Source of the DNA: Bacteroidota bacterium
GTDB taxonomy: Bacteria > Bacteroidota > Bacteroidia > B-17B0 > Aurantibacillaceae
Length of the DNA: 64,000 bases
Assembly (NCBI GenBank): GCA_017303905.1
Contig: JAFLBH010000003.1
Span: forward strand, 1-64,000
Direction of reading: 5' to 3'
Part shown: in pieces, positions 1-64,000 of the stretch
How positions within the stretch are numbered: the first letter of the stretch is position 1
How the letters are laid out: each line of letters opens with the position of its first letter
Program-made: the position numbers and the translations under genes
Notes under the pieces: model-generated
Database searches by the model: none
Seen by the model: only the letters and a program-made list of their open reading frames with translations
What the model was told of the DNA's origin: nothing

Positions 1-99
1 TTTCCACTGTTTCCACTGTTTCCACTGTTTCCACTGTTTCCACTGTTTCCACTGTTTCCACTGTTTCCACTGTTTCCACTGTTTCCACTGTTTCCACTG
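1..99 (-). repeat. Perfect 9-bp tandem repeat, 11 copies, encoding (Asn-Ser-Gly)n
   Basis: The unit TTTCCACTG occurs eleven times without a mismatch and continues to the window edge, so the true copy number is unknown. In the frame of the minus-strand gene it reads AAC AGT GGA, that is Asn-Ser-Gly. The unit is three codons long, so copy-number changes keep the frame. It follows an Asn run and probably forms a flexible linker. Confidence 0.95.
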
Positions 100-3000
100 T
101 TGTTATTGTTGTTATTGTTAGAAGGAGCGCATTCGCCTTTAGTATCGCCGTGAGCTTGATGCGCCGGCCATGCGCTTTCAGGAATCTCAATCGTTTGAGG
201 ATTGCCTGCGTTTCCGGGAGGAATGTGACAAATTGTTATTTTCTTTTCGGGAGTGTTTCCTCCTCCCGAATTATTATTGCCGCCACCTGTATTTCCGTTA
301 GGGAATCCACCGCCCATACTTCCACTGGTATTACAAATACCATTGTAGTCGCCATGAGCCTGATGTGCCGGCCATGCACTTTCAGGAATTTCAATAGTTT
401 GAGGATTAGCAGTATTTCCAGGAGGAATATGGCAAATTGTTATCTTCTTTTCTTCTGCAGGAGGTGAAACTCGCGGACAAACTCCCATTTCATCTCCGTG
501 CGCCTGGTGTTGTGACCATTGACTTTGTTTAATTGTCAGTGTTTGCTTACCGTTATTTCCATCATTATGACAAATCACGATATCAGGATCAGGAGTTGTG
601 TTATTCGTATTTCCTACTGCTTTCGGACAAGGACCTTTTGAATCACCATGGGACTGATGTTGTGCCCACTGACTTTCTTTAATAGTCATAGTAATTGGTT
701 CTCCTGTTAACTCAATATGACATATCACAATATCCGGATCAAATACAGGTTCCGCGTTTACCACTTTAGGACATGTTCCCTGAACATCGCCATGCGCCTG
801 GTGTTGTGCCCACTGACTTTGCTTAATTGTAATTGTTTGTTTTCCTCCATTACCATCGTTGTGGCAAATAACAATATCCGCATCTTCAACTTGACCCGGA
901 TCTTTTACCGGCTTGCAAGCACCTTCGTAGTCACCGTGTGCCTGATGTTGCGGCCATTCACTCACATTAATTGTTATGGTCTCGTACGAAATTCTACCTG
1001 TACGATGACAGATAACCATTGTTTGAGTTGTTTGTCCGATTACCTTTTGCTCGTGTTTTACAATGGCACTTGCCGTATTAGAACCATTCGGATTAGTCAC
1101 TTTTACTTCAAATAGGTTATTACTATTCGGATTAAGTGTGGCATTATATTCGATAAAACCTGCATTGTAAATAAAATTGCTTACAATGGCGCCGTTAAAT
1201 TTAACCTCCGCCTGTGATGCATTATCAATGAAATTGGTAGTTGCTTTAAACAGATAAGTTAATGCACTTGTAGTGTATGGTGATGGCTGAGGATTTGTTA
1301 TAACAACTGAAGGGGGCGGAGACTTCTTAATAATCTCATAATTAATAATAACAGATTTCGCATCGGCAGAAACACTATTCTTAGCGCTTACAACAATGCT
1401 GTTATTGCCTTGCATAAGATTTACCGGAAAAGTAACATTTCCTGCATTATAGTTAAACGGAATTGAAGCTCCATTTAATGAAACGGTAACTTGAGCAGCT
1501 GAAGTTACACCGGTAACCACTGATACAACATTGTAGGAAGGCGAATTTACTTTGGTAGGTGAAGTGGCAGGGTTTGTTATGGTTACCTTAACAGGGCGTG
1601 TTGTTACACCCGTATTTGTACCAACAGCGATTGGTTGATTATAATTAATCACCATTAATTTATTGTCGCTACCAAATTTATTTACAGCATTAATCTCTAA
1701 AACATTACTTCCCTTTTGAAGTGGTAACATTACAGAGAATTGTCCGTTTAAGGTACTATAAGAATAATTACTTAATGGCGAGTTATTGAACTTAACTGTT
1801 ACATCGTAATTGGATTTCACATTATAAATGGTGGCATTCACTTCTGTTTCTGCTACCGTTGTTAAATAAGGATTAGCGGCAGGTTTGGTGTAAACAATCT
1901 GCGGTGGTTGCCCTGCTAAACTTATGATGGTTGTTTTAGAATCTGTACCTGCCTTATTGGTTGCTTTTACTGTAACTGTATTATTACCCGGTACTAATAG
2001 CGCTTCAAAATTCACATCCTTACCCGAGAAACTGAAATTATTTACCGGTACACCGTTCACGGTTACAAACACCTGAGAAGAATTTGTTACATTGAATACG
2101 TTTGCCAACACGTTATACGACTCTAAACGTTGTTCACTGTAAGGAGAAACGGATGGATTTACAAAATTCACAATTGGAGGATTTACCTGTTGCGCATTCG
2201 TATTAGTAATAGTTTGTACCGTGTTTGTTGGCTGAGTGGTTAATGAATTAGTTGGAGGCGGAACATAATTATTATTTGTAGTTGAAGTAGTTTTGGTTTT
2301 ACCTTTTCCTAATGTAAATAACAAGTTCAATCCGGTATAGTGATAGTAATCGTTACTTCCGACAATGAAATAATTGTTTTTACCTACAATTCCATCCATA
2401 AAGTCGGCATTCGCCCCCATTGGCCAGGTTATTTTGTATTCATAAACAATGGCAAATCCTCTCGAGATTTGATAACCTAATCCAATTCCTGCCGATGGAG
2501 CAAACGTAATTAAATCACCACGCTTACTTCCGTTCGCATACGACTCATATGATTTATCCAATAAGTTTTTATGACTTGAAAGAATTGATGATGAACCGCC
2601 CGTAGAATCAACTAAAGCATAATTATACATTAAACCATCATTCGTTAAATTTGTTTTAGCTCTAAATCCTGCAATCCCTACTCCTCCCCATAGATTTAAG
2701 ATGACGCGTGTTTTCTCGCGCAAGCGATTAAAACTTATTTGCAACTCGAGAGCACCTTCACTTACTTGTGTTAAATAATTATTATATACATAAGGCACTT
2801 TTAAACTTGTATCGGCGTAATTAATATTAGGGTCATACGTTCCGTTTAATGAAGGATTGTTTGATACATTATAATTTCTTTTTGAATCCAATCCATATGT
2901 ATTCCCAAAAAGACCACGTCCGCGTATTGCCAGACTAAAAAAGTTCTCGGGTTTTTCGAAAAGTCCTTTTTCAAGAGTAAAACCTCCTGCTACACCGGCT

Positions 3001-3137
3001 GTACTTCTTACGTCGGATGTTTGCCACATCCCGCCTATATTTAATCCAAATCGCCAGGAATTATATTTATAGCTTATAGATTGAGAAAACAATTCAGCTA
3101 CAGCTAAAACAAAAATGATTGTAAATATTTTTTTCAT
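1..3137 (-). CDS. Large envelope protein with barrel-like N-terminus, Ig-like modules and six CH-HxxHGD-C modules (partial, C-terminus outside window)
   Basis: An open frame runs from an ATG at 3137 to the window edge, about 1045 codons without a stop. Residues 1-19 are a signal peptide ending near FSQ. Residues 20-285 look like a small outer-membrane beta-barrel: alternating aromatic strands with a last strand ending in LLFTLGKG. Four Ig-like modules of about 90-100 residues follow (near 319, 411, 512 and 607), each opening with a Pro-rich (V/I)-x-x-x-x-P segment and containing V-x-x-N-G/N. Six short modules with CH, HxxHGD and a closing Cys fill about 706-1001, then an Asn-rich linker and (Asn-Ser-Gly)n. 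I do not recognise a named family for the whole protein. If the barrel is real and both its ends are periplasmic, the modules would sit in the periplasm; this is inference. A terminator precedes it, so it probably has its own promoter. Confidence 0.85.
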   Translation of the reverse strand, partial: MKKIFTIIFVLAVAELFSQSISYKYNSWRFGLNIGGMWQTSDVRSTAGVAGGFTLEKGLFEKPENFFSLAIRGRGLFGNTYGLDSKRNYNVSNNPSLNGTYDPNINYADTSLKVPYVYNNYLTQVSEGALELQISFNRLREKTRVILNLWGGVGIAGFRAKTNLTNDGLMYNYALVDSTGGSSSILSSHKNLLDKSYESYANGSKRGDLITFAPSAGIGLGYQISRGFAIVYEYKITWPMGANADFMDGIVGKNNYFIVGSNDYYHYTGLNLLFTLGKGKTKTTSTTNNNYVPPPTNSLTTQPTNTVQTITNTNAQQVNPPIVNFVNPSVSPYSEQRLESYNVLANVFNVTNSSQVFVTVNGVPVNNFSFSGKDVNFEALLVPGNNTVTVKATNKAGTDSKTTIISLAGQPPQIVYTKPAANPYLTTVAETEVNATIYNVKSNYDVTVKFNNSPLSNYSYSTLNGQFSVMLPLQKGSNVLEINAVNKFGSDNKLMVINYNQPIAVGTNTGVTTRPVKVTITNPATSPTKVNSPSYNVVSVVTGVTSAAQVTVSLNGASIPFNYNAGNVTFPVNLMQGNNSIVVSAKNSVSADAKSVIINYEIIKKSPPPSVVITNPQPSPYTTSALTYLFKATTNFIDNASQAEVKFNGAIVSNFIYNAGFIEYNATLNPNSNNLFEVKVTNPNGSNTASAIVKHEQKVIGQTTQTMVICHRTGRISYETITINVSEWPQHQAHGDYEGACKPVKDPGQVEDADIVICHNDGNGGKQTITIKQSQWAQHQAHGDVQGTCPKVVNAEPVFDPDIVICHIELTGEPITMTIKESQWAQHQSHGDSKGPCPKAVGNTNNTTPDPDIVICHNDGNNGKQTLTIKQSQWSQHQAHGDEMGVCPRVSPPAEEKKITICHIPPGNTANPQTIEIPESAWPAHQAHGDYNGICNTSGSMGGGFPNGNTGGGNNNSGGGNTPEKKITICHIPPGNAGNPQTIEIPESAWPAHQAHGDTKGECAPSNNNNNNNSGNSGNSGNSGNSGNSGNSGNSGNSGNSGNSG
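132..1022 (-). repeat. Six tandem CH...HQ(A/S)HGD...C protein modules
   Basis: Translating the minus frame gives six modules of about 35-38 residues. Each begins (I/V)xICH, continues with a (T/M)ITI- or TIEIPESAWP-like strand, then W-(P/S/A)-(A/Q)-H-Q-(A/S)-HGD, and ends G-x-C. Modules 2-4 have ICHNDGN/ICHIELT and KQSQW or KESQW cores. Modules 5 and 6 are a near-duplicate pair with ICHIPPGN. The invariant residues are one Cys-His pair, two His plus Gly-Asp, and a final Cys. I recall single copies of this pattern in secreted Bacteroidota proteins but know no assigned function. Confidence 0.85.
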
Positions 3138-3154
3138 AGTACTAAGTTTTAAAT

Positions 3155-3178
3155 AAAAAACACAGAAAGAATCTGTGC
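3155..3178 (-). terminator. Rho-independent terminator after the PorE-like gene
   Basis: On the minus strand, CACAGA and TCTGTG pair around a 5-nt loop and are followed by TTTTTT. It lies 55 nt past the stop at 3233 and just before the gene starting at 3137, so the long operon probably ends here. Confidence 0.65.
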
Positions 3179-3203
3179 TTTTCATACCAATTATTTTGCC
3201 AAA

Positions 3204-3226
3204 GTCTTTTTAATATGTTAAAAGAC
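3204..3226. other. AT-rich inverted repeat after the PorE-like gene
   Basis: GTCTTTTTAA and TTAAAAGAC face each other around TATG, directly after the stop codon. The stem is weak. It may be a 3'-end structure preceding the stronger terminator, or may overlap the promoter of the next gene. Confidence 0.3.
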
Positions 3227-3232
3227 GTTAAG

Positions 3233-5914
3233 CTATAATTTTGGCGCCTCAACAATTTTAAACTCGGTTCGTCTGTTCTTTGCGTGTTCTTCATCCGAAC
3301 ATTCTACATTATTAGAACAATTATTCAGCAGTCTTGTTTCGCCGTAACCCACCGCCTTTAATCTTTTTTTATCAACGCCCTTTGCAATCATATAATCAAC
3401 AGCTGTTTTAGCGCGTTTTTGAGATAATGCCAAATTAAATTGATCACTACTGCGAGAATCGGTATGAGAGCTTAATTCAACCATTAAGTTCGGATTTGAT
3501 AACATTACAGCAATTACCTTATCCAATACTTTTTGTCCGGCTGCATCGTATTTATGGTCACCGAAAGCATATAGAATGTTTTCTACAATGGTAATTGAAT
3601 TAATACTATCCTGTTTGGCTTTGTTCTTCATTTCTAAAACCTGTAACCATGGATCATCAACTGTATATTCTCCCATAGCCACTTTATCAACCGACAATAC
3701 TTTAAACTCAAACTTTCCTTTTAAGGTTTTTATGAGCTCTTTATAAATTCTTCCTTTGTTATCTGCGATGTATAACTTCTTAATATTTGCCAAACGAGAA
3801 TCAGATTCATCCACATCGAATAAATAATCTAAGTTTGCCTTGAGATTTTTAAACTCGAACTTACCGTTTCCATCAGTAGTAATTGTTTGGTTCAATTCAT
3901 TATTGGTGTTATACAATTTGAGTTTTGCATTACCAAACGGTTTTTTATCCTGATCGTAAACATAACCATAAAGCTGCATAATTAAATCAGCATCGCTTAC
4001 ATCCAGATCGGTTAACATCACTTTTTCACTTGCTAACACATTAAACTTAAACTTACCCTGACCGGTAAAGAAGCTTTTAATTTCCTTTCCGCTTTTATTT
4101 GTTAAGGTAATTTTAGTATTAGAAGGGAATTCCAAATCCGACTCTACTAAACTGATGATATAATTCTGGTCGGAAGGAAGGCTTCTAAAAGCAAAGGCAC
4201 CGAATTCGTTTGTAGTTGTCGTCTCTATAACATCGCCCGATTTATTTGTTATGCTGATTTTTGCATTCTTAATTGGCTTACTTGGATTTTCACCAAACAA
4301 TAAGTTACCGGCAAGTGTTAAATCACCATCCGCATACAAATCAGGCAATCCATTCGGATCTAAAGGTAAATTTTTAAAGGCGTATTTATTTCCGTTTACA
4401 TTATTAGTTACACGTGAAATAACACCATTTGAGTTTGCCATGTAAAAACGTGCCTTATCTTTGAACATAGGATCATCAGAATCAACTGCCGCTAAATATT
4501 TCTTATCTGAATCTAAATTCTTGAATTCAAAATAACCCTTTTGATCGGTACGTGTTGAATCCATTTTTTTCTCATCCTGACCCAACAAATACACTTTCAC
4601 ATTTTTAGCAGGATCGTTGATGTTTTCAGTTAATAAAATGGTTCCGTTGACACTAATGTATTTATTTGTGTATTTAAACCAATAAATATCATCTTTACCC
4701 TTACCACCTTCACGGTTAGAAGTAAAGTATCCGGTTGAATCATTCAAGAAACATATCGAAAAATCATCAGCCTGACTATTTAATAACATACTTTCATTAC
4801 GGCTCACAATCCATTTACCTTCCTTTTCCTTCGCTGAGAAAACATCCAATCCTCCAAATCCGGCTAAGCCATTCGAAGAGAAAAACAAGGTTCCGTCTTT
4901 ACGCATGTAAGGGAACATTTCGTCGCCACTTGTATTAATATCAAATCCTAAATTCACGGGCTTATCCCATCCATCACCATTCTTTTTACAATACCACAAA
5001 TCTTTCCCACCTTGTCCTCCCGGCATATCAGAAGTAAAAAACAAATAATTACCATCCGCACTTAAACATGGATGCGCTACAGAATAAGCATCGCTATTGT
5101 ATTGAAATGGTTTGATCTTTGACCAATTAGTGCCTTTTCCGTTTGCAAAATAAATCTTTGCTCGGTTCACAAAGTCCTTGTCTTTCTTTTTTGTAATATA
5201 TTCAACTCGTGTGAACAAAAGTGTTTTTCCGTCTGCACTAAAATTAACCGGACCATCATGATAGTTCGTATTAATTTTACTACTGAATGATTTTTGGCCT
5301 TTTGATTTATCTACATCCACTTTAGATATAAACACATTCATATAAGGTTGTCCGTTTGCTTCATCTATAGGATATTCAATAAAATCAGCTTGCTTTTCAC
5401 CCACAAAAACAATTTTATTATCAAGTATAGCAGGACTAAACTCTGAACGAGGTGTATTGATGCCTTCCACATTTTTTATTTCGTACTCAATAGCTTTAGT
5501 TTGCCAATATTTAATTTGCTGACATGAACGAATAGCATTTTTTGCTTTAGAATCATTTGGTTTTTCCTCTAGATAAGCATAAAACTGATTCAGGGCTTCG
5601 TTATAATTATTATTTGTCTTCAGAACATACCCATAATGATAATGAACATCAGCAGGTAAGTTACCTTTAAGATCCACCGCCTGCTTATAGCTGCTTTCTG
5701 CCTTTTTAAATTCATTTAATAGACGGTAGCAATCACCCAGCTTAACTAAGGCATCTTGCTTATCCGGTCCATTCTTTTGAGATGCTTTTACATACAACGG
5801 AATTGCTTTCGCATACAATCCTTTGGAATAATACGCATCCGCTTTACCCTTTTGCGCCATTATAACTCCCGTTGCTAATACCAGTGTAACTATTACTAAG
5901 AACTTCCTACTCAT
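3233..5914 (-). CDS. PorE-like OmpA-family protein (TPR, PD40 propeller, regulatory-like domains, OmpA C-terminal)
   Basis: This 893-residue protein is probably a cell-envelope anchor linking peptidoglycan to a T9SS-related outer-membrane complex. A signal peptide covers about 1-20. TPR-like helices span about 22-140. A WD40-like (PD40) propeller covers 150-420, with blades such as FSADGKTLLFTR and LSADGNYLFFTSD. Three carboxypeptidase-regulatory-like modules fill 420-760, each with a GxFxFKNL-type strand. An OmpA-like domain at about 775-890 has the peptidoglycan-binding residues in HTDSRSS and NRRTEF. This matches the domain order known for PorE of Porphyromonas gingivalis, but here the regulatory-like domain is repeated. 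It lies 41 nt after the PorP/SprF gene. It could be a PorE paralog serving this locus rather than the housekeeping PorE. Confidence 0.9.
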   Translation of the reverse strand: MSRKFLVIVTLVLATGVIMAQKGKADAYYSKGLYAKAIPLYVKASQKNGPDKQDALVKLGDCYRLLNEFKKAESSYKQAVDLKGNLPADVHYHYGYVLKTNNNYNEALNQFYAYLEEKPNDSKAKNAIRSCQQIKYWQTKAIEYEIKNVEGINTPRSEFSPAILDNKIVFVGEKQADFIEYPIDEANGQPYMNVFISKVDVDKSKGQKSFSSKINTNYHDGPVNFSADGKTLLFTRVEYITKKKDKDFVNRAKIYFANGKGTNWSKIKPFQYNSDAYSVAHPCLSADGNYLFFTSDMPGGQGGKDLWYCKKNGDGWDKPVNLGFDINTSGDEMFPYMRKDGTLFFSSNGLAGFGGLDVFSAKEKEGKWIVSRNESMLLNSQADDFSICFLNDSTGYFTSNREGGKGKDDIYWFKYTNKYISVNGTILLTENINDPAKNVKVYLLGQDEKKMDSTRTDQKGYFEFKNLDSDKKYLAAVDSDDPMFKDKARFYMANSNGVISRVTNNVNGNKYAFKNLPLDPNGLPDLYADGDLTLAGNLLFGENPSKPIKNAKISITNKSGDVIETTTTNEFGAFAFRSLPSDQNYIISLVESDLEFPSNTKITLTNKSGKEIKSFFTGQGKFKFNVLASEKVMLTDLDVSDADLIMQLYGYVYDQDKKPFGNAKLKLYNTNNELNQTITTDGNGKFEFKNLKANLDYLFDVDESDSRLANIKKLYIADNKGRIYKELIKTLKGKFEFKVLSVDKVAMGEYTVDDPWLQVLEMKNKAKQDSINSITIVENILYAFGDHKYDAAGQKVLDKVIAVMLSNPNLMVELSSHTDSRSSDQFNLALSQKRAKTAVDYMIAKGVDKKRLKAVGYGETRLLNNCSNNVECSDEEHAKNRRTEFKIVEAPKL

Positions 5915-5955
5915 ATAATCTCTGTTTCTATTTTTAAAATTGTAATATTATTTTT

Positions 5956-6900
5956 TTATAAAGTACGTGGTGACACCATTTTTGATTTATACTTTCCAAA
6001 ATCAAAACCTAACATGATTTCGTGTGCACTACCTAAAACTCTTTGTTTTCCTAAGCCAGCGTCAAACGCATAACCTATACGTAATTGTTTGGTAGCGTAC
6101 ACCTGAAACAAGGCTCCAAAACCATAACCCTGACGAATAAAACCACCTAACCAAACACGCTTGGCTACAAAGAAATTCAGATTTAAATCTGCTGAAGTTC
6201 TTCCTCTCACCGTCTTTACCATTAATGAAGGCGCGAACAAAAAGTTTTCATTGATTACAAAAGAATATCCCATTGTTAAGAACATATGAGGACGCAATAC
6301 ATAACTTACCGAATAATCATTGGTAACACCATTGGTATCTAAAGCCTGGAAATTCCCTTTATAAATTTGCCCGTTATTTAAGTGAGTGGCACTTAAGCCA
6401 ACAAAGAATTTATTGGTGCGCAGGTATAATCCGGCGTCCACATCTAATGAACCTCTATTGGCATTATTTAAATCCGTATATGCTGTTTCATCGGCATCCT
6501 TATACTTTACTTCATTAAAATTGAATTTATACATAGCATACCCGGCGCGTGCTCCAAAAGCTAACTTTGTAGTATTTCCGATCTTTAAGATATAAGAAAT
6601 GTTACCATAAAATGCGCTAACTGTTTTCGCTCCGATTTTATCGCTTACAATATTTAAGCCTACACCTAGCTTATTATTCATAATCGGACTATGCACACTG
6701 AAAGCTGCTGTGGTTGGCGCGCCGTCGATTCCTGCCCATTGTTTTCTTACATCTGCAACAATTGCAATAGCATCGCGAGCTCCTGTGTAACCCGGATTAA
6801 TTACCAATTGATTAAACTGATACAAACTGTATTGAGGGTCTTGCTGCGCAAAGGTTTTTACAGTTGCAATAATTAATATTAAAATCAAGTTCTTCTTCAT
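5956..6900 (-). CDS. PorP/SprF family type IX secretion membrane protein
   Basis: A 314-residue outer-membrane protein of the PorP/SprF family (TIGR03519). The N-terminus after the signal peptide has the hallmark QQDPQYSLYQFNQLVINPGY followed by G-A-R-D and the QWAG motif. The rest is alternating beta strands, as in a barrel. In Flavobacterium johnsoniae, SprF is needed for secretion of the type-B-CTD adhesin SprB, and sprF-like genes usually lie just downstream of type-B cargo. That is the arrangement here, with two type-B cargo genes directly upstream and a PorE-like gene downstream. ATG at 6900 (MKKN) is preferred over an in-frame GTG at 6906. Confidence 0.93.
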   Translation of the reverse strand: MKKNLILILIIATVKTFAQQDPQYSLYQFNQLVINPGYTGARDAIAIVADVRKQWAGIDGAPTTAAFSVHSPIMNNKLGVGLNIVSDKIGAKTVSAFYGNISYILKIGNTTKLAFGARAGYAMYKFNFNEVKYKDADETAYTDLNNANRGSLDVDAGLYLRTNKFFVGLSATHLNNGQIYKGNFQALDTNGVTNDYSVSYVLRPHMFLTMGYSFVINENFLFAPSLMVKTVRGRTSADLNLNFFVAKRVWLGGFIRQGYGFGALFQVYATKQLRIGYAFDAGLGKQRVLGSAHEIMLGFDFGKYKSKMVSPRTL

Positions 6901-6909
6901 ATTCACTTC

Positions 6910-9789
6910 TTATTTCAATGTTAGTTCTATATATCCTTTTAATGGTTCATTACCGTTTTTTAAATCAATTAAATAATAATATGTGCCGGCAGGAGCATTC
7001 ACTCCGTTGTTATACATATTACCATTCCATTTTCTGTTTACATTATCGTAATTTTCAGCTTCAAATATCACCTGACCCCAACGATTGAAAATGCGCACCA
7101 TGTTATTTGGGTACTGATCAATGTTCTTAATAAAGAAAACATCGTTTTTCCCATCACCATTTGGTGTTAAGCCATTAAACACTGTAATTTCACATAATGG
7201 ATCAACCTCCACATTAATTGCTTGTACAAATTTGCATCCATACGAATCAATCGCATCTACCATAAAAGTTTCTGCAGTAACCGGACTTACTACAATTGAG
7301 CTATCATTGCTACCGTTACTCCAGGTATAAGTGATAGCACCGGTTGCCGATAAGGTTACTGATTGTCCGTTACAGATAGTAGTAGAGGAAGCTACAGCAT
7401 TAAAGTTACTTGGCCAAACGTTTACGGTGATAAAATCAACTGCATCACATCCCGCTACTAATGATCCGGTGACAGTAAACACCGTATTAGCACTGACGTA
7501 AATTCCTACCGAAGCACCTGTATAGCCACCCGGCTCCCACGTATAAGTTCCGGCACCGCTTGCATTAAGCGTTACCATATCATCTTTACAAACTGTATTA
7601 CTAGAACTAGTAACCGATAATGTAGGAGTGTTAACGACCGTTACATTCACTAAATCGAAATTACCACAACCTATGGCATCAATTCCGTAAACAGTGTATG
7701 TTATTGTTGAAGCAGGAGAAACTGTTTGCGCTGCTCCTATTAAATTCCCAGGCAACCATAAATAATTAACTCCACCGGAAGCGTTTAAACCTATGCTTTG
7801 TCCACTACATATTGTTGTTCCGGTAAGATTTGCAGAGATGGTTGGTGCAGGATTCACATTAATCGTAATGACTTCATCATCCTTACATCCTGTTGTTGAT
7901 TCACCATTTATTGTATAGGTAGTTGCAATTAGCGGGTTTACTGAAAAAGAACTTCCGGTTTGAGCACCGGGCTGCAAAGTATAGGTTGCGGCTCCTGATG
8001 CTGTCAGAACAGCAATAGTACCTTGACATATAGTTGGAGTATTAGAACTAATAGCCACTGTTGGTGCACCGATAACGTTTAGCGACATAGTTGTACTTGT
8101 TTTACAACCGTTAGCATCTGTACCATAAACCGTATATGAATTTGCCGGCGGATTTACAACAGGAGAAGCACCATTATAATTCCCGGGCTGCCACGTATAA
8201 GTTACGGCGCCGCTTGCATTAAGAGTTACAGGTGCATTTGAACAAACTAAACCGGCAACGGCTGTAGTTGTTAAGGGTGTTGGGTTGTAACCTGCAACGT
8301 TAATTGTATCGGATTTAATGTAACAAGATACAGTTCCAAAATTAATTGAATAGGTTACAGAAACCGAGCCTGAAGTAGTGATCCAATTAGTCACGGTAGT
8401 GTCGCCTGTTGACCAATTATATGTTACAGTGGAAGTATTATTTGTTGTGGCAGTGAGTTGCACTGAATCAGGTGAACAGAAAAAAGGATTTAATGGAGAA
8501 ATACTTAACGAATACGATTTATTACTGATGTAAATTAATTGAGAATCTCCACCATCCACTTCTCCCGGATTAAAAATAAAATCTTTATACCCGTTTCCAT
8601 TAAAATCATAAATATGTGTGAATTGAGGGCCAACTGAATAGGGTAATGTATTAGTTATTGTATCAAAGTAAGGGACAGAATTACTCTTTCCTACATATAA
8701 AGCAATTCCGCCCCAATTAATTCTACCAATTAATTCGTTCTTCCCATCATTATTTAAATCATCTATTTCGAAGTATTCACAAGAAGCGCCTAATGGCAAA
8801 TTGTAATTAAGGGCGGCGGAGCTATATGAAAATGGCGTTGTAGTTGCGTAGTGGAAACGAATACTTTGTTGTCCTGCCGCGTTTTCAAATAAACACAAAA
8901 TATCAGGTTTAGCATCCGCGTTCATATCCTTAACATAAACACGCTTTACATAATTGCCGGAAATTCCTGTAACAGGCATTTTTATTTCCGTAAGAGCAAA
9001 ACTACCAACGCTGCTATTATTTCTTAAAACAGAAACCGTATCATTTCCCGAAAAATCATGAAAAGAAACAACAAAATCCTTTTTTGAATCTCCGTTTAAA
9101 TCGGCCATTGCATATTCAAAATGCCCACCAAAATCTTTTATACTCTTTGTGTTGAAACCTGTATAAACAGGATTAGTTGTATTAAAAACAAAACCTCCGT
9201 TGTTTGGTACAAACTTAATTTTATATCCTATAGCTCCAATTGCCGCATTTTGATCATAGGCCATTTCAATTAAATCAACTTGTCCGTTTCCATCAAAATC
9301 ACCAGCTTCGAGATGAACTGAAGGAGAAGTATATTGCGGACCCGCGGGGACTTTGCAAACAAATGTAGCTACATTGGTAAAACTAATTGTACCAATAGTG
9401 CTGATGTTTTTATAAATTGAAATTGTAAAACTTGTATCTATAATGGCATAATCCGGTTTTGAATCGCCATCAAAATCACCTACAGCAAAATCAACTCCAT
9501 TAAATGAATTTGGTGACGGAATTGAATTTGAATATGACAAGGTAAAGGTTGGGAAAATCCCTCCCGTATTTCTGTATGCCTCCACATCATTATTAGAGAA
9601 ATGTAAAGCCATGAAATCCATTTTACCATCACCATCAAAATCACTAATTACAGATTTTGACCAAAAACCGGCTGTTGAAGATGGGTATTCTTCAGTACTA
9701 AAACAAAATCCTCCTGAATTGAATACACTTTGCCCATTAAGCGTAATTATAGCTATTAAAACAAATATTATACTATAAATATATTTCAT
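6910..9789 (-). CDS. Secreted FG-GAP/VCBS and Ig-like repeat protein with T9SS type-B C-terminal domain
   Basis: A 959-residue secreted surface protein. After a signal peptide (about 1-20), residues 35-425 carry FG-GAP/VCBS-like repeats with calcium-binding-style DxDGDGxxD loops (DFDGDGKMD, DFDGNGQVD, DLNGDSKKD, DLNNDGKNE). Residues 430-860 are about six Ig-like modules of roughly 75 residues with (Y/Y-T)W and CxG signatures. The C-terminal 95 residues are a gliding-motility-associated type-B sorting domain (TIGR04131) with TPNGDGKNDVF, IFNRWGQVIFE and AGTYYYLIDL. Probable adhesin exported by the T9SS and attached through PorP/SprF-type partners. The first Met is at 9789; a TTG at 9792 directly follows the upstream stop. 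Confidence 0.92.
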   Translation of the reverse strand: MKYIYSIIFVLIAIITLNGQSVFNSGGFCFSTEEYPSSTAGFWSKSVISDFDGDGKMDFMALHFSNNDVEAYRNTGGIFPTFTLSYSNSIPSPNSFNGVDFAVGDFDGDSKPDYAIIDTSFTISIYKNISTIGTISFTNVATFVCKVPAGPQYTSPSVHLEAGDFDGNGQVDLIEMAYDQNAAIGAIGYKIKFVPNNGGFVFNTTNPVYTGFNTKSIKDFGGHFEYAMADLNGDSKKDFVVSFHDFSGNDTVSVLRNNSSVGSFALTEIKMPVTGISGNYVKRVYVKDMNADAKPDILCLFENAAGQQSIRFHYATTTPFSYSSAALNYNLPLGASCEYFEIDDLNNDGKNELIGRINWGGIALYVGKSNSVPYFDTITNTLPYSVGPQFTHIYDFNGNGYKDFIFNPGEVDGGDSQLIYISNKSYSLSISPLNPFFCSPDSVQLTATTNNTSTVTYNWSTGDTTVTNWITTSGSVSVTYSINFGTVSCYIKSDTINVAGYNPTPLTTTAVAGLVCSNAPVTLNASGAVTYTWQPGNYNGASPVVNPPANSYTVYGTDANGCKTSTTMSLNVIGAPTVAISSNTPTICQGTIAVLTASGAATYTLQPGAQTGSSFSVNPLIATTYTINGESTTGCKDDEVITINVNPAPTISANLTGTTICSGQSIGLNASGGVNYLWLPGNLIGAAQTVSPASTITYTVYGIDAIGCGNFDLVNVTVVNTPTLSVTSSSNTVCKDDMVTLNASGAGTYTWEPGGYTGASVGIYVSANTVFTVTGSLVAGCDAVDFITVNVWPSNFNAVASSTTICNGQSVTLSATGAITYTWSNGSNDSSIVVSPVTAETFMVDAIDSYGCKFVQAINVEVDPLCEITVFNGLTPNGDGKNDVFFIKNIDQYPNNMVRIFNRWGQVIFEAENYDNVNRKWNGNMYNNGVNAPAGTYYYLIDLKNGNEPLKGYIELTLK

Positions 9790-9792
9790 CAA

Positions 9793-10575
9793 TTATTTAT
9801 TTAATAATTCAATCCAGCCTTTAATAGGCTTGGAACCATTACCTAAATCAATTACGTAAAAATAAGTTCCTGAAGCAACGACTTGACCGTTGGCTACCCC
9901 ACTCCACTTTCTATCTGCGTTATTATACCCATCCATCTCAAAAATAATTTGTCCCCATCTTGTATAAATTCGAACTGAATTCTTCGGATACTGATCTATA
10001 TTCCCAATAAAGAAAAAGTCGTTTTTATTATCACCATTTGGTGTTACACCATTAAAAATTTCCAACAAACATGGCTCTGTACTGTCGTTGATAGTAATAT
10101 TATTAACTTCAACGGTATCTGATTTTGTTCCAAAAGTCGCTATAACGGTCACCGAATATACCCCAGCGTTTAGATTACTTACACTCTGACAATCGTTAGT
10201 TGAACAAAGCGTAGATGGCGTCCAGAAATACTGATAACTTGGAGTTACTGCAGTACTAATACCCGAAACCGTAGGTGTTAGAACAATGGCTCCATCTGTT
10301 TTACCCACGCAACTCACATGATTGATTGCGGTAGTAACACTCAAACCAAAATTGCCTAATACATCGGGTTGTAAAAAACCTTGCGTTATCGTATTAGAAG
10401 AACTATTTATGGTATTGATAACAGTTTCACCAATATTATAATAAATGGTAGTAGTTCCGGCAGTACCTTCTCCTCCTGCCGAATTGATGACCTTATTACT
10501 TATTGTTGGTTGTGCGAGAGAAATAAAACTCCAGCCCAAACAAACTAGCATTATTGAAAATACTTTTTTCTTCAT
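9793..10575 (-). CDS. Small secreted protein with T9SS type-B C-terminal domain
   Basis: About 260 residues. A signal peptide (MKKKVFSIMLVCLGWSFISLAQ-type) is followed by a short region containing an NSAGGEG...IGETV...TQGFLQP segment, which I know from many Bacteroidota type-B cargo proteins. One SprB-repeat-like module (about 95-165) follows, then a type-B sorting domain with TPNGDNKNDFFFI, IYTRWGQIIFE and SGTYFYVIDL. The sorting domain closely resembles that of the 6910-9789 protein, including the shared NIDQYP, so the two probably use the same attachment machinery. ATG at 10575 gives the cleanest signal peptide; ATG 10581 and TTG 10593 are in frame upstream. Confidence 0.88.
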   Translation of the reverse strand: MKKKVFSIMLVCLGWSFISLAQPTISNKVINSAGGEGTAGTTTIYYNIGETVINTINSSSNTITQGFLQPDVLGNFGLSVTTAINHVSCVGKTDGAIVLTPTVSGISTAVTPSYQYFWTPSTLCSTNDCQSVSNLNAGVYSVTVIATFGTKSDTVEVNNITINDSTEPCLLEIFNGVTPNGDNKNDFFFIGNIDQYPKNSVRIYTRWGQIIFEMDGYNNADRKWSGVANGQVVASGTYFYVIDLGNGSKPIKGWIELLNK

Positions 10576-10585
10576 TATCATTAAT

Positions 10586-12661
10586 TTATTCAATTACTAT
10601 ATAATTAAATTCAAATGGCGTAGCTGTATTAACCGGCACACCTGAATTAGATTGATTTCTTACATGAATCACAAAACCCGCGTTACCGGCCATGATGGTT
10701 GTAAAATAAGTAAGACCCATAATGTCGTTTTTTGGACTCACCACTACTGTTGGAGGATTTGCATAAGGGCGATTGAAAAGAACAGTCATGGAGAGCTCAT
10801 CCGATGAAGATGAATACATTTGAAACACTAAAGAAAACGTATTAACAGCTCTTAAACTTCCTTTAATATCATTGTTATTTCCTCCGGTTAATGTTGCCGT
10901 AAAAGGGAATGATGTTAAGTTTGTGCCGGATGTACTTACTGAAACTGTTGGAGTTGGTCCCGCAGCTTTTAGATGTCCGTCAAAAACAATACTGGCTTGT
11001 GATGGTCCACTTACAATTAAATCATTCGTTGCTCCGGGTCCTCCCTTGATAAAACCCAAACCTGTAGCAACACCATCACTGCCGGGATAAAATTCGCCTG
11101 TTTTCTTAAAAGTAAAATAATGATTTGTTACAAGTGAAGGGTCGCTTATGCGGAAGTATTCTTGTACACCGAGTTTTATATATCCCAATCCAACACCACT
11201 CCCCGTTCCTTCTCCTAAAAACATTCCGGCAGGACCGGTACCTGAACCTGATAAATTAACCAGTTTCAAAATCGGACGTGAGCCCGCAGTTAAAACTGAA
11301 TCGTATACAACAAGCTTAGACAAAGAAGAAGCTGACGGTGGTACTTTTCCTAAATGCAATGAGCCAATATTCCCTTCATGATTCAAGACTAATTTTCCGC
11401 CAACACGGTAAGATAAGTTATTGTTAGAATTATCAAAACTCATAAAGGCATGGCTCCAATTTGTGCTCTCTCCAAACACTAAACCAACACGGCCGAAATT
11501 GCTCGACGTAGATAGATTTATATAAGCGTCGCCGCTTGTATTATGAATATGAACTTTTTCATTAGCAGAAATACCGCTTGGCAAACCAATGTTTAATAAA
11601 TCAGAATTTGTGTTAAACTGCACATTTTGACTTCCTGAAATTAAATTGCGTACCCAAGGACCAGCGCCACCAGCTCCCCAATATGCTTTTCCTCCTACAC
11701 CGCGAACCAAAACATCACCAACCGAACCTGCAATATCATATTGCAAGGAGTCGCGAATAATTACTTTTCCTTTCTCAAAAATAGCGGCGTATGAATTATA
11801 AGTATTGGTACCGACAGCTGTAGCGTATAAACCTACAGAGATTCCTGATGCAGTTGAGCTAGAAGATCCTATTGCAACTAAACCTACCGCATCACCCGAC
11901 GGAGAAGTACCCTGACTTAGCACACCAAGCGCTGTTCCCGAATTATTTCCATTGTATCCAACAAAATGTCCTCCCATAATCGGGTTAATTGTAATGGAAC
12001 CTGAATTAGCCGAGTTTCCTGATGCTATACCTCTAACGGCCGCCGCATTGCCGTTACTGTTTGCTTTATAAGCTAAAATGGCGGAGCTATCTGCCCCGCT
12101 ATAACTTACTACTTTTAATTTATTATTTGTGATAAACGGATCTCCAATGGTCACCTTATTACCGTTATTTGATAAATTATTATCTACCTCCCACTTATTT
12201 CCTAATTGATTCCAATACATAGTTTGACCGGTTGTTGTACCGGTAGGCATCGCTGAACCTCCTCCGGCTTTTGCGGCATACAAAGCATATGGTACTGATA
12301 ATAATTGTGAAACACCAACAACAGAATAAGATGTTCCTCCCGCAGGATCAACACTCACTTCAATATAATAAGGGCCATTCGCCCAATCCACTGTTGACAT
12401 AGAACCACTCACAGGAGTTCCGGCGCCAATGGCAACAGTAAATATACCCGACGAACTTGAAGTTGCGGTATTGGTTTCCTCATAAGATACACTGCCTGTT
12501 GGTGTACCTTGAATGATTTTAAATTTAAGACCAATATTTGCAGAAGCAATGATAGTACCACTTGCATCACGCGCTATAGCTTGATAATTAATTAAGTTTG
12601 GAGATTGGGAAAACATTCCCAAACTAATTGCACATAATATTAATATGATAAACTTTCTCAT
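10586..12661 (-). CDS. Fibre-like secreted protein, paralog 4 of 4 (FNYIVIE-type tip)
   Basis: A 691-residue secreted protein whose first ~135 residues are the domain shared by four genes here: signal peptide, Q-x-x-INYQAIARD, YEET, GIFTVAIGAG, GPYYIEVSVDPAGGTSYS and LSVPYALYAAKAG. The middle is low-complexity Ser/Gly/Asn-rich beta sequence resembling phage tail-fibre and trimeric-adhesin stalks (for example NKVTIGDPFITNNKLKV). The last ~115 residues form a tip domain ending FEFNYIVIE, homologous to the end of the 12664-15090 protein. I see no type A or B sorting domain, so its export route is uncertain. The stop lies just before the next start, and the 12661 start follows the upstream stop by 2 nt, which indicates translational coupling. 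Confidence 0.85.
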   Translation of the reverse strand: MRKFIILILCAISLGMFSQSPNLINYQAIARDASGTIIASANIGLKFKIIQGTPTGSVSYEETNTATSSSSGIFTVAIGAGTPVSGSMSTVDWANGPYYIEVSVDPAGGTSYSVVGVSQLLSVPYALYAAKAGGGSAMPTGTTTGQTMYWNQLGNKWEVDNNLSNNGNKVTIGDPFITNNKLKVVSYSGADSSAILAYKANSNGNAAAVRGIASGNSANSGSITINPIMGGHFVGYNGNNSGTALGVLSQGTSPSGDAVGLVAIGSSSSTASGISVGLYATAVGTNTYNSYAAIFEKGKVIIRDSLQYDIAGSVGDVLVRGVGGKAYWGAGGAGPWVRNLISGSQNVQFNTNSDLLNIGLPSGISANEKVHIHNTSGDAYINLSTSSNFGRVGLVFGESTNWSHAFMSFDNSNNNLSYRVGGKLVLNHEGNIGSLHLGKVPPSASSLSKLVVYDSVLTAGSRPILKLVNLSGSGTGPAGMFLGEGTGSGVGLGYIKLGVQEYFRISDPSLVTNHYFTFKKTGEFYPGSDGVATGLGFIKGGPGATNDLIVSGPSQASIVFDGHLKAAGPTPTVSVSTSGTNLTSFPFTATLTGGNNNDIKGSLRAVNTFSLVFQMYSSSSDELSMTVLFNRPYANPPTVVVSPKNDIMGLTYFTTIMAGNAGFVIHVRNQSNSGVPVNTATPFEFNYIVIE

Positions 12662-12663
12662 AG

Positions 12664-15090
12664 TTATTTTGTTTCTATCACTATATAATTAAAACTGTGT
12701 ACTGTACTAGCGCCTGGCGCAGTATTATAAGTGATGGTAAATCCGGTGGTAGTAGAAGTTACGTGAAAATTTGCTTGAGAGGCAGAAGCTGATGTTGGAG
12801 TTAAAATAACAATTGGTGCAACCGTATAAGGTTTATTAAAAACCACTCCGGCGTATGTTGCAGCGGTAAATGGACCGGTTCCAAAGTTTATTGTGAGTCT
12901 TCCGGCAACATCTGTAGATGTGGAAAGAAGTGTTGCTGTTCCGCCAACTAAAGAAGTAATAACAGTTGTTGTTGGTACAGTACCAATAGAAGCTACGTGA
13001 CCTGCTTCTAACAATAACGCTAAGGCTGAAGTAGCGCCAGGTCCGGAAGCTGCATGCACCGCTGCACCTTGTCCATTTGTAGATGAAAACAAAGCATCTG
13101 CTGTATTGGTAGCTACTTGATTCTCTATACGAGCTACTATACCACTTCCTGCGCTGGCATCCTTTCTTGCTAAAAACGCAATACCGGTATGGGTGTTAAA
13201 ACTATGCGCAAACATTCCAATTGAATTTCCGGCAGTCGCATCGGCTTGTACACCAATGTTAGTTGTTCCTGTTCCCAATGTTAAGCCATAAACGCCGGCC
13301 GTTCCTGTAAATGTAGTGGCGGTACTAATTCCTGAAACCCCATTTCCTCCTCCGGAATGAGTGGCATAAACCGCGGCAGATGAATTACTAGGATTACTTG
13401 CAGAAGCGAATATTCCATGAGAGGAGCCAACAGCAGTAGCATTATAATTATTGATGGCCCCAATAGCAGCATTGGAATTTGTTTCAACAACATGCAATTT
13501 ATAAGAAAGTGTTGTAGTTCCTAAACCAATTCGTTCACTTACAAAATCACCATAAATTAAATTAGTTGTTGGTGTGTTTGCAATGATAAATTTATTAGAA
13601 CCCGTTTCATTTTGACCTGCTTTGTACCCTAAAAAAAGATTACCAGAACCATTATTAAATTGTCCGGCGGCAAAACCAACAGCGGTATTATTTATTCCAT
13701 TTACATTAGTAGAAAAAGTTGCATTACCGATTCCAACATTAGCTGTACCTGAGGTAGAACCTATTAATGCCTCAGCTCCGATTCCAATATTAAAGCCGGC
13801 ATTATTATTTTTTAAAGCATTGTATCCGAAAGCATTTTGGAAAAGACCTCCTCCATTAGAGGATAAAGCAGAATAACCATAAGCAGCGTTATACGAGCCT
13901 GTTGTTGCCCCCAACATGGCTAGCGAACCAACAGCAGTGTTGGCGAATCCGGTAGAAAGATTTCGCATTGTCCAATTTCCCATAGCAGTGTTATCGCTAC
14001 TGTTATTATTTTGTAAGGCATAGGCGCCCAAGGCCGAATTATAATTACCGGATGTGTTAGCCAATAAACTATTATAGCCAAATGCCGCATTTTCGAATCC
14101 GGCTGTATTATTTCTTAAAGCATTAAATCCATAAGCCGCGCCTGCAGTACCGGTTGTGTTGGCCATTAAAGCTTGATATCCTACAGCAGTTGAACCCAAA
14201 TCCGTATTGGATAATCCTGCCTTGTAGCCTAAATGCGTTCTTCCAATTGTATCTACACGTCCTGCCTTTACATTATTTACTCTCAAATTGAGTGGCTGAT
14301 TATCCGTTGTTCCCACAAAGTTGGTACCATCAGTAGTTCCTGCATTCCCTAATATTGACCAGCCGCTAACGCCTGATGCAGGAGTGCTGATAGTATAAGA
14401 TGGAAATACCCCACTAACGGTTGTCGAGCCTACCCCAACTAAACTAGGCGTTTGAACAGCCACATTAAATGTGTTTGTTCCGGCTGCTGTTACAGTTGCG
14501 ATTCCTGTACCTGTAACACTTGTATTCGGAACGGATGTAGATGCCGATCCTGTGCTAGAAATTGTATAGGAAGGATAGGAGCCGGAAACTGCAATGTTCG
14601 ATCCTGAAGTGATGCTTACAGTTTGATTAGGTGCGGAGTTACTTAATGTACCCGATGTAAGTGATAAACCGTTTCCGATACTTAAGTTTAAGTTCCCCGC
14701 CTTCTCTGCATACAAAGCATAAGGAACCGAAAGCAATTGGGTAGTTCCCACAACAGAATAACTGGTTCCGCCCGCAGGATCTATGCTTACCTCTAAAAAA
14801 TATGGACCGTTTTGCCAAAGTATTCCGGAAAACGCACCACTTACAACCGATCCGGCACCAATCCCAACATTAAAAACTCCGGCTGTTGAAGGAGCCGTTG
14901 TATGCGTTTCTTCATATACTAAAGTTCCACTTGTGCTTCCTTGAAGAATTCGGAATTTAATCCCGATTGAATTGGTGACAATATTTCCGCCAGCATCACG
15001 AGCAATGGCTTGGTAGTTTATCACCTGCGGTGCTTGAGCAAAAACACCAAGTGATAAAAAAACAATTAGTAATAGTAAAACTCTTTTCAT
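12664..15090 (-). CDS. Fibre-like secreted protein, paralog 3 of 4, with YadA-head-like repeats
   Basis: An 808-residue secreted protein. Residues 1-135 are the shared N-terminal domain (QVINYQAIARDAGGNIV, YEETHTTAPS, QNGPYFLEVSIDPAGG, LLSVPYALYAEKAGN). A Thr/Ser/Gly-rich stalk follows. About residues 290-480 hold twelve or so repeats of 17-18 residues of the form NTAVGYQAL-xxNTxG, NAAFGYNSL, NTAMGNWTM and NAAYGYSAL, which resemble the left-handed parallel beta-roll of YadA-type trimeric adhesin heads. The C-terminal ~100 residues are a tip domain with VVFNKPYTVAPIVILTP and a final FNYIVIETK. There is no YadA membrane anchor and no T9SS sorting domain. Probably a trimeric surface fibre; the oligomeric state is inference. 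Confidence 0.87.
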   Translation of the reverse strand: MKRVLLLLIVFLSLGVFAQAPQVINYQAIARDAGGNIVTNSIGIKFRILQGSTSGTLVYEETHTTAPSTAGVFNVGIGAGSVVSGAFSGILWQNGPYFLEVSIDPAGGTSYSVVGTTQLLSVPYALYAEKAGNLNLSIGNGLSLTSGTLSNSAPNQTVSITSGSNIAVSGSYPSYTISSTGSASTSVPNTSVTGTGIATVTAAGTNTFNVAVQTPSLVGVGSTTVSGVFPSYTISTPASGVSGWSILGNAGTTDGTNFVGTTDNQPLNLRVNNVKAGRVDTIGRTHLGYKAGLSNTDLGSTAVGYQALMANTTGTAGAAYGFNALRNNTAGFENAAFGYNSLLANTSGNYNSALGAYALQNNNSSDNTAMGNWTMRNLSTGFANTAVGSLAMLGATTGSYNAAYGYSALSSNGGGLFQNAFGYNALKNNNAGFNIGIGAEALIGSTSGTANVGIGNATFSTNVNGINNTAVGFAAGQFNNGSGNLFLGYKAGQNETGSNKFIIANTPTTNLIYGDFVSERIGLGTTTLSYKLHVVETNSNAAIGAINNYNATAVGSSHGIFASASNPSNSSAAVYATHSGGGNGVSGISTATTFTGTAGVYGLTLGTGTTNIGVQADATAGNSIGMFAHSFNTHTGIAFLARKDASAGSGIVARIENQVATNTADALFSSTNGQGAAVHAASGPGATSALALLLEAGHVASIGTVPTTTVITSLVGGTATLLSTSTDVAGRLTINFGTGPFTAATYAGVVFNKPYTVAPIVILTPTSASASQANFHVTSTTTGFTITYNTAPGASTVHSFNYIVIETK

Positions 15091-15091
15091 T

Positions 15092-16948
15092 CTATCTTAA
15101 TAAATAGCCGGTGAAATAATCCATTTTATTCGTTTGCGGATACGCGTTGGAAATTGTTCCAGCTGTGGCAGTTGATCCCATTACGCGCAAAATAATAATA
15201 TCGTTCTTTGTAAGAGTATAGGCGGTGCCGGTTTTCAAAACTGTATTCATTGTGCTTGCATTATCAGGATTTGATTGCATAGTTCGTGATAAAATGGTTG
15301 CGGTTGTTGAATTATAAATTTCAAGGGCAACATAATTATTACCTGTGGCAGATGAGTTAATGGCCACCATTAATGAAGCCTCTAAAAAATAGACACCTGT
15401 TTCAGGAACTGTAAACCGCATGCCGCTGGTTAAGAAAGAAATTCCACCTGTTGGTGCATAATTAAAAACTGCACCACTTGAATAACCACCTGCTGTATTA
15501 CCGATATTGGATTGGACTACGGTTGAAATGGCAATTGGTGTTGCAGGAGCAAACTCACCTCTAAAACTTATGCCTGCCGACCACTTCGCATTTCCGATAT
15601 TATCACGCGATACAAGAACGGCTCCTGTAGTTGGAGTACCTGAACCGCTAATCTGAATACTATCAGTGATTGTCTTACCTGTGACATCAAGAGGTGCAGA
15701 TGGCGCAATATTCCCAATACCTACAGCTCCTGTTGGAGAAATGAATACACGTGTACTATTACTGGTTCTGAAATTTAAAGGTTGTGCATCGGTAGTTCCA
15801 ATAAAATTTACAGAACCATTGGTTGCGGTATTTCCATTGGTATTCCATGCAGTGCTAGTGCCGGTTGAACTAATTCCCATTGAAAATGCGGGATAAGAAC
15901 CTGAAACAGTAACACCATTCGTACCTGTGAATGAAGGTGCGGGTACATTGATATTCATATTGTTCCCTACAGTTGGGGTAACCACAGCAATACCTGAGCC
16001 TGTTATTGTTTGAGCCGGCGGTGCAGGTAAGGTAACGGAATTACCACCTGATATGCCAAGAATGTTCCCTCCTAAGGATAATGTTTGTGCCGGAACCGTT
16101 ACATTAAAATTTGAACCGGTTGTTGGTGTAACTGTTGCCAGACCTCCGCCGGTTATTGTTGTAATGGGTGCAGTTGGTAATGTCACTGCATTTCCACCTG
16201 AAATACTCAAAACACCGGCAGATAAGCTTAATGTTTGCGGTGCAACTGCAATGTTAAAAGTATTCGTACCCGTTGTTGTTACGGTTGCGTTCCCGGTAGT
16301 TGTTATGCTCGTATTGGGAGTTGCAACGAATGTACCACTACTTGGAATTAAGACACCATTACCACCACTTATACTTAAACTGTTTCCGGTAATTGCTAAG
16401 GAAGGCGTTGAATTAACTGTAAAGTTTGGATAGGCTCCATTAACACTCACATTCGTTCCCGGTGCAAGAGTAACAGTTTGGTCGGGGGCGGAATTAGTAA
16501 TACTTCCTGAAGAAATTGAAATACCGTTTCCTGCCAAATAATTTGTTGCATTACCGGCTTTTTCGGCATACAATGCGTAAGGAACAGAAACCAATTGAGT
16601 CGTTCCGATTGTAGAATAACTTGTACCTCCTGCAGGATCGATATTTACTTCTAAGTAATAAGGTGAGTTTTGCCAATTAATGGTCGAGAAATTTCCGCTA
16701 ACAACCGTACCGGCCCCAATACCTACATTAAATATTCCGGCCGATGACGGAGTTGAAGTATGCGTTTCTTCATACACCAAAGTGCCACTGGTGCTTCCTT
16801 GAAGAATTCGGAATTTAATCCCAATAGAATTGGTGACAATATTTCCACCGGCATCCCGCGCGATGGCTTGATAATTTATGACTTGTGGAGTTTGTGAAAA
16901 TGACAAACTCACAAATAATAAAAATAATATGGATAATTTAAATTTCAT
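15092..16948 (-). CDS. Fibre-like secreted protein, paralog 2 of 4 (C1q-like tip)
   Basis: About 618 residues. The N-terminal domain is nearly identical to that of the 12664-15090 gene. A Thr/Ala/Gly-rich stalk follows, with about ten short beta repeats of the forms TPSLAITGNSLSISGGNGV and TVSGSYPxFxxxI. Near residue 405 is a GAVGIGNIAPSAPLDVTG segment typical of tail-fibre-like proteins. The last ~135 residues resemble a C1q/TNF-like jelly roll: FRGEF at its start, FTVPETGVYFLEASL in the middle, and YFTGYLLR at the end. C1q-like domains usually form trimers. ATG at 16948 gives a regular signal peptide (MKFKLSILFLL...SFSQ); an upstream ATG at 16963 overlaps the previous gene. Confidence 0.86.
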   Translation of the reverse strand: MKFKLSILFLLFVSLSFSQTPQVINYQAIARDAGGNIVTNSIGIKFRILQGSTSGTLVYEETHTSTPSSAGIFNVGIGAGTVVSGNFSTINWQNSPYYLEVNIDPAGGTSYSTIGTTQLVSVPYALYAEKAGNATNYLAGNGISISSGSITNSAPDQTVTLAPGTNVSVNGAYPNFTVNSTPSLAITGNSLSISGGNGVLIPSSGTFVATPNTSITTTGNATVTTTGTNTFNIAVAPQTLSLSAGVLSISGGNAVTLPTAPITTITGGGLATVTPTTGSNFNVTVPAQTLSLGGNILGISGGNSVTLPAPPAQTITGSGIAVVTPTVGNNMNINVPAPSFTGTNGVTVSGSYPAFSMGISSTGTSTAWNTNGNTATNGSVNFIGTTDAQPLNFRTSNSTRVFISPTGAVGIGNIAPSAPLDVTGKTITDSIQISGSGTPTTGAVLVSRDNIGNAKWSAGISFRGEFAPATPIAISTVVQSNIGNTAGGYSSGAVFNYAPTGGISFLTSGMRFTVPETGVYFLEASLMVAINSSATGNNYVALEIYNSTTATILSRTMQSNPDNASTMNTVLKTGTAYTLTKNDIIILRVMGSTATAGTISNAYPQTNKMDYFTGYLLR

Positions 16949-16952
16949 AAAA

Positions 16953-19718
16953 CTAATCTGCATAAACTAAATGTCCGCTAAAAGAAGACTTATCGTGATA
17001 GATACTGCAACCACCTCCTGTACCTGTGCTTACTTCAATAAAAACATATTCTCCCGGATTAAGATGAACACTTGCATGCAGGTTGCCGGAATACCAGTTA
17101 GCCGCAATACTATTGAAAGATCCGTTATGCTCAATAATAGTAGCACCTGAACTATGCTTTAGTTTAATTGTAAAAAATGGAGAAGTCCCCCCTGCAAATA
17201 CCAAATTTGCATTAAACTGATATACACCACCTATCGGAGCTGTGAAACGACCTGTCGCAGCTGTATATGCACCACCTTGATTAAAAGCAAAAGTAGATGC
17301 ACCTGAGTTAAGTAAAAGTGTAAGCGTAGTATTATTTGCCAAAGCCGTGCTTGTACCACTAGTTGGGTGTGCTCCGGCAAAAAAAGCAATTTGATTAGTT
17401 TTCCAAGTTGCATTACCGACAGCGTCAGAGGTTAACACTTTGCCGGCACCTTGAGAGCCATCTTGTAACTGCAAAGCATAATTTAAATCCGCACCGGTCG
17501 CTAAAACTTTTATTCCCACGTTGGGCTGACCCGTTGTTGGTGCCCAAGAACCGGTTGAATTAACTTGTAATCCTATTTTAGTACTTCCTGAACCTCCTGC
17601 CTTTGTAACAAGATTATTTACAATAACTGCACTATTACCAATACTTCTTTGTCCGGTTGAATTAAAAATGGCAGCGCCGGCATCAATAGCACCCGCATTA
17701 TTACTTGTAACTAATAAGGAAGAACCATTCATTGAAGCGTCTGTAATTTCCAATTTACCGTTTGGTGTATTAGTGCCGGTTCCAATACCAACGCTACCAC
17801 CAGAGCTAATCCGCATTCTGTCGATTCCTGAAGTATAAAATGCCATTGGAGCCACATTGGGTTGTTCAATTCTCATTTCGGTGGTTCCTCTTCCTCCTGC
17901 TTTTAATAATGAAATGCCTGGTGATGGTGTTGCAATCAACCAACCTTCATCGGCCGATAAATTACCGGCAGCAATTCTTAAATAACCAATTAAATCCAAC
18001 TTCTGTTGTGGGGACGTTGTTCCAATACCAACATTTCCTGTTGTGTTTTTGATAGTCACAGCATCTAAAGAGTTTCCACTTGCAAAAGGTGCATTAGATG
18101 GGGCACCTGAGCTAAATACGGCGAATTTCAAATCACTACTTGATTCATAAATTCCGGTATAACCTGAATTAATACCCCCTACGGCTCCTAAAAATATACG
18201 GCTTCCTCCTAAACGCAAACTACCATTCACATCTAATTCAGAAACCGTAGTTGTATAACCTATGGCTGTTCTTCCGCTTTGGTCAAAGAATAAACGATTC
18301 TGAATATTGTTACTGGTAAATGACATATTATTAGTTCCTGTATGGTAACTAATTCCTCCTAAAAAATGATTTACATTTGAACCAAGGTTCAAAGTTGCAC
18401 GATTAGAACCGGTGGCTACGATTGAAATATCTGCATTCGCTCCACTTTGTACCTGTAATATTTCTGTTGGAGAAGTTGTTCCTATTCCAACATAATCAGA
18501 AGTATTTGAGAGTGTAGTCGCAGTAGCGGTTAGTCTGCTCCAAAGTCCGGTTCCACCAATTGTTGTGGTGTTAGACCCTACAGTTAAAACATTATTGGTG
18601 AACGTAACATTTGGACTAATATTTAGTGAATTAACTCCCGGTGCGGGAGAATAACTTAAAATTCCGGTCGCAGGTGTGAAGCTCATTCCAACAGGAGCAA
18701 CGTTAATCGTATGATTATTTGCCGCTGTTGTAACGGTTGCAGTTCCTTGTCCGATAAAATTAGGTGCAGGTGTTACAGTTGGTAAAGGAGCTGCTATTGT
18801 AAAGTTCGGGTAGGTTCCGGTAACAGTTGTTGAACCTGCACCTGTAATGGATACTGTTTGATTAGGTGCTGTGTTAATGATAGAACCCGAAGCAATTGAA
18901 ATTCCAGCACCGGCCGAATAAGTCGTACTAGTTGACGTAATGGTGAAATTAGGCCAAGTGCCCATTACCATAGTTGCTCCTTGTCCGGTTATTACCGGTG
19001 ATTGCACGTTTACAGTAAAACTGCTTCCTGCCCCTGCGGGTGAAACGTTTGCGATGCCGGTTCCTATCATACTCACTGTATTACTACCGGAGCCGGAAAG
19101 TGTAGCTGTTGATGAAGTTCCTCCCTGAGTAATTGTTAATTCACTTGTACCGGTGTTATAATTCAATTTTGGCGAATCAACATTAACTGTATAACTAGGA
19201 TAGGTTCCACTAACGGTTGTTATACCTGCGGCATTTAAGGTAACCGTTTGATCAGGTGCCGAGTTTGTAATACTACCTGATGAAATAGATATTCCGTTTC
19301 CTGCTGAATAATTGGTGGCATTTCCGGCTTTCTCGGCAAATAAAGCATATGGAACAGAGACTAGCTGTGCTGAACCAACAGTTGAGTAGGATGTTCCTCC
19401 GGTCGGGTCGATACTAACTTGCAAAAAATACGGGCCGCTTCCCCATGCAATAGTTGAAAAATTACCTACAACAGGAACACCTAATCCGATTCCAACATTA
19501 AAAACACCGGCACTACTTGGTGTTGCTGTATTAGTTTCCTCATAAACTAAAGTTCCTCCAACACTACCCTGATAGATCTGAAATTTAATTCCAATAGATG
19601 TTGTAACAATATTACCACCCGCGTCACGCGCGATGGCCTGATAATTTATAGACTGCGGTGCTTGTGACTTTACAAAAAATGAAATGAAAACGAAGGTTAA
19701 AAGTATATGATATCTCAT
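16953..19718 (-). CDS. Fibre-like secreted protein, paralog 1 of 4 (C1q-like tip), first gene of the operon
   Basis: A 921-residue secreted protein opening the long minus-strand operon. Residues 1-135 are the shared domain (SINYQAIARDAGGNIVTTSI, YEETNTATPSSAG, SGPYFLQVSIDPTGG, LVSVPYALFAEKAGN). A long beta-repeat stalk follows, with repeated VSGTYPSYTV-type units. Then comes a tail-fibre-like region with several G(N/T)VGIGTTSP motifs (about 415, 565 and 640). The C-terminal 135 residues form a C1q-like domain (FFAGAHPTSG, FTAPIGGVYQFNANLVF, VHLNPGEYVFIEVS, FSGHLVYAD). No sorting domain is visible. A good promoter match lies 16-47 nt upstream. Sugar or protein binding by the tip is a guess from the fold. 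Confidence 0.87.
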   Translation of the reverse strand: MRYHILLTFVFISFFVKSQAPQSINYQAIARDAGGNIVTTSIGIKFQIYQGSVGGTLVYEETNTATPSSAGVFNVGIGLGVPVVGNFSTIAWGSGPYFLQVSIDPTGGTSYSTVGSAQLVSVPYALFAEKAGNATNYSAGNGISISSGSITNSAPDQTVTLNAAGITTVSGTYPSYTVNVDSPKLNYNTGTSELTITQGGTSSTATLSGSGSNTVSMIGTGIANVSPAGAGSSFTVNVQSPVITGQGATMVMGTWPNFTITSTSTTYSAGAGISIASGSIINTAPNQTVSITGAGSTTVTGTYPNFTIAAPLPTVTPAPNFIGQGTATVTTAANNHTINVAPVGMSFTPATGILSYSPAPGVNSLNISPNVTFTNNVLTVGSNTTTIGGTGLWSRLTATATTLSNTSDYVGIGTTSPTEILQVQSGANADISIVATGSNRATLNLGSNVNHFLGGISYHTGTNNMSFTSNNIQNRLFFDQSGRTAIGYTTTVSELDVNGSLRLGGSRIFLGAVGGINSGYTGIYESSSDLKFAVFSSGAPSNAPFASGNSLDAVTIKNTTGNVGIGTTSPQQKLDLIGYLRIAAGNLSADEGWLIATPSPGISLLKAGGRGTTEMRIEQPNVAPMAFYTSGIDRMRISSGGSVGIGTGTNTPNGKLEITDASMNGSSLLVTSNNAGAIDAGAAIFNSTGQRSIGNSAVIVNNLVTKAGGSGSTKIGLQVNSTGSWAPTTGQPNVGIKVLATGADLNYALQLQDGSQGAGKVLTSDAVGNATWKTNQIAFFAGAHPTSGTSTALANNTTLTLLLNSGASTFAFNQGGAYTAATGRFTAPIGGVYQFNANLVFAGGTSPFFTIKLKHSSGATIIEHNGSFNSIAANWYSGNLHASVHLNPGEYVFIEVSTGTGGGCSIYHDKSSFSGHLVYAD

Positions 19719-19733
19719 TCTTTAAAAATTTAT

Positions 19734-19765
19734 TAAAGATACTAAATAAACGCATAAAGACAAAA
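19734..19765 (-). promoter_or_regulatory. Predicted promoter of the fibre operon
   Basis: On the minus strand, TTTTG (19765-19761) is separated by exactly 19 nt from TATCTTTA (19741-19734). This fits the Bacteroidota pattern TTTG-N19-TAnnTTTG with one mismatch. The start codon is at 19718, implying a leader of about 10 nt. Confidence 0.55.
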
Positions 19766-19807
19766 GGCTCAGTATGTTGAAAAACAATCAATTACAACTT
19801 TAACAAA

Positions 19808-19840
19808 TAAAAATAGCGACCAAATTGGTCGCTATTTTAA
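19808..19840. terminator. Strong hairpin terminator after the MazG-like gene
   Basis: AAAATAGCGACC and GGTCGCTATTTT form a perfect 12-bp stem around AAATT. On the minus strand it is followed by TTTATTTG, and it lies 30 nt past the stop at 19868, so it ends the 22636-19868 operon and insulates the fibre operon. Confidence 0.8.
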
Positions 19841-19867
19841 GGGCATTTATAGGGCAAAAAACAGGAT

Positions 19868-20263
19868 TTATTCTGCGTCCAAAACCGATTTAATATTGGG
19901 TTTAAAATACAAATTGCTTTTTAAAATTTTACCGTCTTCTCTAAAGATGGGCTGACCCTTTTCATCCAACTTACTCATATTACTTCTATGAATTTCGTCA
20001 TACACTTCTTCGATTTTATGCTGGAGTCCATGTTTTAAAATGGTGCCAAACAAAATATATAATTGATCGCCCAAGGCGTCGGCTATCTCGTGTATATCTC
20101 CATTTTTACAAGCCTCCAAATATTCTTCGTTTTCTTCCTTAATAAGATTATAACGCAAAGTGTAATCACGTTCACTGATTAAAGTAATGCTCTTAGCATT
20201 TCCTATTTGGAAAACATCGTGGAACTCTTCCACTGACTTAATTTTTTCGTATAATTTCGACAT
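19868..20263 (-). CDS. MazG-like / phosphoribosyl-ATP pyrophosphohydrolase-like protein
   Basis: A 131-residue cytoplasmic protein of the all-alpha NTP pyrophosphohydrolase superfamily. The metal-binding helix pair is visible as EENEEYLEA near residue 43 and EIADALGDQLYILFG near residue 60, matching the ExxE...ExxD pattern. The C-terminal half (KLDEKGQPIFREDGKIL, then YFKPN) fits the subfamily of short HisE-like proteins, where it shapes the substrate pocket. It probably hydrolyses a nucleotide or nucleotide-like substrate to the monophosphate; the substrate cannot be told from sequence. It is the last gene of a four-gene run, 5 nt after the OmpH-like gene. Confidence 0.82.
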   Translation of the reverse strand: MSKLYEKIKSVEEFHDVFQIGNAKSITLISERDYTLRYNLIKEENEEYLEACKNGDIHEIADALGDQLYILFGTILKHGLQHKIEEVYDEIHRSNMSKLDEKGQPIFREDGKILKSNLYFKPNIKSVLDAE

Positions 20264-20268
20264 GATAA

Positions 20269-20913
20269 TTATTTACCTGATTTCTTATTTTTATATTCCG
20301 TATTAAGCGCATCTAATACTTGAGCGGTAATCTCTAACTTAGGATTGGCCAATAAAATTGTAGGTACTGTATTCGTATATGCCATGATATAATCGTACTT
20401 CCCATCATTAAAACGAATTAAAAAATCTTTAACCTGCTGTTGTAATTCCTCATTTTTTTCTTGCATCTCAATCGCCAATTTATCCATTTGAATTTGCTTA
20501 TTTTCGAGTTCTCTTTGCTGTCTCTCTAGGTCGCGTTTTTTATTTTCCAATTCGGCCGGAGGCATAATTCCTGACTGCGCGGATTGCTGCGCCGATTCAT
20601 AATCCTGTTGGAATTTAATACTCAAACTTTCCAATTGCGATTCTAAAGCCAGACGTTTATTTTTTAAAACTTTTACGTAATCGCTTATAAAAAGATAGTT
20701 CTCATTCAGCGTATCAATATTTACAAAAGCGATTCTGGCTTCAGGCAATTTTTCTGATGAAGCATCCATCACAACCGGCTTTTTTACAGTTTCTACATTT
20801 CCCTTCGGCTTTACATCACCGGAAACTTTTGCTTTTAAATCTTGTACCTGATAAAACAGCACACCAATACACAATGCTAATACGGCTATCACCGCGTATA
20901 AAATATTTTTCAT
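20269..20913 (-). CDS. OmpH/Skp-family periplasmic chaperone-like protein
   Basis: A 214-residue protein with one N-terminal membrane anchor or signal (about 4-24). A Lys/Pro linker follows, then a Skp-like body: a RIAFVNIDTLNENY strand-helix start at about 60, a long Gln/Glu/Lys-rich coiled coil at about 80-165, and a closing strand region (KYDYIMAYTNTVPTILLANP). Skp/OmpH proteins hold unfolded outer-membrane proteins in the periplasm. The N-terminus is not obviously cleaved, so this copy may be membrane-tethered. It lies 30 nt after the membrane-protein gene. Confidence 0.85.
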   Translation of the reverse strand: MKNILYAVIAVLALCIGVLFYQVQDLKAKVSGDVKPKGNVETVKKPVVMDASSEKLPEARIAFVNIDTLNENYLFISDYVKVLKNKRLALESQLESLSIKFQQDYESAQQSAQSGIMPPAELENKKRDLERQQRELENKQIQMDKLAIEMQEKNEELQQQVKDFLIRFNDGKYDYIMAYTNTVPTILLANPKLEITAQVLDALNTEYKNKKSGK

Positions 20914-20943
20914 AAGAATAAATTAAAGGACAAATATACCAAG

Positions 20944-22092
20944 CTACGGTTGGCCTGCAAAGATTTTTTGCTTCTCGATATAAACAAGTTTTACATCCTC
21001 GGCAGAGGTTGATGTGAGCTTTTGCAAATGGTATGTTACTTTATCAAAGATGCGGCGCTCAGGATACATGGGTGCATTTAACTCCTCTAAACACCATCTT
21101 TTAGGATATAATATATATATATCACTTTCTCTTTTCACATAATGCTTTATGTATAAAGGTAAATTTTCATAAGCTTTATTACTCAAAATAATTTTGCCAT
21201 CGTGATTGTTGCCTGAATAAAGCGAAAAAGATAAATAGGTTTCCCACTTGTTAAATAAATTGAATGCCGGCATTATCCAAAACAATACAAGCACCAAATA
21301 AAATACCGGCAACTTAAATAAATGTGAAATGGCAAAATACCGCTCGGTTGTTTTACCCGAAAAGAGCAATATCACTAAAAGAATCATGAAAATATTCCAG
21401 GGCCATACCACCGAATTATAATTATTACCAAGCGGACCCATTAAAATAACGATTGCCAAATGCAAACAAATTGTCATTGGTATTGCGATATAACGTATAG
21501 GTTTAATGAGTAACATAAGTCCTAAAGCAATTTCGTAAAATGGAATAACATACCCTGTTTTATTTAACGAAATCATTTGACGCTCACTAAAAACAGCTTG
21601 TAAAGGTTTGATAAACCAAGGATAAGTTTCTTGAATAAAAGCAGGATTTAATTTCTGAAGTCCACTATAAACATATACAGCCGCTAAACATATTTGAAGG
21701 ATTATAAAAAAAGAATAGTAATTGTTTACATTATCTATTCGCCAGTTATAAAAAAACAAAACTAGAAGCATTATACTGTAAATGTAGAACCAAGGTTGTA
21801 AGCGATTTTGATCCAGTAAAATCCAAACTATATGCAATACTAATACTAAAAATATATACAGCCTTGTTTGCGGCGCAATAAGCAACAACAACAAAAGAAC
21901 AATTTCGAGACCAAATAAAATGTAATCATAAGGAGGGGCTACATAAAAATCCTGAATTAAAGAACAAGTTGGAAACCATCTTTGTCCGGCCCATAAATTA
22001 TGAGAAAATAAAATGGAAAATAATAACCCCAAAGCAAGAACAGACTTAATTAGCTTTAATCGCGTGAATATTTTTAACTGCAATCCTTCCAA
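20944..22092 (-). CDS. Multi-spanning membrane protein, HTTM/DoxX-like
   Basis: A 382-residue integral membrane protein with eight or nine hydrophobic segments between about residues 14 and 290, then a soluble ~80-residue tail. AVYVYSGLQKLNPAF near residue 140 and NLWAGQRWFPTCSL near 34 recall HTTM (vitamin-K-dependent carboxylase-like) and DoxX/MauE-type proteins. The HTTM active-site residues cannot be confirmed by eye, and I assign no reaction. The frame starts at a TTG one nucleotide past the NlpC/P60 stop, which suggests translational coupling; there is no nearby ATG. Confidence 0.7.
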   Translation of the reverse strand: MEGLQLKIFTRLKLIKSVLALGLLFSILFSHNLWAGQRWFPTCSLIQDFYVAPPYDYILFGLEIVLLLLLLIAPQTRLYIFLVLVLHIVWILLDQNRLQPWFYIYSIMLLVLFFYNWRIDNVNNYYSFFIILQICLAAVYVYSGLQKLNPAFIQETYPWFIKPLQAVFSERQMISLNKTGYVIPFYEIALGLMLLIKPIRYIAIPMTICLHLAIVILMGPLGNNYNSVVWPWNIFMILLVILLFSGKTTERYFAISHLFKLPVFYLVLVLFWIMPAFNLFNKWETYLSFSLYSGNNHDGKIILSNKAYENLPLYIKHYVKRESDIYILYPKRWCLEELNAPMYPERRIFDKVTYHLQKLTSTSAEDVKLVYIEKQKIFAGQP

Positions 22093-22093
22093 T

Positions 22094-22636
22094 CTATTTT
22101 AACCGGCCAAATGTGTAAAAGTATTTCTTGAAATACGGTTCATTTAAATCACTTATCATCACTCCTTTCTTTGTAGAGGCATGTATAAACTTATTATTTT
22201 TCAAATAGACTCCTACGTGAGTAACATGCTTACTTTCAATTTTAAAGAATACCATGTCACCCTCCTCCACTTTCGAGGAACTCAACTTATCACACATCTT
22301 CATCATTTCATCGGCTGTACGGGGTAAATTTTTCTTAAATACTTTCTGATATAGATTAATGGTTAAACACGAGCAATCGGTTCCTTTTATATCACAGCCT
22401 CCGTACTTATAAGGGGTGCCATACCAGGCCGCAATGAATTTATACAAATCTTCATTCTTAATTTCCGACTCCTTTACACCAAGCAAATCGGCTACATTCT
22501 TCATTTTTGAGGACGAAACATTCGTTTCCGTTTTTGGTTTTTCACCAGATGTACTTTTTGTTTTGCTTTTAGAATGACAAGCAATTAGCCAACTTCCTAC
22601 GGCAATTAACAGAACTATTTTAAAATACTTAATCAC
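22094..22636 (-). CDS. NlpC/P60 (C40) family lipoprotein, probable cell-wall peptidase
   Basis: A 180-residue protein with an N-terminal lipoprotein signal (VGSWLIAC, lipobox Cys near residue 20). An NlpC/P60 domain covers about 60-180. The catalytic Cys lies in GTDCSCLTINLY, the His in HVTHVGVYL, and a third polar residue near NKFIHAS. Family members cleave D-Glu-diaminopimelate bonds in peptidoglycan peptides. It is first in the run NlpC-HTTM-OmpH-MazG. The start is a GTG (an ATG two bases upstream is followed at once by a stop in its own frame). Confidence 0.88.
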   Translation of the reverse strand: MIKYFKIVLLIAVGSWLIACHSKSKTKSTSGEKPKTETNVSSSKMKNVADLLGVKESEIKNEDLYKFIAAWYGTPYKYGGCDIKGTDCSCLTINLYQKVFKKNLPRTADEMMKMCDKLSSSKVEEGDMVFFKIESKHVTHVGVYLKNNKFIHASTKKGVMISDLNEPYFKKYFYTFGRLK

Positions 22637-22796
22637 ATTTTGAAGTTATTTCATTATTAAGCGTCGCTAACCTCGAAGGATTGTTTATTTTATACATTGT
22701 ATTGTTAACAAATGGGAGATTTCCCGCAATAAATTTGGCTTTTCCATCTGAACAAAAAGTAAATAAATTCTTATATTTAAGGCTTGTATATTAACA

Positions 22797-24887
22797 ATGG
22801 CAACCATCCTCGAATCACCCACTGTGAAAACAAAAATTACCACAGATATTTTATTTAAGGCTTATAAGCTTATGTGCACTGCCAAAAGCTTAAGTGAATT
22901 ATACGAAGCCAATAAAGAAATAACCGCAAAATATGTTCATGCGACTTCACGCGGACATGAAGCTGTGCAAATTGCATTAGGCTTACAGTTGTTACCGCAG
23001 GATTTCCTGAGCGCCTATTACCGCGATGACAGTATTTTACTCGCCATAGGTATGGAGCCTTATGAACTAATGCTCCAACTATTAGCCAAGCGTGACGATC
23101 CGTTTTCGGGAGGAAGAACGTATTACTCCCACCCGAGTTTACGTCGCGATAACATGCCGAAAATTCCGCATCAATCCAGCGCTACCGGTATGCAGGCTAT
23201 TCCAACAACAGGAATAGCGATGGGCTTACAGTATCTCGAGAAAAACAAAATGGCTAAAGATTACAAAGGACAAAATCCATTGGCGGTTTGTTCATTAGGC
23301 GATGCTTCCTGTACAGAAGGAGAAATTGCCGAAGCATTCCAAATGGCGGTACTGAAAAAATTACCGATTTTGTATTTTGTTCAGGATAATGAATGGGATA
23401 TCTCAGCTAATGCAAAGGAGATTCGTGCGCAGGATATTACAGAATATGCTAAAGGTTTTAAAGGATTAGAAACACGTACCATTGATGGTACAGACTTTTC
23501 ACAATCGTTCAATACGGTAAAAGAATGTTTAGACATCATCCGTAAGGAACGCCGACCAATGCTTATACACGCTAAAGTTCCATTATTAAATCACCACACA
23601 TCCGGTGTGCGTAAAGAATGGTACCGCGATGATTTGGAAGAAGCAGCAAAACGTGATCCGCTTCCTCGTTTAAGAAATCAATTGTTGGTGGCCGGTGTTG
23701 ACGAACAAGATTTAAGAAAAATAGAAACAGAAGCCCGATTACTTGTTGAGGCTGATTATCATAAAGCTTTAGCGGCCGAAGATCCGCAACCGGAAGATTT
23801 ATTATTGCACGAATTTGCTCCTACACCAATTACAGAAGAAAAAGGACAACGCGAACCTGTGGGTAAGGAGAAGACCGTTATGGTCGACAGCGCTTTATTC
23901 GCCATCCGTGAATTAATGGCTAAGCATCCGGAATGTTTATTGTACGGACAAGATGTTGGCGCTCGACTTGGCGGTGTTTTTCGTGAGGCAGCTACTTTAG
24001 CGCAGCAATTTGGAGATCACCGTGTATTTAACACACCAATACAAGAAGCGTTTATCGTAGGCTCTACTGTTGGTATGAGCGCTGTAGGTTTAAAGCCAAT
24101 TGTAGAGGTGCAATTTGCAGATTATATTTGGCCAGGCTTAAATCAATTATTTACGGAAGTTGCCCGCTCTTGTTATTTAACCAATGGAAAATGGCCGGTG
24201 AGCATGATACTTCGTGTTCCAATTGGCGCTTACGGCAGCGGTGGACCGTATCATTCAAGTTCTGTTGAAAGTGTATTGGCGAATATTCGCGGTATAAAAA
24301 TTGCGTATCCAAGTACAGGTGCCGACTTAAAAGGATTATTAAAATCCGCATATTACGATCCAAACCCTGTGGTTATGCTAGAACATAAAGGTTTGTATTG
24401 GAGTAAAATTAAAGGTACGGAAGACGCTAAAACCATTGAACCGGATGAAGATTATGTGATTCCATTTGGAAAAGGTCGTTATGTTCAACAATCGGATAAC
24501 GATTTAGCTGAAAGTGGTAAGGCGATAACCGTTATAACTTATGGAATGGGTGTTTACTGGGCGAAGAATGCAGCAAAAAATTTCAAAGGTCAAGTTGAAA
24601 TTGTTGATTTGAGAACCATCTTCCCGGTTGATGAAGAAATGATTTTTGAAAGTGTTCGTAAAAACGGACGCTGCATAGTTTTAACCGAAGAGCCTGTGTT
24701 TAATGGCTTCGCGCAAAGTATTGCAGCTCGTATCAGCGAAAATTGTTTTGAATATTTAGATGCTCCCGTTAAAGTGATCGGTTCTGAAAACCTTCCTGCC
24801 ATTCCGCTTAATTCAACTTTGGAACGAACCATGTTGCCAAACGCTGACAAAGTAGAGTCGGCCATTGTGCAATTATTAGCATACTAA
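22797..24887 (+). CDS. 2-oxoacid dehydrogenase E1, fused alpha and beta subunits
   Basis: A 696-residue thiamine-diphosphate enzyme that decarboxylates a 2-oxoacid, most likely a branched-chain 2-oxoacid or pyruvate, and passes the acyl group to a lipoyl E2. Residues 1-340 are the alpha part. The TPP/Mg motif starts at GDASCTEGE and ends at QDNEWDIS, with phosphorylation-loop-like YYSHPSLRRD upstream. Residues 355-696 are the beta part (LYGQDVGARLGGVFREA, TPIQEAFIVGSTVGMSAVG, VLTEEP near the end). Such fusions are common in Bacteroidota. GDA replaces the commoner GDG in the TPP motif. No E2 or E3 gene is in the window. The next gene starts right after its stop. Confidence 0.9.
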   Translation: MATILESPTVKTKITTDILFKAYKLMCTAKSLSELYEANKEITAKYVHATSRGHEAVQIALGLQLLPQDFLSAYYRDDSILLAIGMEPYELMLQLLAKRDDPFSGGRTYYSHPSLRRDNMPKIPHQSSATGMQAIPTTGIAMGLQYLEKNKMAKDYKGQNPLAVCSLGDASCTEGEIAEAFQMAVLKKLPILYFVQDNEWDISANAKEIRAQDITEYAKGFKGLETRTIDGTDFSQSFNTVKECLDIIRKERRPMLIHAKVPLLNHHTSGVRKEWYRDDLEEAAKRDPLPRLRNQLLVAGVDEQDLRKIETEARLLVEADYHKALAAEDPQPEDLLLHEFAPTPITEEKGQREPVGKEKTVMVDSALFAIRELMAKHPECLLYGQDVGARLGGVFREAATLAQQFGDHRVFNTPIQEAFIVGSTVGMSAVGLKPIVEVQFADYIWPGLNQLFTEVARSCYLTNGKWPVSMILRVPIGAYGSGGPYHSSSVESVLANIRGIKIAYPSTGADLKGLLKSAYYDPNPVVMLEHKGLYWSKIKGTEDAKTIEPDEDYVIPFGKGRYVQQSDNDLAESGKAITVITYGMGVYWAKNAAKNFKGQVEIVDLRTIFPVDEEMIFESVRKNGRCIVLTEEPVFNGFAQSIAARISENCFEYLDAPVKVIGSENLPAIPLNSTLERTMLPNADKVESAIVQLLAY

Positions 24888-26339
24888 ATGAAAGAATGGT
24901 TAAAACATATTGTGGTAATAGCTTTACTAGTGCCACTTTTGTTTTTTAACATAAAAAACACACACGATTGGGGAGACGATTTTGCTCAATATCTTTTAGA
25001 GGCAAAGAATATAAAAGAGGGAAGACCAATCTCCTATACCAATTTTGTTGAGAATCCAAATTATGTTCTTGGTCCAAATTTTTATCCTCCCGGATTCCCT
25101 ATTATTATTGCATTAACATCATTTGATGTTCAAAATCTTAATCTGTTAATGTCATTTTTTTTATTGTGCATTGCTTACTTTTCATTTCTTTTATTCAATA
25201 AATGGTTTCATTTTCCGACAGCATTAGTACTGTCAATGATTATAGCCTATAATCCGTTATGTTTAGGATTTAAGAATGATATTTTGAGCGACTTTCCGTT
25301 CGTAGCCTTTGTACTATTGTTTTTTGTACTTTATCTGTCGGAAAATAAAAAAATTTGGTTTTTGTTATTGACGGGCTTTGTTCTAGCCTTTGCGATTGAA
25401 ATCCGATTAGTTGGTTGGGTATTATTCATAGCCCTAATTTCCGAAACGATTTATAAAACAGGCATTAACTATTATCGTAAAAAAAAATACGATTTAAAAC
25501 ATATTAAACCTGATTTATGGATTGCCGGTTCAGCTATTTTTTTTTACGGGGCCTTTTACCTCTTATTTCCTCATAAGGTTATCTATTATCCCAACCCTGT
25601 TAAACAAAGCTTGTTTGAAATCATTTCTGTCAATGCCAATTACAATTATTCTGTATTAAAATATTTTTTCTCCTGCTATGATGAAGGGTTTCTTAATTAT
25701 GTAGTTTCCTATGGGATAGTGTTTTCAGCTTTAATTGGGATTTTAATTTTTATATTTAAACCTAATCCTCTTAAACCAACCATTTTACTATTCTTTTTTG
25801 GTGTTTATCTGATTTCAATTTTACTTCATGATTACAGCAACTATGGATTTAGAATGCTATTACCTGTAATACCACTTATTTTGTTTTTTGCGACATACGC
25901 ATTGTTCGTTATGCTTGTTATTGTACCATATAAGCACTACATAGTTTCTAGTTTGGGGATCTTGGTCTTGTTTTGTTATAAACAACCATCACTACAAGTT
26001 CTTTCTTCCGGCAACACCGTTCTACCAGGACCATATAGTTACGAAGCTGCTGCAACATTTTTATATATCAATGAGAACATTCCAAAAGACGCAAGCATCA
26101 TGTTTAGTAAACCTCGCGCGCTTACTTATTTTACAGGACGCAAAACTTACGTAAATGTTGAAATGACAGCTAAGAATGTTATGGATAAAGAGATAGAAAA
26201 ATTCAAACCGGATTATTTTTTGGTAAATCTTGAAGCGACTGACGACAGTTCAAAATCCTATTTTTCACGTCAAACACCAACACTTGATGTGGTATTTAGT
26301 AATAATAAATTTATCCTCATTAAATTAAATAACAAATAA
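24888..26339 (+). CDS. Multi-spanning membrane protein, probable GT-C glycosyltransferase
   Basis: A 483-residue membrane protein with about ten hydrophobic segments (first at 7-22; others from about 75 to 385) and a C-terminal soluble part of ~110 residues. The first loop holds NTHDWGDDFAQYLLEAKNI, an acidic pair followed by a YxxxA helix like the catalytic loop of PMT/ArnT-type GT-C glycosyltransferases. PNFYPPGFPI follows, as in other family members. It would use a lipid-linked sugar on the periplasmic side; donor and acceptor are unknown. Its ATG directly follows the E1 stop codon (no gap), although a functional link is not evident. Confidence 0.7.
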   Translation: MKEWLKHIVVIALLVPLLFFNIKNTHDWGDDFAQYLLEAKNIKEGRPISYTNFVENPNYVLGPNFYPPGFPIIIALTSFDVQNLNLLMSFFLLCIAYFSFLLFNKWFHFPTALVLSMIIAYNPLCLGFKNDILSDFPFVAFVLLFFVLYLSENKKIWFLLLTGFVLAFAIEIRLVGWVLFIALISETIYKTGINYYRKKKYDLKHIKPDLWIAGSAIFFYGAFYLLFPHKVIYYPNPVKQSLFEIISVNANYNYSVLKYFFSCYDEGFLNYVVSYGIVFSALIGILIFIFKPNPLKPTILLFFFGVYLISILLHDYSNYGFRMLLPVIPLILFFATYALFVMLVIVPYKHYIVSSLGILVLFCYKQPSLQVLSSGNTVLPGPYSYEAAATFLYINENIPKDASIMFSKPRALTYFTGRKTYVNVEMTAKNVMDKEIEKFKPDYFLVNLEATDDSSKSYFSRQTPTLDVVFSNNKFILIKLNNK

Positions 26340-26389
26340 CTATTTAATATTAAAAAACAGTAAATTCACCCATTCAAAAGATCATAATT

Positions 26390-27802
26390 ATGAAAACAGC
26401 AACTATGGATTATAGAATAGAAAAAGACACCATGGGCGAGGTAAAAGTACCGGCTCATGTATATTGGGGCGCACAAACAGAGCGTAGCCGAAACAATTTT
26501 AAAATTGGTCCTGAGGCAAGCATGCCAAAAGAAATTATTTATGCTTTCGGGTATTTGAAAAAAGCAGCCGCTTTAGCAAATCATGAATTAGGCGTGTTAA
26601 GTAAAGAAAAATGTGAATTAATATCTAAAGCTTGCGACGAAATTATCGCAGGTAAATTAGATGAGCAGTTTCCATTGGTAATTTGGCAAACCGGATCAGG
26701 TACGCAAAGTAACATGAACGCCAATGAAGTAATTGCATATCGTGCGCACGTAATGAATGGCGGACAATTAACCGACGAACCAAAAATATTACACCCGAAT
26801 GATGATGTGAACAAATCACAAAGTAGTAATGATACTTATCCAACGGCTATGCATATTGCGGCCTATAAACAAGTGGTGGAAATTACTATTCCTGGCATGG
26901 AACGCTTACGCGACAGCTTACAAAAGAAAGCAAAAGCATTCGAAAGCATTATCAAAACAGGTCGTACTCACTTTATGGACGCTACTCCATTATCGTTAGG
27001 ACAAGAATTTAGCGGATACGTTCAACAAATCAACATGAGCATTCGTGCATTAAAAAATGCATTAGAAGCCGTGAAAGAATTAGCCTTAGGCGGAACAGCG
27101 GTAGGAACCGGATTAAATACGCCAAAAGGTTACGATGTTTTAGTGGCTAAGAAAATTGCCGAGTTAACTAAATTACCTTTTGTGACTGCTCCAAATAAAT
27201 TCGAAGCATTAGCTGCTCACGATGCGATGGTTGAATTAAGCGGTGCTTTAAAACGCAGTGCTGTCGCTTTAATGAAAGTAGCGAATGACATCCGTATGTT
27301 ATCATCCGGACCGCGTTGTGGTATTGGAGAAATTATCATTCCTGATAACGAACCGGGTTCATCTATTATGCCGGGTAAAGTAAATCCAACACAACCGGAG
27401 GCTTTAACGATGGTTTGTGCTCAGGTTATTGGAAACGATGTAGCAGTAAGTGTTGGCGGAAGCATGGGACATTTTGAATTAAATGTATTTAAACCATTAA
27501 TTGCAGCCAATGTTTTACAAAGCGCACGCTTAATTGGTGATGCTTGTGTAAGCTTTACTGAAAAATGCGCCGATGGTATTGAAGCTAATTTACCGGAGAT
27601 TAAAAAACATTTAGAAAATTCATTAATGTTGGTAACTGCTTTAAATACGCACATTGGTTACGAAAAAGCAGCGAAGATTGCTAAAACAGCACACAAAGGA
27701 AATAAAACTTTACGTGAAGCTGCCATTGAATTAGGATATTTAACCAACGAGCAATTCGATCAGTGGGTTCGTCCCGAAGATATGATTGGAAGCTTGAAAT
27801 AA
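26390..27802 (+). CDS. fumC: Fumarate hydratase class II
   Basis: A 470-residue cytoplasmic enzyme of the TCA cycle that interconverts fumarate and L-malate. The family signature [16 protein letters not shown] is at about 323-338, [12 protein letters not shown] near 187, and [13 protein letters not shown] near 143. These hold the catalytic Ser loop and the substrate-binding His and Thr. Length is normal for class II. An alternative start at the Met of MDYRIEK (26405) matches the usual family N-terminus. It is a single gene followed by a REP-like element and a hairpin terminator. Confidence 0.96.
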
Positions 27803-27807
27803 TTGTC

Positions 27808-27829
27808 AGTTCGAGCGAAGTCGAGAACT
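27808..27829. repeat. REP-like palindromic element
   Basis: AGTTCGAGCGAAGTCGAGAACT, an imperfect palindrome, sits six bases past the fumC stop. I recall very similar TTCGAGC...GTCGAGAA elements scattered between genes in many Bacteroidota genomes. Only this copy was found in the window. Confidence 0.45.
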
Positions 27830-27838
27830 AATTCTTAC

Positions 27839-27867
27839 AAAAAGGGAAGCGTTGCTTCCCTTTTTTT
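27839..27867. terminator. Bidirectional rho-independent terminator between fumC and the Crp-type regulator
   Basis: GGGAAGC and GCTTCCC pair around GTT, with AAAAA before and TTTTTTT after, so it can end transcription from both convergent genes. The T-run overlaps the last bases of the regulator's stop codon on the minus strand. Confidence 0.9.
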
Positions 27868-28435
27868 ATACCTCTGCTCTAATTCTACTTAAAGTTTCTT
27901 GTGTAATTCCCAAATAAGAGGCTATTCTTCCTAAAGGTGCGCGCTTAATTAATTCGGGACGGTTTTTAAAAAGTGACTGATAACGCTCTTTCGCCGATTT
28001 AAACTGCACGGAAATCAAACGTTCTTCCAAACGAGAATAATACTCCTCTAAAATTAAACGTCCTGCCCTCTCTGTTTCCGGAAATAAATTATACAACTCG
28101 TTTATTTTTTCAAAACTAATTGCCTGCACGGTGGTTTCTTCCACACTTTGTATAGATTCATAAGAAGGTTGGCGTGAAATAAAACTGTAATAACTGGTTC
28201 CAAAATCACCCTCAATAGCTAACCAATTGCAAATTTCTTTACTCTCTAATAAGTAATAACCGCAAAGCATTCCCGATTTAATAAAGAACAGATGATTACA
28301 AACTTTACCGGAACGTAATACCTCTTCATTCTTTTTAAATGAAAGTTCAACGAGATTATCATTTAACCAATCGGCCGCTTCATTACTTAAATGCGTTAAT
28401 TCAGATATTTTGGAAACCAGATTCAATTCTATCAA
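27866..28435 (-). CDS. Crp/Fnr-family transcriptional regulator
   Basis: A 189-residue cytoplasmic regulator. Residues 20-120 form a cyclic-nucleotide-binding-like beta roll (NEEVLRSGKVCNHLFFIKSGML, then ISFEKINELY). A short C-terminal helix-turn-helix follows (PLGRIASYLGITQETLSRIRAEV). The domain lacks the RxS-type phosphate-binding cassette of true cAMP receptors (SRQPSYESIQ lies there), so a nucleotide ligand is doubtful. Similar small Bacteroidota proteins often sit beside transporters or oxidoreductases. The DUF1275 gene lies 35 nt upstream on the same strand. The start is a TTG with no better ATG. Confidence 0.85.
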   Translation of the reverse strand: MIELNLVSKISELTHLSNEAADWLNDNLVELSFKKNEEVLRSGKVCNHLFFIKSGMLCGYYLLESKEICNWLAIEGDFGTSYYSFISRQPSYESIQSVEETTVQAISFEKINELYNLFPETERAGRLILEEYYSRLEERLISVQFKSAKERYQSLFKNRPELIKRAPLGRIASYLGITQETLSRIRAEV

Positions 28436-28470
28436 TCAAATTTAACAATTCAATTAAACTAAAGGAACAA

Positions 28471-29172
28471 TTACTTATTCTTTTCCGAACTTAAATAATC
28501 GTAAAGCAATCCAACGATTAATACAGTTCCTCCTAAATATAATAAATTAATACCGGCTGCATTATAAAAAACACCACCTGTTAATCCACCTACAAAAAAG
28601 AAACTAATAATTGCTAGGCGAAGTTTTATGGAAGAAAATAATTTTCTTCTCTGCTCGGTTGATTTATAAAAAAACAACTGAGATAATTCTATTCCCAAAT
28701 CAGTAAACAAACCGGTAAGATGTGTTGTTCTTACTGAGGCATTGGATATTGTTGTAACAAAAGAATTTTGTAAGCCCATTGCAAATAATAAACTACAAGC
28801 AATAACATCAGGATAACTACTCACCATTTTACCTTCAAGCAGTGGAATCGCAAATAAAATTAAAATTTCGGTAATTGCCGGAATCAGATTACTCTTGTTG
28901 TATTTGTTTTTAAAACTCCATTCGATTACAAAACTGGATACGAATGAACCCAAAAAGAAAAAAAAGATATATAGGAAGTATACAAAACTCTTCGCAAAAT
29001 TCAATTTAAAAACCTCATCCACAAAAAACGCAAAATGTCCTGTAACATTCGTTGTTAATTGGGCAACGGATAAAAAACCGGTTACATTAACCAAGCCTGC
29101 TACAAACGACAAAATCGACGCAATCTGAAGATTGTGCTTAAATGTTCGTTGACTGCCGGTGTGAATAAACAT
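28471..29172 (-). CDS. YoaK/DUF1275 family membrane protein
   Basis: A 233-residue inner-membrane protein with six hydrophobic segments. The family start is clear: LSFVAGLVNVTGFL, then TTNVTGHFAFF, and later AMGLQNSFVTTIS with RTTHLTGLFTDLG. DUF1275 proteins have no established biochemical role; a transport role is often suggested. It shares a strand with the Crp-type regulator and could be co-transcribed with it. It is divergent from rsmE across 69 bases. Confidence 0.85.
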   Translation of the reverse strand: MFIHTGSQRTFKHNLQIASILSFVAGLVNVTGFLSVAQLTTNVTGHFAFFVDEVFKLNFAKSFVYFLYIFFFFLGSFVSSFVIEWSFKNKYNKSNLIPAITEILILFAIPLLEGKMVSSYPDVIACSLLFAMGLQNSFVTTISNASVRTTHLTGLFTDLGIELSQLFFYKSTEQRRKLFSSIKLRLAIISFFFVGGLTGGVFYNAAGINLLYLGGTVLIVGLLYDYLSSEKNK

Positions 29173-29202
29173 AGAGAGAATACGAGAACTAATTTACGAA
29201 TG

Positions 29203-29236
29203 TTTGCGAGCTGAGTCAAAATTTAGCATAAATTTG
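29203..29236 (+). promoter_or_regulatory. Predicted rsmE promoter
   Basis: TTTG (29203-29206) is followed after 22 nt by TAAATTTG (29229-29236), a full match to TAnnTTTG. The ATG is at 29242, so the transcript would be almost leaderless. Confidence 0.4.
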
Positions 29237-29241
29237 TTGAC

Positions 29242-29937
29242 ATGAATATTTTCATTGCACATATTAACGGTCAACTAGCCGAACTGACACCCGAAGAATC
29301 CTGGCATTGTACCAAAGTGCTACGAATGAAAGCCGGAGAATCTATTCATCTCATTGATGGTTTAGGAAATTTTTATGAGGGAACATTATCAGTGTTGAAT
29401 GAAAAAAAATCTATTGCTACTATTCAATCAGGACCAAAACAACAAAATAAGCATCCGTATTATTTACATCTTGCTATTGCTCCTACCAAAAACATCGACC
29501 GCATGGAATGGATGGTAGAGAAAGCTGTTGAAACCGGTATTGATGAAATTACTTTTGTTCGCTGCAAAAATTCAGAACGAACTGTTATTAAAGAAGAGCG
29601 CTTAATTAAAATAGCGGAGAGTGCTGTTAAACAAAGTCTGCAAGCCTACATTCCAAAAATAAACGGCCTAACAAATTTTAATGACGTGATTAAATCAGAC
29701 GCTGATTTGAAATTTATAGCGCATTGCGAAGAGAATCATAAAAAAACGCTCAAAGATTTTGAATTAACCAATCGAAAAAGCCTGGTGTTGATTGGTCCGG
29801 AAGGAGATTTTACACAAGAAGAAATCAACTTAGCCAAAACAGAAGGATTCTCTGAAATTTCATTAGGACCAAACCGATTGCGAACTGAAACTGCCGGATT
29901 ATTCGTTGTATCCACCTACTCAATCATTCACCTTTAA
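29242..29937 (+). CDS. rsmE: 16S rRNA (uracil-1498-N3)-methyltransferase RsmE
   Basis: A 231-residue SPOUT methyltransferase that methylates U1498 of 16S rRNA. The N-terminal PUA-like part has ESWHCTKVLRMKAGESIHLIDG. The knot region has NIDRMEWMVEKAVETGIDEI near 91 and the SAM-binding GPEGDFTQEEI followed by SLGPNRLRTETAGL near the C-terminus, all typical of RsmE. Length is slightly under 240 residues, usual for the family. It is a stand-alone gene. Confidence 0.95.
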   Translation: MNIFIAHINGQLAELTPEESWHCTKVLRMKAGESIHLIDGLGNFYEGTLSVLNEKKSIATIQSGPKQQNKHPYYLHLAIAPTKNIDRMEWMVEKAVETGIDEITFVRCKNSERTVIKEERLIKIAESAVKQSLQAYIPKINGLTNFNDVIKSDADLKFIAHCEENHKKTLKDFELTNRKSLVLIGPEGDFTQEEINLAKTEGFSEISLGPNRLRTETAGLFVVSTYSIIHL

Positions 29938-29943
29938 TTTTAC

Positions 29944-29973
29944 TTGTTTATTTTCTCATTTTTACTAAATTTG
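29944..29973 (+). promoter_or_regulatory. Predicted promoter of the kelch T9SS gene
   Basis: TTG (29944-29946), exactly 19 nt, then TAAATTTG (29966-29973). This is the best promoter match in the window. The start codon lies 17 nt downstream at 29991. Confidence 0.6.
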
Positions 29974-29990
29974 GATAAAGCTTTATTCAA

Positions 29991-32090
29991 ATGAAAAAAC
30001 TTATTTTTTTCCTATCGATACTATTTATTTCAAAAAGTATTCAAGCTCAAGAATGGACTTGGATGAAAGGCACAGATACTTTAACGAAACCCGGAATCTA
30101 TGGCACCATGGGTGTTGCCTCTCCCTCCAACAATCCCGGCGCGCGACATGGTGCTGCAACTTGGGTGGATAACAATGGTGATTTATGGTTATTTGGCGGC
30201 GAGGGCGTAACAACAAATACAGTTTTATGCTGGTTAAATGATTTATGGATATACACTATAAGCACAGGTAACTGGACATGGATGGGTGGAACTAATTTAC
30301 CCAATCAAAATGGCATTTATGGAACTCTTGGTGTTCCTTCCACAACGAATATGCCGGGTGCGCGTGAGTTCATGATGTATTGGACGGATGCCAGTGGGAA
30401 TTTTTGGATGTTTGGTGGTGAAGGATTTCCCGCGGCAGGAGGCATTGGCGGTTTAAATGATTTATGGCGATACAATCCAACAACTAATGAGTGGACCTGG
30501 ATGCACGGTACTAATATTATTGATGACCCCTCAAATTACGGCACAAAGAATGTATTTTCCTCTACTAATACTCCGGGAGCAAGACATGGATCAGGTAAAT
30601 GTATTGATGGATCAGGAAATCTTTGGTTGTTTGGTGGATATGGATTAGCATCCACAACAATTAACGGAAATTGTAATGACTTATGGAAATATAACATTGC
30701 AACAAATCAATGGGCTTGGGTAAGTGGAACAAATGTAATTAATCAATATGGAAATTATGGCACTAAAGGAATTGCTTCTATAAGCAATAATCCTGGTGGT
30801 CGAGAATTCCCTGCCTGCTGGTTTGAAAACAACGGAAATATTTGGCTTTATGGTGGTGGTGGGTTTCCTGCCTCCGGCACTCAAGGTTACTTAAATGATT
30901 TATGGAAATACAATATATCTACTGATACATGGACGTGGAAGCAAGGAACAAATCTTGTTAATCAACAAGGAAATTACGGCACAAAAAACAGTTTTTCTCC
31001 AACTACTGCCCCGGGTGGAAGATTTGGAGCTGCAGATTGGGTAGACAATACAGGGAATCTATGGTTGTTTGGAGGAACCGGATATGCGAATAGTGTAGTA
31101 CCCGGAAGGTTAAACGATATGTTTCGATATAACATTTTTACCGACGAATGGAGTTGGGAACATGGAATGAACAGCACCAACGCCAACGGAATTTATGGTG
31201 CTATGACAATTCCTGCACCTTTTACAACACCGGGTGCACGATATTATAATACTTGGTGGAAGCCAACTAACGGTTATTTTTGGCTTTTCGGCGGACTCGG
31301 GTTTAGTGCAGTTAGTGCTAGTCAAAACAACATGAATGACCTTTGGAGGTTTGGTCCGCCTTGTACGCCCGTACTTTTAAACGCTTCTAACTCTTTATCT
31401 TTATGCAGTGGTAATTCCATAACACTAACGGCTGCCAGCACTACTACAGGAACTATTAATTGGTATAGCTCTACATCTACAGTAGCTGTAGCGAGTGGTA
31501 GTGCTTTTGCAACTCCGGTATTTACCGTTAGCGGAGCATCTACTACTGAAACTTTTTACATTGAAAATTCTTCTTGTACAGGACAAACACCAATTACTCT
31601 AACAATTAACCCAACTCCCACTGTTTCCATTTTCACAGATAACCCATTAATCTGTGCAGGCTCAACCGTATCTCTTACAGCTAATGGCGCTTTTACTTAC
31701 GCATGGAATACAAGCGCGACTGGTTCGGTAATTGCCATTTCGCCGAGCGTTACAACAACTTATACCGTAACCGGAACTGACACAAGTGGATGTACAAATA
31801 CTGCTGTACTTACACAAAGTGTATCAGCATGTACAGGAATTGCTTCGATAAAAGACACTGAATGGAATCAGGCGATATATCCAAATCCGAATAATGGAGG
31901 CTTTAATGTGAGCTCTACATTTGAAGAAGCTGAATTTGTTTTATATAATTTATTGGGGCAGATGGTTCACAAAGAAAAAATAAACCGTGGTGAGAATCGT
32001 ATTAAAACCGAAATCACAAAAGGCGTTTATCTTTATTCAATTGAACAGAAAAATAAAATTGTAAAGCAAGGAAAAATGGTGATTGAATAG
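29991..32090 (+). CDS. Secreted kelch-type six-repeat protein with T9SS type-A sorting domain
   Basis: A 699-residue secreted protein. Signal peptide 1-19 (SIQAQ). Residues 20-450 hold six repeats of about 70 residues, each with W(T/A/S)W-x-x-G-x-N, GxYGT, PG(A/G)R and a closing (L/I/F)W(L/M)(F/Y)GG-x-G, and a linking LNDLW(K/R)Y. This is a kelch-like beta-propeller pattern. Residues 455-610 hold two Ig-like modules (CSGNSITLTA, CAGSTVSLTA). The last ~75 residues form a type-A sorting domain (YPNPNNGGFNVSS, YNLLGQMVHKE, GVYLYSI). Its binding target is unknown. Confidence 0.92.
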   Translation: MKKLIFFLSILFISKSIQAQEWTWMKGTDTLTKPGIYGTMGVASPSNNPGARHGAATWVDNNGDLWLFGGEGVTTNTVLCWLNDLWIYTISTGNWTWMGGTNLPNQNGIYGTLGVPSTTNMPGAREFMMYWTDASGNFWMFGGEGFPAAGGIGGLNDLWRYNPTTNEWTWMHGTNIIDDPSNYGTKNVFSSTNTPGARHGSGKCIDGSGNLWLFGGYGLASTTINGNCNDLWKYNIATNQWAWVSGTNVINQYGNYGTKGIASISNNPGGREFPACWFENNGNIWLYGGGGFPASGTQGYLNDLWKYNISTDTWTWKQGTNLVNQQGNYGTKNSFSPTTAPGGRFGAADWVDNTGNLWLFGGTGYANSVVPGRLNDMFRYNIFTDEWSWEHGMNSTNANGIYGAMTIPAPFTTPGARYYNTWWKPTNGYFWLFGGLGFSAVSASQNNMNDLWRFGPPCTPVLLNASNSLSLCSGNSITLTAASTTTGTINWYSSTSTVAVASGSAFATPVFTVSGASTTETFYIENSSCTGQTPITLTINPTPTVSIFTDNPLICAGSTVSLTANGAFTYAWNTSATGSVIAISPSVTTTYTVTGTDTSGCTNTAVLTQSVSACTGIASIKDTEWNQAIYPNPNNGGFNVSSTFEEAEFVLYNLLGQMVHKEKINRGENRIKTEITKGVYLYSIEQKNKIVKQGKMVIE

Positions 32091-32798
32091 TTAAGCTACA
32101 GTATCTTTAGTTAACTGCATATCCGCAATTAACTTGAGAACAAACTCTAACTGCTGTTCCTTATTTAAATCGGTATTATCAAGGACGATGGCATCCTTGG
32201 CTTTTGTAAGAGGATTTTCTTTACGGTGTGTATCCTCGTAATCACGTTTATTTAGGTTCAATTTAACTTCTTCCAAAGTAAAATATTGTCCTTTGCTACT
32301 GTATTCATCCAAACGGCGCTGAGCACGGATATCGTTATCTGCTGTCATGAATAATTTTAATTCGGCATTTGGAAAAACATTTGTACCAATATCACGACCA
32401 TCCAGAATTACTCCCTTATTCTTTCCCATCTCACGTTGTAGAGCCACCATTTTTTCACGCACCTCATGAATCGTACTCACTTTACTCACATTATCAGAAA
32501 CCTCCATGGTCCGAATATCATGCTCTACATTTTCATCATTTAAAAAAGTTTCAGAAACCTTCGATTGAGTATTAAACTTAAAATCAACTTTTATTTTTTT
32601 AAGTGCCTTGATTAAAGCTTCGTTATCAATATTTCTTTTAGCATCAATTAATCCATGACGGAGCGCGTATAAAGTTACTGCCCTATACATAGCACCTGTA
32701 TCGATATAAGAATAATTTAAGCGCTGAGCTAATGCTTTTGCAATTGTACTCTTTCCACAACTGGAATAACCATCAATGGCTATGGTAATTTTGGGCAT
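32091..32798 (-). CDS. cmk: Cytidylate kinase
   Basis: A 235-residue enzyme that phosphorylates CMP and dCMP with ATP. The P-loop GYSSCGKST is at 8-16, followed by the NMP-binding YIDTGAMYRAVTLYAL. GVILDGRDIGTNVFPNA lies near 130 and RRLDEYSSKGQ near 160, as in Cmk. Length is normal. It converges on the kelch gene with no spacer (that gene's stop ends at 32090). A chromosomal cmk is expected once per genome. Confidence 0.95.
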   Translation of the reverse strand: MPKITIAIDGYSSCGKSTIAKALAQRLNYSYIDTGAMYRAVTLYALRHGLIDAKRNIDNEALIKALKKIKVDFKFNTQSKVSETFLNDENVEHDIRTMEVSDNVSKVSTIHEVREKMVALQREMGKNKGVILDGRDIGTNVFPNAELKLFMTADNDIRAQRRLDEYSSKGQYFTLEEVKLNLNKRDYEDTHRKENPLTKAKDAIVLDNTDLNKEQQLEFVLKLIADMQLTKDTVA

Positions 32799-32848
32799 GC
32801 TGTAAATTTACTAATCTTTCGTGAAATTTTGGAGGTGATATTGCACAT

Positions 32849-32871
32849 AAAAAAAGCCCCGTGTAAAGGGG
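32849..32871 (-). terminator. Rho-independent terminator after the PKD-domain T9SS gene
   Basis: On the minus strand, GCCCC-TTTACAC-GGGGC is followed by TTTTTTT. It lies 27 nt past the stop at 32898. Confidence 0.85.
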
Positions 32872-32897
32872 CTTTTATATACTCAGGTAAAAAATAA

Positions 32898-35351
32898 TTA
32901 TTCCTTAACCAGTTTCACAACCTTAGTGGCATTAGAACCCGCTAAACGAATTGTATAAACTCCATTGGTCAATTGCGAAACATTTATAGCCTTCATGCTT
33001 AAGCCCGCTTCCATTTTATCGGATTGAACCAATCTGCCTAAAACATCGTGAACTTCAATTTGAATAGCTTCATTACTTGGCAACAGTTGTATAAGTGCAA
33101 CATCTTTTGTAGGGTTTGGATAAATCCTAACAGTGGCTAAATCATTTTCCTTCACGCCAATCATTCGATTATTCTGAATATTACTACGTGAACGTGTAGC
33201 GGATTTACTTGCCATAATTTTTTGGGTGGCCGTACAAACATATCCTAAATCAGCTTCCACGCGCCAATCGGCAGTGGCAGAATACAAATGATAAAACGGA
33301 TCATTTAATGTGCTTTGATTTCCTGTGGTTGTTCCAACCAACGAATAAGTTGGAGAAACTGTTGGATTCACACAAACCAATAAACTATAAGTTTGTACCG
33401 GGTTCGTAGGACCTTCAATCATGTAATTATTGGTCCAGATAAATGTACTTCCTGTATGCGTAAAATAAACAGTATTATGCCAATTACTTTTCGGTCCATA
33501 ATTCCCGCACGTATCACGAACCTGAATTTTATAACGGTAAGTTGAAATATTAGGATCGCCGTTAGACGGACCAACGCTTCTTGCTGTATCAACCCACATA
33601 CTCAACGCATTTTTAGAAACAGCGCCAATTCGTTTATAGTTATTAGAAATCACTTCGCGATAAATAATCATGGAGTCTAAGTTAGGATACTGTGTTTTAT
33701 CCCAATAAATCTCATTATATTGATTTAAACTATCTACAGTTACCATGCAAATATCCGGTTTTGGAGTTTGCGGCACCCATGCTACTCCAACTGCCGTATT
33801 AGTACAACCGTTAGTTGCACCTGTAACCGTATAAACCGTAGTCACGCTTGGTGAAGAGGCAATGGTTGCTGTTGTAGCTCCGAAACTCCAGGTATATGTA
33901 GTAGCACCGCTAGCGGTTAAAACAATATTACTTCCGCCACAAGCCGTGATGGTAGATGTTACACTCACATTTGGAACCGGATTAATGGTAATAGTTTTTG
34001 AAATTGGCATACCTGATCCGTATTGGTTACTGGAAATCATGGTAATTGTTTTAGTACCCGGTGTGTTGTAGATAACGGTTGGATGTTGAGAAGTTGAACT
34101 GCCCGGAGTTCCACCCGGCATAATCCAACCCCAGGCATTTGGCATATTAGCGGAAACATCAATTAATTGCACCGACTCTCCAACACAACCTGTTAAAGGA
34201 ACTGTACAATCTGAAATAGGGATTCGTTGTGAAGCAAAATATAGGTTATCTATTTTTAAATCTGAGCCGATATAAGATCCATGCATCGGCCATTTTGATG
34301 ATTCAATGGTTATCATCACAGAATCTAAAGGAACGGCAATATTATGCGGAATAGAAACTTTTTTATACGAAGCTGAAATACCGATAAGATTCGCATAACC
34401 TCCAACAGGCACATTATTCTTTTTGAAAGTTACACTAATACGCGCACTGTCCATTGGTGTAGCCGGTAAATATTTGTAGTAAAACACTAAGGTATCTATT
34501 TGGTTTGTGTAAGGATGTCCTCCAATTGTATTCGATTGCGTTGGTGTGCCGGTTTGCGCACGACCTGGTGTCATTTGACCATTGGAGAATGATGCACCAA
34601 TACTCTGTAACTCCAATGCGTAATTGCCGGAATAGGCATCAGTTGTTCTTTGAAAAGACCCCGAAGAACTCATAAACCAACCATTTAATTTATTAGATTG
34701 ATATGAAGTCCAGTTTTCAAAACTTCCATTAAAATTAGCGGGTTGCGTTACAACTCCGGTAAAAGAAATATTATCAATTTGCAATGAATTACCAATTTGA
34801 AAACCAGAATTTAAAAACGCGTTACTGGATGCGGCGGCCACTATAAATGTGTCAGGCGCAACAGTTAAAGATGGTGTGAAGATTGGATTAAATAAAGTAT
34901 AATTGCTTTGCGAAGCTGATATCTTATATAAATATTGTCCTATGTAACTTCCGGCTTTTTTAAACATCACCATTATCAAAGCAGTATCGTTTCCGACAAT
35001 ATTACTTTTATAATATAAACGAACACCGGTTGGTTTTTGAGAATAAGGAATTCCTCCGCTTGCCCCTGATCCACCTGGATTACCATTCGCGAAATATGCA
35101 AAATTAGGATTTGAAAACCCTGCCGTGGTTGTAAGCTTTATGGCGAAATTACCTGCTTGAGCATCGGTAGTTTTTACGGCATTAACTCCTAACTGATAAC
35201 CATTTTTCATTTCAAGATTTGAGGTTTGAAATCCGTTAGGGTTTTCATATGTTGTGGATGACCAACTCTCGAATCCACCGTTTGGAATGGATTGAGCATT
35301 CAGTTGATTAACAAATAAAATTGATAAAAGAACGCGTAATATTTTTTTCAT
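32898..35351 (-). CDS. Secreted PKD/Ig-like protein with T9SS type-A sorting domain
   Basis: An 817-residue secreted protein. Signal peptide 1-19. Residues 20-205 and 206-385 are two related beta-sandwich modules, both starting with a NG(G/S)FE-(S/N)W segment, containing (S/Y)xGNxAxxL and ending in a (L/K)(Q/K)IDN(I/L)xF strand. They look like carbohydrate-binding-type jelly rolls, a guess from the pattern. A PKD-like domain (WGWIMPGGTP, NTPGTKTITM) is at 395-465, then an Ig-like module. A fibronectin-like region (YNEIYWDKTQYPNLDSMIIYR) follows. The C-terminus is a type-A sorting domain (IYPNPTKDVALIQL, VLGRLVQSDKM, GVYTIRLAG). It is a monocistronic gene. Confidence 0.9.
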   Translation of the reverse strand: MKKILRVLLSILFVNQLNAQSIPNGGFESWSSTTYENPNGFQTSNLEMKNGYQLGVNAVKTTDAQAGNFAIKLTTTAGFSNPNFAYFANGNPGGSGASGGIPYSQKPTGVRLYYKSNIVGNDTALIMVMFKKAGSYIGQYLYKISASQSNYTLFNPIFTPSLTVAPDTFIVAAASSNAFLNSGFQIGNSLQIDNISFTGVVTQPANFNGSFENWTSYQSNKLNGWFMSSSGSFQRTTDAYSGNYALELQSIGASFSNGQMTPGRAQTGTPTQSNTIGGHPYTNQIDTLVFYYKYLPATPMDSARISVTFKKNNVPVGGYANLIGISASYKKVSIPHNIAVPLDSVMITIESSKWPMHGSYIGSDLKIDNLYFASQRIPISDCTVPLTGCVGESVQLIDVSANMPNAWGWIMPGGTPGSSTSQHPTVIYNTPGTKTITMISSNQYGSGMPISKTITINPVPNVSVTSTITACGGSNIVLTASGATTYTWSFGATTATIASSPSVTTVYTVTGATNGCTNTAVGVAWVPQTPKPDICMVTVDSLNQYNEIYWDKTQYPNLDSMIIYREVISNNYKRIGAVSKNALSMWVDTARSVGPSNGDPNISTYRYKIQVRDTCGNYGPKSNWHNTVYFTHTGSTFIWTNNYMIEGPTNPVQTYSLLVCVNPTVSPTYSLVGTTTGNQSTLNDPFYHLYSATADWRVEADLGYVCTATQKIMASKSATRSRSNIQNNRMIGVKENDLATVRIYPNPTKDVALIQLLPSNEAIQIEVHDVLGRLVQSDKMEAGLSMKAINVSQLTNGVYTIRLAGSNATKVVKLVKE

Positions 35352-35486
35352 TTGGGTATAGTTTTGATAATTAAAATTAATAAAAAATACGTTGTAAGCA
35401 AGAGTAAAATTTCACATTCTTAACAAGTTATTTTAACATTTGAAGCGTTTTATAAAAAATAAATCTATTTTTATACTTCATTGCAG

Positions 35487-38400
35487 ATGCTTCACTTTTC
35501 AAGACTCAAAATATTCGTTTTCCTATGGATTGCAGGCTTTACGGTTAACGCACAAAAAGGCAATTATTTCATACATAATTATCTTCCGTCGCAATATCAG
35601 GCAGCCGATCAAAACCGCAGCATACTACAGGATATGTATGGTAGAGTTTTTGTTGCTAATAATGATGGTTTTTTGGTTAATAACGGTGCCGAATGGGATA
35701 AGTATGGTTTACCATTTTTATGTTTATCGCTCGGAAAAGATGCCAATGAAGATATTTTTATTGCCGGAGATGGTGATTTCGGAAAAATCATTCAAAACAA
35801 AAACGGAGCATTCAAGTTTGAGTCGCTAAAAAATTTATACAAAGATTCCATAAAAAATCTCGGTCGTTTTTGGTCAATCATCACTCTTAAAGGGCATGTT
35901 TATTTTTGCAGTAACCAGGTTATATTAGACTACAATTACAAAAGCATAAAATCAATTTTTCCGGGAGAGGAAGGATTTCATACTTTCTTTAAAATTGAAG
36001 ATAAATTTATATTACGTGAAAAAGGTGTTGGATTAAAAATTCTTTCCGCCGGCAACGAATTTACTTTACTGAAAGGTGGAGATATTTTTGCAGATAACGC
36101 GAATCCGGTTCGTGCAATTATCAAAGGCGAAAATTGCCATTATATTGTAACGCCACAATCACTATACAAATTTAATTTCAATAAGGTATTACCTGAATTA
36201 TCTACCGTTGAAAAGATCAACTCTCCTCTCAATTCATGGTTATCAGAAAAAACAGTTTACTGTGCAGAATCCATTGGTAATTCCTATTTCGCATTTGGCT
36301 CTGTAAGTGGAGGTTTGCTCATTACAGATAAAAATTTCAACCCGATTAATCAAATCAATACCGGAAACACACTACAAGACGATGGCGTAAACTACATTTA
36401 CAATGACAATCAAGGGCACATTTGGCTGGCACTTGCAAAGGGTATTAGTTTAATTGAGTTTAATAGTCCGATTACACGTTTTACAAAAAGTGAAGGCATC
36501 ATCGGCACTATCGAATCATGTGAATTTTTTAATGACGGCGCATTTTTAGCTACGGATAAAGGATTGTTGTCATACAATAATTCTACTCAAAAATTTGAAA
36601 ACACCAATATAACCGAAGCCTCCTGGTGCTTATACAAACTGAATGATTTTTTACTGGCCGGAACTAATTACGGACTGTATATCTATAATGGAAAAACATT
36701 TGATTTAATTTATGAAACACCCAGTGCTATTCATGCCATTTATTATCATTCGCCAACTCAATCGCTTTATTTGGGCACCGAAACCGGATTTGTAAGAGGT
36801 ACGATTGAACAAAAGAAATTTAAAAGCATTAATGAAAACTTTGAAATCAACGGAGATATCAGAACAATTGAAGGAGATAACGACAATGTGTACATGGGCA
36901 CTACCTTAAACGGAATTTATTATGAAAATTTAAAAAAGTCTGAGTTAAAACTACTCTCCAGGGAAAATGGCTTACCTAGTCTGAATGAAAATTATGTGTT
37001 TAAATACGGCAAAGAAATTTTAGTGGTAACAGATGCCGGTATTTACGCTATATCAAACAAAAACGAATCGATAACCGTAAAACCTGACGAACGCTTATTA
37101 CGATTAAACAAAACATTCAGCATATCAAGAACTGCTTCTATTGACAAGGAATTATGGTTGACCGCAAAATTAAAAACAGATCCAAAAGCACCTGAAGCAT
37201 TAATGTGTCTTGAGCTTAAGGGTAATGAATTCAAGATTAAACCCACACAACTTTCGCGTATTAAAGAATCTGATACCAAATCATTTTGTGTAGGTGATTC
37301 ATTGATTTATATCGGAACAAACAATGGCTTATATTGCTATGACCTTAGCATTAAACCAAAATCATACGGATTAAATACATTTATTAATAATTTAAACTTC
37401 GGCACTGACACTACTCTGCATTTCTTTAACATTCACCCACTCACTCAACTTAATACTGTTCAGTTAAGTTATAACAGCTCTATTGAGATTCGTTTAGGCG
37501 CTTCTGATTACATTGACAAAAACGAATTATTGTTTTCATATTACTTAGTTGGTCGCGATACAGGATTCAGCGCCTTTTCAAACAATAAAAAAATCATTTT
37601 AGAATATTTACATGAAGGTGACTATACTTTCATTGTGAAATCGAAAAATATTTTGGGAATTGAAGGGCAAGAAATAAAAATAAATTTTCAGATTCTTCCG
37701 CCATGGTATCGTACCTGGTGGGCTTATACCATTTACATACTCGCTCTAATCGCGTTAATTTATCTCATAATAAAACTTAATCTTAAGCGCTTGCGTGAGC
37801 AAAATATTAAACTCGAAAATATCATTACCGACAGAACCAAAGAAATCAATGCGCAAAAATTATTGATTGAACATAAAAACCGAGAAATCACCGATAGTAT
37901 CAATTACGCTAAGGGTATACAAGATTCCATCTTGCCAAGTATTAATGAAATTAAAAAAGTTTGGAAAGAGTTATTTATCTTCTTTAAGCCTAAAGATATT
38001 GTAAGCGGTGATTTTTATTGGTTTAAACAAATAAACGCCGATGAATTTTTAATTGCATGTGCCGATTGCACCGGACATGGCGTACCGGGTGGATTTATGA
38101 GCATGATTTGTTCGGACAAACTTAATGACGCGACAAGAGAATCTACTCAGCCGGATAAAATTCTTTATTTAGCTAATAACAGCATTAAAGAAACATTACG
38201 TCAGCAAAGTGAAGGAAAGAGCAAAGACGGAATGGAAATTTGTTTGATAAAAGTAAATGTAAAAACCAAAGAAGTTGTTTATGCGGGCGCTAATCGCCAA
38301 CTCTGGATTATTGAAGCGGGAGATTCTGAAGTAAAGGAACTAAAACCAACAAAAGCAAGTATTGCCAGCTTTACGGAATTTAATTTTAAGTATGAAGCCT

Positions 38401-38636
38401 CTGTGTTAAAGTTGAAAGAAGGCGATTCATTGTATCTTACAAGTGACGGTTATCCTGATCAATTTGGCGGCCGCGACGGTAAAAAATACATGAGTAAAAA
38501 TTTCAAAAACTATTTACTTAGCATTAACCATTTACCGATGCATCAGCAAGAAAAAATGGTGCGCGAAAACATCATCAACTGGATGGGAGATTTTGAACAA
38601 GTAGATGACTTGTTGGTGATTGGAATCAAATTATAA
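35487..38636 (+). CDS. Periplasmic propeller sensor with SpoIIE-type PP2C phosphatase output
   Basis: A 1049-residue one-protein signalling system. Signal peptide about 1-22. The periplasmic part (about 23-640) has propeller blades of the two-component-regulator type (NDNQGHIWLALAKGISLI, LLAGTNYGLYIYNG, YLGTETGFVRG). A Y_Y_Y-like domain lies at 680-745 (YLHEGDYTFIVKSKN). A transmembrane helix (WWAYTIYILALIALIYLIIK) and a coiled coil (about 770-815) follow. The cytoplasmic PP2C/SpoIIE domain has the metal residues in DIVSGDFYWF, ADCTGHGVPGGFMSM and TSDGYPDQFGG. It would dephosphorylate a phosphoprotein, often an anti-sigma antagonist, but no partner is nearby. ATG 35487 is chosen over an in-frame TTG at 35481. 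Confidence 0.9.
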   Translation: MLHFSRLKIFVFLWIAGFTVNAQKGNYFIHNYLPSQYQAADQNRSILQDMYGRVFVANNDGFLVNNGAEWDKYGLPFLCLSLGKDANEDIFIAGDGDFGKIIQNKNGAFKFESLKNLYKDSIKNLGRFWSIITLKGHVYFCSNQVILDYNYKSIKSIFPGEEGFHTFFKIEDKFILREKGVGLKILSAGNEFTLLKGGDIFADNANPVRAIIKGENCHYIVTPQSLYKFNFNKVLPELSTVEKINSPLNSWLSEKTVYCAESIGNSYFAFGSVSGGLLITDKNFNPINQINTGNTLQDDGVNYIYNDNQGHIWLALAKGISLIEFNSPITRFTKSEGIIGTIESCEFFNDGAFLATDKGLLSYNNSTQKFENTNITEASWCLYKLNDFLLAGTNYGLYIYNGKTFDLIYETPSAIHAIYYHSPTQSLYLGTETGFVRGTIEQKKFKSINENFEINGDIRTIEGDNDNVYMGTTLNGIYYENLKKSELKLLSRENGLPSLNENYVFKYGKEILVVTDAGIYAISNKNESITVKPDERLLRLNKTFSISRTASIDKELWLTAKLKTDPKAPEALMCLELKGNEFKIKPTQLSRIKESDTKSFCVGDSLIYIGTNNGLYCYDLSIKPKSYGLNTFINNLNFGTDTTLHFFNIHPLTQLNTVQLSYNSSIEIRLGASDYIDKNELLFSYYLVGRDTGFSAFSNNKKIILEYLHEGDYTFIVKSKNILGIEGQEIKINFQILPPWYRTWWAYTIYILALIALIYLIIKLNLKRLREQNIKLENIITDRTKEINAQKLLIEHKNREITDSINYAKGIQDSILPSINEIKKVWKELFIFFKPKDIVSGDFYWFKQINADEFLIACADCTGHGVPGGFMSMICSDKLNDATRESTQPDKILYLANNSIKETLRQQSEGKSKDGMEICLIKVNVKTKEVVYAGANRQLWIIEAGDSEVKELKPTKASIASFTEFNFKYEASVLKLKEGDSLYLTSDGYPDQFGGRDGKKYMSKNFKNYLLSINHLPMHQQEKMVRENIINWMGDFEQVDDLLVIGIKL

Positions 38637-38642
38637 ATCAAT

Positions 38643-38675
38643 AAAAAACCCCGGCATTTCTGTCGGGGTCTTTTT
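38643..38675. terminator. Bidirectional terminator between the SpoIIE-type gene and rplT
   Basis: ACCCCG and CGGGGT pair around a 10-nt loop, with AAAAA before and CTTTTT after. It serves both convergent genes. Confidence 0.85.
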
Positions 38676-38694
38676 GTACCAATAAATAGTGAAA

Positions 38695-39039
38695 TTATTT
38701 TACTGAGTTAACTACAGCTTTAAAAGCTTCCGGGTGATTCATTGCTAAATCAGCTAAAACCTTACGATTTAACTTTAAACCTTTAGCATTTAATTTACCG
38801 ATAAACTCAGAGTAGCTCATACCGTGTTCGCGAACACCGGCATTAATACGCTGAATCCATAAACCGCGCATAGTGCGCTTTTTATCTTTACGATCGCGGT
38901 AAGCGTAGATTAAACCTTTTTCTAATGTGTTTTTAGCAATGGTCCATACATTACCTCTTGCTCCCCAATAACCTTTTGTAAGGTTTAGGATTTTTTTTCT
39001 GCGAGCCCTGCTGGCTTCGTGATTGACTGAACGTGGCAT
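38695..39039 (-). CDS. rplT: 50S ribosomal protein L20
   Basis: A 114-residue ribosomal protein, full length. It has the typical basic start [19 protein letters not shown], then [27 protein letters not shown] and [14 protein letters not shown]20 is needed for early 50S assembly and in other bacteria represses its own mRNA. It is the last gene of thrS-infC-rpmI-rplT, with 113 nt after rpmI, longer than the other spacers and able to fold. Confidence 0.97.
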
Positions 39040-39059
39040 TTTCTTTTCTTTTTTACTTT

Positions 39060-39101
39060 GGAATTCAGTGTCAGTTTTTCTGAGCTTATTGACTGAAATC
39101 C
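39060..39101 (-). promoter_or_regulatory. Structured leader between rpmI and rplT, possible L20 control element
   Basis: GGAATTCAGT and ACTGAAATCC form a 10-bp stem with one mismatch, with a small inner hairpin TCAG-TTTTT-CTGA. It lies about 20 nt before the rplT start. L20 autoregulation is established in E. coli and Bacillus; its presence here is inference. Confidence 0.35.
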
Positions 39102-39152
39102 GGGTTAAACATTTGTTTTTTTAATTAACCGATCTCGATAATTTTAATTGGA

Positions 39153-39353
39153 TTATTTACCTAAGCAAAGTAACATTTTTACGTTACCTAAGTCTTCTTT
39201 ACTTACAATCGCCATCTTACCTAAACCGCGTTTACGGTCTTTTTCTTTCTTGGTAAGGATGTGGTTTTTGAAAGCCTTCTTCCTTTTAATCTTACCGGTT
39301 CCAGTGAAAGCGAAACGCTTTTTAGCACTGGAATTTGTTTTCATTTTTGGCAT
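39153..39353 (-). CDS. rpmI: 50S ribosomal protein L35
   Basis: A 66-residue basic ribosomal protein with the family start [24 protein letters not shown] and the end [12 protein letters not shown]. Full length. It lies 29 nt after infC in the conserved order infC-rpmI-rplT. Confidence 0.96.
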
Positions 39354-39382
39354 TTTCTCTTTTTATATTTATTTATTAGTAC

Positions 39383-40012
39383 TTACTTTTTCTTTGGCGC
39401 AATTACCATTTGCATTTTCTTTCCTTCTAACACCGGCAATTGTTCTGCCTTACCAAACTCCTCTAATTCATTTGCAAAACGTAATAACAATAATTCGCCT
39501 TGTTCTTTAAACACAATCTCACGTCCGCGGAACATTACAATTGCTTTTACTTTACATCCGTCTTTTAAAAACTTGATAGCGTGATTCTTTTTAAAATTGT
39601 AATCATGCTCATCAGTATGTGGTCCGAAACGAATATCCTTTACTACAACCTTTGCAGCTTTCGCTTTTATTTCCTTGGCCTTTTTCTTTAACTCGTAAAG
39701 AAACTTACCATAATCTATCACTTTACAAACCGGCGGATCAACGTTAGGAGCGATTTCTACTAAATCTAAGCCTGCTTCACGGGCAATCTCTAATGCTTTT
39801 CCAATTGGATAAACACCCGCTTCGATATCTTCTCCAACAACACGAACTGTACGAGCTGTAATTCGCTCGTTAATTTTATGTTGTTCTTCTTTTACACCCG
39901 GCCTTTTAAAACCTTCTTTTAAGCCTCTCGGTCTTGGTTTTTGAAAAGGAGTTTCTCCCGGCTTATTCGTGCCTGGAGTTTGGTTTGGTGTTGGTTTTTT
40001 AAAGACGTTAAT
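39383..40012 (-). CDS. infC: Translation initiation factor IF-3, AUU start
   Basis: IF-3 binds the 30S subunit, keeps it free of 50S and checks the start codon. The frame from ATT at 40012 gives 209 residues: a basic Pro-rich N-terminal tail, then [40 protein letters not shown] and the C-terminal domain ([22 protein letters not shown]). No ATG, GTG or TTG lies in frame between the upstream stop and GTG at 39721, which is well inside the conserved fold. A GGAGGT at 40022-40017 sits 4 nt before the ATT. The AUU start is a known autoregulatory device of infC. It lies 15 nt after the thrS stop. Confidence 0.94.
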
Positions 40013-40016
40013 AGTA

Positions 40017-40022
40017 ACCTCC
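40017..40022 (-). promoter_or_regulatory. Strong Shine-Dalgarno fixing the infC AUU start
   Basis: GGAGGT on the minus strand, 4 nt before ATT. Such a full match is unusual for Bacteroidota, where most genes here show none, and it supports the non-standard start. Confidence 0.75.
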
Positions 40023-40027
40023 GCTTT

Positions 40028-41974
40028 TTAGTTTAACTTTTGTTTAAAATCGTTTTCTATTGTTGTGTTAATCAATTTGGCAAACTCTTCAATGGTCATT
40101 ACACCAATATCGCCTTTACCATGTTCACGAACTGCAACCTTTCCTTCCGCCTCTTCTTTTTCACCTACAACTAACATATAAGGAATCTTATTTATCTCAT
40201 TGTCCCTTATCTTCTTACCAATCTTTTCGTTGCGGTCGTCAACAAGGCCGCGAATATCGGAATTATTTAGCAATCCTAAAACTTTTTTAGCGTAATCGTT
40301 GTACTTTTCGCTGATTGGTAAAATGGCTACCTGATCAGGCGTTAACCACAACGGGAACTTACCACCACAATGCTCAATTAAAACGGCAATGAATCGCTCC
40401 AAACTGCCAAATGGCGCACGGTGTATCATTACAGGTCTATGTTTCTGATTATCAGACCCAGTATACTCTAATTGGAAGCGCTCAGGAAGGTTATAATCCA
40501 CCTGAATGGTACCCAATTGCCACTTACGGCCAAGGGCATCCTTCACCATAAAGTCTAATTTCGGACCATAAAACGCGGCTTCACCCTCTTCCACTACGGT
40601 TTTTAAACCTTTTTCGGCTGCGCTTTCAATAATCGCCTGCTCAGCCAAATTCCAGTTTTCATCGCTTCCAATATACTTGGTTTTGTTGTTAGGGTCGCGT
40701 AAAGATATTTGAGCGGTGTAATCTTTAAAATCTAAGGCATTGAAAACATACAACACCAAATCAATTACTTTACAAAACTCTTCCTTCACTTGATCCGGAC
40801 GAACGAATAAGTGCGCATCATCTTGTGTAAATCCGCGCACACGGGTTAATCCGTGCAACTCACCATGTTGCTCGTAACGATAAACAGTTCCGAATTCAGC
40901 AAAACGCACCGGTAAATCTTTATAGGATTTAGGAGAGGATTTATAAATTTCACAGTGGTGCGGACAATTCATTGGTTTTAAGAAAAATTGTTCGCCCTCC
41001 TGAGGAGTATTGATAGGCTGAAAAGAATCAGCGCCATATTTTTCATAGTGACCTGAGCACACATATAAATCTTTCAATGCAATATGAGGCGTAACAACCG
41101 GCAAATACCCCGACTTTGTTTGCGCTTTTTGCATGAACTGAATTAAACGCTCACGCAACATGGCTCCTTTTGGTAACCATAATGGCAAACCCAATCCTAC
41201 TTTCTCAGAAAAAGTAAATAACTCTAATTCCTTACCTAATTTACGGTGATCGCGTTTCTTTGCTTCTTCTAATAAGGTTAAATATTCTTTTAACTCCTTA
41301 TCCTTTGGGAAGGTGATACCATAAACACGGGTCAGCTGTTTATTTTTTTCATCACCGCGCCAATAAGCACCGGCTACGCGCAATAATTTTACAGCTTTAA
41401 TAAAACCTGTGTTAGGAATGTGTGGTCCGCGGCATAAATCGGTGAATTCACCTTGCGTATAGAAAGTAATGGAACCGTCGGCTAAGCCATCGATTAATTC
41501 CAATTTATAAGGATCTCCTTTTTCGGTAAAATATTTTATTGCATCCGCTTTCGAAACTTCCTTGCGGATGTATTCATTTTTCTTGGAAGCAAGCTCCATC
41601 ATTTTTTTCTCTACTTGCTCGAGATGATCGGTAGAAAATGTTTTATCGCCGAAGTCGATATCGTAGTAAAAACCATTTTCAACCGGAGGACCGATGGCAA
41701 ATTTTGCGCCCGGAAAAATGCTTTCAATAGCCTCTGCCATTAAATGCGCAGAGCTATGCCACATGGTTTCTTTTCCTTCGGCATCATTCCACGTTAATAA
41801 ACTTAAGGTACAATCGGAGTTGAGCGGACGTGAAGCATCCCATACTTCTCCGTTAACTTTTGCCGATAATACATTGCGTGCTAAACCTTCGCTGATGCTC
41901 AATGCTACTTGCATAGAGGTGGTTCCTTTAGGATATTCGCGAACGGAACCATCTGGTAGTGTTACTTTAATCAT
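40028..41974 (-). CDS. thrS: Threonyl-tRNA synthetase
   Basis: A 648-residue enzyme that charges tRNA-Thr. An N-terminal TGS domain ([19 protein letters not shown]) is followed by the editing domain with the metal-site-like [12 protein letters not shown]. The class II core has [11 protein letters not shown] (zinc Cys), [14 protein letters not shown] (motif 2) and [18 protein letters not shown] (motif 3). The anticodon-binding domain starts near [15 protein letters not shown]. First gene of thrS-infC-rpmI-rplT. A hairpin resembling the tRNA-Thr anticodon arm lies 9 nt before its ATG, suggesting feedback control of translation. Confidence 0.97.
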
Positions 41975-41983
41975 AATGTTGGC

Positions 41984-42000
41984 CCCACTTACAACGTGGG
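41984..42000 (-). promoter_or_regulatory. thrS leader hairpin mimicking the tRNA-Thr(UGU) anticodon arm
   Basis: On the mRNA strand CCCAC-GUUGUAA-GUGGG makes a 5-bp stem with a 7-nt loop, exactly the geometry of an anticodon arm. Loop position 33 is U, positions 34-36 are UGU (the Thr anticodon that reads ACA), and 37-38 are AA. The loop differs from the E. coli tRNA-Thr(UGU) loop CUUGUAA, as I recall it, only at position 32. The stem ends 9 nt before the AUG, so bound ThrRS would block ribosomes. It is not followed by a U-run on this strand, so it is not a terminator of thrS-sense transcripts. Confidence 0.6.
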
Positions 42001-42016
42001 TTTAAATTTAGGGTAA

Positions 42017-42049
42017 CAAAGATAATATATTTTAGGAAACAGACATCAA
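42017..42049 (-). promoter_or_regulatory. Predicted thrS operon promoter
   Basis: On the minus strand TATCTTTG (42024-42017) fits TAnnTTTG fully; a TTG lies 22 nt upstream of it. Transcription would start near 42012, giving a leader of about 38 nt that includes the anticodon-like hairpin. Confidence 0.5.
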
Positions 42050-42156
42050 CAAAACAACCACTTATTTGAAATACCTAACCATATATTAGAACTGCTATAA
42101 CTTCTAATAAAAACCAAAGTATAATTGTATAAGAACAATCTTTAAACCATCCTTAT

Positions 42157-44898
42157 ATGAGAAAACTTCTACTCCTTTTATTATTGGTTTCAGCGAAATT
42201 GGTAATAAGCCAGAATGGTTTTACCACCTACTCTACTGTACTTCCGGCAGGTGCACCACCATCCACTCAAAACTGTATTTATGTAGACAATGCCGGTAAA
42301 GTGTGGATTGGATATACTTCAGTTGCCACAGGTGCAGTTGCTTTTGCAGTTTATAATCCTACAACGACTGCCTGGACTTTCTACAATAAAACAAATACGC
42401 CTGCTTTACCTTCTAATGTAGTAAAATGTTTTAAAGAGGATAATCTAGGAAATATGTGGATAGGAACCAATTTGGGATTGGTTAAGTATGACGGCGCAAA
42501 CTTTTACACTTTTACTATTGGCAATGGGTTACCTTCAAATTACATTTACAGTCTTGAATGGGTAAACAATATGCTTTACATAGGTACTTTTAATGGCGGG
42601 TTATCAAGGTATGATGGTAGCGTCTTTACAAATTACAATTCCGGTAATTCTCTCTTTCCGATAGGTACAATTCATTCCATAAAAGCCGAGAACCCAAATA
42701 AGTTATGGACTATTACTTCAAACCAACTTGTTGAATTCAATATTAACTCAACCTATACATCAACATCATATTCTATATCTGTTGCAACTCCAACGTCAAA
42801 TATTTTTACTGATGTTTACATAGATGCTTTTGGAAATAAGTGGTTAGCTGGTTTCGATGGGCCAGTTAAATATAACAGCTCTGGTTTTACATATTTCAAT
42901 AATATGTTTCCTGACCTTCCAAATACATTTAGCAGTGCTGGAAATATCGTAAAAGGCCCGAATAACGGAGCATTAGTTTTAGGCACTTATGACGGAAATT
43001 ATCCTTATTTAGCAGAGTTCTTGTCAAATAATAAAATAGAATATTATACTCCGCCTTCGAATTTAAAGCCATTAAGATTCTTCTATAATTATTTCGGAAA
43101 AATTTATTTCCTAAATTCAATAAACACTGCTTCTACTACCAGTTTCATTGTTTTTGATAAAGCAAATTACTCTGCGATTAAAGCATTCGATCAAAACCCT
43201 ATTGGGGTTACCAATAACAATTATAAATTCCTCGATATCAACCGCGTTAAGACGGGTATATACAACAGAGGAGATATGTTTTGGGATATTGCAGCCTACG
43301 GTACTGCGAATTATTTGGTTCCAACTCCAAATGTATTACCCTATGGGCCAAGCTCTGAATTTGCATCTGCTTTATGGATAGGAGGCTTGGATGCTTCCAA
43401 TCAATTACACATTGCTGCTCAAACATACCGACAAAGCGGGAATGATTTTTGGCCAGGACCACTTGACACCATCAATGGTGGAGCTGATACATTGAGCGCC
43501 TTGAATTATGATCATATCTGGAAAGTGAGTTATACAGATATCAATAATTTTATCACACAATTCAATGCTGGGAATGTACCTCTTACTTATACTCCAACAC
43601 CTGACATTGTAAACTGGCCCGCGCACGGTACAGGAAACAAAGCTAAAAACTTAGCACCTTTCGTAGATGTTAACGGAGATGGCATTTACAATTGGCAACA
43701 AGGGGATTATCCGAAAATTAAAGGCGATCAAACTCTCTATTTCATCTTTAATGATAAACTAGGCAATCATCAGGAGAGCGGCGGTTTACCATTGGGCGTA
43801 GAAATTCATTGTATGGCTTACGCTTATGGCTGTCCGAATGTCATCAATGGCCGCAATGAATTAGCCTACACCACTTTTTACGATTATAAAATTCATAACC
43901 GCAGTAATAATAATTACCACGATATGTATGTGTCACACTGGAGCGATGCTGATTTAGGAAATTACGTGGATGATTACATTGGAAGCAGCATACACGATAA
44001 TTTAGGTTTTATTTATAACTCAGATGCAGATGATAGTGGGTTTTCTGGTGCCTCAGGTTATGATTTATATCCACCCGCTTGCGGTCGAACTATTTTAAAA
44101 GGTCCGCTTGCCACTTCAGGAGATTTGATTGATAATGATAACGACAGTATCATAGACGAACCGGGGGAACGATGCTTACTAAATGTGTTTAATTATTACA
44201 ATAACAACATTGGTTCATTTCCTATAGCTACTACAAATCCTTCTAGTCCATATCACATTCATAATTATATGCGAGGCTATTGGAAAGACAGTACCAGTTT
44301 TACCTGCGGAGGCAATGCGTTTGGCGGTACAACTCCAACTAAATTTGTGTACCCGTGGATGAATTACCAAAACAACCCTTGTACAACTAACTGGACAGAA
44401 CTCAGTGCCGGTAACCTTCCCGGAGACCGAAGGTACATAGTAAGCAGCGGTCCGTTTAATTTACCCTCCAAAGGACAAACTGAATTTGAAGTAGCTTTGG
44501 TTTGGTCGGTGGATAGTGCTGCAACCAGCAACAGAAACATTGCCAGTGCTAACAAACTGATTCAGGATGCGCGCAAAGTAAGAAGTTTTTACAACGGACC
44601 AATTCCGAATTGTTTACAGAAAATTAATATTGGCATAAAAGAAAATGAAAGTATTAATCATTTAATTGGCTTGTACCCAAATCCTGCGCAATCCTATCTG
44701 CAAATTTCAAGTGATGTGGAATTAGGAAAATGCGATTACAGTATAATGGATGTAACAGGACGTACCATAAAAACCGGACACCTGAGTGATTTGAGTCAGA
44801 GTACCATTAATATTAACGAGTTAAATGCGGGAATTTACTTTTTGAATCTTAACTTTAATAGTAACCAAAAAGCTATTAAAAAGTTTGTGAAGCAATAA
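42157..44898 (+). CDS. Secreted propeller protein with T9SS type-A sorting domain, tandem paralog 1
   Basis: A 913-residue secreted protein, first of three tandem paralogs. Signal peptide 1-19 (MRKLLLLLLLVSAKLVIS). Residues 20-350 are propeller blades of the two-component-regulator type (GKVWIGY, GNMWIGTNLGLVKYDG, LYIGTFNGGLSRYDG). Residues 370-820 form a domain shared by the three: NRGDMFWD, SALWIGGLDASNQLHIAAQ, FWPGPLD, calcium-loop-like DVNGDGIYN, YPKIKGDQTLYFIFND and DNDNDSIIDE. The last ~75 residues are a type-A sorting domain (LYPNPAQSYLQI, VTGRTIKTG, GIYFLNLN). The middle domain occurs in other Bacteroidota secreted proteins; I know no function for it. Confidence 0.9.
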   Translation: MRKLLLLLLLVSAKLVISQNGFTTYSTVLPAGAPPSTQNCIYVDNAGKVWIGYTSVATGAVAFAVYNPTTTAWTFYNKTNTPALPSNVVKCFKEDNLGNMWIGTNLGLVKYDGANFYTFTIGNGLPSNYIYSLEWVNNMLYIGTFNGGLSRYDGSVFTNYNSGNSLFPIGTIHSIKAENPNKLWTITSNQLVEFNINSTYTSTSYSISVATPTSNIFTDVYIDAFGNKWLAGFDGPVKYNSSGFTYFNNMFPDLPNTFSSAGNIVKGPNNGALVLGTYDGNYPYLAEFLSNNKIEYYTPPSNLKPLRFFYNYFGKIYFLNSINTASTTSFIVFDKANYSAIKAFDQNPIGVTNNNYKFLDINRVKTGIYNRGDMFWDIAAYGTANYLVPTPNVLPYGPSSEFASALWIGGLDASNQLHIAAQTYRQSGNDFWPGPLDTINGGADTLSALNYDHIWKVSYTDINNFITQFNAGNVPLTYTPTPDIVNWPAHGTGNKAKNLAPFVDVNGDGIYNWQQGDYPKIKGDQTLYFIFNDKLGNHQESGGLPLGVEIHCMAYAYGCPNVINGRNELAYTTFYDYKIHNRSNNNYHDMYVSHWSDADLGNYVDDYIGSSIHDNLGFIYNSDADDSGFSGASGYDLYPPACGRTILKGPLATSGDLIDNDNDSIIDEPGERCLLNVFNYYNNNIGSFPIATTNPSSPYHIHNYMRGYWKDSTSFTCGGNAFGGTTPTKFVYPWMNYQNNPCTTNWTELSAGNLPGDRRYIVSSGPFNLPSKGQTEFEVALVWSVDSAATSNRNIASANKLIQDARKVRSFYNGPIPNCLQKINIGIKENESINHLIGLYPNPAQSYLQISSDVELGKCDYSIMDVTGRTIKTGHLSDLSQSTININELNAGIYFLNLNFNSNQKAIKKFVKQ

Positions 44899-44908
44899 AC
44901 TTAAACCC

Positions 44909-47635
44909 ATGAAAAAATACTTACTCATATTCTTCCTGATTTTTTCGAAATCATTCTTTTCGCAGAATGGTTTTACAAGTTATTCCACATCCATTCCTTC
45001 GTCTTCCTCGTTACCATCAAGATGCATTTACGAGGATAATTCCGGTAAAGTTTGGATGGGATATCAGGCTTCATTGTCTGCCTCAGTTATAGTTTCTGTT
45101 TATAATACAACTACAACAACCTGGACTATCTATAACAAAACAAACACTCCAAGTCTACCGGCACCAATTTCTGTGAATTGTTTTAAAGAAGATAATTTGG
45201 GAAATATGTGGATTGGCACTACGAGAGGTCTGGTAAAATTTGACGGTACTAATTTTACGAATTATACAATTGTGAATGGTTTACCGGATACAGTTATTTA
45301 TTCGTTAGAATTTAACAGTAACATGTTATTTATCGGAACGAATCGTGGTTTATCCAGATTTGACGGCACCAACTTCACAAATTACAATATCTCGAATGGC
45401 TTGTTTCCTACAAATTCAGTTTGGAGTTTACGCGCAGAAAATCCCAATACAATTTGGGCTTGTAACTCCAATAGCATCGTGCAGTTTACGTATAATCCTA
45501 CATTCACTTCAACGGGTTTTACCACTGCTGTTTCTACAATTACAACAGGTATTAATTTTTCTAATCTTTATATCGATAGCAATGGTGACAAATGGCTAAC
45601 AAGCAGCTATGGCCCAACGAAATTCAGCGGAGGGATTTTCTCCTACTTCAAAGACTTGTATCCCGACAATAATTATAATGGTTATGGCCAAGGAGGCTTA
45701 TGTAAAGGTCCAAATGGTGGAGTAATGTATATCGGAGAAAACGCACTAAGTCATGCTTTTTTGGTTGAATTATTACCCGGCAACCGTATAAATTATTTTC
45801 ACCCTAAAAAAGGAACTAATTTACGAGGTTCACTATTTACAAATGCTTCCGGTAAAATTTTAATTGCATCCCTGCAATCTACCATGTTATATCAAGGAAT
45901 CATTCATTTTATCAATTTTGATGAAACACTTTATTCGGAATTAGAAGCGTTCAGGAATAATGATTTTATCATTAATCAACATAACGCCAAAAATCTTGAC
46001 ATCAATCAGGTAAAAGCAAAGATTATGAATCGCGGCGACATGCATTGGGACGTTACTGCAGGGAGTCCTATGTATGAAGTACCAAAAGGCAGTGGCGTAC
46101 ATTCTGGTTTGTGCAATTCATTTTGGATTGGTGGTTTAGATGCATCGAATCAGCTCCACTTAGCAGCTCAAAGATACAGAATGAAAGGTTGCGATTTTTG
46201 GCCTGGGGCATTGGACACGCTTAACGGTGAAGCCGACACCTTAAACGCGTTTAATTACGATCATATCTGGAAGGTAAGTTATACCGATATCAATAATTTC
46301 ATTACCCAATTTAATTTGGGTAATGTTCCGCTTAGCTACACACCGACTCCCGACATGGTGAACTGGCCCGCTCACGGAACAGGAAACAAAGCCAAAAACT
46401 TAGCCCCCTTTGTGGATGTAAATGGTGACGGTATTTATAACTGGAAACACGGTGACTATCCTAAAATCAAAGGCGACCAAGCCCTCTATTTTATATTCAA
46501 TGATAAATTGGGCAATCATACAGAGAGCGGAGGTTTACCATTGGGTGTTGAAATCCATTGCATGGCATATGCCTATGGTTGTCCGAACATTATCAATGGC
46601 CGCAACGAATTAGCTTATACTACTTTTTACGATTATAAAATTTTTAACCGGAGCAACAATAACTATCACGAGATGTACATTTTAAATTGGAGTGATCCGG
46701 ATTTGGGGAATTATGTTGATGATTATGTTGGTTGCAGCGTACATGATAATTTGGGATTTGTTTATAATGCAGACACACTGGATGAAACCTATGGTGGTGC
46801 ATACGGCTATCAAAAATTCACCCCTGCAACCGGACATATTGTATTAAATGGTCCATTGGCAACTGCCGGAGATTTGATTGATAATGATCACGACAGTATC
46901 ATTGATGAACCCGGAGAAAAATGCTTGATGAGCGCCTTTACTCATTCTACAGGTGGTATTTACCAATTTCCGCCTAATCATTTAAAGTATCCATACAGGT
47001 ATCATAATTACATGGAGGGTCGCTGGTATGATAGTACAAATTTCACTTGCGGAGGTAATGCCTACGGCGGAACAACACCAACTAAATTTGTTTTCCCATG
47101 GATGAATTACCAAAACAATCCGTGTGCGGGCAACTGGTCAGAATCCAGTGCTGGCAATTGGCCATCTGATCGCACTTATCATATAAGCAGCGGTCCTTTT
47201 AATTTACCGTCCAAAGGACAAACTGAATTTGAATTGGCTTTGGTTTGGTCGGTGGATAGCGCTGCAACCAGCAACAGAAACATTGCCAGTGTAAACAAAC
47301 TGATTCAGGATGCGCGTAAAGTAAAAAGCTTTTATAGTGGCGCGATTCCAAACTGTTTACAAAAAGTAAACATCAAGGAAAATGAAAGCATCAAACACTT
47401 GATTGATTTGTATCCGAATCCTGCTCAAACTTATATACAAATCAAAAGCGATATTGAGTTTGGAAAATGTACTTACAACATAACAGATGTATTGGGAAGA
47501 AACATAAAAAGTGGTCAACTCAATAGTTTAAGTCAAAGTATCATACATATCAACGAACTCAACGCCGGTGTATACTTTTTGAACATTAACTTTAACAGCA
47601 ATGAGATTGTAGTGAAAAAGTTTGTGAAACAATAA
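44909..47635 (+). CDS. Secreted propeller protein with T9SS type-A sorting domain, tandem paralog 2
   Basis: A 908-residue paralog starting 10 nt after paralog 1, so probably co-transcribed. It has the same order: signal peptide, propeller (GNMWIGTTRGLVKFDG, LFIGTNRGLSRFDG), middle domain (NRGDMHWDV, SFWIGGLDASNQLHLAAQ, DVNGDGIYN, YPKIKGDQALYFIFND, DNDHDSIIDE) and type-A sorting domain (LYPNPAQTYIQI, VLGRNIKSG, GVYFLNIN). Its body is closest to paralog 1, including a near-identical DNA stretch around 47198-47330. Its signal peptide DNA instead nearly matches paralog 3. Confidence 0.9.
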   Translation: MKKYLLIFFLIFSKSFFSQNGFTSYSTSIPSSSSLPSRCIYEDNSGKVWMGYQASLSASVIVSVYNTTTTTWTIYNKTNTPSLPAPISVNCFKEDNLGNMWIGTTRGLVKFDGTNFTNYTIVNGLPDTVIYSLEFNSNMLFIGTNRGLSRFDGTNFTNYNISNGLFPTNSVWSLRAENPNTIWACNSNSIVQFTYNPTFTSTGFTTAVSTITTGINFSNLYIDSNGDKWLTSSYGPTKFSGGIFSYFKDLYPDNNYNGYGQGGLCKGPNGGVMYIGENALSHAFLVELLPGNRINYFHPKKGTNLRGSLFTNASGKILIASLQSTMLYQGIIHFINFDETLYSELEAFRNNDFIINQHNAKNLDINQVKAKIMNRGDMHWDVTAGSPMYEVPKGSGVHSGLCNSFWIGGLDASNQLHLAAQRYRMKGCDFWPGALDTLNGEADTLNAFNYDHIWKVSYTDINNFITQFNLGNVPLSYTPTPDMVNWPAHGTGNKAKNLAPFVDVNGDGIYNWKHGDYPKIKGDQALYFIFNDKLGNHTESGGLPLGVEIHCMAYAYGCPNIINGRNELAYTTFYDYKIFNRSNNNYHEMYILNWSDPDLGNYVDDYVGCSVHDNLGFVYNADTLDETYGGAYGYQKFTPATGHIVLNGPLATAGDLIDNDHDSIIDEPGEKCLMSAFTHSTGGIYQFPPNHLKYPYRYHNYMEGRWYDSTNFTCGGNAYGGTTPTKFVFPWMNYQNNPCAGNWSESSAGNWPSDRTYHISSGPFNLPSKGQTEFELALVWSVDSAATSNRNIASVNKLIQDARKVKSFYSGAIPNCLQKVNIKENESIKHLIDLYPNPAQTYIQIKSDIEFGKCTYNITDVLGRNIKSGQLNSLSQSIIHINELNAGVYFLNINFNSNEIVVKKFVKQ

Positions 47636-47727
47636 AAGCTGCCACTTATTTAAAATTGTGAGCCACTTATGATTTTCGTTACCTAAAGCCTGATTTTGTT
47701 GTAATTTAGTATAAGCTTCCTCAACAC

Positions 47728-50493
47728 ATGAAAAAATCTTTATTCATATTCTTCCTGATTTTTTCGAAATCATTCTTTTCGCAAAATGGCTGGAACGCTT
47801 ATTTAGGCGGTGCCTCGTCTTCATTTCTTACCGGACCCGAAACTTGTATTGCGATTGATAAAAACGGCAACAAATGGATAGGATTTACAAGTTCGCTTGC
47901 TTCATCGCCTGCAGCTTTGGCACGCTACGATAAAATTACCGGGTTCTGGACCTATTTCAACACTGCTAATACACCTGTTATTCCCAACAATCGTATTAGC
48001 TCCATCGCATGTGATAATACGGGCAATGTGTGGGCAGGCACTTCGGCCGGATTACTGAAATACGACGGTGCCAACTGGACTTGCTATACAACGGCCAATG
48101 GATTGCCAACCAACAATATTATTTCACTAGAATGCAATGGTAATAATGTTTATATCGGAACTACAAATGGATTATCCCGCTTAAATGGCGGCGTTTTCAC
48201 CAATTACAACACTTCCAATGGTTTATTACCAAATGATACGGTTAACTGTATCAAATCACAAAGTGCTACGCAAATATGGCTGGGAAATTACAATCGAATT
48301 ATTGAAGTTAATTTTAACACAAGTTTTACCAATTCCAGTTATAACATTCACCAAATTCCTTTTGTAACAAACAAGATTAATTGCATTTTCATTGATAACC
48401 TCAGTAAAAAATGGTTGGGCACAGTCTCCAAAGGTTTGGTTGAATTTGATAATTCCAACTTTACTCTCGCCTCTTCAACATATTCTGATATCATTGGAGT
48501 AAACACACCAACAACTAATTGTCTTGATATATGCCAGGGACCTAATAACGGGCCAATGATTTATGCCACTTGTACAGCTTACGGTCCAAATACCCCCGGC
48601 AGTAACTCAACATGGTGTTTATTGGAGTTATTACCTAATACTGAATATAAGGCCTATTATGTCCCAAATAACAATTACACCATTGGCGATTTTTTAGAAA
48701 ACGATCCGAACGGTGAAATTTATATCTCCAACAAACAACTTGTTCATTTAGGCGGCTTCTTAAAATTTATGTTTTCCTTTAAACCTTCCGATTATAAAAC
48801 TACTTTTCAGGGGCCGGGACAAGGTGTAACTAATAAAAACTACAAATACCTTGACATTAATCGTGTGCGTGCCGGAATTGCAAACCGGGGCGATATGTTT
48901 TGGGACGTAGGTGGAAGTGGAAATGCTAAATACGAAGTTCCAAAAGGAAGCGGCTCAAATGCGGGATTTTGCAATTCATTTTGGATTGGCGGACTCGATG
49001 CCTCTAATCAATTACATATTTCGGCTCAAACATACAGACAAAGCGGTTGCGATTTCTGGCCCGGACCATTAGACACAGTGAATGCGCTATGTGACACGAA
49101 CACTTTTATTAATTATGATAAAATATGGAAAATCAGTTACAACGACATTAATGATTTCAGAACAAACTTTTTGAACGGCAACATTGCCAATAATACGTAT
49201 ACACCAACCATCGATATTATCACATGGCCCGCACATGGTAATGGAAAATATTCACGAAACCTTGCACCGTTTGTAGATATGAATGGAAATGGGATTTATG
49301 ACCCGTTAACAGGTGGAGATTATCCAAGAATAAAAGGCGATCAAACACTTTATTTCATTTTTAATGATGATTTCGCTCCACACACAGAAGCAAAAGGCGC
49401 GCCCATGGGTATTGAAGTACATTGCATGGCTTACGCGTATGGTTGTCCGAATTTTTTAAACGGTAAAAACGAACTAGCCTACACTACTTTTTACAACTAT
49501 CGTATCATTAACAGAAGTCATCTTAACTACCACAACGTAAAAATCGCTTTGTTTGATGATGTGGATTTAGGAAATTATCTGGATGATTACATGGGCTGCC
49601 ATGTGAGTTCCAATTTAGGTTTTTCATACAATGCCGACGGAACAGATGAAAATGTTACCGGAATCATTGGTTATGGTAATTACCCTCCCGCTACCGGAAA
49701 ATGTTTTCTAAAGGGGCCCCCGGCTCCACCGAATGACGGATTAGATAATGACAATGATGGGATGATTGACGAATTGAATGAAGAGAGCCTTTTAGATGAA
49801 TTTGTTTATTATAATCCAAATATAAATCCTAACCCAACACCTACACACCCTCCTACGGGACCCTATGAATTTTTCAATTACATGAATGCACGTTGGCGTG
49901 ACAGTTCATATTATACGTGCGGAGGAAATGGTTATGGCGGCACAACGCCAACACGTTTCTTATATCCCTGGACATTTTACAACGGCATGCCGTGCTCTAT
50001 CTGGTCGGATAATGTAAATCCAAAAGGCGACCGTAGAAATATGATGGCAACAGGTGCTTTTAATCTAAATTCAAAATCTGAAGTTGAATTTGAATTTGCT
50101 AAAGTTTGGTCGGTAGATAGCACCAACGCAAATGATAATATTGGCGCGGTGAATAAATTATTGAGTGATGTACAGAAAATAAATACATTTTATAAAAGCG
50201 GGACTCAATCCACATGTCTTCCAAACATGGCAATAGGCATTAGCGAAAATCAACTTACCATATTAGAAGTTGAAGTCTATCCTAATCCAACACAAGAAAA
50301 ACTTCAAATTAAATTAGCCCGTGAAGAAAAATGTGAAATGAGTATTAAGGATGTAATGGGTAAAACGATTTTCAGTAAACGATTTGAAGGTTACTCCACC
50401 ATTATTGACGTGAAAGATTTATCACAAGGCGTCTACTTTATCCATTTACGGCAAAACGGTGCCCAAGCTGTTAAAAAAATCATTAAGCAATAG
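47728..50493 (+). CDS. Secreted propeller protein with T9SS type-A sorting domain, tandem paralog 3
   Basis: A 921-residue paralog, 92 nt after paralog 2, so it may have its own promoter. Domain order is the same: propeller (NKWIGFTSSL, GNVWAGTSAGLLKYDG, VYIGTTNGLSRLNG), middle domain (NRGDMFWDVGGSG, SFWIGGLDASNQLHISAQ, DMNGNGIYD, YPRIKGDQTLYFIFND, DNDNDGMIDELNEE) and type-A sorting domain (VYPNPTQEKLQIKL, VMGKTIFSK, GVYFIHLR). It is the most diverged of the three in the body, with extra insertions, but has almost the same signal peptide DNA as paralog 2. Confidence 0.9.
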   Translation: MKKSLFIFFLIFSKSFFSQNGWNAYLGGASSSFLTGPETCIAIDKNGNKWIGFTSSLASSPAALARYDKITGFWTYFNTANTPVIPNNRISSIACDNTGNVWAGTSAGLLKYDGANWTCYTTANGLPTNNIISLECNGNNVYIGTTNGLSRLNGGVFTNYNTSNGLLPNDTVNCIKSQSATQIWLGNYNRIIEVNFNTSFTNSSYNIHQIPFVTNKINCIFIDNLSKKWLGTVSKGLVEFDNSNFTLASSTYSDIIGVNTPTTNCLDICQGPNNGPMIYATCTAYGPNTPGSNSTWCLLELLPNTEYKAYYVPNNNYTIGDFLENDPNGEIYISNKQLVHLGGFLKFMFSFKPSDYKTTFQGPGQGVTNKNYKYLDINRVRAGIANRGDMFWDVGGSGNAKYEVPKGSGSNAGFCNSFWIGGLDASNQLHISAQTYRQSGCDFWPGPLDTVNALCDTNTFINYDKIWKISYNDINDFRTNFLNGNIANNTYTPTIDIITWPAHGNGKYSRNLAPFVDMNGNGIYDPLTGGDYPRIKGDQTLYFIFNDDFAPHTEAKGAPMGIEVHCMAYAYGCPNFLNGKNELAYTTFYNYRIINRSHLNYHNVKIALFDDVDLGNYLDDYMGCHVSSNLGFSYNADGTDENVTGIIGYGNYPPATGKCFLKGPPAPPNDGLDNDNDGMIDELNEESLLDEFVYYNPNINPNPTPTHPPTGPYEFFNYMNARWRDSSYYTCGGNGYGGTTPTRFLYPWTFYNGMPCSIWSDNVNPKGDRRNMMATGAFNLNSKSEVEFEFAKVWSVDSTNANDNIGAVNKLLSDVQKINTFYKSGTQSTCLPNMAIGISENQLTILEVEVYPNPTQEKLQIKLAREEKCEMSIKDVMGKTIFSKRFEGYSTIIDVKDLSQGVYFIHLRQNGAQAVKKIIKQ

Positions 50494-50507
50494 TCCGCTT
50501 TTTATGT

Positions 50508-50530
50508 TATGTTTGATTTAAATAAATCAA
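50508..50530 (+). promoter_or_regulatory. -7 box overlapped by a perfect inverted repeat before the reductase-like gene
   Basis: TATGTTTG (50508-50515) fits TAnnTTTG. TTGATTT-AAAT-AAATCAA (50513-50530) overlaps its end and abuts the ATG at 50532, as an operator would. No clear -33 element is seen. Confidence 0.4.
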
Positions 50531-50531
50531 C

Positions 50532-51176
50532 ATGAAAAAAATTGGGATATTAGGTTCAGGTGCTGTAGCAAAAGTATTGGCAACAGGTTTTCTTAAACAT
50601 GGTTATGAAGTAATGGTTGGCAGCAGAGATGTTAGCAAATTAGCTGAATGGCAACAGAAAAATTCAAACGGAAAAACAGGAAGTTTTAAAGACACAGCGC
50701 AATTCGGAGATATAATTGTTTTAGCTGTAAAAGGAAGTGTTGCCAAAGATGTGTTAACTATGATTGGTGTCGAAAACGTGAATGGAAAAACTATTATTGA
50801 CGCAACCAACCCAATAGATGCCGCGCCTCCGGTAAACGGTGTTATTCAATTTTTCACAGATTTAAAATCATCACTGTTAGAAATTTTACAAACTGCCTAT
50901 CCCGGTGCAAATTTTGTAAAAGCCTTTAATTCGGTAGGAAGCGCCTTTATGGTTAATCCTGATTTCGGAGGAATAAAACCAAGTATGTTCATTTGCGGTA
51001 ACAATGAAACCGCGAAAAATGAAGTGAAAACCATTCTCGATAAATTTGGTTGGGAAACAGAAGATATGGGGAAAGCCGAAGCAGCCCGTGCTATTGAACC
51101 ACTCTGTATCCTTTGGTGCATACCCGGTTTCCTTGAAAATCGCTGGACACATGCCTTTAAACTCCTTAAAAAGTAA
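50532..51176 (+). CDS. NADP-binding F420-reductase-like oxidoreductase
   Basis: A 214-residue cytoplasmic protein with an N-terminal Rossmann fold: GILGSGAVAKVLATG (dinucleotide loop GxGxxA-like), GSRD at the end of strand 2 suggesting NADP preference, then IIVLAVKGSVAKDVL and TIIDATNPI. It resembles the 'NADPH-dependent F420 reductase / NAD(P)-binding' family found in many bacteria that lack F420, so the real substrate is unknown. The C-terminal part (KAFNSVGSAFMVNPDFGG, FICGNNETAK) is typical. It sits upstream of a MarR regulator and pirins, hinting at a redox or electrophile response. Confidence 0.82.
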   Translation: MKKIGILGSGAVAKVLATGFLKHGYEVMVGSRDVSKLAEWQQKNSNGKTGSFKDTAQFGDIIVLAVKGSVAKDVLTMIGVENVNGKTIIDATNPIDAAPPVNGVIQFFTDLKSSLLEILQTAYPGANFVKAFNSVGSAFMVNPDFGGIKPSMFICGNNETAKNEVKTILDKFGWETEDMGKAEAARAIEPLCILWCIPGFLENRWTHAFKLLKK

Positions 51177-51222
51177 AATTTAAATCATTTATTTTCAATA
51201 AATTATCCAATTTAACACTTTT

Positions 51223-51240
51223 TATTTGTTGTAACAAATA
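51223..51240. promoter_or_regulatory. Putative MarR operator 1 (before marR)
   Basis: TATTTGTT-GT-AACAAATA is a perfect inverted repeat with 8-bp arms. It covers the TTG (51229-51231) that stands 19 nt before TATATTTG (51251-51258), so binding would block the -33 element. A near-identical palindrome precedes the first pirin gene. Confidence 0.6.
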
Positions 51241-51258
51241 TTGTTATCACTATATTTG
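51229..51258 (+). promoter_or_regulatory. Predicted marR promoter, near-leaderless
   Basis: TTG-N19-TATATTTG matches the phylum pattern. The ATG at 51263 begins 5 nt after the -7 box, so the message would have almost no leader. Confidence 0.5.
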
Positions 51259-51262
51259 TGGT

Positions 51263-51715
51263 ATGAAAATTGAACAAGCCATAAAGCAAAGTAAGTTTGA
51301 AAGTCCGTTTCAGAAAGCTGTGATTAATATTATTTATACTGCCAACTGGTTACGCGATCAACAAACCGAACTATTCAAAAAGCACGATATATTGCCACAA
51401 CATTACAATGTACTTCGAATCGTAAATGGTAAACATCCTAAATCTGTTTCTCCCGGCGATATTAAAGAGGTAATGCTGGATAAAGGAAATGATGTAACTC
51501 GTTTGGTAGATAAATTAGTGAAGATGGATTTATTGAAACGTTCACTTTGCGAAGAAAACCGCCGGAAAATTGACATCAATCTAACTGATAAAGGTGTTAA
51601 ATTTTTAAAGGAAATAAACGAACCCATGCGCAAACAATATCTGAATATGAAAAAATTTCTGAGTGAAAAAGAAGCTGAAACACTCAGCAACCTATTGGAT
51701 AAATTACGCGATTAA
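51263..51715 (+). CDS. MarR-family transcriptional regulator
   Basis: A 150-residue winged-helix regulator. The order is typical: N-terminal dimer helices, NVLRIVNGKHPKSVSPGDIKEVM as the start of the DNA-binding domain, MLDKGNDVTRLVDKLVKMDLLKR as the recognition helix, and EENRRKIDINLTDKGVKFL as the wing. Many MarR proteins sense oxidants or phenolic compounds and are released from palindromic sites. Two matching palindromes flank this gene (51223-51240 and 51731-51746), so it probably represses itself and the downstream pirin. Confidence 0.9.
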   Translation: MKIEQAIKQSKFESPFQKAVINIIYTANWLRDQQTELFKKHDILPQHYNVLRIVNGKHPKSVSPGDIKEVMLDKGNDVTRLVDKLVKMDLLKRSLCEENRRKIDINLTDKGVKFLKEINEPMRKQYLNMKKFLSEKEAETLSNLLDKLRD

Positions 51716-51730
51716 TTTTTTTACCCTAAC

Positions 51731-51746
51731 ATTTGTTGCAACAAAT
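51731..51746. promoter_or_regulatory. Putative MarR operator 2 (before the first pirin)
   Basis: ATTTGTTGCAACAAAT is a perfect 16-bp palindrome, ten bases before the pirin ATG at 51757. It differs from the copy before marR only at the centre. Confidence 0.62.
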
Positions 51747-51756
51747 ATCTAAAACT

Positions 51757-52635
51757 ATGAAAAGAGAAGATTTTATAAAAAAAGGATTACTGGGCGCAGC
51801 TTTTACAGCGGCCTCCTCCTCTGCTCTCGCGAAATTATTTGAGAACAACAACGATGAGCTTGAGCCTCTGAATATAATTGGATTTAATCATATACCTAAC
51901 ACAAAACCGGAAATCATGTCAAATACAATCTTACACAAAGCCGATACACGTGGTCACGCTAATCACGGATGGCTTAACTCACACCACACATTTAGTTTCG
52001 CAGGTTATTACAATCCCGATCGTATGCACTTTGGTGTGTTACGTGTTTTAAATGATGATACCGTTGCTCCGGGAATGGGCTTCGGAACACATCCGCACGA
52101 TAACATGGAAATCATTTCCATTCCTCTGGAGGGAGATTTAGAACACAAAGACAGCATGGGTAACACCCAAATTATTAAGCACGGTGACATTCAGGTGATG
52201 AGTGCCGGCACAGGTATTACACACAGCGAATACAATAAAAACAAAGATTCAGAAGTGAAGTTTCTTCAAATTTGGGTTTTCCCGAATAAGAAAAACGTTA
52301 CGCCACGCTATGATCAAATTACCTTAAACGTTAATGACCGACACAATAAATTCCAACAAATACTTTCGCCTAATACAGATGATGAAGGCGTATGGATTCA
52401 TCAGGATGCATGGTTTTTCTTGGGAAAATTTGACAAAGACAAACAAACGAATTACGCCATCAAACAAAAAAATAATGGCGCCTACTTTTTCATCATCAAC
52501 GGTGAAGCCAGTATAAACGGACAATTATTAAACAAACGCGATGGCTTCGGTATTTGGAATTCCGACAAAATTGAAATTACTTCTCATTCCGACAATACGG
52601 AAATATTAGTAATGGATGTACCAATGATTAAATAA
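51757..52635 (+). CDS. Pirin family protein with N-terminal extension
   Basis: A 292-residue cupin protein. The pirin domain starts near residue 54 (MSNTILHKADTRGHANHGWL), close to E. coli YhhW, whose quercetin-dioxygenase activity is known. Metal ligands are visible in GTHPHDNME (two His), HSE and a Glu further on. The first ~30 residues (MKREDFIKKGLLGAAFTAASSS) look like a Tat-type signal in which the second Arg is Glu, so export is uncertain. The domain's own Met at 51916 is an alternative start. A TTG at 51733 lies inside the operator palindrome and is rejected. Likely controlled by the adjacent MarR protein. Confidence 0.85.
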   Translation: MKREDFIKKGLLGAAFTAASSSALAKLFENNNDELEPLNIIGFNHIPNTKPEIMSNTILHKADTRGHANHGWLNSHHTFSFAGYYNPDRMHFGVLRVLNDDTVAPGMGFGTHPHDNMEIISIPLEGDLEHKDSMGNTQIIKHGDIQVMSAGTGITHSEYNKNKDSEVKFLQIWVFPNKKNVTPRYDQITLNVNDRHNKFQQILSPNTDDEGVWIHQDAWFFLGKFDKDKQTNYAIKQKNNGAYFFIINGEASINGQLLNKRDGFGIWNSDKIEITSHSDNTEILVMDVPMIK

Positions 52636-52666
52636 ATAAATAATTAACTAATAAAAACAATACGAA

Positions 52667-53200
52667 ATGGAAACAACAAAATGGGCTTTAGACCCAATGC
52701 ACAGCGAAATTAACTTTAAAGTTAAACACATGATGATTGCCAACGTAAGTGGCAGCTTCAATAAATTTAATGTGGATGCAACTACCGAAGGTCATGATTT
52801 CACCAAAGGAAAAATCAATTTTACAGCAGAAACTTCGTCGATCGACACTAACAACGAACAACGTGACGGACATTTACGTTCGGCCGATTTTTTTGACGCT
52901 GAAAAATTCCCGCAGCTTAAATTCGAAGGCACATCCATGGAAAAGAAAAGTGACGAAGAATATAAATTAAATGGTAACTTAACCATTAAGGATGTAACAA
53001 AACCTGTTTCGTTAAATGTAAACTTTGGTGGAATTGGTAAAGATCCTTATGGAAATACCAAAGCCGGTTTTACCATTGATGGTAAAATTAACCGTAAAGA
53101 TTTCGGGTTAAACTGGAATGCAGCTTTAGAAGCAGGCGGTGTTTTGGTTGGAGAGGAATTAAAAATCCATTCCGAAATCCAAATGGCAAAAGTTCAATAA
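52667..53200 (+). CDS. YceI-family lipocalin-like protein
   Basis: A 177-residue protein of the YceI family, a lipocalin-like beta-barrel that binds isoprenoid-type lipids in solved members. It starts WALDPMHSEINFKVKHMMIANVSGSF. Then come the conserved IDTNNEQRDGHLRSADFFDAEKFP run, GNLTIKDVTKPV and a closing INRKDFGLNW...GVLVGEELKI segment. There is no signal peptide, so this copy is cytoplasmic, unlike E. coli YceI. It lies 31 nt after the first pirin and is probably co-transcribed. Confidence 0.92.
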   Translation: METTKWALDPMHSEINFKVKHMMIANVSGSFNKFNVDATTEGHDFTKGKINFTAETSSIDTNNEQRDGHLRSADFFDAEKFPQLKFEGTSMEKKSDEEYKLNGNLTIKDVTKPVSLNVNFGGIGKDPYGNTKAGFTIDGKINRKDFGLNWNAALEAGGVLVGEELKIHSEIQMAKVQ

Positions 53201-53206
53201 TTCAAT

Positions 53207-53239
53207 AACACTGCGGAGGAAAAAAACCTTCGCAGTGTT
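53207..53239 (+). other. Strong hairpin between yceI-like and second pirin genes
   Basis: AACACTGCGGAGG pairs with CCTTCGCAGTGTT (13 bp, one G-T pair) around AAAAAAA. Only a short T-run precedes and follows, so it may be a weak terminator or an mRNA-stability element that lowers expression of the downstream pirin. Confidence 0.5.
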
Positions 53240-53255
53240 TCAAAAACATTTCATC

Positions 53256-54104
53256 ATGAAAACAAGAAGCATTCATAAAATAATTCCGGCCCGTATGTAT
53301 AACATGGGCGATTTAAAAGTTCGTCAGCCTCTGCCCTCTCCTGAACTGGATTATCTTGATCCGTTTGTGTTGTTGCATCACGGACACATGATTCATGATG
53401 AAAACATACCGCTAAATAAAACAGGTGTTGGTCCGCACCCGCATAAAGGATTCGCTCCGGTTACTTTTCTTTTTACAGGAAGCTTAAACCATCGTGACAG
53501 TCGCGGCAATAACAAAACCGTTAGTGCCGGCGGAACACAGTGGATGCACGCAGGAATGGGCATCATTCACAGTGAGCGTCCGCAATCATTAGAGCAAGAG
53601 TTAATTCAAATGTGGATTAATTCTCCTGCCAAAAACAAAAACGATCAACCGTACTATCATCCCTTAACAAAGGAGGAAACACCTTCATACACTTCTGAAG
53701 ACGGAAAAATAACGGTAAATGTTATTACAGGAGTATTGAATGAAGTAAAAGGACCAATTCCAACTTTAACGCCCATTAATTCGGCTACTATTCATGCGCA
53801 AGCCGGAGGAAAAATAAAAATTCAACTCCCGCCATCACATAATGCTTTCTTGTACTTATTGGATGGCGCCATTGACATGGAAGGAAAAGAAATTCCCGGA
53901 AAAAACTTCATTGCTTTTCATAATGATGGTGATGGCATTGAAATAAATGCCATTGAAGCTACCCGCTTTTTATTAATGAGTGGAGAGCCTATTGGAGAAA
54001 AAATCGTAACGCAAGGTCCGTTTGTGATGAACACGGAAATTCAAATTATGGAAGCTTACCGCGATTACCGAATGGGGAAAATGGGTGTTTTGATTGAGGA
54101 TTAA
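53256..54104 (+). CDS. Pirin family protein (second copy)
   Basis: A 282-residue cupin. Start ATG 53256 (MKTRSIHKIIPARMYNMGDL); an in-frame GTG at 53235 lies in the preceding hairpin. The conserved N-terminal cupin has GVGPHPHKGFAPVTF (two His ligands), NHRDSRGN and HSERP (His, Glu ligands). The C-terminal pirin cupin has AFLYLLDGAI and a closing EPIGEKIVTQGPFVMNT. It is closer to the human-pirin/YhaK type than to the first copy. Pirins act as dioxygenases or transcription cofactors; the role here is unknown. Its 3' end overlaps the convergent ABM gene by 4 bases. Confidence 0.9.
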   Translation: MKTRSIHKIIPARMYNMGDLKVRQPLPSPELDYLDPFVLLHHGHMIHDENIPLNKTGVGPHPHKGFAPVTFLFTGSLNHRDSRGNNKTVSAGGTQWMHAGMGIIHSERPQSLEQELIQMWINSPAKNKNDQPYYHPLTKEETPSYTSEDGKITVNVITGVLNEVKGPIPTLTPINSATIHAQAGGKIKIQLPPSHNAFLYLLDGAIDMEGKEIPGKNFIAFHNDGDGIEINAIEATRFLLMSGEPIGEKIVTQGPFVMNTEIQIMEAYRDYRMGKMGVLIED

Positions 54105-54391
54105 AATTGCAGTTGATTAACGGTCCACGCTTGTGGTTTATCGTTAAATAAAATTTTGGTGCGCGACCAAACGGAGTTAAATAAATCAGATTCGCGGTAT
54201 TTTTCAAGAGAAGATTCTTTATCCCAAATACTGTAAGTAAAAAATACATTCGGGTGTAATTGATCTTGCAATAATTCAACGTGACTACAGCCCTCAAATC
54301 CTGCAATACGCTGCCAGTTTTCTTTAAATATGGTTTTAAAGTCTTCTACCTTCTCCGGCTGAAAACTCATTTTCACAATGCGCTTAATCAT
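54101..54391 (-). CDS. Antibiotic biosynthesis monooxygenase (ABM)-domain protein
   Basis: A 96-residue dimeric alpha/beta-barrel (ferredoxin-like) protein. It starts IKRIVKMSFQPEKVEDF; GCSHVELLQDQLHPNVFFTYSIWDKESSLEKY is the conserved core. Family members act on quinones, haem or other aromatics, and many have no known substrate. Its start overlaps the end of the SAM hydrolase gene by 8 bases, so they are coupled. Its stop overlaps the convergent pirin's. Confidence 0.85.
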   Translation of the reverse strand: MIKRIVKMSFQPEKVEDFKTIFKENWQRIAGFEGCSHVELLQDQLHPNVFFTYSIWDKESSLEKYRESDLFNSVWSRTKILFNDKPQAWTVNQLQF

Positions 54392-55202
54392 TAAACTCTA
54401 TGGTTAAATTAAAATCAAACTGACGCCCAACATCGCGCGGATAAAGCATTTTGTAGGCCGACTTACCATTCATGGCAATTTCCAAATAGCCAAAGCCATT
54501 AAACAAAACAAGGGCATCCCCCACTTTCACATCATCATACGTTTCAGAGATTTTATTGATGGTAGTACCGGGTAAAACAATTCTAAACTTTCGCTTGCCT
54601 AACGCTTTGTAAAATTGTTCTTTCGTGATGTTTAAAATAATATTCCCAAAGTCATCAATATAAATTGATTTACCCTTCATGTTATCAGGGTTGGAAAAAC
54701 TTGAAAATTGAAATGCTTTGTAATAATCAGATGTTTCAACCCCAATCTCCTCTAATTTTTTTCCTTCACCAATCTGGGCTGCTACATCAATAAATACATT
54801 CTTTAAAAAAAAATTATGTTGCGATGGATTTTCAAAATACACTTGATACACTTTTTCTGAAAAACCCTCATCAAGTAATGTGATTAAACCGTTATCCGGA
54901 CAAACCACAAATTGCTTTTTGTATTGCGTTACCAAATACCGGGTATTATCAATGTTTTGTTGCGCGCCTAATGTTTTACCGCCTGTAATAAATTTTACTC
55001 CCACTAAGTGAATAGTACCCTCCGGAAAATAGTCAATTGAGTTTTTCAGGATAAAAGCCGCATCCGAAATATTATTGTCTTTGATGTCGCAACTTAAATC
55101 GATAATCTTAACCTCCCTTACTTTTTGAAGTAAACCTGCCTTCACTATCGCCAGATAGGGGTCGCGATAGCCTAAATCGGTGGTTAAAGTTACTATAGGC
55201 AT
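54384..55202 (-). CDS. SAM hydrolase (S-adenosyl-L-methionine hydroxide adenosyltransferase, DUF62)
   Basis: A 272-residue protein. The family opening is clear (TLTTDLGYRDPYLAIVKAGLL), with the conserved Asp residues for SAM binding, then KIIDLSCDIKDNNISDAAF. The C-terminal domain has IYIDDFGNIILNI and DALVLFNGFGYLEIAMNG. Family members hydrolyse SAM to adenosine and methionine; fluorinases are distant relatives. Why cells destroy SAM this way is unclear. The gene is divergent from phoH and coupled to the ABM gene. Confidence 0.9.
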   Translation of the reverse strand: MPIVTLTTDLGYRDPYLAIVKAGLLQKVREVKIIDLSCDIKDNNISDAAFILKNSIDYFPEGTIHLVGVKFITGGKTLGAQQNIDNTRYLVTQYKKQFVVCPDNGLITLLDEGFSEKVYQVYFENPSQHNFFLKNVFIDVAAQIGEGKKLEEIGVETSDYYKAFQFSSFSNPDNMKGKSIYIDDFGNIILNITKEQFYKALGKRKFRIVLPGTTINKISETYDDVKVGDALVLFNGFGYLEIAMNGKSAYKMLYPRDVGRQFDFNLTIEFND

Positions 55203-55300
55203 AGAGGGTAATTGTTCAAAAATAGCTAATTATTTACCGTGTGTTTTTTATAAAATTGATGTTTGATTAACAGCTTTATAAACATTCTAATTTTTATACT

Positions 55301-56245
55301 TTGACAGAGAAGATTATTGTACTGGAGAGCATTGAACCGGTTGAGATATATGGGGTTAACGACGTTAAGTTAAACATCATCAAAAAACATTTTCCTAAAC
55401 TCAAAATCATTGCGCGCGGTTATAGCGTAAAAGTGCTGGGCGAAGAGAATGAAATTCAGAATTTCGAAAAGAAATTGAATCTCTTAATCGATCACTACCA
55501 TAAAACAGGATTACTGACCGATACGGTGATTGACCGTCTTTTAGGGCCAACCGGAGATAACATCATCGAAAGTCAGGATTTACAAAACGATTTGATTTTG
55601 TTTGGGAATAATGGTCTGGTTGTAAAAGCCAAAACCGAAAACCAGCGCAAAATGGTAGCCTCCATTGCTAAAAACGACATGATATTTGCAATTGGTCCTG
55701 CTGGTACCGGTAAAACATATACTGCTGTAGCCTTAGCAGTACGTGCCCTAAAAAACAAAGAAGTTAAACGGATTATCTTGACCCGTCCTGCAGTTGAGGC
55801 CGGAGAAAATCTTGGCTTTTTACCGGGCGATTTAAAAGAAAAACTCGATCCTTACATGCAGCCATTATATGATGCATTGTCGGATATGGTACCTGGAGAT
55901 AAACTCAATCAGTACATCGAGAACCGTGTGATTCAAATTGCACCTTTAGCCTTTATGCGCGGTAGAACTTTAGATAACGCGTTTGTCATTTTAGATGAAG
56001 CGCAAAACACCACCGAAAGTCAAATGAAAATGTTTTTGACCCGTATGGGGAACAACGCTAAATTCATTATTACTGGTGATGCCACGCAAATAGATTTACC
56101 GAGTAAACAACCTTCCGGATTAATTCAGGCCATTCGTTATTTGAAAAAAGTGGAAGGAATTGATTTTATTGAATTAGACAACCGCGATGTGATTCGTCAC
56201 CGCTTGGTAAGCGCTATCATTCAAAGTTATGAGGGTAATAAATAA
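55301..56245 (+). CDS. PhoH-like ATPase
   Basis: A 314-residue cytoplasmic NTPase. A KH-like N-terminal domain (about 1-110: LKIIARGYSVKVLGEENEI) precedes the ATPase. The Walker A is GPAGTGKTYT near 133. ILTRPAVEAGENLGFLPGDLKEKLDPYMQPLYD follows. Walker B is VILDEAQNTT and motif III TGDATQIDLP. PhoH proteins are linked to RNA metabolism, often near ybeY. The start is a TTG at 55301; no ATG is available before the conserved region. The preceding TTTG-N22-TAATTTTT is a weak promoter candidate. Confidence 0.93.
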   Translation: MTEKIIVLESIEPVEIYGVNDVKLNIIKKHFPKLKIIARGYSVKVLGEENEIQNFEKKLNLLIDHYHKTGLLTDTVIDRLLGPTGDNIIESQDLQNDLILFGNNGLVVKAKTENQRKMVASIAKNDMIFAIGPAGTGKTYTAVALAVRALKNKEVKRIILTRPAVEAGENLGFLPGDLKEKLDPYMQPLYDALSDMVPGDKLNQYIENRVIQIAPLAFMRGRTLDNAFVILDEAQNTTESQMKMFLTRMGNNAKFIITGDATQIDLPSKQPSGLIQAIRYLKKVEGIDFIELDNRDVIRHRLVSAIIQSYEGNK

Positions 56246-56278
56246 AAAATGAATACTTTTATAATCTAATTCCAATAC

Positions 56279-56860
56279 ATGAAAGATTTCATACAATCTA
56301 AAATAAAGACATCGGTTGATTTAAAAACTTCATTACTTTCCAATGATGCTATTTTAACTGCCATTGAAAATATTGTGAAGGATTCTGTTTCGGCTTATAA
56401 ACGCGATGGAAAAGTATTATGGTGCGGTAACGGAGGCAGTGCCGCGGATGCACAACACTTAGCAGCTGAATTAAGTGGTAGATTTTATTATGACCGTCCG
56501 CCTTTATTTTCGGAAGCTTTACACGTTAATACAAGTTATACAACGGCTGTTGCCAACGATTACAGCTACGATGAAATTTACGCGCGTTTAGTAAAAGCCA
56601 TGGGCCGTAAAGGAGATGTTTTAATTGGTTTATCTACCAGCGGTAACTCAGGAAATGTGGTGAAAGCTTTACAAGTTGCCAATGAAATAGGAATGGTGAC
56701 AGTTGGCTTTACAGGAGAAACCGGAGGGAAAATGAAAGATTTATGTAAATATCTGGTAAACATTCCTTCAAAAGATACGCCGCGCATTCAGGAATGCCAT
56801 ATGCTACTCGGACATACAATTTGTGAATTAGTAGAAATGGAATTGTTTCCGAAAAAATAA
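56279..56860 (+). CDS. gmhA: Sedoheptulose-7-phosphate isomerase (phosphoheptose isomerase)
   Basis: A 193-residue SIS-domain enzyme that converts sedoheptulose 7-phosphate to D-glycero-D-manno-heptose 7-phosphate, the first step to activated heptose. The signature GNGGSAADAQHLAAELSGRF is near 57-76. ALHVNTSYTTAVANDY and GLSTSGNSGNVVKAL bind the phosphate, and HMLLGHTICELVE near the end holds a conserved His. It lies 33 nt after phoH and 12 nt before the nucleotidyltransferase gene. Confidence 0.95.
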   Translation: MKDFIQSKIKTSVDLKTSLLSNDAILTAIENIVKDSVSAYKRDGKVLWCGNGGSAADAQHLAAELSGRFYYDRPPLFSEALHVNTSYTTAVANDYSYDEIYARLVKAMGRKGDVLIGLSTSGNSGNVVKALQVANEIGMVTVGFTGETGGKMKDLCKYLVNIPSKDTPRIQECHMLLGHTICELVEMELFPKK

Positions 56861-56872
56861 TCAAACAATCAT

Positions 56873-57598
56873 TTGGTAAAAGAAGCCATCATATTAGCCG
56901 GCGGGTTTGGAACACGCTTACAAAGCGTAGTCAGTGATTTGCCAAAACCTATGGCTGCAGTAAATAACCAACCCTTCTTAAATTATCAATTAAATTATTT
57001 AAAAAAATACGGCGTTACTAGAGTGATTTTATCGGTAGGTTACTTACACGAAAAAATCACCGCGTACTACAAATCGGAATATAACGGTCTGCAAATTGAC
57101 TACAGTATTGAATCAGAACCTTTAGGTACAGGAGGAGGAATCAGAAAAGCGATAGAGTTATGCAACAATAACACTGTACTTGTTTTAAACGGCGATTCAT
57201 TTTTTGACATTGATCTTCACTCCTTCTCCAATCATCACATAACTTTCAATGCCGATTGCACATTGGCATTACGTGAAGTTGAAAATGCTTCTCGTTATGG
57301 AACCATCGAGTTATCACCCGGCGAAGGTAACAGGGGAAGAAAAATAATCTCGTTTAAAGAAAAAAATAATTCTCCGGGAAAAGGCACCATAAACGGTGGG
57401 GTTTATTTATTGAATAAAAGTACTTACCTGCAAAAAACGCCCGCCAATAAGAACTTTTCCATCGAAAAAGATTTCTTCGAAACCAAATTACAAGAGTTAA
57501 ACATCTTCGGCTGTATTTATAATAATTACTTCATTGATATTGGCATTCCGGAAGATTACGCAAAAGCACAACATGACTTTAAAGAACTTAAATATTGA
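56873..57598 (+). CDS. hddC: D-glycero-alpha-D-manno-heptose 1-phosphate guanylyltransferase-like
   Basis: A 241-residue sugar nucleotidyltransferase. The fingerprint AGGFGTRLQSVVSDLPKPMA is at 8-27, followed by YSIESEPLGTGGGIRKA and VLNGDSFFDIDL with the metal Asp. Between gmhA and gmhB it best fits HddC, which makes GDP-heptose; related enzymes make ADP- or other NDP-sugars, so the nucleotide is inferred from context. The start is a TTG at 56873. Its 3' end overlaps the gmhB start by 26 bases. Confidence 0.85.
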   Translation: MVKEAIILAGGFGTRLQSVVSDLPKPMAAVNNQPFLNYQLNYLKKYGVTRVILSVGYLHEKITAYYKSEYNGLQIDYSIESEPLGTGGGIRKAIELCNNNTVLVLNGDSFFDIDLHSFSNHHITFNADCTLALREVENASRYGTIELSPGEGNRGRKIISFKEKNNSPGKGTINGGVYLLNKSTYLQKTPANKNFSIEKDFFETKLQELNIFGCIYNNYFIDIGIPEDYAKAQHDFKELKY

Positions 57599-58118
57599 TA
57601 AAAGCTGGACCTTGTTTTTAGATCGTGATGGAGTGATTAATAAAAAACTTGAGAACGATTACGTAAAACATTGGATAGAATTTGAGTTTCTGGAGGGAGT
57701 CATCGACGCTTTAAAATCATTAAACACTCGCTTCGGAACTATCGTTGTTGTAACCAATCAGCAAGGCATTGGAAAAGGTTTATATCGTACCGAAGATCTG
57801 GAACTCATTCATAAAAACATGATTTATGAAATTGAATATTTAGGCGGACGCATTGATAAAGTTTATTTTTCGCCTTATTTGAATTCAGAAAATCATCCAA
57901 CACGCAAACCCGGAATTGGTATGGCATTAGCAGCTAAAAACGATTTTCCGAGTATTGATTTTACGAAATCCATCATCGTTGGTGATAGTTTAAGTGATAT
58001 GGAATTTGGTAGAAATGCCGGCATGAAAACCGCTTTCATTTCCGAGGATAAAACAAACGATGCAAGAATAGATTTTCAGTTTTCTTCATTAGCTGAATTT
58101 AATAATGCCTTAATATAA
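57573..58118 (+). CDS. gmhB: D-glycero-D-manno-heptose 1,7-bisphosphate phosphatase, HAD-IIIA
   Basis: A 181-residue HAD phosphatase. Motif I is FLDRDGVIN, with the nucleophile Asp and the general-acid Asp. VVTNQQGIGKGLY is motif II, KPGIGMALAAK carries the conserved Lys, and IIVGDSLSDMEFGRNAGM is motif IV. It would remove the 7-phosphate (here named for the heptose route by context; histidinol-phosphatase-like proteins look similar). ATG at 57573 is preferred; upstream in-frame codons lie inside hddC. The zinc-binding Cys cluster of E. coli GmhB is not seen. Confidence 0.88.
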   Translation: MTLKNLNIDKSWTLFLDRDGVINKKLENDYVKHWIEFEFLEGVIDALKSLNTRFGTIVVVTNQQGIGKGLYRTEDLELIHKNMIYEIEYLGGRIDKVYFSPYLNSENHPTRKPGIGMALAAKNDFPSIDFTKSIIVGDSLSDMEFGRNAGMKTAFISEDKTNDARIDFQFSSLAEFNNALI

Positions 58119-58862
58119 ATGAAGATTTCCATTATAACCGTAACCTACAACAGCGCGGCAACGCTCGAAGAGACAATTTTATCGGTTATAAACCAAACCT
58201 ATCAAAACATAGAGTACATCATTGTGGATGGGAAATCAACAGATTCTACACTCTCCATTATTGACAAATATAAAAACCGTATTGCGAAATTTATTTCTGA
58301 AAAAGACCATGGCATCTACGACGCATTGAACAAAGGAATTAGTATGGCTTCCGGAGATGTTGTTGGCATTCTGCATTCGGATGATTTTTATACGTCCAAT
58401 GAAGTGCTTCAGAAAATTGCAGAACGTTTCAATAAAGATAATTGTGAGGCTTTATATGGCGATTTGCTCTATGTGTCAAAAGACAACACAGACAAAATTA
58501 TACGCAAATGGAGAGCGGGAGAATTCAAATCAAATTCATTTCTTTTCGGCTGGATGCCTCCTCACCCCACCTTCTTTGTAAAAAAAGAAGTTTACGAAAA
58601 ACACAAAGCCTTTAATCTTGATTTTAAAACTTCCGCCGATTATGAGCTGATGCTTCGTCTGCTTTACAAGCACAAAATAAAAACTTCATACCTGCCTGAA
58701 TTCATCGTTAAAATGCGCATGGGCGGACAAAGCAACGTAAGCACAAAAAACCGTATTATCGCTAATCTCGAAGACCGTAAAGCATGGGAAGTAAACGGAA
58801 TAAAACCTTATTTCTTTACTTTATTTTTCAAACCGCTAAGGAAACTTTCGCAGTTTTTATAA
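58119..58862 (+). CDS. Family 2 glycosyltransferase
   Basis: A 247-residue GT-A glycosyltransferase. It starts KISIITVTYNSAATLEETILSVINQT, with YIIVDGKSTDST next. DHGIYDALNKGISMASGDVVGILHSDDFY carries the metal-binding DD. A WMPPHPTFFVKKEVY segment typical of envelope-polysaccharide GT2 enzymes follows. Its ATG directly follows the gmhB stop, so it may transfer the heptose or act on the same glycan; this is inference. Confidence 0.9.
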   Translation: MKISIITVTYNSAATLEETILSVINQTYQNIEYIIVDGKSTDSTLSIIDKYKNRIAKFISEKDHGIYDALNKGISMASGDVVGILHSDDFYTSNEVLQKIAERFNKDNCEALYGDLLYVSKDNTDKIIRKWRAGEFKSNSFLFGWMPPHPTFFVKKEVYEKHKAFNLDFKTSADYELMLRLLYKHKIKTSYLPEFIVKMRMGGQSNVSTKNRIIANLEDRKAWEVNGIKPYFFTLFFKPLRKLSQFL

Positions 58863-58865
58863 AAT

Positions 58866-58892
58866 AAAAAAGGCGAAGATTTTTCTTCGCCT
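58866..58892. terminator. Hairpin terminator between the GT2 gene and the giant adhesin
   Basis: GGCGAAGA and TCTTCGCC pair around TTTT. On the minus strand it is followed by TTTTTTATTTT, a good terminator for the adhesin; on the plus strand the T-run is weak (TTAATT). Confidence 0.8.
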
Positions 58893-58913
58893 TAATTACA
58901 ACTCAAAAAATAT

Positions 58914-61900
58914 CTATCTGAATAAGCTTAGGGATCCTTGCTTTTCAATCACTTTATCATCAAAGCCTGTAGCTTTTACGAAGTAGAAATAAGTTCCAGC
59001 TGAAGCTTCGTTACCAGGACCCATCATTCCATCCCACGCTGCTTTTGCACCGGTGAACTCATACATCTTCTGACCCCAACGGTTAAAGATTTGTAATGAG
59101 ATTTCTTTTACTCCGGAAGATTTGATGGTAAACACATCGTTTACGCCATCGTTATTAGGTGTAAATACATTCGGAATTTCGATACTTAGTCCTTCGTCAA
59201 CAATAATCACCATACTTGCCGTGTCGCTGCAAGAACCGGATGAAGCAATTAATGTTACGGTATAAGTTCCCCAAACATTAAACACTTGTGTAGGATTTGT
59301 TAAAGTAGAAGTACCAAACGGACCGAAGTTCCAGTTATAATTGATGGCTCCGGTACTTTGATTTGTAAAGTTAACCGTTAATGGATTTATACCCTGAGTT
59401 ACGTCAGCAGTAAATGACGCTGTCGGAACTCCGTTAATAACAGCAACAGTACTTGTTGCCGTACAACCTGTTGTTGGATTGGTAACTGTTACAGTATAAA
59501 TACCCGGCTGGTCAATAACCGGAGTTGCCGTATTTGAACCGGAAATAATACTTGGTCCGCCCCATGCATAAACCACTGTTGAAGGTGTAGCAGATGCATT
59601 TAAAGTTAAAGTTGTTGTAGTTGAAGAACAAGGTAAAACCACCGAAGCAGCTGTATTGATTGTTGGCGTTACAACACTATTATCTACGGTGTATTGTACC
59701 GCAACAGAACAAGAAGTGGAAACATCAGTTACTATTACAGTATAAACACCCGGAGCGGTAACTGAAATTGTTTCAGTAGTAGCGGATGTAGACCAATTAT
59801 ACGTTACGCCCGTACTTGGTGTAGCATTTGCAGTTAATACAATAGTTGAAGTAGAAGGTGTACATCCAATTCCAATAGAAGATGTTGATGTAACACTTAA
59901 TGTTGGAGGGGTTGATGTTCCTACTACAGGAATCGTAATTGCTGTTGACGTACATCCGGTTAAGGTATTGGTTACGGTGACGCTGTAATTTCCATTTTGA
60001 TTTACTGTAACACTTGCATCATTAGCAGTACCTACTATACCAGGACCAGTCCAAGTATAAGTTAATCCGGCAGAAGGACTAAATGTAGGGGCAATCACTA
60101 CCGAAGGATTTAAACAAGAAATTGCAGAAGCTGTTCCTGTTCCTGCTACAACTGAAGGTGCAAGAGTTGCATCTGAAACACTTACAATCGCATTTGAAAT
60201 ACAACCGTTATTAGCAGTGATTACACCTGTATAGGTTCCTGCTGCAGTAAATGTAACAACGCTTGATGTTGAAGATCCGGAAATACCCGAAGCCGGTGTC
60301 CAAGAATAAGAAGTAATTGGTACAGTAGAAGTAATCGCCACACTTACTGTTGGATTACTGCTTAAACAAGTAATGCTTGGACTAGAATTACTTAATGTAA
60401 ATGTAGGGGCGTCCGTGTTCGGAACAACTGTAGCTTCAGCTGCCGCGGAAGGACAACCGTTAGAACCTGCAACAATTACACTATATGTACCTGAACCGGA
60501 AATGCCGGCATTAGCCGTATTTGTTCCACTAATAATAGAGCCTCCTGAAGGAGCAATCCATGTGTAAGTGGTAGCACCGGTTGCTGTTGCTGTAAGCACA
60601 GTGGTTGGCGTAGCACAAGACAGCGTGAAAGTGGAAGGGTTAATAGCTACACCCGTTGGGGTTGCAGTATTAGTAGCTACAGAAACTGTTCCGGTACCTA
60701 CACAACCATTTGATGTATTCGTAACAGTTACTGTATACAATCCGCCTAAACTTGCAGTTGCAGAAGATAATGTATTTGTTCCAACTACACCCGGGCCCGA
60801 CCAATTATAGGTGTAAGAACCGGAACCGGCTGTTGTACTAATGTTAGCTGTTGTGGTTAAACAGGTGATTGTTGTAGATGCGGTAGTAGTAGGAGTTACG
60901 GCTGCATTATCAGCAGTAACACTATTTGTAATTGTAACCGAACAAGAGTTTGAAGTATTTAATAATACAAGCGAATATGTACCACCTGCATTTACGACAA
61001 TTGTAGGAGTTGTGGCACCTGATACTATTCCTGTTCCTGTCCAGTTATAAGTAACAGGAGAAGAAGTTGAAGTTGCCACTACCTGAACCGTGGTTGTTGA
61101 ACAAGTAATGGTTCCTGTATTTACCACTGTCGCTGAAGGAATAGAGCTGTTTGGCACTACTGTTGCAACCTGAGGTGTTGAAGGGCATCCATTCGCTGGG
61201 TTAGTAGCAATGTAAGTGTATGTACCCGGCGCACAGGCTGTAGCGATATAAGAGTTTGCACCTGCACAAACTCCACCTGTCCAAACAACGGTACAAGATG
61301 ATGGGTTTGCACTTCCAATTAAAGTAACCGAAGGGCTTGCACACGTAATTGTTTGTGTTGCCACCGGCGTAATTGTTGGCGCAATTGTATTGTTTGAAAC
61401 AGAAGTACTAATTGAAGCAGTACAACTGTTCGCTGTACTCTGAACTAATAATGTATAAGTTCCGGACTGATTTACGTTTACTGTTTGCTGATTAGATGCG
61501 CCAACAATTCCGGAACCTGTCCAAGTATATAATACACCGGAAGCAGGGCTACCATTTAAAGTAACCAAAGTGTTCGTACAAGTAATGGTAGGATTATTCG
61601 TTACTGAAGGGGTTGGAGCTGTTGTATTTGAATTAGCAACAACTGTTGTAGCAGTAGAGCAACCGTTAGTTGGATTTGTTATGGTAACAGAATAGGTTCC
61701 TGCTCCCGATCCAGTAGCGTTTTGTGAAGTTGCTCCTGAGGTGATAGATGAGCCTAATGGTGCGGTCCAGCTATAAGACATCGCTGCCGGAGAAGAACTT
61801 AAATTAATTGCTGTTGACGCGCAAGTTACAGTTCCGGTTGTAGATGCTGAAACTGGAGATGGTGTTACTGTATTAATGTTTGCTGTTACAGTTGCTGTAC

Positions 61901-63551
61901 GTGAACATCCGTTTATTGGATCACGAACTGTTACAGTATATGTACCGCTTCCGTTACCTACTGCATTCTGAGAGTTTGTACCTGATGAAATAGAACTTCC
62001 AGCGGGTGCGGTCCAGGTATAATTCATACCGGCAGGCGCAGACGTTAAGTTAATGGTTGTTGTCGCACAAGTAACAGAACCGGTTGTACCTGCAGAAGAT
62101 GAAGGTTGAACTGTGTTAATATTCGCTGCTACAGTTGCAGTTGCGGAACAACCGTTATTGGTATCTACAACTCTAATCGTATAAGTACCAACTCCGTTAC
62201 CAACCGCATTTTGCGAGTTAGTACCTGAAGAGATGGAGCTTCCACCCGGAGCAGTCCATGTATAAGTCATACCGGCAGGACTTCCATTTAAATTGATTGT
62301 TGTAGTTGCACAGGTTACAGAACCGCTTGTAGCTGCAGCCGCAGCCGGCGCAGTAGTATTTTGAATAACAGCAACAGTTGATGCGGCTGAAATACAAGAA
62401 GCGGTGGTAACTGTTAAACTGTATGTACCAGGGCTGCTAACCGTTGGGTTTTGTAAGTTAGAAGAAAATGCGCCAGGACCTGTCCATGTATATGTTGTTC
62501 CTCCTGTTCCATTTATGATTGTTGTTGTTTGAACACAATTAATAGTTTTTGTTGAGCCTGCATTTGCAGTAGGTGTTGTATTTACAGTAATATTTCTTAC
62601 TTGTGATGCTCCACAAGTTGCACTTATTCCTACAGAGTAAGTTACAGGAAATGTTCCGGCTCCTGAAGTACCAGGACAAAACTGATTCGAACTAACACCT
62701 GTACCACTAAATGTTCCGCCTGCCGTACCCGAAACCTGTGGATTTAAATTTAAACAACCAAATGCAGTACATTGAACCGTTGGTGTAGTCCAGGCAGCAT
62801 TATATGGATTACCAACAACTACAGTTTGTGTTGCTGTTATAATCGGACATGCTGCATTTTGTGTATTGAAAGTATATGTTATAGTATATGTTCCCGCCGG
62901 CATAACCGAAGGGGTTATCGCTGCATAACCATCGCCGAAGTTAGTAATAGCACCTGCAATAGCAGGACTAATTGCAAAAGATGCAGTACCAATAGGACTA
63001 TTAGCCGGAATGGTTACAGTTTGACAACCTAAAGTATTTGTAGTCCAGACACCGGTTGCTAAAGCAGCATTATCATAACAGCTGGAAACAGTATAGTTCA
63101 TATTTGGAGTCCATGCAATCACATTACAAATCACATATTGGTGATTCAGTGTAGGATCCATATAAGAAGCAAACAACTGATAATTTGAATTATTAGGCAT
63201 AGGTCCAATATTGGCAGTACAGGTTCCTACAGGCCCGGTACAACCAATCAGGTTCCCATTTTCATATAATGTAATTGAATTATCAGTTGAAGAAAAAGCA
63301 TTGGTAGGATTAACCCGGAAGCGAATACATGGCGTGTTGTATTGATTAGTAGGACTCCCCCCACCTGGCTGATTCACTCTAATATAATACGGCCCTGTAT
63401 TACAAGACATGCTAAAGCTTGGTACTGTAGCAAATGAACTGTTATACATCGTGAAATTTAACGCGCCCGTATACAAGTTAACACACTGTGAAAATACTGA
63501 GTTGAAACTCAGAACCACCATCAAAACACTTAAGTAAAAATATTTTTTCAT
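58914..63551 (-). CDS. Giant Ig-like repeat adhesin with T9SS type-B C-terminal domain
   Basis: A 1545-residue secreted protein. Signal peptide 1-21 (SVFSQ). Residues 22-320 are a less repetitive N-terminal region with paired Cys. About 13 Ig-like modules of 75-85 residues follow (about 325-1360), each with a (Y/V)xW(T/S) strand and a C-x-(T/S) strand; most contain SC or TCxx. A PKD domain (FTADVTQGINPLTVNFTNQS, YNWNFGPFG) lies at 1365-1450. The type-B sorting domain ends the protein (NVFTPNNDGVNDVFTI, IFNRWGQKMYEF, SAGTYFYFVKATG). Probably a long surface adhesin. It lies 18 nt after the small secreted-protein gene. Confidence 0.93.
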   Translation of the reverse strand: MKKYFYLSVLMVVLSFNSVFSQCVNLYTGALNFTMYNSSFATVPSFSMSCNTGPYYIRVNQPGGGSPTNQYNTPCIRFRVNPTNAFSSTDNSITLYENGNLIGCTGPVGTCTANIGPMPNNSNYQLFASYMDPTLNHQYVICNVIAWTPNMNYTVSSCYDNAALATGVWTTNTLGCQTVTIPANSPIGTASFAISPAIAGAITNFGDGYAAITPSVMPAGTYTITYTFNTQNAACPIITATQTVVVGNPYNAAWTTPTVQCTAFGCLNLNPQVSGTAGGTFSGTGVSSNQFCPGTSGAGTFPVTYSVGISATCGASQVRNITVNTTPTANAGSTKTINCVQTTTIINGTGGTTYTWTGPGAFSSNLQNPTVSSPGTYSLTVTTASCISAASTVAVIQNTTAPAAAAATSGSVTCATTTINLNGSPAGMTYTWTAPGGSSISSGTNSQNAVGNGVGTYTIRVVDTNNGCSATATVAANINTVQPSSSAGTTGSVTCATTTINLTSAPAGMNYTWTAPAGSSISSGTNSQNAVGNGSGTYTVTVRDPINGCSRTATVTANINTVTPSPVSASTTGTVTCASTAINLSSSPAAMSYSWTAPLGSSITSGATSQNATGSGAGTYSVTITNPTNGCSTATTVVANSNTTAPTPSVTNNPTITCTNTLVTLNGSPASGVLYTWTGSGIVGASNQQTVNVNQSGTYTLLVQSTANSCTASISTSVSNNTIAPTITPVATQTITCASPSVTLIGSANPSSCTVVWTGGVCAGANSYIATACAPGTYTYIATNPANGCPSTPQVATVVPNSSIPSATVVNTGTITCSTTTVQVVATSTSSPVTYNWTGTGIVSGATTPTIVVNAGGTYSLVLLNTSNSCSVTITNSVTADNAAVTPTTTASTTITCLTTTANISTTAGSGSYTYNWSGPGVVGTNTLSSATASLGGLYTVTVTNTSNGCVGTGTVSVATNTATPTGVAINPSTFTLSCATPTTVLTATATGATTYTWIAPSGGSIISGTNTANAGISGSGTYSVIVAGSNGCPSAAAEATVVPNTDAPTFTLSNSSPSITCLSSNPTVSVAITSTVPITSYSWTPASGISGSSTSSVVTFTAAGTYTGVITANNGCISNAIVSVSDATLAPSVVAGTGTASAISCLNPSVVIAPTFSPSAGLTYTWTGPGIVGTANDASVTVNQNGNYSVTVTNTLTGCTSTAITIPVVGTSTPPTLSVTSTSSIGIGCTPSTSTIVLTANATPSTGVTYNWSTSATTETISVTAPGVYTVIVTDVSTSCSVAVQYTVDNSVVTPTINTAASVVLPCSSTTTTLTLNASATPSTVVYAWGGPSIISGSNTATPVIDQPGIYTVTVTNPTTGCTATSTVAVINGVPTASFTADVTQGINPLTVNFTNQSTGAINYNWNFGPFGTSTLTNPTQVFNVWGTYTVTLIASSGSCSDTASMVIIVDEGLSIEIPNVFTPNNDGVNDVFTIKSSGVKEISLQIFNRWGQKMYEFTGAKAAWDGMMGPGNEASAGTYFYFVKATGFDDKVIEKQGSLSLFR
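61600..62340 (-). repeat. Three near-identical tandem Ig-module repeats, 81-82 codons each
   Basis: Corresponding bases recur at 61621, 61867 and 62110, that is 246 and 243 bases apart. The encoded modules share W(T)APxGSSI(S/T)SG and NSQNA or TSQNA. Recent in-frame duplication within the adhesin gene is the simplest explanation. Confidence 0.7.
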
Positions 63552-63569
63552 GTTAAATTTTTCTAATGA

Positions 63570-63899
63570 TTATTTCTGACTTTCTATTATTTTTTTTCTG
63601 AATTCAGGATTTAATAAATCGAGATTGCTTTTGTACCAAACATTTATTCTGTTTTTATATGCTTCAACAGATTCCGTTTTTTCATCAAACTCAGGAAAAC
63701 CTGCCGGAATTTGTCGCTTTATCAAAGCATCAACAATCTCTTTCTCCAAATTGCCGTATTTTGAAACGACCACTTCGGATTTAACTGCCATTTGATTTGC
63801 TTTAAGAGCATTATGCTGCTCTTTTAACTCGCGTTCGTTTTGTGCATTCGCGCAAAAAAACGAGAAGAATGAAAAACTAAGAATTAAGGCTCTTTTCAT
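63570..63899 (-). CDS. Small secreted protein of unknown function
   Basis: A 109-residue protein that I do not recognise. Signal peptide about 1-19 (MKRALILSFSFFSFFCANAQ). The mature part is charged and mostly helical: ERELKEQHNALKANQMAVKSEV, then an amphipathic stretch with IPAGFPEFDEKTESVEAYKNRINVW and a basic end. No Cys after the signal and no sorting domain. It is first in a two-gene run with the giant adhesin, so an export or assembly helper role is conceivable. The -7 box at 63918-63925 lies upstream. Confidence 0.75.
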   Translation of the reverse strand: MKRALILSFSFFSFFCANAQNERELKEQHNALKANQMAVKSEVVVSKYGNLEKEIVDALIKRQIPAGFPEFDEKTESVEAYKNRINVWYKSNLDLLNPEFRKKIIESQK

Positions 63900-63917
63900 T
63901 TTAAATTAAGGTTTCGA

Positions 63918-63925
63918 CAAAGATA
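63918..63925 (-). promoter_or_regulatory. -7 box of the small protein/adhesin operon
   Basis: TATCTTTG on the minus strand fits TAnnTTTG exactly and lies 19 nt before the ATG at 63899. The -33 region is only T-rich, with no clear TTG. Confidence 0.4.
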
Positions 63926-64000
63926 TAAAATCGAGCGACGAAAAAAAGAAAAAAGTAGCGACTTGACAATTGATTATCAACAAAATAGGCATAAGAACTT

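What the first reader, a model, noticed from the sequence alone, without database searches (positions are those of the whole stretch)
41984..42000. tRNA-Thr anticodon-arm mimic in the thrS leader
The mRNA just before thrS can form a 5-bp stem with a 7-nt loop, GUUGUAA: U at 33, UGU at 34-36 (a Thr anticodon) and AA at 37-38. It stands 9 nt before the AUG. In E. coli, ThrRS represses its own translation by binding leader hairpins that imitate the tRNA-Thr anticodon arm. Finding the same solution in a Bacteroidota leader, with a simpler single hairpin, would be an independent or ancient case. The hairpin has no U-run on this strand, so a terminator is not a better explanation.
Basis: partly seen in the sequence, partly recalled or inferred. 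Interest (0 to 1): 0.85.

Follow-up and report, generated by a model that had tools for sequence, protein, structure and literature searches.

The report
tRNA-Thr anticodon mimic controlling thrS
The messenger RNA for the enzyme that charges threonine tRNA carries, just before its start codon, a small hairpin whose loop copies the tRNA's threonine anticodon; it is conserved by compensating mutations across much of the class Bacteroidia, which suggests the enzyme reads it to switch off its own production, as E. coli does with a larger and separately built structure.

Summary
In 68 thrS leaders of the family, aligned without structure, all five pairs form in every sequence, and four of them show compensatory double changes. 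The loop keeps U33-N34-G35-U36. Among 205 Bacteroidia leaders, 117 have a hairpin of this geometry with GU at 35-36. The next dinucleotide has 11, and shuffled leaders average 2.6. All four Thr anticodons occur, so position 34 is free, as for ThrRS recognition. None of 89 hisS, proS and metG leaders has it, and the rest of the same loci carries it 40 times more rarely. A Bacteroidota -7 box lies 14-16 nt upstream of the hairpin in most relatives, so the whole leader is about 40 nt. Sphingobacteriaceae carry two mimics, one enclosing the AUG. Other classes of the phylum show only chance-level hits. Best explanation: ThrRS binds the hairpin and blocks 30S loading, an E. coli-type autoregulatory operator reduced to one hairpin. 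Binding and repression are inferred, not shown. I found no Rfam family and no open-access paper describing it.

The parts
41984..42000 (-). anticodon-arm mimic hairpin CCCAC-GUUGUAA-GUGGG in the thrS 5' UTR
41991..41993 (-). UGU triplet at loop positions 34-36 (Thr anticodon); U33 is 41994; 35-36 are GU in all 68 aligned family leaders
   Evidence: equal to tRNA-Thr(UGU) of the same genome
41975..41983 (-). 9-nt spacer between hairpin and AUG; no Shine-Dalgarno sequence
42017..42024 (-). TATCTTTG, matches the Bacteroidota -7 promoter element TAnnTTTG; places the transcript start roughly 8-10 nt before the hairpin (inferred)
   Evidence: motif in 64 of 68 family leaders, mostly 14-16 nt before the hairpin
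40028..41974 (-). thrS, threonyl-tRNA synthetase, the presumed repressor and the regulated gene
39383..40012 (-). infC (IF3), next gene of the thrS-infC-rpmI-rplT cluster, reads from AUU after GGAGG

Best explanation
The leader is a translational operator. In the roughly 40-nt 5' UTR, a 17-nt hairpin presents U33-N34-G35-U36 as the tRNA-Thr anticodon arm does. ThrRS that is not occupied by tRNA-Thr binds the loop through its C-terminal anticodon-binding domain. Because the hairpin lies 9 nt before the AUG, inside the 30S footprint, the bound enzyme (including its N-terminal domains) blocks initiation on thrS, and perhaps on the coupled infC. Rising tRNA-Thr draws ThrRS away and relieves repression. 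Shown by sequence: the hairpin, its conservation by covariation, the invariant U-N-G-U, its restriction to thrS, and the short leader. Inferred: ThrRS binding, steric block, titration by tRNA-Thr.
For: (1) 68 orthologous leaders, aligned without structure: 100% of cells paired against 88% after shuffling, 51 doubly changed cells against 15, and at most 42% paired when slid. (2) GU at 35-36 in 117 of 205 leaders, next dinucleotide 11, shuffled mean 2.6 and maximum 9. (3) 67 unique hairpins with 33 different 5-bp stems; position 34 is U55/C5/A5/G2. (4) No such hairpin in 89 hisS/proS/metG leaders of the same family; 40-fold rarer per base elsewhere in the same loci. (5) A covariance model scanned over 296 genomes has the thrS leader as its only hit at E<1 in the own genome, and most of its top hits lie just upstream of thrS. 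(6) Own tRNA-Thr(UGU) loop UUUGUAA shares U33-A38. (7) E. coli operator hairpins fold to the same loop geometry: UUCGUGU and AUUUGUUG. (8) ThrRS keeps the TGS and anticodon-binding domains. (9) Stem pairs change 6-9 times each on a ThrRS tree of 106 rows while remaining paired.
Against: No binding or expression data. Base 32 is often G, unlike a tRNA, and the loop is 8 nt in 30 of 67 unique hairpins. E. coli uses two mimics and a split ribosome-binding site; here there is one hairpin and no SD. Some thrS genes of the same family (genus code g4, and G059) lack it, as do Flavobacteriales, Chitinophaga and Reichenbachiella. Folding energy is not exceptional. The Sphingobacteriaceae double hairpins are weak and not the minimum-energy fold of the leader tested.
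Confidence: 0.87

Rival explanations
1. An inverted-repeat DNA operator for a dimeric transcription factor placed just after the promoter.
For: Palindromic arms close to the inferred transcription start.
Against: The arms vary (33 stem types) while the spacer, an asymmetric U-N-G-U, is invariant, the reverse of a palindromic operator. All 8 departures from Watson-Crick pairing in A1 are G-U on the mRNA strand. Distance from the AUG and presumed start differs between lineages.
Confidence: 0.03
2. A binding site for another anticodon-loop or ribosome-cluster protein (a tRNA-modifying enzyme, L20, IF3), not for ThrRS.
For: The loop often carries A37; the gene cluster also encodes IF3, L35 and L20.
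Against: Position 34 is free and G35-U36 fixed, which is the threonine-specific anticodon part; the site stands before thrS, not before infC, rpmI or rplT; not found at other synthetase genes tested.
Confidence: 0.05
3. A generic 5'-stabilising hairpin or an intrinsic terminator on either strand.
For: Plus strand matches a crude terminator pattern; the hairpin is near the presumed 5' end.
Against: Neither explains an invariant UNGU loop; wobbles are in mRNA-strand orientation; no plus-strand gene ends nearby.
Confidence: 0.03
4. T-box or peptide-attenuation control.
For: thrS is T-box regulated in Firmicutes (PMC2494555).
Against: No Rfam hit, no leader peptide and no room in about 40 nt; that survey found no T-boxes in Bacteroidetes/Chlorobi (PMC2494555).
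Confidence: 0.01

Closest known systems
E. coli thrS translational operator (domains 2 and 4; reviews PMC7373986, PMC9976931; ThrRS-operator structure entry 1KOG)
   Same: Same gene, 5' UTR just upstream of the start codon, hairpin loops with U-N-G-U in 7- or 8-nt loops (UUCGUGU, AUUUGUUG), same class of ThrRS with N-terminal and anticodon-binding domains.
   Different: One 17-nt hairpin instead of two mimics linked by single strands; about 40-nt leader (inferred); no SD or split ribosome-binding site; stems not recognisably homologous; all four Thr anticodons used across species. Sphingobacteriaceae have two mimics, the second enclosing the AUG.
Yeast anticodon-mimic autoregulation (AspRS and HisRS mRNAs; ThrRS-RPC10; PMC6542539, PMC9956033)
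   Same: A synthetase binding an anticodon-like element in an mRNA.
   Different: Eukaryotic, other architecture; not tested for homology here.
T-box riboswitch of Firmicutes thrS
   Same: Senses threonine tRNA supply for thrS.
   Different: Codon-like specifier read by tRNA and antitermination; no such structure here.

Membership tests
ThrRS translational operator (E. coli thrS type) | hairpin with a Thr anticodon (NGU) in the loop, in the thrS 5' UTR near the start codon | tested here: met
ThrRS translational operator (E. coli thrS type) | stem conserved by base pairing, loop by identity determinants G35 and U36 | tested here: met
ThrRS translational operator (E. coli thrS type) | two anticodon-arm mimics for the two subunits of the ThrRS dimer | tested here: not met
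   one hairpin in this family; two in Sphingobacteriaceae
ThrRS translational operator (E. coli thrS type) | split ribosome-binding site with SD next to the hairpin | tested here: not met
   the stretch between stem and AUG has no SD; Bacteroidia ribosomes do not use SD (abstract of PMC9976891, listed)
ThrRS translational operator (E. coli thrS type) | ThrRS binds and represses translation; identity switch on anticodon change | not testable with these tools
   needs experiment
ThrRS translational operator (E. coli thrS type) | ThrRS with N-terminal domains and anticodon-binding domain | tested here: met
T-box riboswitch | T-box sequence, specifier loop, antiterminator | tested here: not met
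Intrinsic terminator | GC stem followed by U-run on the transcribed strand, stem kept on that strand | tested here: not met
   none on the minus strand; the plus-strand match is contradicted by wobble orientation

The most novel reading that the evidence does not exclude
Bacteroidia evolved, independently of Gammaproteobacteria, a minimal ThrRS operator in which one 17-nt anticodon-arm hairpin makes up much of a roughly 40-nt leader and works without a Shine-Dalgarno sequence. Some lineages doubled it, with the second copy wrapping the start codon.
Probability: 0.6. Interest if true: 0.8.

Novelty: new variant of a known kind. Interest (0 to 1): 0.74.

Why it matters
The E. coli thrS operator is the textbook case of tRNA mimicry in a bacterial mRNA. 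A second phylum with a simpler form, and a natural mutational series (33 stems, four anticodons, one or two hairpins, varied spacing), makes directly testable what minimum a synthetase needs to recognise an mRNA, how repression works where ribosomes ignore Shine-Dalgarno sequences, and whether such mimicry arises repeatedly.

Tried and rejected
Repeat or mobile palindrome: the sequence occurs once in the genome. Unusual folding energy: not significant, so energy was not used as evidence. Known RNA family: none over Rfam thresholds. The same hairpin at other synthetase genes (hisS, proS, metG): none, and no cognate-anticodon hairpins there. Other classes of the phylum: leaders sampled from 23 families gave at most one weak candidate, the chance level; one strong-looking hairpin in a further Bacteroidia family (code f52, L284) is within chance expectation. 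The terminator and DNA-operator readings were rejected on wobble orientation and the pattern of conservation. Papers: searches and full-text look-ups found the E. coli and yeast cases only; subscription journals and preprints were not searchable.

Full report
What is there. The window's minus strand carries thrS at 40028-41974, followed by infC and the L35/L20 cluster. Nine nucleotides upstream of the thrS AUG stands CCCAC-GUUGUAA-GUGGG at 42000-41984. The loop reads G32 U33 U34 G35 U36 A37 A38. The 5-bp/7-nt palindrome occurs once in the genome. Energy alone says little: the hairpin is the centroid structure, but the leader is not more stable than shuffled sequence. The case therefore rests on relatives.

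Family level. thrS was found in 81 of 87 genomes of the family and the leaders were fetched. Sixty-eight leaders, aligned by MAFFT with no structure given (A1), have the hairpin in register. RNAalifold returns exactly this stem. Every cell of the five pairs forms a standard pair. Four pairs show changes on both sides, with 51 such cells against 14.7 after shuffling, and sliding the partner drops pairing to 27-42%. The departures from Watson-Crick pairing are all G-U on the mRNA strand, so the RNA of this strand is what is selected. U33, G35 and U36 are invariant in the alignment, with position 34 U in 67 and C in one. Genus code g4 (four genomes), G059 and a second, 54%-identical thrS of G029 lack the hairpin.

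Class level. Eighty named loci and 60 leaders sampled over about 40 further families were scanned. Of 205 leaders, 117 have a 5-bp or longer stem with a 7-8-nt loop, U33 and GU at 35-36. The other fifteen dinucleotides range from 1 to 11, and dinucleotide shuffles give 2.6 on average and 9 at most. The unique hairpins number 67, with 33 different stems; position 34 is U 55, C 5, A 5, G 2. All four threonine anticodons thus occur and only the wobble base is free, the pattern expected if ThrRS reads the loop (PMC9976931 lists nucleotides of the threonine anticodons as identity elements; PMC7373986 names conserved G and U residues in the E. coli loops). Carriers include Pedobacter, Mucilaginibacter, Sphingobacterium, Olivibacter, Algoriphagus, Belliella, Echinicola, Roseivirga and Spirosoma relatives. 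Flavobacteriales, Chitinophaga, Reichenbachiella and others lack it. Presence changes at least 10 times on a ThrRS tree of 106 rows, and each stem pair changes 6-9 times.

Two-hairpin leaders. Most Sphingobacteriaceae leaders have an upstream hairpin (mostly AUCAC-xUNGUxx-GUGAU, 37-90 nt before the AUG) and a second, AAUCAU-AGUUGUAG-AUGAUU, whose 3' arm contains the AUG. The second arm is constrained by coding, but its loop keeps UNGU through different loops (AGUUGUAG, AAUUGUUG, AUUCGUAG, UUUGUAU, GUUGUAA). These stems are weak, and in the one leader folded they are not the minimum-energy structure.

Controls. The same hairpin class is absent from all 89 hisS, proS and metG leaders examined in the same family. 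Elsewhere in the named loci it occurs 119 times per 1115 kb of strand, with GU at 5% of U33 hairpins. In the thrS leaders it occurs 54 times per 12.5 kb, with GU at 67%. A covariance model built from the hairpins and scanned over 296 genomes gives the thrS leader as the only hit at E<1 in the own genome, and most of the top hits elsewhere lie directly upstream of thrS. Outside the class, the sampled leaders show at most one weak candidate, about chance.

Leader length. A TAnnTTTG-like Bacteroidota -7 element ends mostly 14-16 nt before the hairpin in the family (64 of 68 have the motif; shuffled mean 17). With a start 5-8 nt after that element (general knowledge of Bacteroidota promoters), the leader is about 40 nt: roughly 8-10 nt, the hairpin, the spacer, the AUG. 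There is no space for a second mimic or a T-box.

Mechanism. In E. coli, ThrRS binds two anticodon-arm mimics upstream of the thrS SD; its N-terminal part clashes with the 30S subunit, and tRNA-Thr competes (PMC7373986). The E. coli leader's two hairpins fold here as loops UUCGUGU (7 nt) and AUUUGUUG (8 nt), with the same U-N-G-U position relative to the 3' arm. The own genome's tRNA-Thr(UGU) loop is UUUGUAA. The most likely mechanism is therefore the same feedback: free ThrRS binds the loop, sits over the initiation region and is titrated by tRNA-Thr. What differs is economy (one hairpin) and the lack of a Shine-Dalgarno sequence, consistent with Bacteroidia ribosomes not using it (abstract of PMC9976891, listed). 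Binding and repression are inference.

Novelty. No Rfam family matches, and none of the open-access papers searched describes a Bacteroidota thrS mimic. It is best called a new variant of the known ThrRS operator; it is not a member of the E. coli operator in architecture (two mimics and split ribosome-binding site not met). Independent origin is favoured by the absence in the sampled sister classes, but is not proven.

Noticed in passing
window 39383-40012 (-): infC reads in frame from AUU, 5 nt after GGAGG, resembling the AUU start known for E. coli infC; the same SD-plus-AUU arrangement is seen after thrS in several relatives, notable because Bacteroidia ribosomes are reported not to use SD sequences. 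ORF callers with ATG/GTG/TTG only miss the true start.
   Followed up: partly
L075 (G029:C87:57285-59183): A second thrS, 54% identical to the window's ThrRS, in one family member, without the leader hairpin; possibly an acquired copy (for instance resistance to a ThrRS inhibitor).
   Followed up: no
L114-L144, about -45 to +6 of thrS: Sphingobacteriaceae thrS leaders carry two Thr-anticodon hairpins; the second encloses the start codon in its 3' arm.
   Followed up: partly
window 42157-50493 (+): Three tandem paralogous proteins of about 910 aa with propeller-like repeats and a C-terminal sorting-type tail, divergently oriented from thrS.
   Followed up: no
L195, L196: Two leaders of one family (code f9) use GC-rich stems with the CGU anticodon (GGACC-GUUCGUAG-GGUCC, CCACC-GUUCGUAA-GGUGG), perhaps a lineage-wide switch of position 34.
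   Followed up: no
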